From NCBI RefSeq assembly GCF_000003815.2, contig NC_049980.1, positions 23,530,773 to 23,594,772 on the forward strand: 64,000 nucleotides of DNA, given 5' to 3'. Of this stretch, positions 1 to 64,000 are shown piece by piece; the stretch's first letter is position 1; every line of letters starts with the position of its first letter. This stretch comes from Branchiostoma floridae. Taxonomy: Eukaryota; Chordata; Leptocardii; Amphioxiformes; Branchiostomatidae. Under the pieces are notes generated by a model. The model saw only the letters and a list, made by a program, of their open reading frames with translations. It was not told where the DNA came from and ran no database searches. Made by a program: the position numbers and the translations under genes.

Positions 1-170
1 GCTTACAAACCAACGGGTTATCGATTTAAATACATCATTGTGTTTTCATAACAGTCTGCCTTCAGTGGCTACGAGTAAAATGTACACCAGGGGTTCATTC
101 ATGTCTCCCTTGGGAATTTCAGTACAGAGGACTAACAGGTTGCCCGGTGTCGTTCATGGCCCGTTGCTTG

Positions 171-1700
171 CCCGCTATATCGAGCTGCGATGTTTTCGTC
201 AAACCTTGCATTACGGAAGTGGTCAATTAAGTCCAGGTCCTGCTGTGTTCCGCTATCTCGAGCTGCGATGTTTTCGTCAACCCTTACGTTACGGATTATT
301 AGCCTGTCCTTCTCGAGCTGCGATTTTTTTGTCAACCCTTACGTTACGGAAGCCTGTCCGCTATCTCGAGCTGCGATTTTTTGTCAACCCTTACGTTACG
401 GAAGCCTGTCCGCTATCTCGAGCTGCGATTTTTTTGTCAACCCTTACGTTACGGAAGCCAGTTCAAGCCAGTTGCGTGTCCGCTATCTCGAGCTGCGATC
501 TATTCGTCAAACGTTACGGAAGTGGTCCTGTGTGGCTACCACGGGGCCAAGCTGTATAAAGGGACGTCCCCTCTGGCGTTATCACGTCTGCGTTGCACCC
601 AGTTTGGTGCTGTTTCGTGTGTGAGGTTGACGAATTTGAAAATGACCACCAAAATCGACTTCATTTGTTAGGTAGTGATTTTTGGCCATCAGAAGGAGAA
701 CTAATATTCCGACATTCAAAATGTTGTGCAGAACTTTGGGAGCTTACATGTCCAATTTTCCTCTAAAGAACGCTGTGAAGGGGGAAGAAATGTGAGGTCG
801 GAGCAAGGAGCCGGAGAGCCCACAGCTGGAAAAATCCGGCTGTTGGGAGAATTTAGCAGTCATCAGTACACAAGCTGTCACCGAGCAAAGTTCTCGTAAA
901 AATATTACATATAGCATCTAAAACATTTCGAAAACAATGTTTCTCTGGTAAAATGTGTAGTAACTGTTATGACCTTCGAGTTTACACTTGGAAGCACATT
1001 TGCTCAACACGTGCCAAGCCAGGCGTGCATGATGCTCAGTGGGGCATTCTCCAACGATTCTGGTAACGTTAACGTTAAACATGAACTAAAAGAATCACAC
1101 CGGGCTGTGTCTCCTTAAAAGATTATAGGACTGGTATTAAACGCTCCATTTTTTCATATGTTCGTGTCTTTATATAGACTGTTTCGATATTCGTTGGGGC
1201 CCTGAGTGTTTGGATTTTGCGTATAATTGACCACTTCCGTCAACGGGCCACACACTGGACCACATCCGTAACGTTTGACGAAAAGATCGCAGCTCAAGAT
1301 AGCGGACACGCAACTGGCTTGAACTGGTTTCCGTAACGTAAGGGTTGACTAAAAAATCGCAGCTAGATATAGCGGACAGGCTTCCGTAACGTAAGGGTTG
1401 ACTAAAAAATCGCAGCTCGAGATAGCGGACAGGCTTCCGTAACGTAAGGGTTGACTAAAAAATCGCAGCTCGAGATAGCGGACAGGCTTCCGTAACGTAA
1501 GGGTTGACAAAAAAATCGCAGCTCAAGATAGCGGACAGGCTTCCGTAACGTAAGGGTTGACTAAAAAATCGCAGCTCGAGATAGCGGACAGGCTTCCGTA
1601 ACGTAAGGGTTGACGAAAACATCGCAGCTCGAGATAGCGGACAGGCTTCCGTAACGTAAGGGTTGACGAAAAAATCGCAGCTCGTAACGTAAGGTGGAAA
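171..1700. mobile_element. Foldback-like element with inverted arrays of a ~52 bp repeat
   Basis: About 171-545 holds several head-to-tail copies of a unit of about 52 bp whose core reads CTCGAGCTGCGAT followed by GTCAACCCTTACGTTACGG. About 1222-1700 carries the same unit in reverse complement, about eight copies. The arms also share a non-repeated inner border (a GTTCAAGCCAGTTGCGTGTCC-like motif near 460-482 and 1301-1326), so this is one large inverted repeat around a ~700 bp spacer without a convincing gene. Long, internally repeated inverted ends are typical of foldback-type DNA transposons. Short ORFs here are repeat translations. Outer limits and target duplication could not be fixed. 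It lies upstream of the first visible YTHDC2 exon, probably in an intron of that gene. Confidence 0.65.
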
Positions 1701-2200
1701 AACTTGGTTGCGTGTGTCTTGTGTCTTGTTAAGAAGGACCACCCGTGCTAATGCCGTTATGTAAGGTTTGCTTGAGACTCGGTGTCCCTCTTGTGTCAGA
1801 ATGGCGTGTGTCCCTTGTTAAGCTGTGGAGGGTTTTGGACGAAGGGTTGATGGAAAATGTGTATACTGTCCCAGCCCAGACAACATGAAATTCAAGTACC
1901 TGATTGGCATGTAAGGTGGATTGTGTTGCAAAAATCGGTGAATTCCCTTGGGTGCAATATCATTCTACGTTAGGTCTTCTGTTAGGTTTGGAAATGCCCC
2001 ATGTTTCACAATGTCCAATTTCTTGCCATGTATAAAATTGTATGTTCTTAAAATTGTAAAGTTTTGTTGTCTTAACCACTAAGTTGTACAAATAATCAAG
2101 CATATTAACATTTTCTCAGTCCATCTAGTTTTGTGTCTTGTGCTTGTTAAAGATAGTGTTGTCGAGTACAGGAGGACTGACCAATGTTTTCCTCCTACAG

Positions 2201-5200
2201 GAGAGGGATGTGAGTGAGATGGAACCCTGGCTGATACAGGAGATGGATAAGTGCATCATGACTGCCTGGCTAAATGTAGGTTTCTTCTTTTTAATCACAG
2301 GACCTTCTTTGAAAAGCTTTATCCAATATTTAGAACATAGCCACCTTTCCTAGCCATCTTTTCTCCCATCTTATCAAAGCTCTTGGACTCTGCCATTGGG
2401 CTTCCAACAAAATGCTTGGGAGGGCGGGGCTGTACCAAAATCCACATAAAGTAGCTCTGACCTTGCTTTAACTATTACATAGCATTGCCTAAGTCAGTAC
2501 CGTAACAGATTACTATATTTACTTTATTTTTCTAATCATCATTAAGTTAAAGTGACATACTAGTGCTTTCAAACTATACTGTGTTTTATGTTGATTTGCA
2601 ATTTGTGCTGAGGATGAGTACTTACAAGTTACAACTTTCTATGGTTACCCCAGAACGATGCCGATGCCTATGTGCAGTTGTTCCATCTCATCATGAGTGA
2701 GAATGTCAGCGGTAAGGTCAACACAAGCCTTTATTCTCCCTGTTTACGTAATCTTCTCACAGGGGAGATACATTCTTGATATCTAATTCCATTACATTGC
2801 TGTAATACAGTGTAAATGCCTTTGAAGGGACTTAATTTTGCATAGAAAATGGAGGGTTTACAGTGGTTTTTAATCCGTGTTTGAAACAATGGGGTAGGTG
2901 GGCAAAACGAAAGTCAGAAAAAGCATTTTTGTGGTAACTAGTTTAAGTTTCTAGAGAAGAGGTTATGTCTGGTACCATGAACATCACAGCATGTTTCAAC
3001 ATTTATAGTACATGGTCACACTGTTTGAAATCTCATGTACTTGTTTTCTTGACTTTAAAGCTTGAGAAGTAATGACAGCTTTTAGGCTTGTATTGCTTCT
3101 TTGATTTTTTTGATAAAGAAAACAGTTTTAACATTCAATCAAGATAGGTGAAATACACTACATGGAGAAGTGCTCAGAACTATATCTATCATGTATACCA
3201 GGAGTTGTTGTATTTTCTTGCAGTTGACTATCGGCACAGCGAGACCTGCTCCACCACCCTGATGATTGCCGCTGGTCGAGGCAACATGGCAGCAGTGGAA
3301 CAGCTGTTAGCACTGGGAGCCAACATCAACCTCAGAGCACCCAACGGATTGTATGTTTGATCTAAAGTGTATTCACTTGTGTGATCTGAATTTTCCCATC
3401 AACCAATAGGGTGTGAAATCAATGCATTATGTCTGCATTTCAATAAGCTCTTCTATAAACTGGAACTTCTGTGTTTGAATGCAGAGATATTAAGTGTACT
3501 GGCTCACAAGAGATAAAGTAAGTTAAAATGTTTGTTTAGGTCACATTAACAGGTTTACACAAGTAGTACAATTTTTGTAAGGATAATTTCCATTTTGCAG
3601 GACTGCACTTGACTGGGCAAGAAAGTTTGGCCAGACAGATACTGTGGAGGTGCTAGAAGCTTACATGTAAGTATTCTCGATCTGAAAAAAAAAGACACTG
3701 GTATTTTAGTCAGACTCTAAGCTCCCAAGAATGGTTCTCAGTTTGTTCCACAGAAAGTCCTCTCTGTATTGAAATTCTCTTGTAGTTTTTGTCTAATCAC
3801 ATCTGTGATAGTGTTCAAAAGTATAATACTATCACCACTGTATTATTGCCCAGAGCATCCAGTGAGATCACAGTGAGTGATGACACCCTGCTGGTGAGTG
3901 AGAGCAGCCAGTTGAGTACAGAAGACAGGGAACTGCTGAAGGCATACCACCAGAGCTTTGATGATGAACATGTGGACCTGGACCTCATCCTGTGTCTTCT
4001 CTTTAACATCTGTAGCAGCCAGGAGGAAGGTGGGTGCCTCTATGTCTCCTCACTTCACTCTTTTCTGGTGAAAATGTATAGAAAACATGAATTTTTGTTG
4101 GTCTCCTGTAACATGTTTAGGCACAGAGCTGATGTTAGCCATTTATGTATTTTATGCACTTTCAAAATATTAAGATTTGATAGTTGTACCAGACTGATCT
4201 TGGGTACATTTCACAAAGGTGTTTCAAAGAGGGAAATGTACATACCCACCATCTTATTTTTTGCTATCAACAACAACAACATTATTAGTTATGAGAATAG
4301 TTTAGAAGTGCTGTAATGTGACAATGTTGTGATGTGATAGGAGCCATCCTGGTGTTCTTACCTGGCTATGAGGAGATAGTGACCCTGCGAGATGCCATCA
4401 TGTGGGACGACAAGAGGTTCTCCGATACCAGCAGGTAGGAATTCAGGGCCTTCTCTCTAGTTCTCTCTGTCCAACAACTCAATTTCCAGACAGTTTGCTG
4501 ATTCCTTGTACCACCAGGACCAATACTAACGTAAGGTTACCAGTTTACGTGCAGGACCAGTTTACGGTCACGTATTGGTGGATGCAGACTTCGAGGTCAA
4601 TTGTAAAAAAAGAAAATTCTCTTGAGTAGGAAAGAAGTACGTTTATATCATCTATGTGTCTTGCCTTATTTATCCTATAACTTTGCATCCAGCAAATCAC
4701 GTCTGAAAAGTCCGACAACAATTTACATTTACGCTTGAGTGCGCACAACACTATTACAGATGACCCGGTTCTGATCGTAATTCTAGACGGCTATTTTCGT
4801 CCCCTCTTTAAAATCCAACAAACTCTTTATGAATTGAAACATGACCTCAAACCAAACCTGGAGTTCTTATCTCAAGAATGCATGGTGATTTTATGTATGT
4901 TGTCCAAGGAAACTCTTATAAACTGCATAAAAACAGGTGACTGTCCTCGCCGAGCGGGTAGTTTTCGAACGCCATGTTGCATCATGTGACTTGCCCGTTA
5001 AAGCTTGGTGCACTGGAGAGCGAGAAATTGTCGCAAGGGGCACTGTTGGGGCTAATTTATGTGGGGAGGGCACGGCGTGAGCAAGCCACATGTATACTGA
5101 TCGCATTTCAAGGCTAGTTCCTATCTATACAGGTGATAACAACATCCAAATGCGTTGCCATTATTATGAGTAGCATTGTGCAAGTTGTCGAACAGCATGG

Positions 5201-8200
5201 CGCTCTGAGTGGCGTTCTGTTGGGGCAAAGATGAATTACCGATAACGTTTAGCGGCGATGCAAAGTGGCGGCATGGCCATATGTAAACAATTTATCCATT
5301 GTGTTATCTCAGTGAACTACGTGGGGGACTTTTAAGGGAAATGATCAGATATATGTCCTTTAGAAAAATAACCTCATGGAGAAACACCCAACTGACCGTA
5401 AATTGGTCACCCTGGAAGAATTCTTGGCTGCAGACTTGTTTATTAAAGACGCTCATACGGCGAGAAATCCTTAGAAGAAATATGATGCCACACAGAGCTT
5501 GACGCAGACCGACTTTGATGTCTTCCAATTAAGGACAGCTTTTCACTTCCTGACCTGCGCGTTTTCCATAAAACGGCATTATTAACAAATCGACCGTAAA
5601 CTGGTAACCTTACGTTATATGTTTCTTTATCCATGTTTTGGAAAAAAAAAAGGAATGGATAGATTAAAGCACATTATAAGCTTCTTTGCTCATAGGTGGA
5701 TATTGAGAAGTTCTGCATACATATATTTCACAAAATTATATGTTTGGTCTTAAAAAAATTTAAGATGTGCCAAATTGCCATGATGATTATGCAAGCGACC
5801 GATTGATTGAATGTGTTCTTTGTTAATATCTTGTGCAGATAAAAAGTTCTGTTTGCGTAAAATGCCTGTCTTTCTATCATTCATCCAGGTACCAGGTGTA
5901 CACTCTACACTCTGCCATGCAGTCAGGGGACCAGAAAAGGGTTTTCCAGCAGGCTCCTGCAGGAGTCAGGAAAATTGTAGGTTAAATGAAAGCAAGCACC
6001 TTTGGACTTTTTTAACATTTTGTGCAAATGTTTTTAACACTGCTGTTTTTGTATTTGCTCTTGGTAATCTGTGTGAAATGTTTGATTGTAAATTACTTTT
6101 TTTTTAATTTTGTAGATCCTGTCAACCAACATTGCTGAAACCAGTGTGACCATCAATGATGTGGTGTTTGTAATAGACTCAGGAAAAGTGAAAGAGGTAA
6201 GACCACCATGATATGCACAGTACAAACTACATATTCCAATTCTTTCCTCACTGTTATGGTCGGGTACAAAGGAGGATATGCCCCTTGATTAAAGTAACTT
6301 ATAGTTTAAAGTCCTGCCTCCTGTATAGTAGAAGCCAGTTAATTGCATAACAGATTAACGCACACTTCTGTTAACTGCACGGAATTCCAAAATCCCAAAC
6401 CAGTGCGGTTTAGCAGGATAACATCACATTATTGCACCAGCTGGATTATTGCACGAAATATAGTGGCAAATAGGGTGTGCAAATAAACGGCTTCTACTGT
6501 AGCAATAACGGAAAACATATTGTTTTTTCATCACCATGTCTTCTATTTGTCCTTGTTTGTTTATTTGTTTTTGAAACAAATATTTCTGTGTTTATCAGTT
6601 TTGGTCTGTTTGTTTTGCAGAAATCCTTTGATGCTCTGACATCAGTGTCTATGCTGAAAAGCGTGTGGGTGTCTAAAGCCAGTGCCCAGCAGAGGAAGGG
6701 CAGGTAAATGCTTTTTTTTTTTTAGATTTGTTGTCATCTTACAGTAACTGTTGTAATGGAAAACATGTGCATATGCAAATATTGTGCACACACTTTATTT
6801 TTTAATGCAATTTTCTATTAATTAACATGGTTATTTGTACCGTCCCCAGGGCAGGGCGGTGTCGGCCAGGTGTGTGTTTCCACCTGTTCAGCAGAGTGAG
6901 GTACGAGAGCCTACAGGAGTACCAGGACCCTGAGCTGCTCAGGACTCCGCTACAGGTGCAGGAGAAAAGTTTGATGCATTTTGTAGTCAACAACCTGTAT
7001 AAAGGAAATTTTTACTGCTGTTGGAATTTAAGCTAAAGATAAGCTGAATCATCAAGAAGATGTTTTCTTTGGTCTTGTATAGGAAGATATTTTTTTTTTA
7101 AACTGAGAGCATAGTTTTTTTTTCATTTGTTCTGTTGTAACCATTTTCATCCTTCTTTCCTTCAGGAACTTTGTCTGCAGACCAAGCTCCTGTCTGCACC
7201 CAACACCCCCATTGCAGAGTTCCTTGCCAAGGCGCCTGAACCACCTGCTTTCCTGGTGCTGAGAAATGCTGTTCAGTTGCTGAAGGTATGCATGTGCATG
7301 TGCACATGATCATTTTTTCAGATTCATCTGTTGGAGAGGTGTTATGAAGAGCAGTTTGCTTACAGTTGTCAAAAAAACAGGTTTTGAAGAATCCCATTAT
7401 TCCTGTATGATTGAAGATAATAAATGACCATAACTAGAGTCCCAGCCTGCATTTAAAGGTCTCTGCATTTAAAGGTCTCCTTGACAAGTGCTCTAGTATG
7501 ATGTGTTGTTATGTCCTGTATGTTAGACGGTAGATGCCCTGGACATGTGGGAGGACCTGACAGAGCTGGGGCACCACATGGTGGACCTGCCCATTGAGCC
7601 CAGACTGGCCAAGATGGTGCTGTACTCTGTGGTGCTCAAATGTCTGGATCCTGTCCTCACTATCGCCTGTGCTTTGGCATACAGGGATCCCTGTAAGTAC
7701 ATCCAGCTCAATATTAAAAGTCACCAGTTTCTATGTTTTATATTGTATTTTAAAAAGTAAGGAGGCTGTCCTTTACTGTTTTCCATGTATACGTATGTAT
7801 ATTTCATGTCTGTCAATATGTCTTTCTGGATGGAACATACATGCTGCATCCAGCCCTTAGGCAAAATTACAATGGATGCCTTTCACTCAATACTCATCAT
7901 CTTGACCATCACTGTCCTTGTGATTGTCATAAGTTGTGCAAGCCAATCCCTTGTATCGTCTGCAGTTATCCTGCCCAACCAGCCATCCCAGAAGCGTGCA
8001 GCTGTGTACTGTAGGAAGAAGTTCTCTGCCGGTGCTTACAGCGATCACATGGCCCTCCTGAGAGCATTTCAGGTCAGCATGTTATCATAGAAAGTGTCAC
8101 CAGAGGGCTCTTCTACCACTTTACTTGACTTGACTTGACATCTAAGGACAATCTGAATCCCACCAGTACAAAGGACAATTTTTGTGTGTAAAAGATAAGA

Positions 8201-11200
8201 AGGGAAACATTCCATATTTGCCTGCAAATATCGGTCCTTCATTTCCTGCTGTATTGCACTTGTAGGGCTGGCAGAAGGCCAAGAGTGATGGCTGGGAGCG
8301 CAGCTTCTGTGAGAAGAACTTCCTCTGCCAGGCCACCATGGAGATGATCTTCGGCATGAGGTGGGTTTTGTGTTAACATGATGAGAATTTTCTAGTATTC
8401 TTTATATGGCCTCCTCTGGTCAGTAATGACCATGGTAAAATCCTACAGCTTCGGCTCTGGCTAAATAGTCCAATACGAGAATGACAGTCTCTGCCAAATA
8501 GGGCACTTATGTAGACTGAGTCAGGTCTGTTGTGTTTCTTGGGGAAATGTAACAGTTTTAAAATTGTGTATTCCCAGAATTCAGTGTACATGTTCTCCAA
8601 ATAACAAGCATGACCACTCCAATACAGACAGATGTATATCACATCTTTATGTCCTGACACTTTTGCATAGTACTGCAATGTGGATTCTACTACTAGTACT
8701 TAAAACAATGTCATGGCCTTGCAGCATACCGCCAACACATTTTATGTTGGTGGTATTACTCAATGGAATGGACCATTGAGTCAAAATGGCAGGACACTGA
8801 GTATTTGTTGTTTTGCAGGACTCAGCTGTTGGGCCAGCTGCGGGCCTCTGGGTTTGTACGCGCACGAGGAGGGGGGGACATCAGGGACCTGAACACCAAC
8901 TCTGAGAACTGGGCAGTCATTAAGGTACAACTGTACTATTACTGCTGTCATTCAGTGTTGACTTTGACATGATGGTACAATGCACAGGATTACAGGTAAA
9001 GGACCAAGAAAGAGCTCACGCAATCAGTACAGTACATAATCCCTTGGTCCAATTACTAGAGTTTGGTCCTACTAGAATCACCTAGTGTAGGAGAAGCCTC
9101 ATCATTAGATAGCTTTAAGGTGAAGCAGCACCTACAGTTGGATGTGCAAAGGTTAGGTGTGACAGGACATTGACCACCTGCTGTGTGCCTTGCCAAGCTG
9201 GTGTGGTATTCTGAAAGGCGATTATTCTAGCTATACATGTATATAGATACAGATACAAATATCTGGAGTATATTAATGAACCCCCGGACCCCCCTTTCAT
9301 TCAAGATGCATTTCCAGTATTACATGTAACGGGGGCCGCCCTAAGACGGTCCCCGTCGTAAGACGGTACGGATTTTTTGCTGATCTTATTATCCATTAGT
9401 ACACCGTGTTTGTTGCCACTGACTATGCTGATTACAAAGGTAAATAAACCAAGTCCATGCACACAGCTTTAATTTGCATTCCGAGTGAACTTTAACATAT
9501 TTACTTCATGTTTTTTTAAGAGCAGAATTCTAACAGTAATGTTGACAGTGCTGAATCACTGCGGTCACCGGCCTCTGCGTATTGGCGGCTCGTGTCGATA
9601 ACTATACGAACTCATCCAAGCAGTCACACAACTGCCAGGATACACATAAATAAATCTCCATAAAACACTATGAATATGGGTCTTCAAATGTTTGTTGAGT
9701 AGAAAAGCAACCAAAAGGAAGCGACATAAACATTGCCACCATTGTACTGCCAAGGGAGTGTGGCCGTGAATGTGGCAGACTAGAGAACGCTCCAAAGATT
9801 TATTTGACTGTAACAAATGATTCGTGCTGTCTATGAAAATAAGACTTGACAGAGAGATGTAGATGATATTTTCATATAATCAGACAGAGTTGTGTTGATG
9901 TTGGCGGTGTCGTTTTTTCGTAATGGTTTTTTTAGTCGGGCATTCACAATCAGTGCATTCAGCCCATTGCCCGTAAAACATCAGCTGGATTGTTCTAGGT
10001 ACAGCCTTCCTCATGTGAGACAAGAAGTACATACAGTCACGATTTTACTGTCAAAAGAAAGCTAAAATATCATACTATTAATTTTTTTCTGTGTACTTAG
10101 ATTTACCACTTACTTCTGAAGAGAGCAAAATATAAAAAAAAACGTACCGAGTTAGGCACACTGTCCAGCGTAGCACAAAATTGGAAGGTTACATACACGA
10201 AATTGTCTCTCAGTGTTTGCCGCTTGTAACACGCAGCGCGAAAGGTTCATGAACCACATGAATGCATTTCTTATTCAAGTATGTTGTTCAAATCTATGAG
10301 TAAAAAATTCAGTCATCAAAATTTGACCACTCTCAGGCAACTAGCGATGGAGCGCCATAAGTTTGAGCGCAAGAAAAAGCGTACCGTGTTGGGGCACCTC
10401 CCGTTAGGTCAAGTGCTATCAAGTTTACTATCTTTTCCAGGCTGCCCTGTGTGCTGGGAGCTATCCCAACATGGTCAGAGTGGACAGGGAAAACCTCTGG
10501 CTGACTACACAGTAAGGACCAATACTTTATGAGTTGTTTACAGCTGATTTTGACTTGATACTTATACTGCTTTCCTGATTTCTCAGTAGATTGACTTTAC
10601 TCAAGCAATGTAAAAGTTATTTCTTGAATTCTGTAACAGGTAGTGTTTGTTTGTTGTTTCTAGGATGGAGAAGAGTGTTCGTTTCCACAACACATCTGTT
10701 CTCGGACAAGCGGCAAACCCAAAGGTCACAGTAGCGCTGTCCCATGCCCAGAGCGTCACCAAGCTGCCTACTGATTGGCTAGTGTATGAGGAGATCTCAA
10801 GGTGAGGATGGTTTATACAAAGTTTATTGAAACACTAGAAAAATTTCTTTCTTTCAGATTTTCCATACTAAAATAGAGGGTTAGCCAGTAAGGTAATACA
10901 TATACAGATGACCACTATTTTCCTGATGATTTAGGTATGATCTGTACTTATCGTATGATTTTCCCCCAGAGCACACCGCTATGCCTATGTGCGATGCTGC
11001 ACATTGATGAGTCCAGTGACAGTCGCCATATTTGCCGGCCCATCTCGTCTCCCACTGGACGCTCTGACAGACCCCAACGCCCCTGACAACAGACCTGGGG
11101 GTGAGCTCTAAACAAAAATTTAATAGATCTGTCAAATTTGTTATGATTACATGTAGATTTTTAACACGTAAAACATCCATTTACATCATAAGTTCTCATT

Positions 11201-14200
11201 GTGACAACTTTTGGGTGAGGAGCTAGTCTTTACTTTCAAATTTGGTATTTGTCAGATATTTTCAGAAAGGAATGGTAATGAATTCCTGCCACATTGTTTT
11301 TCCCAGTAGTATATCACCAATCTTAGGTTCAGATAAGCAACACCTTAAGTTGATTCTTCATTCAATAGACAAGATGTAGTTTACAGAGCTGTGAGTTTTT
11401 GTGCACCAGGTGACGACCAGTTTGAGAACTACAGTGACAGTGGAGGGGAGGAGGGGGAGAACAACAAGCGCGCCACTACCAAGTTAGACGACTGGATTTC
11501 ATTCAAACTAGATTCAGAGGTAAGGTGGTTGACTAATGATAGCAAATTATTCACCAAGCTAAGTAATGAATGATACACAACATCATTAGCGTCATTATAT
11601 TAACAGATTGGATCTTTAAAATGACATTTTGTCATGTTTTCAGGCGGCACACCTGCTGCTACAGCTGCGGTTTAAGTGGCATTCTCTCTTCCTGCGCCGT
11701 ATGAGAGCACCTGCCAAGCCATGGTCACAGGTAGACGAGGTAAGGATCATGGAAAACTATTCACATACTGTAAATACATTTAAGTTCGCGGGGATTTACT
11801 TTTGAGGTAGCGGGGAATTGGAGTGTTGGGGTGTTCGATAAAAATCCACCGCGAACATTTCTGCATTTACAGTATACCTGCACACCTTACCGCAAGTAGA
11901 TTCAATAGTTAATCCGAAAAGTAAACTATAAAGGGGTATTCATTATTTTGGGCGCATATACAACCAAGTTAGTGGCAGTTTTGCATCAATTATATTATGA
12001 TTGTCTTCTCATGTTCTTTAGGGTGTTATCCGAGCTGTGATTGGTGTGCTGTCCAGCGAAGAGCAGGCCCTGGGTCTCCAACAGCCTTCTGGGATAGGGC
12101 AGAGGCCACGCCCAATGTGTAATTAGCTAAACATTAATCTTACAGTTGTGATTGAACACTTAGCCTATTAGACCTTGGCTCATAAACAGCCCATAATCAT
12201 AGGAAGGTAAAAAGACTACAAATTCAAGCTGATCAGAAATGCAATTGTAATATTTGTTGTAAAATCTTATGTGCAATAAATCTTTCACAATGTTGTGCAA
12301 CCTATTTGTAGAACCTTAAAATTAACTTCTTTTCTGCATTCCTACTTAAACTTGAATTTCATCATTTCGCTCCATCACAACTTGCCATTTAATAACCTAT
12401 TCCATTCATCCCATACTGACTCCCCACCCTGTATTTCCCTTTCCTTCTGCTCTGTTTTGTTTTTTGCTTTGTCCCAGTTAACTGGGATTTTTCCTCTTCA
12501 GCCACAGAGTCCTATGGATCCCAGCGAGGCAGCAGAAAGAACTCTACTGAGGTATGTATGTCACACAGGGTGTAGCTGTTTACACAGTGTATTTCTACAG
12601 TAATGATGACTGTATCTCTTTTTTGCAGCTCTTTGTAGTCATAGATTTGCAATTGCACACTTCAAATGTCACACAAAGACTTAAGAGTACCAGTGTAGAG
12701 AGTTGATGACACCTTACCCACAGCAGTGTGGAACATGCCCTCAAGTAGCTGTATTACCCAGTCCCTTTCCATCAGAATGGTCCTTTCTATGTTTATAAGA
12801 GGCGTCATGATACATTGTATAATGCTCACTGAGTACATAGTACATGAAGTTCTGGCACTAATGTGCTTGTGCAAACTCAAAGTATATCAATTAGCATACA
12901 TTCCTTTGGATGCAAAGATGTAAGCCTGACCTATAGACATTTGACAGGAAGCATGTAAACCAGGAACATTTATATTTCATAGAACCAAGTACCTGAACCC
13001 TCCTTCCTTGCCTTGTGGAAGGTTAGTACGGTCCCAGCATGCATATGTTTCCAAGTTCCCTGTTCCTTGTTGTTGTTGTTCTTTGCCATCAACAAAAGCA
13101 AATTCATCTGTGGAGATGTTGATATCTTCAAAGTTGTGCAATATACTAGTAGTCTGTCTTGTAGGGTAAGACAAGTATAGTTAGCAAAGCTATAGCAATG
13201 TTGCTGTGAAATTCTACTTCAGGTTTGTGTTGTACTTGAAAGGAGTCTGGTCATGGAAAATGTTTTGCCTGATGCAGATTTATGCATTAACTAAGAACAT
13301 GTATCTAATTGAAAAAGATGTTCACACCATTATTTACAGCTGAATTTCTATTTACTAGTGAAATTTCTGTCATTTCAGTCTAATGAGTCTGTGCCAGTGG
13401 GAGAGGAGAACAAGGGTGACAGGTACATGGGTGCTCCTGCTGAGTTGTGGTTTTGTTATTTCAATCACTGACACATTTATGGATTTCCTTCCTGATGTAC
13501 ATATAAAGTGGTGTAATGTGCTGTTGACTTGTCACAGGTTCTACCCACGAACCAGTCCGGCCAACAGGGAGAAGAGAATCCTGAAGAGGGATTACAGTAA
13601 AGTCCCCTTCATTTCTACCCTAAACATCTGTCATTTTCTACTTTCACTTCACATGGAATTCTGATAAATGTTTGAAGTCTTAGCACATGTGTAATGATGA
13701 TGATGTAGAGCTACATACAAAATATTCCCAGAAATGCATTCTTTTAAACAAAGCAGAGTATTCCTTCAACTACTGTATATCTAGTGACAATTTGAATGTA
13801 GGGCTTCTTACAGTGCTTACTTGAAATTTGGAAATGACAAGTCTATGTTTGCACACATGACACAGGGTCTCCACGAGAGTTTGACAACCGTTCAGATCGC
13901 TCGTCGGTGAAGTCTGCGTCAGCCAACAGCAGCCAGGCCTCCAGTCGCACCAGTAGCTGTACCACCAGCCCCTGCCCCTCCCCCAACCACACCAGGGGCG
14001 GGGAGAGGACCCCACCCTCCTCTGCCTCCAGTAGGAGTGGGGGGAGAAATACACCCCCACAGCGGGTCAGGACACCCCCCTTTGTGAGCCCCAAGGGTGG
14101 GAGGACTCCACAACAGTCTCCAAATGTCAGGTATAGTTGCCATTATTGAATTGGTGTGTAAGGTAAACTACAGTTTGTGCAGTTTACGTGAGTGGGACAC

Positions 14201-16787
14201 TTTAGTATGTGCAGTTTACATGAGTGTAAGACTACAGATGCCAACCCTTCATAAAAAATATATTTTCCATCATACATTTTCAACATTTCATTTGCTGCTT
14301 CAAGTTTGTTTTTCAATGTTACTGTTACTGTCACCTATAGTAGATCTATAGTAGATCACCTCTTGCTATGTTCTCTGTACATATTGTTAGCACGCTGGAA
14401 TAATAAGTGGATAATATGGTAAGCCCGTATTATTTTACTTCTTCTAATAATAAATCCCTTAACCAATGATATTTCTACATGTATTACAGAAGTGACAAGT
14501 CCTCGCCAGGAGCTGGTGTCTCAGATCCCAACCGTTACTTCATCCTGAAGTGTAACAACCAACGGAACCTGGACATCGCCATGAACCAGAGTATCTGGGC
14601 AACCACACCCAGCAATGAGAAGAAACTCAACAAGGCTTTTAAAGTCAGTGGCAAAACCTTTAGTGTTGTTGCAAATGCCACTGAACAAACCCCATTCTTC
14701 TAAATACCATTGTTGAATCAATTCCATAGTGTGAATACCTCAGTGTGCCTTTGAAGTTAAAACAAAAAGTTGTTCCAGTTTAAGGTGAAATATTACTCTA
14801 CTCACAACATTAAAATTGTATTTATGTTGCTACCTTCCTTCAATAATCTCCTTGTTTCTATAACAGGATTGCCAGAATGTCTACCTGGTGTTTTCGGTTC
14901 AAGGTAGTGGGCACTTTCAAGGTGAGAACAAATTTGTGACACATGGATACCTGTACATACATTTGTGATGTTGCCATAAACAATGTAATCTTTTGGGACT
15001 AAGTTGACTTTGATGTTAAATCTTAAATATTATTGACCAACAGACTGGAGATCAATGATGAGAATTTATTGAACTTCTTGCCCTGATTGTATAGCAGATG
15101 ATTTCTGAAGTATAACAGTGTTTTTATGTATGAATATATGGTTATAATAGATAGTATGTATCTTGGATATAGGAGAATTCTTTTCCACAATGAGTAGGTT
15201 CTTACTTGGCTTACGTTTCAATGTCTCTCAGACTCAGAGCTTCTGGAAAAGAATTCTCTCATATCCTATATTCTACCAACCTGATGAAAATTATGTTATG
15301 AAGTATGTATCTTGCAGCCTGAGGCTTAATTGCATACAATCTTACAATCACTTTGTTGGACAACATTTACATTTTCCTGCAGGGTATGCTCGCATGGCTT
15401 CCTCTATCAGTAAGGACAAGGTTCCAGAGTTCAGCTCAGCTTCTCTTGGAGGAGCCTTCCAGATAGAGTGGATTAAAAGGTAGGGATTGAGATGTGCTAC
15501 TTCTACCTCTACATTCATCTCCAACATTTCGTTCAGAGCCATTACAACATGTTATCCCTGTTCTCCTCTGTCCCTAGAATCTGTATGTAAAGTTATTTCA
15601 GACAACTGAAGAGAAAGATGCCAGATCAATTGTTTCTCAGAAAACTTGTCCAGTGGTGTATTCATTCTGTAGTTCATTCCTCGATGCCTAATCTTCACAA
15701 ACTTATGATATGTTATCCCACAGTATTCTTTGACTTGTCACTCTTGACACCATACATGTTTGTGGTGTTAGTTTGTTACTGTTGGTAATAAAGAGGTACA
15801 TCTTCCCTGTTGCAGAATGAGCATCCCGTTCCAAGCTGCCCACCACCTCCTGAACCCATGGAATGAGAACAAGAAGGTCCAGATCAGCCGGGACGGACAG
15901 GTATGCATCATGGGGGAATGTACGTTTGGTGGTACTTTTCTAAGAAATCTTTGTTGAATGAATGTTGTATAATAATTTTGTTACCTGTGTGTGTTGTGAA
16001 TATGAATATCCATTGGTTCTATTAAGACACTTCACTGACTTGTTGCTTGTAATGAAGTGATTCAGTCTGTTGTACGGTAGTGCTTGTAATAAACAATTGC
16101 TGCTTTATGACACACATTCATGTTCTCATTTTGTTTTCTCCACAGGAGATTGAGCCCCAGGTGGGTGAGCAGCTGCTGAAGGCCTGGGATCGTCCGGTCA
16201 CCATCCTCAACAGGAGCCCAGGCAGCAGTCGCCCCTCCTCACGACCTTCCTCTGGACCTCCCTCCAAAACATCCTCCCCGCAGGGCTCACCTAAAGGTCA
16301 GAGGTCACAGGAGCAGAGGTTTGCTGGCAGTCAGAAGTCGAAGGACAGTGTAACAGGGAAGAGTAACCAGCTGCCGGTTCCCCCGGTACACTGGCAGACA
16401 GAAGCTTCTGCAGAGTCTGCCATTGAGGGCAGTCAAACAGAGCCTCCATCCACTGCAGGAGAAGCTGCAAACTTAGTGCTAGCCATACCGCAGACTTCTA
16501 CCTCCAGCTCCAGCAGCTCCAGCCCTCAGGAGGAGGCCAGCCTGCCCTCCCCTTCACAAGCAGTGGTAGAACCTGCACAACAGGAGCCTCCAGCCCCCGC
16601 TGTAGTGGAACCATCCGAGGGGATGCCGGGAGTCGGGTGTGACGTTCCCCCCGCTGGGGGCGAGGCAGCCCACCCCAGGGGTGCTTCACCCCCACTAGCT
16701 GTTACCCCACCACCTGCTTTTGACCCCACCTTACCCATGGGAAGCGCCACACCTACCATGCCCGACCCCTCACTCCCACAGGACTAA
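2201..16787 (+). CDS. YTHDC2: YTHDC2, 3'-5' RNA helicase and m6A reader (5' part missing)
   Basis: RNA helicase and N6-methyladenosine reader; in mammals it acts with MEIOC and XRN1 in germ-cell RNA turnover. Thirty exons: 2201-2275, 2654-2711, 3224-3350, 3601-3666, 3854-4029, 4341-4434, 5889-5976, 6116-6196, 6621-6703, 6850-6955, 7166-7285, 7527-7692, 7966-8072, 8266-8360, 8819-8924, 10441-10511, 10664-10801, 10970-11100, 11410-11519, 11644-11739, 12022-12118, 12502-12551, 13379-13422, 13538-13596, 13866-14130, 14490-14643, 14867-14921, 15383-15479, 15816-15900, 16146-16787. Phases agree throughout (3642 nt, 1213 residues). Order: ankyrin repeats (exons 3-4, [19 protein letters not shown]), helicase C domain (motif IV-like [10 protein letters not shown], motif [10 protein letters not shown], motif VI QRKGRAGR), HA2 and OB regions, Ser/Pro-rich linker, YTH domain (exons 26-30), then a ~200-residue Pro/Ser tail. 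The R3H and DEAH ATP-binding domains must lie upstream of the window. Confidence 0.95.
4529..5615. mobile_element. TIR element with TA duplication in a YTHDC2 intron
   Basis: The left end ACGTAAGGTTACCAGTTTACG is perfectly mirrored by the right end (21 bp, ending at 5615). The dinucleotide TA flanks both sides (4527-4528 and 5616-5617), as in mariner-type insertion. Further sub-terminal inverted matches occur near 4557-4575 and 5391-5412. About 1.09 kb long without a convincing transposase, so non-autonomous. It sits between the exons ending at 4434 and starting at 5889. Confidence 0.7.
9041..9262 (+). mobile_element. LINE 3'-end fragment (copy 1)
   Basis: Conceptual translation near 9088-9160 gives a SSLDSFK...LDVQRLG stretch like the extreme C-terminus of non-LTR retrotransposon reverse transcriptases. 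A non-coding tail follows, ending in a GATACA-type simple repeat (about 9241-9262). The tail (gctggtgtggtattctgaa and onward) matches a second copy at 41230-41302. Heavily 5'-truncated, in a YTHDC2 intron. Confidence 0.6.
9329..10404. mobile_element. Probable TIR element with TA flanks in a YTHDC2 intron
   Basis: The ends are ACGGGGGCCGCCC at the left and GGGGCACCTCCCGT at the right, which are imperfect inverse complements, each flanked by TA. A second inverted match (ACGGTACG near 9362-9369 against CGTACCGT near 10380-10387) supports the pairing. About 1.08 kb, close in length to the 4529-5615 element. It ends 36 bp before the YTHDC2 exon at 10441. Confidence 0.4.
11766..11874. mobile_element. 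Short MITE with TACTGTAAAT ends
   Basis: The left end TACTGTAAATACATTTAAG followed by TTCGCGG is mirrored by CCGCGAA then ATTTCTGCATTTACAGTA at the right. The TA at each edge can serve as target duplication. The ~109 bp size and lack of coding capacity indicate a MITE. Similar TACTGTAAAT / TTCGCGG sequences are, to my knowledge, common in marine invertebrate genomes. Located in the YTHDC2 intron 11740-12021. Confidence 0.65.
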
Positions 16788-19165
16788 CTCCTCTGGTCAT
16801 GTGTGCAAGAATTGCCTGCAGGAGTAGCCAGGGTACCACCCCCAATAGTTACCACTGGCTCATTCTTTTTGCTTGAGCCATCAGTAAGTATTGAAAGTAG
16901 TACCCAGACTACTGCAGGAGACCTATGGCAAAATGTATCCTGTTTGTTTAGGACCTTGGAGCCTACCCACACAGAGAGAATAACATAATGAGAATGAATA
17001 TGTAACTTTTTGATTTGGTCTATCCTGTTTGCTAATTCACCAGAATACAGACAAGCCAAACATAAGCGTTGTATTCCCTTCTTGGTACAGTTACTTGTTG
17101 TTGTACATGTAAGCTTGATGGCAGCTGAATAACAGACTCTGCAATAAGGTTAGAATACTTGATTTACCCCAGGTCTATGGAACTGTTCATTGTAGGTAAG
17201 AAGAGAAGCCAAATTACTGCAAACATTGAAAGATGTTTGTCAGGGACCGTACACAGGAAAGTTGGTAACAAAAGTGATGCATTGACTTTTGCTACGCTTA
17301 AAATCAATTAATTATTTGCTTGTTCAACATGTAAATGTGGTACTGTAAACACCTTGTTAAAGCTCTACTGTATGTTGTACAGTACCGGAACTGTGTTTAA
17401 TTTGAATGGCCCTTTAGTTAGAGGTGAACCTTGAAATGTTGCACATGTGAAAATAGCATGTATGTTTGGGGTCACGGTCATTGATAGTGTTAAGTGTGTG
17501 TGTGTTTCAAATGTAGAAATATCAAACATTTGTCATGAGGTCTCAAAGATTTTTTCACGAGAATCATTAAACTTGAAAGTTACCCAGATAGTGGTGTTAC
17601 ACATTGCTCTGAACTTGTGGTGGATGGGTTCAACCATTGTGCATATCCTCTAGACTGGTGGAAGAGTTTGTTCTATGATGAAAGAATTGATAAAATGATT
17701 GAATGCTACAATTGCCTTTTTTTATCAATGTACTACCTTCATCGGTCAAGCATAGTTAAGTGTTATAGAATTGCTACATAACTGCACATGTGTAGAGAGG
17801 TTGTCAAACAAAAATGGTAGGTCTTTTCATTGTTGTTAGGCAGTCGCAGCCAATCCCTCTTACATCAGAAGCCACCTAGCCCATCTGTTGGCCGTCTACA
17901 TTGTTATACAACAAAGCCTTTTTGTTCACAAACTTGCCCATGAAAATGTCAGTATTATCTTCATTTCCAAAGGGGAAGGAAAATCATTATTACCCATTGT
18001 CAACCACTCCTGGCCATCTGTTCTCAGTGTTATATATAGGACCTTAGTAGTACATGTACTTCAAAAGAAATGGATGTGGCTGGGGTTATTTAGATTTTTT
18101 TCTTCTTTTACTTTCCTCCTGTTTTATGACCCAAATTATGCCTGTTTATAACTGTCACCAGCACTAACTGATGGATTTCAATATAAGTTTGATTCATTCT
18201 TGCTGGATGCCCGTAACAGGAAAGATGTAGAGGGAAGAGGGTAATTTTTTAAAGTAATGATAATAAAGACGAGGACAAATGTGCAACACATCTAAACACT
18301 ATGAACAAGAACAAAGGGGACCACTAAAATTTAGGAAAAACCTGTACCAGAATGTTTACACGGATCCTCTGAAAGTACCCTCTTCGGAAGCGGCTCTCAA
18401 TGGCCTTTCCTGACCCACCAATGATCTTAAAGAGGACTCCTTGCCCAAACTTAAAGAAAGACTTGCACCAAAATATATTCCGGAGATATTTTATTCAATA
18501 TTTCATCGTCAAATGGCCCATTGCGTTGGCTGCTATTCTATTATCGACATGGGCCAAGACGGCTGATGACGTTGTTAGCTCGGCGTCATCTACGTCGGAA
18601 CCTCAACTTGTGGGTGGTCACTTTCCGTCTCCGACGTCAAGACCGTCTACGTTTTGCTGGGAGCGAGAAGGAAAAAACATTGTCGTTCATGCCCAGTGAG
18701 TTGACTGGACATCTAAAAAAAGATTTTAAAAATTATCTGATAAATAACATTCTAGTGTTCAGTTGAACAAGAAGTATTCGACCTTAACTGGCGTATCCGT
18801 ATGTCTAAAATAGGCACTTGAGGATTTAACATGAATTTCAATTTGCACAAAGTTTTAAAACATAGTAAGGATAACAGATACAAGATATAAATGCACACGC
18901 AAGTCGCAGCAGGCAACAATGCCAACGGGATGATGCGTTCCCAGGAATGAATACTGGTCCTGAGCTTACGATTCTCACGGTGCCCCAAACTTGCGTCTTC
19001 ACCTGATGATGTACATCCTAAAAATCAACTAAACTCGTGCTGTCTGAATTAGTTTTGAAGGTAACTAAAACTTCATTGGACTTCTCATGATGCCACGTTG
19101 AGTGAACGTTACCCTGTTAAAACCGACTCATCAGCTCAAAATATTGACAGGAATATTGTTTTCCC
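16788..19165. other. YTHDC2 3' UTR and downstream region
   Basis: AT-rich sequence after the YTHDC2 stop. AATAAA at 18262-18267 is a plausible polyadenylation signal, giving a 3' UTR of about 1.5 kb. Open frames at 18400-18770 show no recognisable domain. A possible minus-strand gene begins to the right. Confidence 0.4.
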
Positions 19166-19616
19166 AACTTACCTGATGGAAACGATTCAGCCAGAAACAC
19201 TTAAACAGCGAAGAAAAGCTTATTTTGAGCCTCCGTGTACACATCTCGTGCAACCCGCTGGGAATCCGCTCCTTGTTGTCAGTGTCTTGAGCTCGAGTGA
19301 CTGTTCGGGCAAAACAAATCATATGTCGGTACATGTACGTGCAGGAGCTCAGGCCAGGTTGCAAAATTTTGTACTCCAATATTTGGGCAAGTTTGCTTTC
19401 GGTTTTTGCATGTCTTCCCGTTCGTTTTCTTTGGACTTTTCTTTCAACATCATGACTAGTTAGGGAGCAAGTGGAGAAGAGCAACCAAAAAAAAGTTGAA
19501 AGTCCTACTTAAATGCTCCGTTGAAAATTCTATTTTCCTGTACCATATTGAATAACTTACCTTCATTGGCCAGTATTAATACGGTGAAGATACACAGGAG
19601 AAACAAGCGTGACATG
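19166..19616 (-). CDS. Possible secreted protein, first two exons (unidentified)
   Basis: On the minus strand an ATG at 19614-19616 opens a signal-peptide-like stretch (MSRLFLLCIFTVLILANE, hydrophobic, no charge after Arg3) that runs straight into a perfect donor GTAAGT at about 19561. A second open stretch follows, about 19166-19450, Cys- and Arg-containing, and ends at another perfect donor (CATCAG then GTAAGT). The join is uncertain: the best-looking acceptor (TAACTAG) gives a frame that soon stops, whereas an AG about 16 nt further on keeps the frame open. A third segment near 18860-19015 may continue it. I do not recognise the family; it may be a small secreted peptide, or chance. Confidence 0.28.
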
Positions 19617-20067
19617 GCTGTTCTGCTCTTGAAGACTCTTTGACTTCTTTTGCGCGCAAGGAGTGACGTGTGGCGGTGCTTCAAATTCACCAGGCTGTTG
19701 CAATGTGTCCGACCGTCACGTTGAATGCGGTGAACGAAAGCTGTTACATGATTGATTTGATGCTGTATTGACTTGGCACATAGACTTTATTCTTGGACTT
19801 TTGGCAACAAAAGATCTTGCCGATTTAATACTCCAGCCGCCCAATGAGAAATTTACGAGAACACACATCTTTATATTAAACTTTTTCAATTCACATGCAA
19901 CTTAACTTGATGACAAGCTAAACATTCGGGACGTTTGATTTCACGTGTGAAAACGGAATTAGTGTACATTTTATGATTAAAGACCGTTGAAGAGCAAATT
20001 CTTGATGCATGCATGAGATGACGATTTTTCCAGGTGATTTCAACCATACTTGCCCTTCTACAATGGC

Positions 20068-20083
20068 CTGCTAGATGGCGCTA
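20068..20083 (+). promoter_or_regulatory. CTCF-like site upstream of RPS17
   Basis: CTGCTAGATGGCGCTA fits 14 of 16 positions of the animal CTCF core CCASYAGRKGGCRSYR. It lies about 70 bp upstream of the RPS17 start codon, where a promoter-proximal boundary would be plausible. Motif match only. Confidence 0.35.
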
Positions 20084-20123
20084 CCGAGCAGCAAGTCCAA
20101 CTTGTCTCCCAGCAGGCCCTGCG

Positions 20124-20140
20124 CCGTCCTTTCCCGATCC
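20124..20140 (+). promoter_or_regulatory. 5'-TOP-like pyrimidine tract at RPS17 transcription start
   Basis: The run CCGTCCTTTCCCGATCC sits just upstream of the RPS17 ATG at 20151. Animal ribosomal-protein mRNAs start with a C in a pyrimidine tract (TOP motif) that makes translation responsive to TOR. The exact start site is inferred. Confidence 0.5.
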
Positions 20141-20150
20141 AGATTTCAAC

Positions 20151-23154
<3,004 letters not shown>

Positions 23155-23534
23155 AATCAGACTTCATGTAAGAACTTTTCACAAATACAGGTCTTCTGAT
23201 TGTTGGAATTGAGCATTTTTTTAAATAGATAGTATGAAAATTTCAATCCATAAAGGAAAGCAGTTAACAATGTTGAAACCTTTTGTGTTTGCATGCAGAA
23301 TATAACTGTTCATGTTAAACTCCAAAGCTTATTTCAAAGCTGATAAAGTGATAATAATGAACATGTCATTTGAACAAGGCAACTTAAAATGTTGTTCCCC
23401 AAACAGTAGTTTCCAAGGACAACCTTTCTTGTTCCCTGACTGGCCACTATATTAATTCAAATTGAATCCCTTTCCTGCTTCCAATCAATCACTATGTTAT
23501 ACTCAACCTTGTTTTTGTGTCTTTTATTTGGCAG

Positions 23535-23612
23535 GAATTTGACTCCATCCCTGATGTACGGGTTTTGCAGCCTGTCGGAGTTCCTAGATTATTATATGCA
23601 GCTGATGTCTGA
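23535..23612 (+). CDS. RPS17: Alternative (duplicated) terminal exon of RPS17
   Basis: After an acceptor TTTATTTGGCAG the sequence encodes EFDSIPDVRVLQPVGVP and eight more residues, then TGA. It aligns without gaps to the regular last exon, DFGNISGLQVTQPVGVP; over the first 19 residues nine are identical, including the block QPVGVP. Both exons are exactly 78 nt to the stop and in the same phase. A poly(A) signal ATTAAA lies at 23680-23685, whereas none is obvious straight after the regular exon. Either it is used as a mutually exclusive C-terminus, or it is a 3' UTR exon joined from the donor at 23168, or both. It may also be a decaying duplicate. Expression is unknown. Confidence 0.55.
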   Translation, partial: EFDSIPDVRVLQPVGVPRLLYAADV

Positions 23613-24430
23613 ATATGACATGACTACTACAACAAGTCAGACACACACTATGTATGTTTCTCTGAAGAATAACAGCTGAATTAAAGAGAAACACATATAA
23701 CAGTATGTTGTGTTTGTCATCCTTGTCTTCATTAGTCTTTAAGTGTGAGTGCAATCATGATTGTGTAAGGGCTAGGAGCTTTCATAAAAGCCTAAATACA
23801 AATGTAAATAGCCATTACATCACGTACAAGGTGATTTTAGAATAATGGATCTGGTTCTAATTATTGCAGTCTAATGTGCACAAAATACATGTACACACAC
23901 ATTCAGAGTGACTGTTAAGCCTTTGGTCTCTGTAAGGGGAAGGCAATCTGAAAGCCTTATGAAGCGGCTCTCCCCAGTTTTTTTCTTCTTTTTAGGTGTA
24001 GGCTGACTAAAATCGTGCATTGTCGCCGCCCTAGCTAGCTAGGAGAGGAGGAGGGGGTCATTAACCCAACCAGCGAGAGATTGTGTAAACACAGGCTAGG
24101 TTTTTTTGTTGGGCTTTCTAGTTTGTCAGGTTTCCTTGTCAGTTTGGCTGGCCAACTAAAAGAAAAACAAATCTTAAGCTATATGGCAACCAAGTACATA
24201 TATGCATAATATACAGTACGAATTGTATTTATTTCTCTCAACAGACGTTAAACAGGAGAGTGAGTGTGTGTGTGTGTGAGTGAGGTGAGAACAATGTTGA
24301 AACTACCATACAACAAGGAATCATACTGACTATGGCAACCCAGATATACATGACGTTTTTGAAAAGAACTCTTGGTAAGATGGGTAATTCTGAAAAACAG
24401 GTGAAACCAAAGACAGTATCTAAAAACATA

Positions 24431-24911
24431 AGGTCTCATTGATGTATTACTCCGCGAGTGGGTACCCTAAAAGAGATCCGAGCCAAAAATGAACGGCTGC
24501 ACGGACGCATGTTTTTAGTGGTGAGAAATTCCCTTTTAGCCAGCGGAACTGATCTCAAAAGTTAGATTGGTGAAAGCTTATTTGTAACTGAAGAAATTAG
24601 CAGGTAAAGTTTTGCAGCCGCGCGCTAGGTCGGAGGTACACAGTCGTGGGTTCTGAGTGGTGCGGTTGTATACTCGCAGCGAAAAAGTGCCTTTTGTGGG
24701 GATTGACTAATCGTAGTTTGTAATTGCTATAAAAAAAGTTCCTACGTATAGTCTACGTTGGCAATTTTTTCCCACGATATAGGGTAAATGTGCTCGACAT
24801 AGAATGAAAAATCTGCTGAAATTTCACGTAGCTTCATTATAAACGCGCCCATTTAAACCACGAATTATAACATAGAAGTCTATGAGAAGAAGAAACTCAT
24901 CAATGAGACCT
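24431..24911. mobile_element. TIR element (AGGTCTCATTGATG ends)
   Basis: Perfect 14-bp inverted ends AGGTCTCATTGATG and CATCAATGAGACCT, each abutted by TA, enclose 481 bp without coding capacity. The terminal AGGTCT resembles that of the TTAA-flanked MITE at 21231, but here the left flank is CATA, so TA duplication is the safer reading. Confidence 0.65.
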
Positions 24912-26089
24912 TAAAGAAACAGCCTGAGCCTAACCTGAAGAATATGAAAGCAATTAATTAGGAGTGAGCTATGTCGAAGCTGCATTTCACTATATAGCCA
25001 AAGGAAAAGGCTTCATGCTCCAGTTTACCAGAGGGTGACTGCTCTACTTCAAAGCAAATGCTGGATAGAAAGGTCAATTTGCTGTGAGGTAACTACTTGA
25101 ATTATTATCCTTGTGTTGACAAAATTTAAAAGAGCACTAAAGTCTATACCATATCCTTTGGCAAAAGTAATAAGTTTAAATATGTCCATGCACATGCACT
25201 TGCCTCAATACTATATTTTTTTGCCTACCTCTTACACATTAAGTGGGCCAGCAGAGAAACTCTGCAAAGCAGACCATAGACCTAATCTCAAACTTTAAGC
25301 AGATCCCAGGTAGCTTGGAGAGGGACCATGCTTCGGCAGGGTTGTAATTACACGTTGAACCAATACTTGCAAAAACAAATACGACAGTAAAAAAAATACT
25401 CACAATATGCAGGGAAAATTAAGAAAACGACCATTTGAGGTCAATAAATACTAACATCCAAGTCAAAATGCAAGTCCCGCTCGAATCGTCGGTCACAAAT
25501 ATACCACTATTTACGAGTTGACCTTTAACCCCAGTGATAGTGGTGGACGTGGATGAAATGTTTTGATCCGGTTACAATTTTCGCTTTAAAGGTCCTTTCA
25601 CGAAGGTGAGATTTGTTTTTCTCATGTGTAAAGTGTTTGTTAATTCTGTAGGTTAAGCCTATTATTTAAAAAGAGAAGCCATATGTTACGTGTCGCGCTA
25701 AATTCGGTAATTTCTGTAAAATTTGTTGGGGAGGGGGGTGAACACTCCGACAAGTCGCGTCGCGACAGAAACATAAATTATTCTAACGTTACGTAAATCG
25801 GAAACATGATGATATACACACACGTCACCGTAAACTTTTGTATGTCCAACTTTTGTGACATAATGTTAGCGTGCACAACACCGGGCAAGGTGTTCACACG
25901 CAGATGTCTCGTTTCTCGATCTCAAAAATGATAAAAACGAGTAACAAAAAGAGAGAAGAAAATATTAGATGTAGCGATTAACGATATTATTGTGATGTAT
26001 CATATGGAGACACATGATACTGTAGATCATTTTTCATTAGTCTAGCTGAAACTACTGTATAAGCTTAGTTGTTTTTATTCCTTTTCACC

Positions 26090-26170
26090 CATTAGAGCAC
26101 TTGTGGTCATTTGTGCATTTAGCTTTAACGGCATGAACATGCAATAAAGATTATTATTATTATTATAATA
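26090..26170 (+). repeat. LINE-like 3' tail with (ATT)n
   Basis: The sequence ends in GCAATAAAG followed by (ATT)n, the usual 3' end of CR1/L2-like non-LTR elements. No coding part was recognised, so it is a short fragment. Confidence 0.4.
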
Positions 26171-26174
26171 ACAA

Positions 26175-26316
26175 CATGCAAGCATGATTTATTATCGTTT
26201 ACAATAGTATAGTGTAACATGTTAGACAATCTATAGCTTATTGATTGCTTTTAAACTTGTTGTGTCTAACATGTAATGTTGTACTATTGTAAATGATAAC
26301 AAATCATGCTTGTATG
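26175..26316. repeat. Imperfect hairpin (~55-bp arms)
   Basis: The left arm begins CATGCAAGCATGATTTATTA and the right arm ends with the near-complement (ATCATGCTTGTATG). The inner part ACATGTTAGAC pairs with GTCTAACATGT, leaving a ~30-nt loop. It sits directly 3' of an (ATT)n tract, 100 bp upstream of the ARFRP1 start codon. Either a MITE remnant or a hairpin RNA. Confidence 0.6.
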
Positions 26317-26415
26317 TTTTGTAGTATCAAATAGGAAATCTAGGCCACTGAGGGGTATTTATTTTTGACTCAACATAACCATTTAACCCGGCAAACCATT
26401 TGTTATCCAGGCACC

Positions 26416-28676
26416 ATGTTCACATTGCTGCACGGTCTGTGGAAGTACCTGTTCCAGAGGGATGAATACTGTATACTCATCTTGGGTCTTGATAATGCTG
26501 GCAAGACGGTATGTTCACTAAACAATAATTACAGTAATAATCATTATAATGTCTGTCTTCCATGCCAGAACATTTTGATAAAGAAAACTACACAAAACAG
26601 CCTTATTACAAGATGGCACAATAAGTCTAGATATCCATTATGAATGATTGACATCATAATGTGTGTTACTGTTAGTACTTATAGTTTGGATCCCCCACTG
26701 ACCATGTTGGTGGTTAATTGAAATACAGCAACAGCATATTATTTACATGTTTAAACAAACATACACTGTTAAGTCTGTTATGCAACATCAAAAACAATGT
26801 CTTGACATAGTTGTAAGGGAAGTCAGGTTGTGTGTTAAGAATTTTGACATGTCCATTGTTCATGCTGCAAAATCATATGATTCTCAGCAGAATTGCTCTT
26901 GATCATGTATGTAATTTTCCTGTCTCCAGACATTTCTAGAGCAAACCAAGATCCAGTTCACAAGAAACTACAAAGGCATGAACCTAAACAAGATCACAAG
27001 CACAGTGGGACTCAATGGTTTGTATGATCAGGTTATAAAAGAGCTCATAAAATTGCGTGTTTGTCTGCAGTAATTGTATCAGTAGCACAAATATGGCTAC
27101 ACTAGTATGCTGTAGCTTGCTAATGCTATTGCAGATTTTGTGTAATGCTGCATAATGTAGTGTTTAAATGAAGTAAAGTAGAGAAATTCAAGATACTAAG
27201 CCATCTTTTGACATACCATAGTTATTACTATTAGTACACTTGTATGTTTAGAACCTTAAAGGAAGTGTCCAACACCCAGTTGTATGAAAGATAAGATACA
27301 TCTAATGTACATTTTAACAATCTCTGTGCCATTTTTACCACAGTTGGGAAGATTGACGTGGGTTCAGTCCGGCTGATGTTCTGGGATCTGGGTGGACAGG
27401 AGGAGCTGCAGTCCCTCTGGGATAAGGTGGGACTTTTCAAACATCTTAGGACATGCATCATCTCACAAGGAGCATCAGAAGTAAAAGATATCATTAAAAC
27501 CACAACCCTTCCAGTCATTGTTTTCATGCTTGGTTTTATTTTGTTGTGTTGACTGACATTTAGGCAAGGCTGCCCAACAAGCCAAAGTCTATCAACTAAA
27601 TACTTTTTTACCATTACACAACTCTAATATAAAGTAGATAGATTTGGTACTTGCAATTTCTGGTATGTGGATTCACACAGACACAACAAAGCTCCTGGAT
27701 TAAATTTCCTTGTGCTTGAAACATTTTAACATACCTTGCTTGTGTGCATAACAATATTAAAACCTTTGTTGGCTTGTTGCTTTTTATGATTTTGTGTAAA
27801 CCTGCCTTTTCCTTTCCTGCAGTACTATGCAGAGTCACATGGTGTCATTTACATGATAGACTCTGATGACAGGGAAAGGTTACCAGAATCCAAATTGGCT
27901 TTTGGTAGGTTGTCTCTTTTTTTTTCAATGAAAATTTCTAACTTGGGCACTTTCAAAAGCTATCTGGTTTTATGTACACCTGGCTTTAGAGGTATTTTCT
28001 TGTTCTTCAGACAAGATGCTCGGTAGTGAATCATTGGAAGGTGTACCTCTTCTCGTAGTGGGCAACAAACAAGATATTGAGGTAAGGAAAGGGATATCAT
28101 TTTGTTGGAATTTACGTGTGTTGAATCAGCTTTTCTCCTTGACAGCATATTCTGCCCTTAACCTCTTTTTGGAAAAAGAATTTCATAGTTGTGCTGTGTT
28201 TCCTCATTTCAGAACTGCATGACAGTTGCAGATATAAAAGATGTTTTCAATGAGAGCGCACCTCGAATAGGCAAGCGGGACTGTCTGGTACAGCCAGTGT
28301 CAGCTCTGCAAGGGTGAGTTGGGACTCCAAAAGCACATGCTGTTATGCTAGCTCTATAAGGGATGGTGCAATTATAATGTTGCAATTGAAGATGAGTGTA
28401 TCAATTTATGTAATAGTGATAGCTACCAGTAAATTCACCATACATTGTTGTGTATGCCTTTACTTTATCTGAGAACTGGCTGAAGATAAAGGTAACAAAT
28501 GATGATTTATATCTACAAGATAATGTCATTATTGGTGTCAAAAATCTGTGTGGCACGTCTTGAATGCAGACTGTTGTTTCATCCACAGGACTGGGATTAA
28601 TGAGAGCATTGAGTGGATCGTACAGTGTGTTAAGAGGAATATTCACAGGCCTCCCAAACGGAGTGACATCACCTGA
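26416..28676 (+). CDS. ARFRP1: ADP-ribosylation factor-related protein 1
   Basis: Arf-family GTPase of the trans-Golgi network that acts upstream of ARL1 and golgin recruitment. Exons 26416-26508, 26930-27017, 27344-27426, 27823-27904, 28011-28081, 28213-28313 and 28589-28676 give 201 residues, exactly the human length. Visible motifs are the P-loop GLDNAGKT, the switch II box WDLGGQEELQSLWDK, NKQD for guanine recognition, SAL for the ribose-side loop, and the C-terminus HRPPKRSDIT. The protein starts Met-Phe-Thr and so lacks the Gly2 used for myristoylation in Arfs, as expected for ARFRP1. Poly(A) signal AATAAA at 29630-29635. Confidence 0.97.
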
Positions 28677-30136
28677 CACTTCTGCTGCCCTACACACTTG
28701 TACAAAATGAGTCCTGATGAGGCCAGCACTATTTACTGCTCCCTTGACTTGATGCAGTCCTCCAGGCACTCAGTATGTGACATTATAAACATGTCAACTT
28801 CTCTATTACACTGATGACATCAGGATGACATGTATATATGTTGTTGGGCAGTGTCAGCTGTATGAACTGCAATCCGACAAAGTATTGATTTGGGGATTCT
28901 TATAATTTTGAGATTTGATTACCAAGTCGTTGTTATTTCCTCTAAAAACACTACAGGGCTATTGAAATCATTTTTATGAAAATCATATTATTGGAAGATA
29001 CAAGCTTCTCTTCATCAAGAAAGAAGTTTAAAGAATATATAAGAGTCATTATGTGCCAAGGTCTCAAGCTCTCATATATTTTGTTCTGCTATATTAATGT
29101 AGCATAAATTCATATTCTACCATGCTATCCACCTTGGAGTTAAAATAGACATGCATGTACATGTGTACCTTTGTACTAAGGTCCGTCAAACTTATTGTGT
29201 TGTAGTATATTGTATTGGTTTGTTCATGGGAGGAAGCCCAGCATTTGAAAAAAAAAAGTGAAATGTTTATACACATATTACAAGTTGCATATGGAATAGT
29301 GACGCCTTTATTGCTATCTAGTCTTACCAGATATGGGAGGAGAAGCTTCCACAATGAAGAGAAAATACAAATCAATATATGAAGCATACTGAAGCACAAA
29401 TAGAAACATGACTCAGTGTGAAAGAGAAATATAGTAATACAATTGATTTCCATTTTGCCATACATTCTGTACATATACAGCACATAGGTCCGTAGTTAAT
29501 TGTGCAGTGCCAGCCTCTACTTTGTATTGAATGTTTCCAGTTCCATAACAAAGATAAGTCTGAAGAGGAAAAGAAAAGTCTACATATATATGATGTGTTT
29601 CCTCTTTGGTTGCACACTGTTTAACTGTAAATAAAGAAATTCTGTTGTCATTATTTATCTTTCATTTCACCAAGGAGGTTGAACCTCAACCTCTTTGATT
29701 TCACATAGTTACACATTTTAATGGTCTATATTGCATTTTACTGTTCTGTTATTTAACAAGTGGTGTGCATATCAAATTCCATAAAAGTCAGGTGAACAGT
29801 CATGTGAATTTGTACTGGTAAACACAAGCTAACTTTTGCTGCTCCCTAAAATAGAGATTCTGGATGTGTAAACTCCTGCCTTTAGTTTCACACATGATTG
29901 TAAAATCTATTGTTGGCACTTAAAGAAGTGGCACCCTATCACTTGCCTTAACCTGACCTTCCTGTGGGGCAAGTTTTCAAATTCTTCTAAATAGTAAATG
30001 TAATCTCTATTGAACACAGTGCAACAACCAGTGGCGGCAACTTTCAAAAACAGAAGCCCCAAAGTAACTACTAGTTTTTACATTACTTCTTAACTGCAGC
30101 CCACAATCTAAAATCTAGCATAAAAAGACCAGAGTT
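28677..30136. other. ARFRP1 3' UTR and convergent intergenic space
   Basis: AT-rich, no recognisable coding sequence; minus-strand frames at 29094-29617 have no conserved motif. AATAAA at 29630-29635 probably ends ARFRP1 (3' UTR about 950 nt). A small palindrome around GGAGGTTGAACCTCAACCTC lies at about 29676-29695. The F-box gene ends from the opposite side at 30137. Confidence 0.5.
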
Positions 30137-32583
30137 CTAATATCTATATCCTTTGTCATAGACTTTGGGAGGAGCTCTCCGTAGTACAGCAGTTGTCATG
30201 GTGTTACTCAGAAAGTTTTTTGTTTTCTGGAAAAACTCCTGGTCTCCAAGCGGCTGCCATGGATACCCCAGTATTTTGGACAGTTCTTCCTGCTGTAGTG
30301 GTTCCCTGTCCACCTGAAGATAGGGCAAAGTTCAGGTTATAGAGATCTAGCATGGCATACAACTAGAATATAATTACAATTTATGACAGTCAATTCTTCT
30401 AGGGTACTGCTATGAATATGGTTGACCATCAATTGGTCTAGCTCCTCCCTTCAGTGAATGTGCAGTAAACAAACATCGTCAGAATGTTTTTTTTTCCTCT
30501 GGATTTACCACAGTGGTATATGGCTGTTGCACTAATGCCCTTGAGCAACATGTTTTTACAACACATTTTCCCTTGAGCAGAATCAAAACGTTTTGTCTAT
30601 CATGGGAATATCTTTGAACGGTCTGATTTAAACCAGTTTTCAGCATATAGTACCAACCTGATCCATGCTCTCCCCATTTGATGTAACCTTGCTCTGTTTC
30701 ACGTATAGCAGCTCCAGTTTGTCCCACTGTCTACAGGCTTGAACGAGTGCCTCCAAGGTAACAGTTCCATCCACTATGACAACACGCATGTTGGAGCACC
30801 TGCGGGCCAGCTGGGCTAGCTGCAGGTCCCAATAGAAGGAGTTGTCTGCCTTAATGACAAAGTTCTGCAACGTCTCAGAATATGTCAGAATGAGTTTGGA
30901 CACCAAACGGTTCAACTGGACAGAATTTGGGTTATTGTGGTCAGCAACTGCATATGAGATGGCAGGAATTCCTTTGGGACAGGACAGGGGTGCCTCTTCT
31001 GTCAGAACCAGGTGAACCCTGAGGTCTGGCAGTTCATATTGTAAATCCTGCCAGATACTCCCAGGCAGTGTTGTTCCACTCCCGCACAGCGGCTTGGCAT
31101 GTGACCTGACTATTGTCAAATCCTGCAACGTTCTGTGCTCTTTCATGGCAAGGAGAATGTCTTCTGTCAGGTTCTGGTAGCTGATGCCCAGAGATCTGAT
31201 GTGTTTCAACTTGAGAATAGTGCTGAGAGGACGAGGGTAACGGGTGAACTCTGTCACATCTAACACAGACAGAGTTTGAGCTGAATTGGTGCCGATAGAT
31301 TTCAGAGGGTTATAGCTGTCAGTTCCTGTTGTCTGAAGGAAAGGCAGGCGAACTTCCCTCAGATCATGCAGCTGAAATAGATTTGATGAAGAAGATTAAT
31401 ACACCAACAATTTACACCAACAACATGAGATTTTATCCGGTTTCCACATGTTAAGTTGTTTACCTTTGCCAAGAAAAGTTATGTTTTCCTGTCTGTGTGT
31501 TTGTTTGTATGTTTCTGAACAGTGTAACTTCAGAAGTCGTGGACAGATCTTAATTATATTTGGTGTGTTGATTAGATTTTGAGCCCACTGGCAGTTTTCT
31601 ATGGTACTGCAGCAGAACTTCAAGTTCTTCTCAATAATTTCTGAGTCAGTAGCAGATAGCTCTTGGAGCAGAGAGTAGGTGATGTGGGTTTGGGCTGTGA
31701 ATAGCAAGAGAAGCAGTAAATATTTATTAGGATTCTTCAAAATGACATGAAAGTTGACCATGTACAGATTGATATTCTTAATGACCCATATCATACTTTA
31801 CTTAGACATCAATTGATCATACATCATACATCCTTACACATAAAGAACAGTCATATCAAGTCCTCACCTTGTTGAATGTAACCATAAACTCTGCCATGAT
31901 ACCCAGGTATATTGGCTCGTGGGTCCGGTAGGTCGGCTCAAGAATGAACACCTCCACTTTCTCACACCTGCAAGAGTGCAGAGATCATGGCTGTAGCGTT
32001 AGATATCTGGCATTTTATGACAGAAAATTTGGAAGGCATAAACAAACATCACTCCAACACACGCAGCTCAGAGAAACTGGAAAAGTTAGGTGTTCTTATG
32101 CCTATATTATAAGACAATGAAACAATTAGTCTGTAAAAAAAAACGCCCTGAATAACATGAAGAACTCACCTCTGTGCTATTTCCCTAAGGATATCTCTTA
32201 CACCAAAGAAGAAGGTTGAATTGTACACCTTGACCCTCCTGAAGTGGGCACCGAAGCGTCTGATGCTCGCTACTGTCAGATCATCAGACCTGTCACTGTT
32301 CAGTTCTACATCTTCCCAAATCTTGGGGTGACTGGAAAAAACGTTATCGTTTATATTATTTAAATACATGCCACTGATGTCAGAAGCTATATCAGTGAGG
32401 TCTCATATAAAAATATAACGTTAACCTCCTCCTTGGTTCAAGGAATACCTACCCGAAGAATCTGCTCCAGTGTTTGCAGACGAGAGAGGCGTTCCACCTG
32501 TCCTGGGGCGTGGCCAGGCAAGAGAACACCTCCAGTAGGGCAATGTCTGGTAGCCCTGTCCACAAGGACGACACGTCGCTCAT
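30137..32583 (-). CDS. F-box protein with LRR-like C-terminal region (FBXO39/FBXO33-like)
   Basis: Probable substrate adaptor of an SCF (SKP1-CUL1-F-box) ubiquitin ligase. Minus-strand exons in coding order: 32453-32583, 32170-32331, 31868-31967, 30658-31371, 30137-30313; phases join cleanly to 1284 nt (427 residues, close to human FBXO39 at 442). The F-box is N-terminal: LPDIALLEVFSCL ... WNASLVCKHWSRFF. The rest alternates short strands and helices with Leu-rich segments (HIRSLGISYQNLTEDILLAM, LRVHLVLTEEAP), as in degenerate LRR folds. I assign it to the FBXO33/FBXO39 class by overall layout only; the exact orthologue is uncertain. It is divergent from FAXC (700 bp between start codons), so the two may share a promoter region. 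Confidence 0.8.
31461..31694 (+). repeat. Dispersed repeat in an F-box gene intron
   Basis: TTTACCTTTGCCAAGAAAAG, then a GTTTGTTTGTATG run, then an AGTCGTGGACAGATCTTAAT-like motif resemble the short repeat starting TACCTCCGCCAAGGAGGTTA found throughout marine invertebrate genomes. An open minus-strand frame here is explained by the repeat: it breaks the splice phase, whereas exon 31868-31967 joins exon 30658-31371 directly in frame. Confidence 0.5.
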
Positions 32584-33282
32584 GTCTGGACCACAGTAGT
32601 GTGCAGTGCTGCTGTAACCGAAGTCTTACTGTTGTTGTTGTTGTCCTACTACTGCATTCCCGAGAATTGGTCTCTTACGTTAACCGTTCGATGCTAGGCA
32701 CTACTGGGTTCAAGTTCCTACTGATAAACTCTCGTGTTTTTGTCCCATGTTGTCTGGAGCCCGTGTGATGTTGGAAGTCTTTCTTGATGAAGCTGAAGCG
32801 TTCCCCCTCGGTCGTCCTGGCACGTCTAGAGTGACCTTTGACATCACCAGCTGTGGCACATCCATTCACAATGTCTCTCGCTAGGTGGCATTCTTACAGC
32901 ACATGTGTCTGCATACCAGTCCGTGAGTAACGAGGAAAGTTGTAACTTATAATCCAAACAAGCTAATGTAAGTTATAGTCTCGCACCGAAGACATGGAAG
33001 ACCATGGAAGAAATCAAATCGTTTGATTACTCAGTACAGTAACGTTATAATAGTACTCAAGATCCATAGAAGTGGAACACCCACCCCGTCCCCATCTGCC
33101 CCCAAAGCGACTTGGGATAGATCACGTAGTTCGGATAGTTATCAAACCCGGAAGTACTTAGCCCAAGTGACAGACACTATGATATTTGGCAAAGTGATGT
33201 CGACGACAGCTGTTTAATTGTCCATTCCTCCTTCAGACATCGTCTAGCTTCAACCAAGGACGTTAACGTTATATTATCAATA

Positions 33283-35374
33283 ATGGCTTCGCTCCTTCAA
33301 AGCGTTCTCGAAGTAGTGATCACATTGGCGAAGAATTTACAAAATGGCACCCTGGAGCTCGTCGAACTAGCTCGCAATGGCGTAGCCCTGAACGACGTCG
33401 GGCATGTTGTCCAGAAGAATGCACTGGTGCTTGTTCTCTGGTGCCTGTTCGTCTTTGTGATCGCCAGAATGTGCTGTGGAGGCCGGGGATATGGATCGAG
33501 GGTGAAGGTGAAGACAAGGGAAAACTTCGAGCCTGGTGAGTCTTTGACCGCGATATAGTATTTGAAGAGAAGAACTTCATGTTAAATGTTCATACACAGG
33601 AAAGTATATGCCTGTGCCCAGACAGATATACATAATTTATCAGAAAGACGTAGGCCGAATACGCCAACCCCTTCATGTAGAAATGCAGCGCAGGAGACCT
33701 ACCTTTTTGTTGACCTACCTAGTTATTGCGAGTTTATCCACGCACCGAATCTACCATATTTAGCCCTAACGTGGCTTGTCATTACCCCCTTCTCCTTCTT
33801 CTCGTCGTCCACCGTCTTTTTTTATTGATCTTTACACTTCGGGGTTGCCGTTACTACTTCCTCTCCATCTTGTCTTTCATGTTTAGAAGCCACAGAATGC
33901 AGCCGGGTAAAAGTTATCACGCAAAGCACGTCACGTTTCACTCCTCTATCCGTTACCAGGTAAAGTGTACCTCCACCAGCACATCCCAGCCAGCAGCCTG
34001 CCCAGCCTGTCACCCTTCTGCCTGAAGCTGGAGATGTACCTGCGCTTGGCAGGCATTCCGTACGAGAACGTCTACAAAAGGATGGATCCTGGCCCCAATG
34101 TAAGGAATAGTTAAAGTAGGCTGAGAGCCCAAACGAAACTGCTTTGGAATGATTTTGTGAATAAGCTGTACCCTGTCCGTAATTGTAAGATTTTATGTAA
34201 CATTTGTATTTTCTTTGTCTAGGGGAAGATTCCGTGGATAGAGTACAATGGGCGAGCTATGGCAGACTCTGGGCTCATCATCCAGTTCCTCAAAGAGGAG
34301 CTACAGCTCGACCTGAACCGATCCCTCAGTACCACGGACAGAGCCATCAGCCGGGCTTTCGTGAAGATGCTGGAGGAAAACACCTACTGGTGCTTTATTT
34401 AGTGTTTTCGTCTAGTCAAATGGACGTGTGGCTTTCCGACAGCGTTTCTATCACCCCTTTCACATGCCCAGCATGACCTCAGCATATAGTTCTTCTGAGA
34501 TCTTCACTCTATTTTGCTGGTCCTTTGCTAGTAGATAGAACGTTTCGTGCTTGACACCACACATAGGTCAAGGGAAACATATTCTTTAATAGGAAATGGC
34601 AAAAGCACAAAAAAGCGGACACGCATATGCATCACTTTGGTAAATCATACTGCCTAGGTCGATAGAAATTATACTGCGACTACATGTTTAACATATGCAC
34701 CTTATCTTTGAATTTCTATGTCTTGGGGACAGCTAAAGTATAGCGCCGTATACAAACACCATGAGAACTTCACTCCTGCCTTTCACTTTCAGGGGCTTGG
34801 TGCACTTCCGCTGGATTGAGCATTTCCACGTTCTTGGGTCCCTGTTCGAGGTTGGCTGGTTTGTGCACAACGTTCTACTTCGGCGATCTGCGCGAAGACT
34901 GAGCAAGATGTTGTGGGCACAAGGCATGGGTCGACATTCCCAGGAAGATATCAATGACATCACCGAGAAGGACATCATGGCGGTCTCGGAGTTTCTAGGT
35001 TAGGACTTGGATTGATCCAACTACCAGTGAGATTATATTCTATGTCGCACGGTCGGGGGACTCAGTGTAATCTTGTAGAGTACGAGTATTGCTACAAGCA
35101 AATTTGATATATTTTTCTAATGCTGTTTGCTATAATAATCAACTGTGCGTATACAATATATCCTTCAGGAGAGAAACCATTCTTCATGGGGGAGGAGCCC
35201 ACCGAGGCTGACGCCACTGTGTACGGGTTCATGGCGGAGATCCTGTGGGCCGCACCCAAGTCGTCTGACCTGCACGCCCTGGTCACTGAGAAGTGTCCGA
35301 ACATCAGGGAGTACTGTGTGCGGATGACCCGCCGATACTGGCAGGACTGGAAGGGTCTGACGGACAAGTGCTGA
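33283..35374 (+). CDS. FAXC: Failed axon connections homologue (FAXC), metaxin/GST-like membrane protein
   Basis: Orthologue of Drosophila fax, implicated in axon development. Exons 33283-33535, 33960-34099, 34223-34389, 34793-34998 and 35169-35374 give 323 residues (human about 409). An N-terminal membrane segment lies at about residues 47-62 (ALVLVLWCLFVFVIAR). A thioredoxin/GST-N-like domain follows (SPFCLKLEMYLRLAGIPYE, then GKIPWIEYNGRAMADSGLII), then a GST-C-like domain with EKPFFMGEEPTEADATVYGF. The SPFC and ADS motifs are typical of the FAXC/metaxin group. Exon 3 ends with a weak donor (TG then GTGCTTT). A candidate poly(A) signal lies at 36135-36140. Confidence 0.93.
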
Positions 35375-36440
35375 ATCGTAATCGTTGGTCGGTGGCGAAA
35401 AGGAGCTGAAACATATAACGTTAACGTACCCAGAAAAGGAGTGCATGTTGCCCAATAATACCAGAACGGATAATACAGGTGTATTTTAGGCTAAATAGCT
35501 TGGGGGATTCTGGATTTACCGGTTTATTTGAAGTTTTTCTCAAGTCACTCCAAATGAGTACCAGAACTCAACTGACTTTGTTAAAACTTCTTCATTCAAA
35601 GAGGAGAACGGGATCGGCCGTTCGATATTAAGTTTATTTTATCAGCCACGTTGACATATTTAGATGATGATTAGGATAATAACTTTACTAGTACTCATCA
35701 TCTGTACTATTTCATATTTCCGATGCCTCTCTAATTGTTTAGATACAGTTGCCAATAGTAGCTGGTCAGGTGAAAGTAGTTAGCAAATGGATCGGGGGCC
35801 AAAATTGAAATGCTCAGACGCTGCTTCTTGTAGCTCCCTTGTAGATATTGAAGTGTAGCCGTATTTCTGTAACTATCCGTAATCTTTTGTAACTGCCCTA
35901 TACCATTCCATAAGCTTGTGTTATATATAATATAGTGCAATGTGTAGATCTGGTTACGGTATAGCAAACCTCCTTGGGTATAGCAATGGCAGCTTTGTAT
36001 ACAAGATAGTCAGTGATGATACAAGATAGTAACGGTAATACGGCCGAGAACGACATATACACGCATGTACGAGAGAAATCGACCCGGCTTGGTGTGCTTG
36101 TATATGCAGTGTAGCCTAGCTGCCGGGTTTATGAAATAAAACATCCTACCACTAGAACCGAAAAGTTACATTGGTTCATATACCCGAAATTTATGCAGTT
36201 TGCATGTCCATGTTTTTACGTCAAGTTCAGGAATATTAGCTTCTTATGTATCTATTATGTATGTTAGCTAATGGGCGGAATAAAATATCCAAGTTTTTCT
36301 TTCTTTGCTCACCTCCCTCGTAAGGTATTGGGCTGTATGGAGCTTTGCGTCGACATTTGGCCCGTTTCCAGTGCGCCAATGTTGATCAAGCGGGGCTCGC
36401 CAGCATATCATTTACTTCCCGCGTGCATCAGCTGTGCTGG
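35375..36440. other. FAXC 3' UTR and intergenic region
   Basis: Mostly AT-rich without coding signal. AATAAA at 36135-36140 is the likely end of FAXC. No repeat was recognised. Confidence 0.4.
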
Positions 36441-36446
36441 TGTATG

Positions 36447-36565
36447 TGACGTCACCATCACGCCCTGATCACGCCTCCAGCACCCGGCATATCTCTGATT
36501 GGTCAAAAGGAAAACTCGCTGTCCAATCAGCGCCAGGCGGAACCATCGTGTTTTCAAAATGGCTG
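36447..36565 (+). promoter_or_regulatory. DIPP promoter: CRE, two CCAAT boxes, YY1-like motif
   Basis: A perfect palindromic CRE (TGACGTCA) lies at 36447-36454, an inverted CCAAT (ATTGG) at 36498-36502, a forward CCAAT at 36523-36527, and AAAATGGC, a YY1-type start-site motif, near 36557. The cluster precedes the start codon at 36644 by about 100-200 bp. Motif evidence only. Confidence 0.5.
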
Positions 36566-36643
36566 CTCACGTCGTCGGGTGGGTGAATGTTTCTACGTAA
36601 TTTTGAGCATATTCTGGATCAAGCAAGCCAATTCAGGACCACA

Positions 36644-39600
36644 ATGAAGCCCAAGGAAAACCAAGTCCGAACATACGACGCAGATGGCTTCAGAAAACGC
36701 GCAGCTTGCCTCTGCTTGAACACAAATCGCGACAAGGTACGTACAGCGCAGTTCCCGCCAGAAAATCGCGTACTGATAGATTGCGATATAAATTCCTGGA
36801 TTTAAATAGCCCACACGATTCTTTAATGGAATGCTTTATGTTTGTTACGCTTGGGGAACATTTAAGCCGATTTCTAAGTCATCTACCTTTCTGTGTAATG
36901 GTTAACGTGGTATCTTTGTCATGTTGATGAGTGATCGGGGTCAAAAGACATAGCAACCACGCGGTCAAACCGCTATACCGCTGTGTTGTAGATAGATTCA
37001 TCATTGTATTGTTTCCTGTGTTATTCCGATAATTGTACCGTTTAGCAGGGACAGCCCTAATCAGGTACGAGTCACTCTCTCTCCTACAGTCTTGGTAAAA
37101 GCGATTTGAGGTCAAAATCCAGTGCAAGAGGAACAAAGCATCCCTGTAAAAAACAATAATAAACCAGCTCGAAAATACCAAACAAATAAATTATGGCAAG
37201 ATACCGTATCTCTGTCATCGTGGCCAGATGAATTAAGTCACCTGTTTAAACGGATTTGCTTGTTTTTATTTACTGGTCAGATTAGATAAAAGGAAACAAT
37301 CACCTACTTGAAAGACCTACTTCTCTGCGGAACTGGGAGCTTGAGAAATGTTATGATTTTGCCTCTCTACATCTGCTTGGAGATTGACCTACCAGGTCTT
37401 TACCCCATCATGTTTGCTTTCTTGTAAGACATCATCCCAACGTTGCCTATATCTTTTCCTTCATTTTTTGCTTATCTATCTGCATATTTTTATAAAAGAC
37501 CTTGCATCAGCTATTTAATTGTAATGAGCATGGGTGATGAAGGGCAGTCAAGCCCAAAGAATCAATAATCTGTAGACACACCCATAGGCTAGCACAGGGC
37601 CAAATCAAATTAGGCTGTACAGAGATCTCTCCTTCGGGCTCCAATGCTGGCTGAGAAAATGGTAGAAATTAGCCAAATAGGGAGGAGTTGCCTAAAATTG
37701 TTTTCCTTGCAGGCCAACACTGACAGATTTTTAACCTCCTTGCTATCTGTAAATTGTCTACTTTGTCATCCTACAAATCGGCCAGGTGGAGTCTAGATCT
37801 GTTGATACTCGTTTGCTCNNNNNNNNNNNNNNNNNNNNNNNNNNNNNNNNNNNNNNNNNNNNNNNNNNNNNNNNNNNNNNNNNNNNNNNNNNNNNNNNNN
37901 NNNNNNNNNNNNNNNNNNNNNNNNNNNNNNNNNNNNNNNNNNNNNNNNNNNNNNNNNNNNNNNNNNNNNNNNNNNNNNNNNNNNNNNNNNNNNNNNNNNN
38001 NNNNNNNNNNNNNNNNNNNNNNNNNNNNNNNNNNNNNNNNNNNNNNNNNNNNNNNNNNNNNNNNNNNNNNNNNNNNNNNNNNNNNNNNNNNNNNNNNNNN
38101 NNNNNNNNNNNNNNNNNNNNNNNNNNNNNNNNNNNNNNNNNNNNNNNNNNNNNNNNNNNNNNNNNNNNNNNNNNNNNNNNNNNNNNNNNNNNNNNNNNNN
38201 NNNNNNNNNNNNNNNNNNNNNNNNNNNNNNNNNNNNNNNNNNNNNNNNNNNNNNNNNNNNNNNNNNNNAAAAGTTTGTTTTTGTGGCAGTTGACAATAGG
38301 TATGATCCTGATGATAAATCACCTATGATATGGTTATTGTGCTGTGCCTATTCTATTAATGAAATGTTTTGGTACAGCTATTCCATCTCTGTCAGATACA
38401 CTAGTACTGAAAGGTGCTGTCAAAAAGCTTCTAATAATATCATCTGTCAAAGGCCAGCCTTTCACAGTGCACAACTAGAAATACCTTAAATGTTTGAATA
38501 GTTTAACCTTCACCATACTTATAATGTATAATAATTATATTAGGATTGAAAACATAAATGCCATTAATGCTGTGCAGAGGAAATGTTTCAGAAAATGGGT
38601 AGGGAACACCTTATCTTATATCGGAACCAGCATTTGTTCTGAGACACTTCCAAGGCCATGAAGGAACATGGCTTTAGCAATAAATCAGTTCAGTGCTGAT
38701 CAAAAAACAAGAGTATGATGCAAAAGTACAAGGCTGTGCTGGATCACAACAACCTCAGCAGAAGAGATTGTATTATTAACGAACTGAAAGGGTTTACAAA
38801 TGGATGCAAGTTTGCATTGTGAATGCAAATTTCAAACTGTTAACAGCCGGATTGTAAGCCAAAATGGATGAAATTAAACATTTTGATTTTTGGATCATGA
38901 CATGAATGGAGCCTATGTAGGTCAGTGCACCATGTACTGATGTTGTCTGATAATGATAGCTTAATGACATGTCCAACTCTTCAGTAGAAAAATGTGGTTG
39001 TTAGGCTACTGACCTTTGAAGCACTAGTATACAGTTGACTTGTTTGGATGAGCTAATGGTTTGTTTTTTAGCACAAATGTGAGCACTAATAATAGGAAGT
39101 CAAGGNNNNNNNNNNNNNNNNNNNNNNNNNNNNNNNNNNNNNNNNNNNNNNNNNNNNNNNNNNNNNNNNNNNNNNNNNNNNNNNNNNNNNNNNNNNNNNN
39201 NNNNNNNNNNNNNNNNNNNNNNNNNNNNNNNNNNNNNNNNTCTCCAAAAGGCATGTGACATGGGTGGATAATTAGTGATTACACAATTTTACAGTCTGTA
39301 AGCACAATTTCTTGCAGAGGCAGTGCTGAGTCACATGCTCTGATGTAAACATGTGCTTAGTACTGTTCTGTACATGAAGTCACGTGCATGTTTAACTACT
39401 GTTAACAGTAATGAAAAACACAATAAATGTCTTGACAGAGCATTATTTATTTAGTTGTGCTTACTATTGTGCATTGTCAAGCCAAAGCATTCCTTAGATC
39501 ATGTGCTCACAACTGGCTGAGAACAGTGTAATGTCAAGCCAAAGCAAGATTTACTTAATCATGTGCTTCCCACTGTGGGAACAGTACAATGTCAAGGTAA

Positions 39601-41768
39601 AGCATTCGTCAATCACGTGCTTACCACTCGTGTGAACACAATGTCTGGCCAAAGGTCCGCCGAGTCACACGGTACCTGAGGTCACATAAAACGGCCACAC
39701 CCTTCAAGTTCTTCCGAGTTGTTTATGTTGCACTTTTGTCAGTTTCAACTACTAATGTTTGGTTTGAACTGACTAGAAGTATACAGTCTCTGCCCACGTT
39801 TAGACAGCTCTGCTCTGTACATACTTAGGACAGACTGTTGTCCACAATATGTATGCTGTACTTTCCCCAACATCATGATGTCCCTTACAGGGAATTTGCA
39901 GATTACGGACCAGAACCTGTAGCAAAACTGGTTCTCTGTTAACTTGGTACTTTGTGATTGAACAGAGAAAGAGTTGCAACTTGCATTCCCCTGCTGAGTG
40001 GTCAGTGTTCATCTGTTGCAGGTTCTCCTGGTGAGCAGTAGCCGTTACCCTGACCGGTGGGTGGTTCCAGGCGGCGGTCTGGAGCCAGAAGAGCAGCCAA
40101 GCCAGGCAGCCATTCGAGAAGTAGCAGAAGAGGTGAAGATTGGTTTCTTTACATCCAAGATTGACTTATTTACATCCATGGTTTGGAGTGGTTGGGGAGA
40201 AAACAGGCCTTGGTATTGCTAGTGCTTATGATACCTTTAGTGTAATGATGGCTCCTGGGTCTTGATATTTAGTCAGCATAATGNNNNNNNNNNNNNNNNN
40301 NNNNNNNNNNNNNNNNNNNNNNNNNNNNNNNNNNNNNNNNNNNNNNNNNNNNNNNNNNNNNNNNNNNNNNNNNNNNNNNNNNNTCACCTGAGTACTTGCT
40401 AAACACTTTTAAAATGGATAACAGAGACCATCTTTTCTTTTAGCAAACAGTAGTGCCACTATTGTTTCACAAGTAATACAATTTAAGTTGTATTTCCTAT
40501 TCGAAATTAAGTGTTCGGCTTCATGTGCTGTTAGCAATTTTTGTTAGCCTACATTACATTCCCTTTGTTGTGTGGGTCATATTAGTTTTCATATTGACAA
40601 ATAGTAAAAATATGACAGTGCATTCCATAACCTGAGTATAATGAATACATGGCCCTCCCACCTGTCCCTACAGGCAGGGGTAACAGGTGTGCTAGACTTA
40701 TACCTGGGTGAGGAGACACCCCAGGGTTACCTGGACACCTTTGAGAACACAGAAAGGAAGCACCGCACTATGGTCTACCTCGTTCAAGTCACAGAGCTGC
40801 TAGATGACTGGGAGGACTCGCAGAAAATTGGTAAGAAGAGCACACAGTCATTTCTTTTCAATTTGTATTCTGTTTGTCTTCTGCAAAATCTTCCTGTACT
40901 ACAAAGTCCAGACTTTGCATGATGTACAAAATGACCAATAAACTGGTGGACGTACCGACTGATAAGTATCAAATACCAGCTCAAAAACGAACAAGAAACA
41001 GCCATGACTTCAAGTACCAGAGTTACCAACCTAGGATTGATGTGTTCAAAAAATCGTATTTTCCCACAACTATCGTAGAGTGAAACTTTTTATCACCAAG
41101 TACAGTAGGGGCATCTTCTCTGGATAGTTTTAAAGAACGCTTACACTAGTAACAGATAGATGTGCAAAAGTTAGGTGGGATGGATCGTTCAGTCACTTCA
41201 GTGTAATATAACAGCTGCTGCCGCACCGCGTGCCTGTGAAGCTGGTGTGTTACGCTGAAGGGCGGTTATACAAGCTATATAGATATAGATACAGATACAG
41301 AAGTAACATGTGTAAAGTTGTATTTTGCCACATCATTTGTGTCCATCGCTCACAGGTCGGAAGAGAAAATGGTTCTCCTTTCAAGAGGCCCAGCAGCGCC
41401 TGGCAGAGCACAAGCCCGTCCAGAAAGAGTACATTATCAAACTGTTGTCCATTCTCAACAAACACAAGAACGGCAGAACCTCAACACCCAACTCCTCCCA
41501 GTCCTCCCACTCACGGCCAGCAGAAGAGCACTGTAGGGGAGGGGAGGACAGCGGCATGGACTCCAGGAACGGACACAGAAGCTCCACTTCTCTGGAAGGA
41601 AGAATGCAGCAAAACAAGAAACATGAATGTAGCAGTAACATTGACTCTACAGGTCAAAGTATAGAGTCCCATGTTGTGGGGGCAGTAAGCAAACACAGGC
41701 TAGAATCTTCCAACTCTCAAACATCCAACAGACTTTCAACTCTGGCCAAAAATTGCGACACAAGATGA
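36644..41768 (+). CDS. NUDT3: Diphosphoinositol polyphosphate phosphohydrolase (NUDT3/NUDT4 family)
   Basis: Nudix hydrolase that removes the beta-phosphate of inositol pyrophosphates and cleaves diadenosine polyphosphates. Exons 36644-36736, 40022-40132, 40674-40830 and 41356-41768 give 257 residues. Exon 1 encodes MKPKENQVRTYDADGFRKRA; an in-frame upstream ATG at 36587 exists, but this start matches the family. Exon 2 carries RYPDRWVVPGGGLEPEE and exon 3 completes the Nudix box (G-x5-E-x7-REV-x-EE-x-G-V). ERKHRTMVYLVQVTE and GRKRKWFSFQEA are family hallmarks. The ~115-residue Ser/Asn/His-rich tail after the domain is longer than in human NUDT3 (172 residues in all). Intron 1 contains two assembly gaps and intron 2 one. 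Poly(A) signal at 41876-41881. Paralogue choice is arbitrary: one gene stands for vertebrate NUDT3/4/10/11. Confidence 0.92.
37819..38268. other. Assembly gap
   Basis: Run of 450 N in DIPP intron 1. ORFs crossing it are artefacts. Confidence 1.
39106..39240. other. Assembly gap
   Basis: Run of 135 N in DIPP intron 1. Confidence 1.
39350..39660. repeat. Degenerate tandem repeat (~60 bp period)
   Basis: Units containing AATGTCAAGCCAAAGC followed by ATCATGTGCTT and CCACT recur about every 60 bp, three to four diverged copies, in DIPP intron 1 about 360 bp upstream of exon 2. Function unknown; the copies carry repeated CATGTG / CACGTG E-box-like cores. Confidence 0.55.
40284..40383. other. Assembly gap
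   Basis: Run of 100 N in DIPP intron 2, the usual length for a gap of unknown size. Confidence 1.
40874..41302 (+). mobile_element. LINE 3'-end fragment (copy 2)
   Basis: The frame from 40874 translates to a typical end of a non-LTR reverse transcriptase: RTRNSHDFKYQSYQPRIDVF, then SYFPTTIVEWN after a frame slip, then SSLDSFKERL. A 3' tail with a GATACA simple repeat follows. Same family as 9041-9262. It occupies DIPP intron 3 and ends about 54 bp before exon 4. Confidence 0.7.
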
Positions 41769-44700
41769 CAAAATGTAGCAGATTTGTAAATTATATGCTG
41801 TACATAGATAAGAAAATGGTAGCCATAGAGGGCTGGTTGTGATATATCTAGTAGAATGATATAAGATTCATTTGCAATAAATCTACTGTCAGTTGCTTCC
41901 AGAAATATATCTATTTTGAACTAGATTCAGTTTCATAGAGGACTTTACAGGGCGATGATTTTGCCATGTTTCTGTTATAGTTTGGTTTAAAGACAGGATG
42001 TTTTCCAAGCCTTACTTGTGTATGAATTGATCTACAAATGTTTCAAGAACATCACAAGCTGTGCTCTGGAATTATATTTGCCTTCACATCCTTTTGAAAC
42101 ACTTCGCTTCTAGGCAACGAAGATTTGTCAGTCATATGAAAATCAAAGTCATATGAAAATGGCACCTGTAACAAAGCTGTACGACCAATATTTTTAAGGT
42201 ACATGCTTGAGTAGCTAACTAACTTGTCAATAACGTCCAGGAAAACGGGTCAGGATATTGGTAATGTCTTCTCCATTTGTATAGATTGAGGCATGTACAT
42301 AGAGCCGTTAAGACCCAGTAGATGTTGGATATTATATCATACAGTCTTCATAGTCTTTCAAAACACTCCCATTGTGATGAGCCTTTGAAAAACAAGTGTC
42401 AGCACGAGATGCTCTACATAAATTTTTATGCAACTAGGTGTATTATGTATAGAGGTGATCAACTTCACCAGTCACCAAAATTTTGTAGAAAACTATCACA
42501 GAACAGTAATTTTGGGGCTTACTTTCCCATGTTCAGTTGTCAGTTTGCAATACAGTATCATTGTTGTGCAGTTTCCTAATTTTGATATGTGAGATTATAA
42601 AAATATGTTGCGTGGATTCAATGACTAGTACCGGGTATCTTGTTCATTGTAAGTATGGACATTTCTACATGATCTGTAATCTTATGAGCCGTTGTGTGTG
42701 ATACCATGATATATTAGACCTAGGTTTTGCTGTTGCTGCTTACTATTACATATACACAAGATAAACTACAGTATGTATTGAGGTATCTTTTTTTTCTAGT
42801 ATTATTAGTGAGGATATGCACACTACCAGCACAATTCTTTCACATTTAAAGTTGAATCTACAATAAAAAGAATACAAGAAAAAAATACTGTGCCAGGCAA
42901 CCATTTGAAGAAGGAAGGTCTGACTTAAAGAAGTCTACAAAAAAGAAGATGGAAACATAACCAACTTTGTATGATGTACACATGCTACTATAGCCAAAAC
43001 GTATGGATGTTGATAAAACAGAATAAGAAACTAGAATTGCTTGGTTTCATTTTTGCTGCATAATATCAGCATGCTGAACTTATTTGTTTCTAAGTACTTT
43101 TGTTATTAGTATATGCTGATTGTCTTTATATATAGCAGTAGAGGACCTCAATCATTGAGATGGGCATGGGGTGCTCTGCCTGGAGTGTCATTGTAACAGG
43201 TGACAAGTTGCAGCACTAACCTACTCCAACATGCAGAGACCTTTAGGCTTGGAAGCCAGTAGTAGGGAGTGAGGCTTGGGAGGAAGCACGGACAAACTTG
43301 TATCATAATTTTAACTATTAGAAGAGCCGTAATTGTATATGTGTTGGCATTGAGCCTTTTGAATTGTGTGGTTGTCAAGGGATACTATGCATGTTTGGCC
43401 TTTTGATCTGTCAGATATGACATACCCGGTAATAAAGCTGATATGTAACATAGAGAGACTCTGTTGTACTTTGGAGTTTGAGTCAATGGTTATGTGAACA
43501 AGGAAAACAGAATTATGTCCAGAAATAGACAGACTTGACCCAACTTGTGCACCTATGGGAGCCAATTAGTCCCCTGCAAAGGCCTTTGCCAAGTGACCAC
43601 TAATATGGTCACAGGCTGGGTAACAAACATGACACAGTCTAGTCAACCTTTGTGCTCCACATAATGTAAAATTGTATTTAAATTTTACAACCACAAAAAT
43701 GCAAGAGTACATGAAAGGCAATGCCTAGAAGGCACAATTTGAAAGTGGAGAAATGTATGTATATTCTGACATAATATGGGGAACTACATTTTGTTACAGT
43801 AAAAAAAAGTACTTCACAGTACATGGTAACTTGTATCAGATACTGGTGGCATTTCAAAAAGTTCAATTCTTGTTGTGTAATGTCCCCTGCTCATTCTAGA
43901 CCTATTCTAAGTCTGTTCTGCTGAAATATAGTGACAATGTACAAATTAAAAGAAGCTGAAAAGGCATGTACATTCTACTAAAAAGTGGTAATACATACAC
44001 AGTCAATACTTATAATTACACTATTCTAAAAGGTTGTTATATATACACAGTCAACTTATCTGCCTTATTCTTCATCATACACACTTGCAAAATTATCAAC
44101 AATGACTTGTTGGGAACATTATTCCCTCACCCCAAAGATGCCTTTTGTCAACTTTAAACAGCCCGATTCCAGTGCCTCGGCAGGCTACACAGTGCTAACT
44201 TCAGTGGCAAAGTCTGAAACCACATGTTAATTTTACCAATTTTCTTCAAATCCAATGTGTTAGAGAGATGCTGCTTACATATAGCATTAACTCAATATAT
44301 AATGTATAAGACAATAACAAAATATCAAGATCAATTCTCAAATCACATTATTGCAGAAGAGAAAAACTTCTCTTATAGTTTTAGTAAAACATTTTCTACA
44401 GAGACACTTTTTGATCCACAGCTCTCAGCAGTGTAGAGCATACACTTTAGTACAGTCAACATGCTTCTTTAGCAGTACAGTGTTCCAATGTCACCTTGTT
44501 ACTATATACATGTACATTGTATTTACATTTAGCTCTCTTCAAACTACAACAAAATACTGTGCCAATCTATCATGGGGTATGGACCATGCCCATGGCTGGG
44601 TTTCCTGTTCTCTATGAATCCATTTCACTTCTTAGCATACATAAGCTTATGCTTACATTTTAATAGAAATTGGTCCACATACAATCATTATCAAATGGCA

Positions 44701-45023
44701 CAAAACATTCTTTGTGAGATCACCAAACTATTGATGATAAAAATTTTATTTTCAAACCTCATGATGACCATAATTCTGTGTGAATTAAGCATATGTACAT
44801 AGACAGAACTTTCTGTGAATCAATGTAGGACAGCTCAGGAAATATGTAAGACTTAGGTTATCTTGAAAACATGTTTCCTGGCCAAGCTCAAGCCCCAATC
44901 TTTCAAAAAATACCCACCAAATGGCACTGTTATCAATCAATAGCTGTACAAAAACTTAGAAAAGTGACCTGTGGTACAACAACTAAAAAGCAGGCAATAT
45001 CAACATACATGAATCTGTCTGTC
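41769..45023. other. Convergent intergenic space DIPP-CENPK
   Basis: No recognisable gene in 3.2 kb. It holds the DIPP 3' UTR (signal 41876-41881) and a possible CENPK poly(A) signal on the minus strand at 44745-44750. Short frames on both strands lack conserved features. Confidence 0.5.
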
Positions 45024-47895
45024 TCAGAGGTTGAATGGTGCCAGTTTAAGTCTGTTGCTGTCGTCAGGGTGCCTTTGTGCTATACCACATCTCAGCAGCA
45101 TCTCAATGTACGGTGGCCAGTATCTGGGCTCCATGGGTATGTATGGGTCGTGCGGCGAGTCCACTGACTTGTTTATAAGTGTCTCTATCATTGTGTTCAG
45201 AGGCGTCCACTGGGGGTCATCAACATCAAGAGTCTTGTCCACCGGGCCGGACCCGTGACGCCGCCGTCTCTTCCCCTTAGCTGGCTGTGGGGGAGGGAAG
45301 TGTGTGTCCAGGAATTCAGCCAATCTCTGCACTAGGTCGGTGTGGAACTGTTCTGCCTGCTTTAGTTTCCTTCTAAATGTTTTGACCTGGGAATGGAAGA
45401 TGATAAACAGAACAATTAAGCAAACAAACTTGTAGCACAAATATTCTGCAAAACAAATTTTTGACCAAATACACAATAACACACAATTATACTACAGTAC
45501 ATGCACATATTAAATGTACACAGTAAGGCCATGATGATTTGATAATATAGATGGCATCCGTGCTCACATCAGTTTTTGGCTGTTTCCAAAAATAAAAAAA
45601 GTTTTCAACCAAACTGTAAATCGTACAACTACAAAGCAACTGCAAAATGAGCAAAGATGTGCCAATAGAATGAAAAAAATATGGAAAACGTCTACTAATG
45701 TCATAGAATAGCAAGGTCAATTGACTCAATTCCAAGGTCATAGGAGAAGATCTGAAAGAACAAAAATGAAGGATCTATTGTTGGTATTCCCTATAATCAA
45801 TCATTTGTTCAACTTTCCTGACCACTTGGATTCCATAATGAAGGCAACCTTTTGGCCAAACTTTTTTTTATGTACACACTCGCATCAGTTTTTGGGTTCG
45901 CAGAGGATGTCATCTATATGGCCTAAACCTATGTTGCAAGGAGTCAGGCCTATGGTGTGCTGGCAAGACAGTTATTCAGTAGTTCCTCACCCTACTGTCC
46001 ACGGATGTTTCATGTGCCTCTGGTACTTCTGCCAGGCGAGCCTCCAGCATCCTCCCTAACTCCTGTCGCTGATGTAACACTTGTTCTTCTAACTCCAGGG
46101 ACGCTGACAGCTCCTTCTGCTGTGCCTGCATGGCTGGGAGGAGTTCAGATAGCTGCTCTATGGACTCCTTCAGATGATTCACCAGAACTGCTTCCACCAC
46201 CTATACAGAAAATATATAAGAAATTCATATTCATACTTATCCTTATTACTAGTATTACTTGGATAATCAGATAGATGTATAGAAAAGCCAGGAATTCATA
46301 ATCATATTCTCTGAAATTAAGAGATGGGGAGGGGGAATTCTTCAATCTTCACCCATTTAATGATTTAGTCTATTTTGATTTCATTTTTGGTCCTTGCTCT
46401 CACTTCTATTTGTTTTCCTTCTGGAAATGCACCAGTCTAATATAAAGACATGACGGCTCATGTTTCTAAAAGGTTTTTCTCTTCTCTATTCATCAACAGT
46501 TAGCTATTGATACAAATGTCCAGCAACACCTAATTTTGGAACAAATCAACAGTGAATACTAGACTAGGGGAGGGGACCATTACATCATATTCATAACGGT
46601 ACAAAAACGTTTTTTTTGTTTTCTTTTCTGGGACCGGCCCAAAAAAATGGACTTACATGTATTAGTGGTACAGATTTTGGACCCATTAGATCAAGAACAG
46701 ATTATGTTAGCAGGCCAGGTGTCCACATGTTATGGAGTTTACTGGTTCAAGAAAATAACAAGAGCAGAGTTCATAGTCATTTCTACAAAGTCTCTACAGT
46801 CCAACGTTAAAGCATCATTTAAATAAATATTGGATTTCAAAATGTCAATACTTCAACATACAGATCTCTTAGTAGTGAAATGGTAGTTTTTACTAATTTT
46901 AGTATCGTCCACTTACAAGTTTTCACAGACTGTACAGATGCAGGTCTGGACCTAGACCTGGTCCTTCGGACCTGAAACATACCTGTACCTGAATTTTCTG
47001 TACCCACCCCTAATCACTGACAGTAATACTAATAGCGAATATGGCAAGGCATTCTAACTTCCAATACAGACCTTTTTGTGAGTAGACATGAGCTGTGGCT
47101 GCTGCGATTCCAACACTTCCACCTGCGCCTGCAGCTGCAGCTGTTTGGCTCTGCTCACGGCCAGCAGGGGGGAGGGGCGGTCTGTGGGACTGGCATCTCC
47201 TGTCTCTTCCTGTAGTCTGGAGCAAAAGGATATGCATCATGATTCATGAATTCATGAACATGTTACTAGTAGTAGTACCGTTCACACCGGCATGTGGCTG
47301 TCTATCTGATGGGGCTTCTGAATGGCACATAAATCTATACACTGATATGATTTGCTGAGCTCAAAAAGGTGTGTGGCAAATATAGTGGTCCTCCTAGTGG
47401 TTAGTTGATTCCCTCTAAATAGCTTGTGGTCCTACGTTCAAATTTTTATTTCAAATCAAAATACAATTCCACTCCTTTACAAATAAAGATAAACATGTAC
47501 TGCAAAATTTACATGACGAACTTCTCTTCTGTAAATTATTTGTGTTGTTGTTGTTGTCATTGTTGGCTGTAACGCTTCTCTGTGTTACTGTATGCAAGAA
47601 AATTATTACACACAATTTTGTGTATTGTAAGACAGAATATGATTGGGTTTAAATCTACAGAAAGCCCTTGAATATATCATCCCTATTCTATCTTCGCTGT
47701 TACACGCACGTATGGTAATCAGATAACTTTTTATGCCTGTGCCCACCTTTGCTGAAGCACGTTGACGTCTCGCCACACCTCCACACACTCCTGCTTCATC
47801 TCACACTTCGCCGAGGCGACCGGCGTCCAGTCCGGGCTGTTTCCCATCGATGTAGAAAAGGAAGACGCACGGTCGTAATCCTCCGGTGTCCCCAT
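45024..47895 (-). CDS. CENPK: Centromere protein K
   Basis: Subunit of the CENP-H/I/K part of the constitutive centromere-associated network, linking CENP-A chromatin to the kinetochore. Minus-strand exons: 47747-47895, 47072-47216, 45991-46200, 45024-45386; phases agree (288 residues; human 269). The middle is coiled-coil-like, rich in Gln, Glu and Leu (LKESIEQLSELLPAMQAQQK). The C-terminus is diagnostic: EFLDTHFPPP, then DPYIPMEPRYWPPYIEMLLR and GIAQRHPDDSNRL, matching the family's DPY...WPPY.E.LLR.GIA.RHP pattern. An in-frame ATG 51 nt further upstream leaves the start uncertain. A short extra exon in the 850 bp intron cannot be excluded. Confidence 0.9.
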
Positions 47896-48466
47896 TTTGT
47901 AAAGAACTATTTCAGAGTTTATTGGACCACCAAGCGTCCGTACCAATGGAGATTACGACGACCTTAGGAAAAATTCCGACAAATTTACTTGAGCGTCCCG
48001 CCAAGAGACGCCATTTTGGAGAACCGTTGTGGAGCATGACGGGAAGGGAATGTACCACCTTTAATGTGATTAGGAAAGCACATTGTTATATTTTTGATAC
48101 TAAAATAAAAACAACGCAATTTTGGTTATTCAAATTACTAAGAATAAACATATGATTTAATCAATATTTCCTAAATTGATATTTTAAAGTGTTTACTGAC
48201 TTATTTGATTTTAGAGACTTTGACTTATATACGTTGCGTCACCCATTGAAGCTATGGAATAGTCTGATTAATACGCCTAACTCATTGACCAGCGGTACAG
48301 TCATTCCTGGTTTGCCTAACTGCAACGCCCTCTGACAGTCAGACAACAACCCCGGAGGCACTGCAGGCATACTCTTCAAGCAGACGTCAGCTGGATGAAA
48401 AAAAAAGAAGAATTTGGCCAAATAGGGACAACTAAATTGCCATGGGATCCCAGTCAGTCTTTTGCA

Positions 48467-48677
48467 TACTCTCCAATCAGAGGTTAGGCTCCGGCTGTTT
48501 TTTTAACGTTTTTTTTAGTCGTTTTTATCGGGCTTTCTATTTTGTCATTTTTCTTGAAGTACGCCAGCTTAGGTTTTGACACAGTATAAAGATATGAAAA
48601 AAAATAGGAAGCCCGAGAAAAACGACTAAAAAAAAGATAAAAAAACAGCCGGAGCCTAACCTCTGCTTCGGAGAGTA
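48467..48677. mobile_element. Hairpin MITE with 9-bp target duplication (Mutator-like)
   Basis: The arms are nearly perfect inverse copies of TACTCTCC, then CAGAGGTTAGGCTCCGGCTG, then a T-run and AGTCGTTTTT, about 75 bp each around a short loop. The element is flanked on both sides by TCTTTTGCA (48458-48466 and 48678-48686). Nine-base duplications with long inverted ends point to Mutator-like elements. 211 bp, non-coding. Confidence 0.8.
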
Positions 48678-49062
48678 TCTTTTGCAGTCTATCCAGCTAT
48701 TTGCCGGCCAACCAGTTCACTCATTAACTCTTACTAGGCTTTTATTAACCTGGTCATCCGCTGGTCGGATTTGGGGCGCTTTACCCGTCCAGTGTGCTAA
48801 GCACTGACATGCTTCTGTCAGCCTGTCTGATTAGCCGGCCTTTTGAGTCTTTTGAGATTTCGCCCATTGAGAGCTTGTAGCCAGCCTTTTGAGTTTTCCG
48901 CCGCCGCTCGGGCGATGACACCTAACCCAACCCCGTAAAAAATTCTCCCGGTCTGCGCTAATTGTCCTAATCCACAGGATCCCACAGCACTAAAGATAAT
49001 GGCAAGCACCCGATGGTATGGTTACCAGGCTACTTGTATGGTCTTTTATTCCCAACTTGAAC

Positions 49063-49228
49063 TTGGCCAAAGTCCCCTATTACTATTCGGAAAAGCGGCA
49101 GCAAATTTCGTATATCTCGTATGTGTCGGCGAAATATTGCTGACCTACGGCGCCACAATCCTAAGTGGTCCGAGGTAGTCTCTACCGGACTACCACCTGA
49201 CTGAATAGATATAGGGGACTTTGGCCAA
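49063..49228. mobile_element. Short TIR element
   Basis: TTGGCCAAAGTCCCCTATTA at the left is mirrored by ATAGGGGACTTTGGCCAA at the right, with weaker matching outside (CAACTTGAAC / GAGTCAAGT). 166 bp, non-coding. The target duplication is unclear. Confidence 0.6.
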
Positions 49229-51230
49229 ATTAGGAGTCAAGTAGGAGTTAACATTAATTGGCCTGGGAGTGTTGGCCGGCCTGGCGCAAACTGTACTCCT
49301 TGGAACTCCCCTGGTGCATAGCGTGTTTACTGTCTTATTTGGCCAATTTCTAATATTTTTCCAGCAAACTTTGGAGCCTGGTAGAGACTAGATCCAAAGG
49401 GCATGCTCCGCCTGGACGATGTTGAGGTTCCAGAGCTTGACCGCAAGCACAGGTCAGCAACGTTTAACGGTTAATTACGTTTTTCATTCGTTAGCTTTAT
49501 ATAAATTTTAGGAAAGAGTTCATTGGATTATTTCTTTGTCTTGAATGATATCGCGTCTGGAAAAACTAGTCTGCCAACACCGACCGATCGGCCATACTTG
49601 TACGTACGTTGGGGCAACCATTGGTGTTCAACATTGAGATAGGAATGACTGGTCAATCAATTCATCGGATCGAATTAAATCAGCCAATTATTTACACTTG
49701 ACGAACAAGTCACCGACGACACTTCAAGACGAATTAAAGCGGGTCAGATATGGTTAACGGTCAATTGAAATGTCCAGGAAGATTAGCAGTGTACATTTTT
49801 TAGAATTTTGTATCACAGCTAATGGACTAATCAAGGAGGTTAAAAAAGCCTCTCAAAGCCTCTCACAATTCCTCAGTCAAGAAAAAAAAAGATGCAGACC
49901 TTTCGCCTCTTTGGGTACACTTACAGAATTACTGGTAAGTCATTGGATAGATTGAGCGACTTTAAGGTGCTGAAATACACACACATTGTTCCAGATGTTG
50001 TTTCCACAATACTGCCACCCTGATCATTGCGGGGTCGACTTAGCAGTTCAACTATCAACTCTCCTCTACTTTGCTCTTGTTTAGATCTCGTTTGGGCAAG
50101 CCCCCAAACACGTGGACGACTGCCGTCGTAGTGCCGGTTTAATCAATAATATGTTCATTTTCTAATCGGTCCAAAATTCGGTTCACTGATCTTGTCAGGC
50201 CCTGTTTTTCCGGACTGGTCCAACAACAAAAATCGGTTTTGTACCAGCTCACTGTGGCGTACCTATACCCATCTCTACTGATAGCAATATCATATATTGC
50301 TTATATGTAACAGTTGGATGAAGACATGACAGACAAAATCATCAAATTCCCAGTACCAAAACTTTAATTCCCATATTTACAAAAGTCACAACCTTCACCA
50401 AAAGAATCACCTAAATTGTATTAAGTGTTTGACAAACTATAAAGCCTAAGATGATCCAGTAACATAATCTAAGATTCTAATTATTTTGCATACATGTATT
50501 TATCTTATAGCAGTCACAGGAAAAGAGTTTCAATGGCCCATGGCCAGAGAGATGGAAATATGCATTAGTGAAATATTCTTTAGTCATATATCGTTTGTCT
50601 ATAAACAGAATAAGATAAAATGATGTAACCAATTTCTGGCATTGAAATGATGACTCATTACTTCTAATTTCAGCAACAATGATACAAGATATGAAACCAA
50701 CAATATAATGCCTCATATTGAATTTTTTGTGATATCCTGACATCCTGCTATTTTGACCCAGTGTAGGGTCGTGGCTATTCTAGAAATCCATCTATCAGCG
50801 CCTGCGCCCAAAGATCTACCTCTGCGCAAACCCCTTCTACATAAACATAGCTGCTACTACCTTTAAGACACGGAAGGATTTTTCAGCACCAGTAGCACAT
50901 GGTAGCCTCTTCATTTTGTTCATTTCCAGATTTGTTAGGGTCTCCGAAATGAAAGTGATATCTGTACATTTCACTCAAAATATATCTTATCAATTCATAT
51001 GAGCTTCCATGACTCACTCTTGTCATATTTTATCATTTATCTATTATATATCTAATTCTGGCAGATAATATTCAACTAATCATAAACAATACTATACACT
51101 ATATTGCGTATTTTCAAGACTTAACCCCTTGCAACACAGCAGTTTTAGCATAACTCAAAGTTGTATAGAAAAGGCATCTGAGGACAATTCACAATCGACT
51201 ACAGGAGGTTGCAGCTATCCTCAAGTATCA

Positions 51231-51693
51231 TCAAATTAGGGTCTGGACCTTGATGTCACAGGCCACCGCCCCTCCGTCGGGCGTCTCTCCCCTGCAGGTG
51301 TAGGTGCCGTCCCGTTCAGGAGACATGCGGTCGATGTGCAGCTCGTGTAGGAAGCCGTCCGAATTTGTGGTGATGCCTGGGTCGCCTTTGATGACGGACC
51401 CGTTGTAAAGCCACTCAACCTGGTCAACTACAGATAATCAAGCAATGACACCAATTAGATACTACATGTATCAACATTGTGATTTCACAGCTTGGTAAGA
51501 GCTGACAACATGTAACAATGATAAACATTGAACAGAATTTTCCCTTAAGCTGCTGTCGAGGACCTACCTTCTCCTCTGACCTCTAGAATGACAGGTTGAC
51601 CGGGAGCAACCACGGTGGAGGAGGCAGACATCAGGCTGCCCTGTGGGGCGGTGGCGTCAATCAGGTACCTCTGGCCCGCACCCCTGACAACGG
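51231..51693 (-). other. C-terminal Ig I-set domain of the CARD receptor (last two exons)
   Basis: Exons 51568-51693 and 51231-51427 encode VVAPGQPVILEV ... VEWLYNGSVIKGD ... DGTYTCRGETPDGG, ending in KVQTLI and a stop. Trp (C strand) and DGTYTC (F strand) are present, but the B-strand Cys is replaced by hydrophobic residues, as in many intracellular muscle-type Ig domains. By topology this domain is cytoplasmic. Confidence 0.85.
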
Positions 51694-54600
51694 CTAGAAA
51701 AATCAGAGTTCATGTCAATATTCACTGAACATTATTCAGAGAGATTAAGTAATTGGCAAGCAGCAGTCCTTTCAGCGGTGTTAAGACTTAAGAAAAGGTT
51801 GTAGACATTAATGACAGTGATGATACCAGTACTTCATTCTATAGGTCACATTTGGAGCAACCGGAGGGAGTGATGATGCTTCCAATTTCTCTCTCTCTCT
51901 CTCTCTCTGTTTCTCTCTCTCTCTCTCTCTCTCCCTCCCCCCTCTCTCTCTGTCTCTGTGTGTGTCTGTGTCTCTGTGTGTGTGTGTGTATATGTGCTAG
52001 ATAGCAATTAGAACATTACGTTAGATTTTTTGTTAGTAGAACAAGGAGGTTGCTGGCAAAACATCAAGGAGGTTATGATTGTAGGTTTGTCTCTAGTATC
52101 TTTTTCCTTGGGTAAATTGACTGTTAAGATGTTTGACATGTCAACAAACCTCCATTTAGATGATGTCCCTTGAAGGAACCGTCTGCTTGGAGTCCATGTC
52201 CGGCTGAACTCCCGAGCCCCAGGTCAGCTCCAAATGCTCCAGCAGATTTCATCCCTGATGCGGAGGTGCTCTGGGTTGTCAGGTGAGCCCCACCGGTGCC
52301 CATACCTCCTTTGGCGGCAGCCAGGCCAGCAGCGGCGGTGCCTAGTCCAACCCCTGCCGCACCCAGTCCAGCCCCTGCCGCACCCAGTCCGAACCCGGCA
52401 CTGGACTGGTTCAGGCTCACACCCTCCTTCCTACTCATCTTCATCACAGTCTCATCTTCCATAATCAACTCTTTTCTGGTCATATCAATTCCTTCTCCTG
52501 AAATGCATCAATATAAGCTCCATCTGAGTGACAGTTGCTGTGCAGTGTGTAAAACTGGCAGTTAGTCTGTTATTCATGCCTAACCAAACACGGACGTACT
52601 TCCAATTGTCTTGGAAATAGTCGAGTGGTTACTACATGAATTAAAAAGTCAAATATAGGGATGAACATGGATAATATCAAACATATTTTACGCCGTCCTA
52701 TCCCATATATATATAGACTGTGCCAAATAATTAATTTTTACTCCATTTTGTATCTTTACTGTGCACATCTTTACCTTGCAGAAGGTCAGCAAGATGGGCC
52801 TGTTGTCCATTAGCCCTCAGTCCAGAACAGAAGATACTGAAGTCTTCATCGCTACGAGACTGCATCAGGTGGAGGATGCGGTTGTTCTGCTCCTCGGTAG
52901 AGCTTCCCTGCATGCAGTACTCCGCCATGTCGTTACTGTAGATCTGAAGTACATGTAAAACGCATGTCAGACGAAAAAGAAACAGGTTGAATTTTAATTA
53001 TTGTTAAAAGACATTTGTTGTTCTACAGACATAGCAGCAAAATGATAAGAAACATTGATCCTTTCTTAGGAAGCTGTAGGATTCTTGAGTAACGGTAAAA
53101 CCTAGGTATGTGATGAAGTAGTCATTTCCGTTTCCATATACTACGTCGTGTTGTATATAAAAGACATGGCCCAGTCCCCGTGTAGGTTGCACTACTATGC
53201 ATGTTGTTCAGTTACGTGGCTTAGTCATATTCGTTTTAGGAAAATGTATGATTTTGATGTCGTAGGGTTTTCAAGCAGGCTGCAACAGAACCAACCACCA
53301 ACGAGGATCTAAGACAGCCTAACAAGACGGCTGAATTTTGTGCGCCATGAGCAAGACTATTAAAGAATCCCCCGGTTTACTACGATGAATGTGGCCAGTC
53401 CCTAATTAAATGATTAAATCATTACCTGGTTTTGTGTCAGGTAGTTCAGAGTTGACTCCGGGTCCATCTTGTTTGCCAGCAGCCCCTTGTGAGCCTCCAG
53501 CCTTTTACGATTGTCCATGGATAACCCTATTGACATAATTGGTAGTGAGTCGTCACGGAAGCTGTTAGCAACTCTGAAATAAGGTTTCTTTAGTAACTTA
53601 TATTTCTATCGTAGAAGGAAAGCCTGTTTCATTGGCACCATTCTGTACACAAAGCTGAATAAATGTGATAACGATAACCTGAGATGAAGGAGTGTATGCT
53701 ACAACACCAGCTGGACCATAACTCGTACAAGGACAATTTCCACATTAGTTGTTATACTATCGGTCTGCAAATGGTTATGTGGTGGCCAACAGTGGTATAT
53801 AGCAGGTACAAAGACTTTATTATATATCTTTATGGGGCTAGGCGGCTTGTATCTCATTATGGCCGAAGGATTCGCATTCGCATTTCCCATTGTCTTGATG
53901 TTTGGAAGTAACCAATGTTAAACAGATTACTAAAACATGTAAGAAGAACACCAGACAAATTTGAAACAGAATAATAGTTCAGGAACCTTGGCCCTCCAGC
54001 GTGTCTGCCAGCCAGTTCAGCTTCTCGTCCTTCCTGAGACCCCCACAGAAGCTGTCAAAGGATTTGTCCCCTCCCAGGACCATGCTGTCCAGGAGCTTCT
54101 TACTCTTGTCCTGGCGCACGGGGTGGCTGAAATAGATAAAACAGAACATGTAATCAAACAAATCTTCCACGACATGGCGTTTCACACGCTGTGTGTATGA
54201 CAGATTCCTTTGTTAAAATATACCTTATATGTTCTAATAGGGCATTCATCACCTGTCATTTCTCTTGCATGATGTCAAACTCGATGGGATCAACAGCAAA
54301 CTAGTCACGATCTTTTATACATGAAGCTATGTTATTAAAACCTTACGCCAGCCCTTCACTATTGATGTTGCAATAAACCATAGAATTGGAGCTTTACTCC
54401 GCACACCAAGGTACATTAAAATCATACTTCATGACAATACATTCAACTATAGCCGTTTTGATATTTACAAAAAATGAAGCGCTCAGCTTTACATCTGCTA
54501 CATTCTTCAAGCTGAATTTGTTTTAACTTAAGTAATATCAGTGAGGAATTACCTCGCTATGGCATGCACCATGTTGGCGTTAATGACCTTTTCATTCGCC

Positions 54601-57600
54601 ATGCGCGCCGTGACCTTGCCAGGCACCTTCATGTTATCCACGATGGTGGTCCGGTAGGTCCGCAGCATCTCCTGGTGAACCCGGCTCATTGGTGTTAAAT
54701 CTGTGGTGGGGATTTGTTCATAAATCAAAATTGTTGCCTTTGTTGATGACTTCAATATAACAGATGGTATGTATGGGCTATAGGTAGATGACAATGTTTT
54801 GTTTGTTTATTTTTGTTTAACCTGGGTTACGTGTCACCTGGCTGGCGATTTTCAAAGATCCCTGGGGGTAATGTAGCTAGTGATCTTCAATGCAAATGTA
54901 TATTGTTGGTTTTACGTTTCCAGACGTGATTGGAAGTGAAATTGTTATAAGACAAGTTGCAAGCGTAAAGCAACCACTTACTTGAGAGCACTTGTCCTTT
55001 TCCTAAGGCCTTTTCCTTTTTCTTTCCGGCACACCATCCTTTGCAGCAGCAGCAAAATAGCAGCTGAAAAAATGTAGACAAATGTAAAGTTCCAACCCAC
55101 TTTGAACATGCCGATGACATGATAACAAGAAATTAACGAGAACCCGTTTCAATGTTAGGTTGCAGATGTGAAGAAGGTATAATGCCCTTCATGCTTCACA
55201 ACTCAGTCACGTAATCTTCGTAATATTGCTTGATTACAAGTACGCATTTTGCGATTCGGCGAAACGTATGAGAAACGCATTTGAATCAACAGGTGGCTTT
55301 CTGTAACATTTTGTATTGTGAAACCCAGACATAGGTATATCAATTTTAATATCTTCAGCAGCTGTGTTGTGGCATTTGTATGTCATTGATAAGAAATATT
55401 CTTTTTTTATCTTACTCAAAGATGTCGTTAGGATTTTTTCATTGTATCATTATAATCAATACTGTACATAATGATGTAGCAACTCAAAGCTTATATCAAT
55501 GGCACCGCTCAAAAAAGTATTCAACATATGTAACATAAAGCAGGAGGATCTGATACCAAGGTAGACAAACGAAAAAGTGGTTACACAAACTAGATTGTTT
55601 GTTACAAATAAATATACAATTGACAAATGATAATCATGATGAATATACTATCTAAACCATACCAGTAGCAGGAGAGGGAGCAGCAGCAGTAGTAGTGGCA
55701 GTAACCACGCGATCAGCGGGACCCCACCACCACCAGCTACGCGAGTACTATCAGTAGGTCCGACTACTGGTGCTATCCGACCGTTGACAAGTTTGTCGCT
55801 GTATGGTCCATATATGCCNNNNNNNNNNNNNNNNNNNNNNNNNNNNNNNNNNNNNNNNNNNNNNNNNNNNNNNNNNNNNNNNNNNNNNNNNNNNNNNNNN
55901 NNNNNNNNNNNNNNNNNNNNGCGGCACCCATTAACCCATAAAAACGTTTATTTATTTTACACGGCGACTTTAAGGCAAATTTCAGTATAGATATATAAAC
56001 CTCAGCCTACTTCAACAATGCTGAATGTCCTGACGCAATTGTGTATATTTTCAATTAACATAAAAAAATCAGCATTTTACAATGTGCCATTAATGCCAGC
56101 GTTAGAGATATGTGGTGACACGACGTTACTACAATTTACATATATCGCAATTTGCATACTTCATGGAAGTACGAAAACTCATCATCATCGAAAAGTTACT
56201 AATTCTGTCTTGCCCTGTATGTGGAGGTATCCGGGTTTGAATTGGGAACGGTTGCTTGCAGTGGAGTTTTCCCCACATCCATGTACTGGACGTTGTCGGG
56301 GTTGTCTGTCGGGTAATACTGTATCTGGTAGCCGTCGAGCTCTGCTTTCGTCTGCGGCTCTGACCAGGACAGCGTTGGCGAGTTGTCCCCCTTTTCAACA
56401 AGTTTGAGGTCAGCCACTTTGGCTGGTGCTGTGTATGACAACATACATTGTATTTCTTGTATTTATGTCTCGAATCACATTTGAATTATCCAGTAACATC
56501 TATATCGTAGTACAGGTTTGTAATGTATACTATAGGCTTGTAATGTCCATGAACTTTGACACATGAAGGTCTGTTCTCACATGTCGATGTTGAAAAAATA
56601 AATTCTGATTTGTATGCAGCACCTATTATTTATATTATATCATAGGTTTGTGTTTGATGGCTATCAACTGACGTTAGAAGTGAAAAAAAAACACGTTTTA
56701 GAAAAAGGCGGAACGCGTGCCGATAGAGCCAATACTATTACAGACATTATGGCTACCTCTCGAATACGAGCTCCATATTAGCTATATCGACCATGTTAGC
56801 TCTTTTCTGATGGCACATACCTCCGACCCTGACTTCGGAAAAGGACGGCGTCAAGCCGTATTGGTTCTCCAAAATGCTTTGGTACGAGCCGCTATCGACA
56901 CCGGGCTGGGCGTTTTTAACAGTTAGCCTTGATGTCGCGGGAGAGCTGTTGTCGACGATATACTTGGTGCCGTCGGGCACTACGTCCTATGAAGGATATG
57001 ATTGGTCGAAATCAATGTCACATAGATAGCTTTCTTTTGACTGACACATCACAGCAGCCTAACTTAGGCTTAGGTCACATTTCCAAACCGGGGCCCGGCC
57101 GGGGTGTTTTCAGAAACGAAAAATCAAAATTAATGTAACGTTATACTTCGAAATACACAGATGTCATGCCCAAGGATCTTATTTTGGAATTTTGTGTATT
57201 TTGATGCTTTATATCATTCTTTTCGCTGCCGAAAGCTGCCCGTCCGGGCCCCAGTTTGGAAATGTGACCTAAGCAAGTGCATTCTACTTGCGCCAGGTCA
57301 ACTGGGATAATCGCTGCCTTTCTTTCCAGCCGATCGGAGACTGAGGACAAAGAAAGCCGCATTTTCATTAAGTAAGGCCATGTTGATTTGATTATATGGA
57401 TTGCAACATCTGGAAACCCCAGAACTGGTGCGAACGTGCGAATAAAAAAAAGTTCACGGGTTCTTTTTCGTGCAAAAGTTTGATGCTTGAAGCTAAACTC
57501 ATGAAGACCCCTCATATACAGGGCAATCGCTTTTACGGTACCCAACGGGTCGCACAAAACTTATGAAAGGGTAAAGGTAGTCCTATAGGTCGTACAGCGG

Positions 57601-59992
57601 ACATAAATAACAATGATGAGACGTAGACAAATGGACCTATAACTTTGAGTCAATTCAAATCGAGTTAGTGTCACATACTACTTGAAAACAATGAGGTATA
57701 GATTCCACATTCTGTCACCCCCTTTGCCAAATACCTGCCGTCATTTGTGACGTTTTGAACAGTTTTTGAAAGAAAGGACATACCGCTCCGTTGTAGTACC
57801 ATGTGGGAGTAACCGGGTTCCTGCCGTCATCTTGCCACGTCACCTCCAAGTTGATGTCTTCTCCAGGCGCCAGGTCTAGGTTCTGTGTTTCCAACTTCTT
57901 GATATATTGTGGAACGTCTGTCGTGAAAGGAATATACCAAATAAGCAAAACGTCATTACATACATATTTGAAAGTTTGAATGTAAACTTCTCCGTTTGAC
58001 TAAACTGGGCTGATATATATAAATTGTATATTGCTACAAAGGTTTGACGTTAGAACAAGTTTACTGGTCGTTGATCGTGATCTTTACCATCCAGTTAATA
58101 GTATTAGACGAATGGTTTATAAATAAAATAACGGCGGTAATTAGCATTTGTATTCAGCTACCTGTTTCTTTTTCAATGTCTTTGAAGGTAGGAACATACT
58201 GCACATGTACTACAGCTACAGTAATACGGCTGATTGCTCATCATGTGACAAGGTGACGTTTTAATATACACTATAAGATCACAATTTCTTCTGGCACTGG
58301 AGTGGTCACTTTAATCACCTCACTGTACGTACCTTCTATGATGAGCTGTGCTGTTTTTACGTCAGTTCCCTGTGAGTTGGTGGCTGTGACTTCATAGAAT
58401 CCCTGGTCGGGGAGAGCCACGTTGGTCAGCGTCATGGCCCGGTTCCACTGTTCGTACTTTGCGCTCGGCGGAAACTCCATCGGGTTGCCGCCGATTGCAT
58501 CCACTCTGCGCCAGCCAAGAGTCGGAGTAGGACTGGAGAAAGTAGTGAGTTAGTCAATCCTCAGTTTGGGCACATTTGTTCTGCTTTGATATCCGGTAAT
58601 CTATTGTGTGTCTTTGTCTTTTGTAGTCTTATCTTTTTGTTGTCAGTCCCAGCTACATATGTCATATCGTGCTACAATCAAAGAAAGAAAATGAAGTGGA
58701 ATGTGAAAGTAGGAATGGGGAAAGATAAGGAAAGGGACGATTATAAATCTGCACAAAGAAAATACAAAATGCCGGACACCTGAAAGATATGAGTGCTATC
58801 AACGTAGACTCTACGTACAATTGCAACTTTTCGTCTGGCAGTGCACGACTGTACGTCTATTTATGACAAGTTGATGAGAAACAGAAACAAGAGGTTGTAT
58901 TTACTTTCCGTATGCGAAGAATTCCATCAGAACATTGTCTCCTCTTTTCTTGTACTGGACGGTCTCGAACAGCACAAGTTGTGGAGGCGACTGGGGAACT
59001 GGCAAAGTAAACATTCATAAGTACATGGTTAGTAAAGAAATCATCTATATCATCAATTGCCTCTTTTCAGTAAATGCTAAAGTGGAGTATGACACGTTTA
59101 TGTTATCAATCCTAGTTGCGTATTTCGGTTTGCCCCTTTCCCGGCCCTATCATTAGGTCACTCCGCAATGTTGGGTCCATGTTTATGCGTGGGCCATTTT
59201 CAAACTAGGGCCCGGCTTTCTGCGGAAGGGAAAATAAAGTGTACATAAAGGAATATATACTAATTATACTCATGATTATCTTTTGATGTTTTTGTACGTT
59301 TTTGTGGTATTTTGTGTGATGCTTTTTGTTACCGCAAACTGCCTGGTCGGGCGCAGTTTTGGAGATGTGAGCCTGGCATTGCCATGGTACCTACCGGGAG
59401 TGGCACTGTTCACTGTAAGCTCCGTATGGGGGCTGAATTCGTTGAAACCCGCCGTCGATGGGTCCGTTGCCCCACCCGCGTTTAGGTTGATCTTCACTCC
59501 ACATTGATACAGTCCGTTGTCATTCGGGTCGACATTGGCGAAGTAATAATCACCGTTCTTCTGTGACGCGTACCTCCGTACGGTGGGAGAAATGAAACTG
59601 GTCTGGTCGGCCTCAATCCAGTGGTATACAAGACCTTGGAAGTAACGTCGGAAGATTGCATTGTATTGTATTCTCAAAGAAATCACTTCTAATCTAAACG
59701 GTTGTTATTGGGTCTGATTTCTTTTCTGTATTCAGTGGTATACATTTTGGGACCTTGGGTGGTGTTAGTAGAAAGACAGTTTTTTTAGGTTGGTGCGAGT
59801 ACAGTACAAAGCTGCGAAATATTTTGCTGGCTAGATTAAATTGATATATAGAATAGATAGATCACATCATCTGCTGTCTGTAATTTATGTACTCACCAGG
59901 AAATGCATTTGGAGGCATACACGGCAAAAGTGTACCGTTTCCGGAAGAAGTTGTAACGCCGGTTCGTGGACCTATGTCGAAGTCGTCAACAT
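51231..59992 (-). CDS. L1-CAM-like Ig/FN3 receptor with two cytoplasmic CARD domains and a C-terminal Ig domain
   Basis: Minus-strand exons in coding order: 59897-59992, 59395-59634, 58905-58998, 58333-58532, 57784-57917, 56821-56986, 56214-56428 (end uncertain), 55673 into the gap at 55819, 54982-55063, 54553-54700, 53987-54126, 53426-53571, 52775-52943, 52150-52497, 51568-51693, 51231-51427. Roughly 880 residues are visible; phases agree from the first exon to the FN3 exon and again from the membrane exon to the stop. The ectodomain has three Ig domains, resembling L1/neurofascin Ig2-Ig4 (GDYYFANVDPNDNGLYQCG; NPTPTLGWRR; DSGSYQSILENQYG), and one FN3. A transmembrane helix, a Cys cluster and a basic stop follow, then CARD, CARD, a Gly/Ala-rich linker and an Ig I-set domain. 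No ankyrin-binding FIGQY tail is seen. The signal peptide and any earlier Ig domain lie upstream, unseen. Inferred role: an adhesion or recognition receptor signalling through CARD assembly. Confidence 0.85.
51880..51993. repeat. Compound (CT)n-(GT)n microsatellite
   Basis: CT dinucleotides from about 51886 pass into GT dinucleotides up to about 51990. It lies in an intron of the CARD-receptor gene between the exons 51568-51693 and 52150-52497. Confidence 0.9.
52150..52497 (-). other. Gly/Ala-rich linker exon of the CARD receptor
   Basis: A 348-nt exon with phase 1 at both ends. A charged start (MTRKELIMEDETVMKMSRKE) is followed by about 40 residues of repeats such as GLGAAGAGLGAAGVGLG, encoded by tandem DNA repeats of about 24 bp near 52330-52395, and a second Gly/Ser stretch. 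Probably flexible. Length variation between alleles is likely. Confidence 0.8.
52775..53571 (-). other. Second CARD domain of the receptor (two exons)
   Basis: Exons 53426-53571 and 52775-52943. Helices 1-2 read MDNRKRLEAHKGLLANKMDP then LNYLTQNQ; the second half has RILHLMQSRSDEDFSIFCSG and HLADLLQG. This is the canonical CARD pattern (initial Arg/His-rich helix, ILxLM ... F..FC..L ... HLA.LL). The 53571 boundary requires the second AG of TTATTTCAGAG; the first AG would break the frame. Confidence 0.85.
53987..54700 (-). other. First CARD domain of the receptor (two exons)
   Basis: Exons 54553-54700 and 53987-54126. The first half reads MSRVHQEMLRTYRTTIVDNM; the second half has KKLLDSMVLGGDKSFDSFCG and LNWLADTLEG. 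It follows the membrane exon by one intron with matching phase 1, so it is covalently downstream of the transmembrane helix. Its internal intron is phase 2, against phase 0 in the second CARD, so the two are not a recent exon-pair duplication. Confidence 0.87.
54982..55818 (-). other. Transmembrane and juxtamembrane exons of the CARD receptor
   Basis: The exon ending at 55673 starts within the assembly gap, finishes the FN3 domain (GIYGPYSDKLVNG) and runs through a Gly-rich stalk into LIAWLLPLLLLLLPLLL. Exon 54982-55063 adds LLFCCCCKGWCAGKKKEKAL: the helix end, four consecutive Cys (likely palmitoylated) and a basic stop-transfer. This fixes type I topology with the CARDs inside. Confidence 0.85.
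55819..55920. other. Assembly gap inside the CARD receptor
   Basis: About 100 N. It hides the 5' end of the membrane exon and probably a short stretch or exon encoding the rest of the FN3 domain. Confidence 1.
57069..57273. mobile_element. MITE in a CARD-receptor intron (copy 1)
   Basis: CTTAGGTCACATTTCCAAAC at the left is exactly mirrored by GTTTGGAAATGTGACCTAAG at the right, with further pairing (GGGGCCCGG). 205 bp, non-coding, in the intron between exons 57784-57917 and 56821-56986. Confidence 0.75.
59194..59372. mobile_element. MITE in a CARD-receptor intron (copy 2, diverged)
   Basis: CATTTTCAAACTAGGGCCCG at the left and CAGTTTTGGAGATGTGAG at the right form an imperfect inverted repeat and resemble the ends of the element at 57069. 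It ends about 22 bp before the 3' border of exon 59395-59634. Confidence 0.5.
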
Positions 59993-61566
59993 CTGCAAGA
60001 CAAAATCACCGAACCCGCTAGAGTCAATAGTGGAAAAAGAAACCCCAATTGTACCCGTACTACTTAATGTCTCAGCTTCTTGACATGTGTTTCAGAGGGT
60101 CGAATCTTACCCAATGGCATACAAAAATTGCTGCCGCTGTCTCCGATCAGCCTACTCTGAGGGAGCTACTGTACAGTATTTCCAACAGTAGTGCAGAACT
60201 ACCACTTTGACAACTGTAGAATAACAGGTAAGTATTCCTACATGCTAGCACTACTCTGTGTAGTTCAGAAATGTGGTAGCGAATGTTCCCGAGCAGCCCT
60301 TGTAACTCCCTACCTCTCCTGTTGAATCAGTTCGTGCTCGAGCTCAGTGAAAATCATTAACTTTACAGTTTCAGTCACGTAACCCGTCAACAAGTTTACA
60401 TCTGCATTCCCCAACCAGACCAGTGGCAAAGCCGCAGCTGTCGGCCACCTGGACCCATGAACACTGTCTTGGCAGATTGTTTCCTCCATGAAAAATGGAG
60501 ATATTGTTCTTGGCGTGTCTTTGTGTGTGTGCCCGTGTGTCTGTTTGTGTTACAGGCTATTTGTTGTCTGAATAGCCGTTGAACTCTGGATGGACGGCAA
60601 TGTGTGGTATGTGAGTAGGGGTTAAGAAGACGAAGGTCAAGGCCGATTTTGGACCCCTGGTGTTTGACCTTGGTATTGCGACAGAATTTCCAGTTTTATA
60701 ACTTTTGTCCTGGTCCTGCTATGGTCTTGTTACGGTTTTACTACTTGAAGATCTGCTCGGAAATTTGGCTTCATGGTGTTTCACGGTGACACTGAGAGTA
60801 ATAGAAAAACAAGTGCTTTTAAAAAAGCTGGCATTTTGCCAATGTTTGCGTGTGTGAACGTTTTTTTCTAGTTATTAGAATGTCATATAAATAGAACAGA
60901 GTAACTAAACCTGATATTGGCGCATGGAGAGATTCACATATGTGCCTGAATCTAGATCTAGACGCCACCTGTTAAAATTTGCGTGAACTGCAGCAAATTT
61001 CACTACACTGCCTGTTTTTGAGTGAGCATTTTTAAGTTTTTTTTTTAATTTTTATTTCTATTCGGCAAAAAAACGAAGCGGCGAATCCGTTAACCAAAGA
61101 AATAAATTGGTGTGGCCAAATGGATGTAAAAATTAGTATTTTAATGGATGTAAAAAAGAAAAAAAAAATCTACCTCACCGGATTCGAACCGGGTGCATTG
61201 GTTTAGAATGCGTAAACTTTAACCACTGCGCCAGTGCGAACATGTTGAAACAAGAAAGCTTTTAAAAAAAGCTGGCCGGGGCGCATTTGGAAGGACTACC
61301 TCAAAATTTCATGTTGTGTTCCAGTAAAATGTGCATCATTATTAAACTAGAAGTTTATATCTAAAATCTATGGGAAGTTGGCTGGAAACCTTTGTTCACT
61401 GGTATAATTGGATTTTCCGGCGTACTTTTGTGGGCGGAATTGTATCCCTTGTGTGCGCTGTGTGCCGGATATAAAAATCGTAAAAGAAACTCCGGTGCGA
61501 GACCACAGCCAAAGGCGGGAAGAGGTCCCGGATGTGCATTGTCGTTCTTTCTTCGTGACAGAAATT
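59993..61566. other. Region upstream of the visible receptor exons
   Basis: No further exon of the receptor could be assigned, although its signal peptide must lie upstream. Near-direct repeats of GCTTTTAAAAAAGCTGG occur at about 60809 and 61258 and bracket a tRNA-like unit. Confidence 0.4.
61170..61240 (-). tRNA. tRNA-like Pol III unit (pseudo-tRNA or SINE head)
   Basis: On the minus strand there is a perfect A box (TGGCGCAGTGG) and B box (GGTTCGAATCC) at tRNA spacing. A 5-bp anticodon stem (GCATT/AATGC) closes a 7-nt loop CTAAACC (anticodon would be AAA). The acceptor ends do not pair and the T stem has one mismatch, so it is not a functional tRNA. A T-run follows as terminator. Confidence 0.5.
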
Positions 61567-64000
61567 TCACTGTGGAGAACCTCTTAATTGGAATTCCACA
61601 CGAATCCAGTGATCTTTGATTCTACCAATGGGATGTTGTGGACTCTTCAGTATGAAGCGTAGAAGTGCATCAGTGCGTCTATTAAAGTGTATCGCACACA
61701 TGACAGGGTCTGATCTCATTAGGTTCCATTTGTCTTGTTGTGGTAATGCTTTAGCTTCTTCATAGGTCAGGTCAGGATTCAGGGTCATGAACAATTCTGG
61801 CCAGTTTAAATCATTAGCAGACACAGTGACAAACCATGTTGGTGGTCCAATAGTGTTTATTTTTGCTAGCAAGTTTAGCAGTTGGTCCTTGAAGTAAGCT
61901 GCTGTTCCACGTATATTCTTCATAAAAGTGTATGATGTGCTTTCAACATGTTGATCAATTTCATGATGCAGATCGCCTGCTGTTAGTGGCTGTGCTATGG
62001 ATTGTGATCTAACATTACTCTGCTTTTGCATTCTACATACAATGGATATCTGACTGTACAATTTCTTGATTTCATACGAGTTCAAGGCAAAGAAGAGCCA
62101 TGGGATGTTTTTTCTCCAGCAATCATTGATATTGAGCAAACGTGATTGGAAGTACTGTAAGTCTGTTAGTTGTACATCACGCGTCTGTTTGAAGCCATTT
62201 TTACCATATGGGTATAACTGTGGAAAACAGTGTTCCTCAAGATCAGTCTCTTTAAATATGCTTTGTGGTGGTGATGTTTCACGTGGTAGTGATATCACTG
62301 GGACATTGTCTGTTACATTCTGCAACAGAGATTGTAACTGGACATTTGGATTAATGTAGTTACAGGGAAAAGCTGAGAGTTCTTGGACAGTAGAAGGTGC
62401 ACTTGAGAAGTCTGGTTCATTGGCGTCTGTGATCATTGGATTGAATTCACTTGACTTTTTTACCCAGTTTTCAAAGGTAGCTATGTTCACATGTGAATAT
62501 AGATGATTATGCGTTACCAGCCATGTAAGAGCTTCATGCATTTTGGAAAATCGTACAATGTGTTGTGGGTCTGTTCTTTGTGTTTTACTTTCATTTGTCT
62601 GACAAGGGTGTACTATTACTAGCCCAGCTGTATCTTGGCTATGTGGTAACAGTTGGCAAGTAGTTTCAATGTTGGTAGGGAAACTTATGGCTTGACCTTG
62701 TTCACCAAATTGTCCACCTGGTAATACAATTAACTTGATGAAGGTGTATTTCAAACTGACAAGTCTTGTTTCCATTCTACTGAGTTGTTTCAGGCATGAT
62801 GGAATGTCACCTGGATCCATATTGTTAGTCCAAGCATTGGGTATGGGTTTGTCTTTTTCAAGACAAATCAAACACTTTGAACAGAGATGATGTTGACCAG
62901 AAATATCATTGACTATTTTGTCTATGACAGCATTGTTGCAGTTTCGCACTTGGTCATGAAATAACAATTGTCTACATATGCTACAGTAGTACTTTGGCTG
63001 CTGTTTTATATAGCAATGAAATGCAGGAAAGTCTGATTTGTATTGTTCACTGGTATAGTCTATGCTATGTTCTCTAACATATTTTGTAGCCAATGTTTTT
63101 CTCACTCTATCACAGTTTTTCCTCTGTCGTTGCGTTTTTTCTTGTGAAGATTCTTGTTCAGCTCTTTTTGCTTTGCTAGCTTTGCGTGATGTCCTTTGTT
63201 TTGCAAGTCTTTCGGCTTTTTGCTCAGGGGTCTCATTTGCTTGTTTTGCTTTGTATGATGCTCTTCGTTTTGCAAGTCTATCGTCTTTTTGCTCAGGGGT
63301 CTCATTTGCTCGTTTTGCTCTTTCCTGTGCAAGTCTATCTGCTTTTTGCTCAGTTGTCTCATCTGCCTGTTTTGCTTTGTATGAAGCTCTTCGTTTTGCA
63401 AGTCTTTCATCTTTTTGCTCACGGGTCTCATTTGCTTGTTTTGCTTTGTATGATGTTCTTCGTTTTGCAAGTCTTTCATCTTTTTCCTCAGGGGTCTCAT
63501 TTGCTCGTTTTGCTTTATATGATGCTCTTTGCTGTGCTGCTTTTTGCTCACAGGTCTCATTTGCTTTCTTTGCTTTGTATGATGTTCTTTGTTCTGCAAG
63601 ACTCTCTGTCTTCTGTTGATAGGTTTGTTTTTCTTGTTTGTCCTTGCATATTGCGCTTTGGATTGCAAGACCTTGCACTTTTTTATCATTTAAATTTGAT
63701 GCTGCATTTGGTGACATTACTAATTGATTCAAGAGGCCTTCATTCCTGTTCTCTGGCATAGCACTTGGATGTTTGCTTGTGGTGCATGGCACAATGTTTT
63801 TCCCAGTACTTTGGTTACAATGTGGTGCAAATGGAAATGCTGTGTTTGGTTGTTGTAGGTTCTCTTTCGTAGATACAAACTCTGGTTTAACCAAGGTGTA
63901 TGTGTGTTGTTGTTGAACTTGAAAGCAGTTTTCTGACTCAATCATAGAAGAAACATTGCTAGTCAGATTGATAATGTGTATACCACTCAGGAATCCCAGC
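61567..64000 (-). mobile_element. Helitron replication protein, N-terminal part, broken at the HUH motif
   Basis: A minus-strand frame is open from the right window edge; the first in-window ATG is at 63943-63945 and gives 792 residues. The N-terminal third has about ten copies of a ~20-residue basic repeat (ETPEQKDERLAKRRASYKAK type), common in animal Helitron proteins. A Cys-rich zinc-binding stretch follows (YYCSICRQLL ... HHLCSKCLIC), then the Helitron-like N-terminal domain (FPQLYPYGKNGF ... RLLNINDCW ... GPPTWFVTVSANDLNWPEL). The frame stops right after FQLRGSP, where active Helitrons continue into the two-His HUH motif of the rolling-circle endonuclease; no helicase follows to the left. 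The copy is therefore truncated and inactive by itself. Confidence 0.85.

What the first reader, a model, noticed from the sequence alone, without database searches (positions are those of the whole stretch)
51231..59992. Adhesion-type Ig/FN3 receptor fused to tandem CARDs
One minus-strand gene joins an L1-CAM-like ectodomain (three Ig, one FN3), a transmembrane helix and two clear CARD domains. Seen: every junction from the membrane exon through both CARDs to the stop is phase-matched, so this is not two adjacent genes. Known: L1-family proteins end in an ankyrin-binding tail, and CARDs nucleate NF-kB or caspase complexes. I know of no described protein with this order. Inference: a cell-surface sensor that signals by CARD oligomerisation, in a lineage known for expanded death-fold repertoires.
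Basis: partly seen in the sequence, partly recalled or inferred. Interest (0 to 1): 0.9.

Follow-up and report, generated by a model that had tools for sequence, protein, structure and literature searches.

The report
Contactin-like surface receptors with intracellular CARDs
In this lancelet-like genome, a tandem family of genes appears to join a nerve-adhesion-type outer part to inner CARD signalling domains and a further Ig domain, which could plug surface contact straight into immune or cell-death signalling; this is inferred from gene structure only.

Summary
The fusion looks real and is not a one-off. The window gene (minus strand, ends 51231) reads Ig2-Ig3-Ig4-FN3-TM-Cys cluster-CARD-CARD-Gly/Ala linker-Ig; Ig1 exons lie about 2 kb past the window end. 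Splice phases fit. The most doubtful join (CARD1 to CARD2) uses a weak donor (53987) and a weak-looking acceptor (53526), but the same intron, in the same phase, is present in the 7 other copies with both CARDs that I could read. The host genome has 15 loci where CARD exons are followed by the same C-terminal Ig (10 read as sequence, 5 known by search positions only). At 13 of them contactin-like Ig exons lie upstream in the same orientation. Seven form a 150-kb array on contig C9. Gene-prediction error, the standing criticism of lancelet hybrids, is therefore unlikely. Best reading: a lineage-expanded family of membrane receptors signalling by CARD assembly. Ligand, expression and signalling are untested. 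My library searches found no described Ig-CARD receptor. Rated a new variant of a known kind.

The parts
59897..59992 (-). Ig2, first exon (phase 1 in, phase 1 out)
   Evidence: Pfam Ig
59395..59634 (-). Ig2, second exon
58905..58998 (-). Ig3, first exon (phase 2 out)
58333..58532 (-). Ig3, second exon; canonical Cys pair absent
57784..57917 (-). Ig4, first exon (phase 0 out)
56821..56986 (-). Ig4, second exon
56214..56428 (-). FN3, first exon; GC donor at the position where paralogue p785 also leaves its FN3 exon in phase 0
55819..55920 (.). assembly gap (102 N) at the second FN3 exon
55663..55818 (-). end of FN3 (GIYGPYSD), Gly-rich stalk, poly-Leu transmembrane helix; phase-0 donor GTATGG. 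Its 5' end is the gap edge, not a splice site
54982..55063 (-). juxtamembrane exon LLFCCCCKGWCAGKKKEKALGKGQVLS: Cys cluster then basic residues; phase 0 in, 1 out
54553..54700 (-). CARD1, first exon; contains conserved Met (ATG 54689-54687)
53987..54126 (-). CARD1, second exon; weak donor GTTCCT, in-frame TGA just inside the intron
53426..53526 (-). CARD2, first exon (acceptor homologous to that of the paralogues; the stronger acceptor at 53573 is out of phase)
52775..52943 (-). CARD2, second exon
52150..52497 (-). Gly/Ala-rich linker exon
51568..51693 (-). C-terminal Ig (predicted cytoplasmic), first exon
51231..51427 (-). C-terminal Ig, second exon, stop TGA 51233-51231

Best explanation
The gene encodes a type I membrane receptor of a lineage-expanded family. 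Outside: four contactin-type Ig domains and one FN3. Then a poly-Leu membrane helix, a Cys cluster on the inner side (perhaps lipid-modified: inference), two CARDs, a flexible linker and a further Ig domain. Shown: gene structure, order, phases, copies, constraint on the coding sequence in recent pairs. Inferred: binding of the ectodomain to a partner cell, a microbe or a copy of itself clusters the receptor; clustered CARDs nucleate a CARD filament or recruit a CARD-bearing caspase or BCL10-like adaptor, giving NF-kB or cell-death output; the inner Ig stabilises oligomers or docks an adaptor, by analogy with the Ig domains beside MALT1's CARD-like death domain.
For: Domains. Membrane helix. 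An exon that starts in phase 0, ends in phase 1 and opens with at least 3 Cys in 14 residues (that rule was part of the search) lies between TM and the next CARD exon in 9 of 10 loci; control: 0 of 10 on the reverse strand, 10 of 200 shuffled intervals. The tenth locus (c9_8) has CCCCCCCCSCC plus RRKRVKK in the TM exon itself. CARD1a/1b phase 2 in 8 of 8, CARD1b/CARD2a phase 1 in 8 of 8, CARD2a/2b phase 0 in 9 of 9 loci aligned. WLADTLEG.G at the CARD1-CARD2 join is invariant in 8 of 8. CARD1s resemble CARD1s (mean 47%) and CARD2s CARD2s (52%) more than the two in one gene resemble each other (27%), 8 loci, so the unit was probably duplicated whole. 15 loci: 7 on C2, 8 on C9. No internal stop in the exons compared in phase. 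dN/dS in pairs with dS under 0.4: CARDs 0.31 (cp1-cp2) and 0.28 (p690-c9_2); p690-c9_2 Ig3 0.31, Ig4 0.17. CARD profile nearest solved CARDs: RAIDD (CARD1); CED-3, NOD1, caspase-9, CARD11, BCL10 (CARD2). MALT1 precedent: PMC3179463 (passages).
Against: No transcript, protein, ligand or signalling evidence. The window copy has the weakest CARD1 donor (-1.9 in my approximate matrix against 0.0 to 4.4 in the 7 others), so some or all of its transcripts may stop after CARD1 (EGQGS). CARD matches to solved structures are weak (best 7.8e-7 with the profile; single sequence 0.033), and the c9_8 CARD is below Pfam's cut-off (18.2 against 23.9 bits). Constraint is weaker in parts: Ig4 0.61-0.62 and FN3 0.65-0.76 in pairs with p740, last Ig exon 0.38-0.51 in close pairs and 0.78 for window-p785. 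No TRAF6, ITIM or YxxPhi motif in the tail. No downstream partner was searched for. Layout is not fixed: cp1 and cp2 have no detected ectodomain, cp3 and c9_8 one CARD.
Confidence: 0.6

Rival explanations
1. Two genes that always travel together: a contactin-like surface protein ending soon after the membrane segment (in the window copy even GPI-like, LLLLVWFR then stop), and a separate cytosolic CARD-CARD-Ig gene with its own start.
For: If the TM donor is not used, the window copy stops after 4 more residues, like a GPI signal; c9_2 stops after 2, p740 after 6, cp3 after 7. Met at the CARD1 start in 9 of 9 CARD1 sequences. cp1 and cp2 lack a detected ectodomain.
Against: Stops within 7 codons in 4 of 9 comparable loci is near what random sequence gives (about 3 of 9; my estimate), the other five run 11 to at least 25 residues, and the read-through residues are not alike. 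A Cys-cluster exon in the right phase on both sides joins TM to the CARD exons in 9 of 10, against 0 of 10 on the reverse strand. cp1 and cp2 keep TM and Cys exon before the CARDs.
Confidence: 0.08
2. Alternative products: full receptor plus a shorter cytosolic CARD-CARD-Ig protein from an internal promoter at CARD1, or a CARD1-only receptor where the weak 53987 donor of the window copy fails.
For: Conserved Met at CARD1; weak donor with immediate in-frame stop.
Against: The Met may only be a relic of a captured CARD gene. No promoter evidence either way; the promoter scan run uses a bacterial consensus and says nothing here.
Confidence: 0.3
3. The family serves mainly adhesion or nerve-type recognition, and the CARDs are a structural or localisation module, not immune or death signalling.
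For: Ectodomain nearest contactins, which act in neural adhesion (function recalled).
Against: CARDs under constraint in recent pairs (0.28-0.31) and varying in number between copies fit a signalling module but do not prove it.
Confidence: 0.2

Closest known systems
Contactins (and, further off, L1/neurofascin)
   Same: Ig1-Ig4 ectodomain: paralogue p785 matches contactin-2 over Ig1-4 at 2.4e-64
   Different: Contactins have 6 Ig, 4 FN3 and a GPI anchor; L1 proteins an ankyrin-binding tail (recalled). Here 4 Ig, 1 FN3 (two first-exon hits in p740), a TM helix and CARDs; no FIG.Y motif in the tail
MALT1
   Same: A CARD-like death domain beside intracellular Ig domains, whose tandem Ig domains oligomerise (PMC3179463, passages)
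   Different: No paracaspase match, membrane-spanning, CARDs instead of one death domain; the inner Ig profile is nearest MyBP-C and titin I-sets, and MALT1 is not among the 60 shown of 388 hits
UNC5 receptors (recalled)
   Same: Ig ectodomain, one TM, death-fold inside
   Different: UNC5 has TSP1, ZU5, UPA and a death domain, not FN3 and CARDs
Amphioxus hybrids (TNFR-caspase, LRR-caspase, TIR-NACHT and others), PMC2575513
   Same: Receptor part fused straight to a death or inflammation module (section 8 read; passages)
   Different: Section 8 names no Ig-CARD or FN3-CARD protein; figures and supplements not seen
Sea cucumber AjNLRC4 (Ig-NACHT membrane receptor), PMC8699970
   Same: Extracellular Ig joined to an NLR-type inner domain (passages)
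   Different: NACHT, no CARD, different ectodomain

Membership tests
CARD (PF00619) | Pfam CARD above gathering score | tested here: met
   Window CARD1 40.2 bits, CARD2 27.8 bits, cut-off 23.9. The c9_8 CARD falls short, 18.2
Contactin family | Contactin-type Ig1-Ig4 | tested here: met
   Ig1 of the window copy is outside the window
Contactin family | 6 Ig, 4 FN3, GPI anchor (recalled) | tested here: not met
   4 Ig and 1 FN3 found, TM plus about 434 residues inside. The window's gap could hide a further FN3; paralogues without a gap there have 1, p740 2
L1-CAM family | 6 Ig, 4-5 FN3, ankyrin-binding FIGQY tail (recalled) | tested here: not met
   FIG.Y absent from the tail; CARDs instead
MALT1 | death domain, Ig, paracaspase | tested here: not met
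   no caspase-like or Death match in the pieces searched
UNC5 | Ig, TSP1, ZU5, death domain | tested here: not met
   no TSP1, ZU5 or Death match in the pieces searched
Amphioxus receptor/death-fold hybrids | receptor ectodomain and death-fold module in one transcript | tested here: inconclusive
   gene order at 13 loci, phases at the loci read as sequence; no transcript evidence available

The most novel reading that the evidence does not exclude
A previously undescribed class of surface recognition receptors, at least 15 loci in one chordate, that turns contact by a contactin-type ectodomain directly into CARD-filament signalling, with a membrane-anchored Cys cluster and a MALT1-like inner Ig as built-in scaffold. 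CARD number (one, two, possibly five), FN3 number and ectodomain vary between tandem copies, as expected of a pathogen- or self-recognition repertoire.
Probability: 0.4. Interest if true: 0.85.

Novelty: new variant of a known kind. Interest (0 to 1): 0.7.

Why it matters
If true, a membrane receptor with built-in CARDs skips the usual adaptors between a surface event and a CARD signalosome, and does so with an adhesion-type ectodomain rather than LRR, TNFR or TIR parts. The tandem arrays give a natural series (one CARD, two CARDs, possibly five; with and without ectodomain) for testing what CARD number does. It also speaks, for this one case, to the criticism that novel lancelet domain architectures are gene-prediction errors (PMC4967905, outline, abstract and passages), because intron phases are shared over many copies.

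Tried and rejected
Rejected: two adjacent genes (phase, Cys exon, recurrence); GPI-anchored contactin ending at 55648 (read-through residues not shared, although 3 other copies also stop within 7 codons); strong acceptor 53573 as the CARD2 start (wrong phase, not the homologous site); MALT1 kinship of the inner Ig; gap hiding a gene boundary (paralogues without a gap there have the same order). Missing inner-Ig disulfide as proof of cytosolic location: the B-strand Cys is absent in 10 of 10 inner Ig domains, but outer Ig3 lacks both Cys in 6 of 8 and the window's Ig4 lacks them too, so the argument is weak. Led nowhere: bacterial-type promoter scan. Other lancelets or tunicates could not be searched here. 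My splice scores come from approximate matrices typed from recall. The spliced aligner forces spurious exons in the linker, N-terminal and gap regions (for the window copy at 63819-60416 and 56200-55798), which I did not use. In one search frames were chosen by fewest stops and some rows were wrong (window FN3a rows, c9_8 inner Ig and Ig2, c9_9 Ig3); identities were redone in phase and the key dN/dS rows. Window-versus-others dS is mostly above 1 or not computable, so I lean on close pairs.
Full report
WHAT WAS CHECKED. The window is G000:C2:23530773-23594772, in a 513-Mb assembly of 431 contigs.

GENE MODEL. Reading the minus strand from 59992 down, exons with AG/GT (one GC) borders give Ig2, Ig3, Ig4, FN3, then a 102-N gap (55819-55920), the end of an FN3 (GIYGPYSD) with a Gly-rich stalk and a poly-Leu helix, a juxtamembrane exon, CARD1, CARD2, a Gly/Ala-rich exon and a last Ig, with the stop at 51231. 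Pfam supports Ig (3.2e-19), fn3 (8e-7), CARD1 (3.5e-10), CARD2 (2.5e-6) and the last Ig (I-set 1.6e-6). From the FN3 end on there is one hydrophobic segment; about 434 residues follow it.

THE WEAK POINT. CARD1 to CARD2 looks wrong at first sight. The donor is poor (53987, GTTCCT, followed at once by an in-frame stop) and the best-looking acceptor (53573) is out of phase. Only 53526 fits. This is where a misjoined pair of genes would show.

PARALOGUES. Searching the whole genome with the ectodomain gave 22 hits and with the two CARDs 29 hits, the window's own exons included. Fetched stretches hold nine further copies: cp1, cp2, cp3 (C2:23.604-23.629 Mb, minus), p690, p740, p785 (C2:23.691-23.798 Mb, plus), c9_2 (C9:2.63 Mb, plus), c9_9 and c9_8 (C9:9.09-9.11 and 8.955-8.969 Mb, minus). 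In each the modules found lie in the same order and orientation, apart from a few weak stray hits (E 0.01 or worse, or Ig and CARD queries touching a sister domain). In all 8 loci with both CARDs the CARD1-CARD2 intron is phase 1 at the same place; the window's 53987/53526 pair is the homologous site. CARD1a/1b is phase 2 in 8 of 8, CARD2a/2b phase 0 in 9 of 9. Between the TM exon and the next CARD exon, 9 of 10 loci have an exon that starts in phase 0, ends in phase 1 and opens with a cluster of Cys (nine in a row in cp3); the tenth has the Cys cluster in its TM exon. The Cys rule (3 or more in 14 residues) was part of the search; the same search finds such an exon in 0 of 10 reverse strands and in 10 of 200 shuffled intervals.

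THE GPI QUESTION. If the TM donor is ignored the window copy stops after 4 residues, which looks like a GPI signal. c9_2 stops after 2, p740 after 6, cp3 after 7; cp2, c9_9, p690 and p785 after 11 to 22, cp1 not within 25 (c9_8 is not comparable, its donor lies beyond the Cys cluster). The read-through residues are not alike beyond the first two, so I take this as intron sequence, but it is a weaker argument than I first thought.

HOW BIG THE FAMILY IS. The inner Ig (window copy) gave 15 hits: the window copy twice, the nine other copies, C9:9062835 and three on C18. With the diverged c9_8 copy as query, inner Ig (21 hits), CARD (21 hits) and ectodomain (51 hits, only 85 of 494 candidates scored) alternate along C9: ectodomain 8.966, CARD 8.958, Ig 8.955; 8.988, 8.979, 8.977; 9.006-9.009, 8.999, 8.996; 9.027-9.030, 9.018, 9.014; 9.049-9.051, 9.041, 9.037; 9.076, 9.066, 9.063; 9.102, 9.096-9.091, 9.090 Mb, all minus: seven genes 18-27 kb apart. 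With C9:2.63 and seven on C2 the total is 15 loci, 13 with a detected ectodomain (cp1 and cp2 start at the TM). Counts are lower bounds by the tool's own statement. The C18 hits and other distant hits of these queries are taken as other Ig proteins, and CARD hits elsewhere (C15, C13, C6, C11, C233 and so on) as other CARD genes; they were not counted and not examined.

VARIATION. CARD number varies: one in c9_8 and cp3 (cp3 has a Gly/Ala-rich exon where CARD1 should be), two in 8 loci, and in c9_9 three further CARD-like stretches lie between TM and CARD1 (8904-8626, 8248-7982 and a split one near 11482-10782 of the joined C9_9085000 stretch); whether they belong to its transcript is unknown. 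p740 has two FN3 first-exon hits and a second CARD2-like pair. p785 begins with a signal-peptide-like MATVGQLFVLLTICYLANG (judged by eye) and four Ig. The window's Ig1 is beyond the window, across a Helitron-like transposon frame at 61570-63999 and an N run.

WHAT IT RESEMBLES. The ectodomain is contactin-type (contactin-2 2.4e-64 against neurofascin 1.1e-29 for p785). The CARD profile touches RAIDD (7.8e-7), CED-3 (3.8e-6), NOD1, caspase-9, CARD11 and BCL10 (46 hits at E 1 or better). The inner Ig is a general I-set (MyBP-C, titin; 388 hits, 60 shown).

CONSTRAINT. dN/dS for cp1-cp2: CARDs 0.31, last Ig exon 0.51. For p690-c9_2: CARDs 0.28, last Ig exon 0.50, Ig3 0.31, Ig4 0.17, FN3 0.43. For p690-p740: CARDs 0.36, Ig3 0.29, last Ig 0.39, but Ig4 0.62 and FN3 0.65; p740-c9_2 Ig4 0.61, FN3 0.76. 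Window against others: CARDs 0.17-0.38 where computable (6 of 7) with dS above 1; last Ig 0.78 against p785. All below 1, no sign of positive selection at this coarse scale, weaker constraint on FN3 and Ig4 in p740. No internal stop in exons compared in phase.

MECHANISM. Shown: structure and recurrence. Inferred: surface binding clusters the receptor, CARDs assemble or recruit a CARD partner, the Cys cluster keeps the tail at the membrane, the inner Ig aids oligomerisation by analogy with MALT1 (PMC3179463). I give the signalling-receptor reading 0.6; the one-gene architecture itself about 0.9 for the family and about 0.8 for the window copy, because of its weak donor.

LITERATURE. Nine searches of the held library. 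Hyphenated Ig-CARD names: 0 papers. Contactin with CARD domains and amphioxus: 0 papers. 'CARD and Ig' type phrases: 10 papers, of which two bear on this by their listing, MALT1 and AjNLRC4. PMC2575513 section 8 names amphioxus hybrids without this one. PMC12373286 (passages) reports CARD with AIG1 in lancelets; PMC4284660 (passages) reports high domain recombination; PMC4967905 (outline, abstract, passages) ascribes much of that to prediction errors; PMC5787515 (passages) had nothing on it in the passages shown. Subscription papers, supplements and database gene models were not searchable, so absence from print is not established; predicted proteins of this kind may well sit unremarked in databases.

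Noticed in passing
61570-63999 (-): Open frame of 810 aa with Helitron_like_N (4.7e-22), DUF6570 and STPR repeats: a Helitron-type transposon between Ig1 and Ig2 of the gene.
   Followed up: partly
45027-46200 (-): Exons of a CENP-K gene (1.4e-33 for the last; 0.0023, below cut-off, for the one before) downstream of the receptor gene.
   Followed up: partly
G000:C9:9090089-9106016 (-), copy c9_9: Three extra CARD-like stretches between the TM exon and CARD1, one followed by a Pro/Ser-rich repeat frame: possibly a five-CARD receptor or inserted CARD genes.
   Followed up: partly
G000:C2:23618381-23628839 (-), copy cp3: CARD1 not found; in its place an exon of nine Cys followed by Gly/Ala-rich sequence.
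   Followed up: partly
249-459 and 1329-1684: Two arrays of the same 52-53 base tandem unit in opposite orientation (compared by eye).
   Followed up: no
G000 whole genome: 149 CARD matches at E 0.001 or better (150 of 187 candidates scored, lower bound), in line with a large death-fold repertoire.
   Followed up: no
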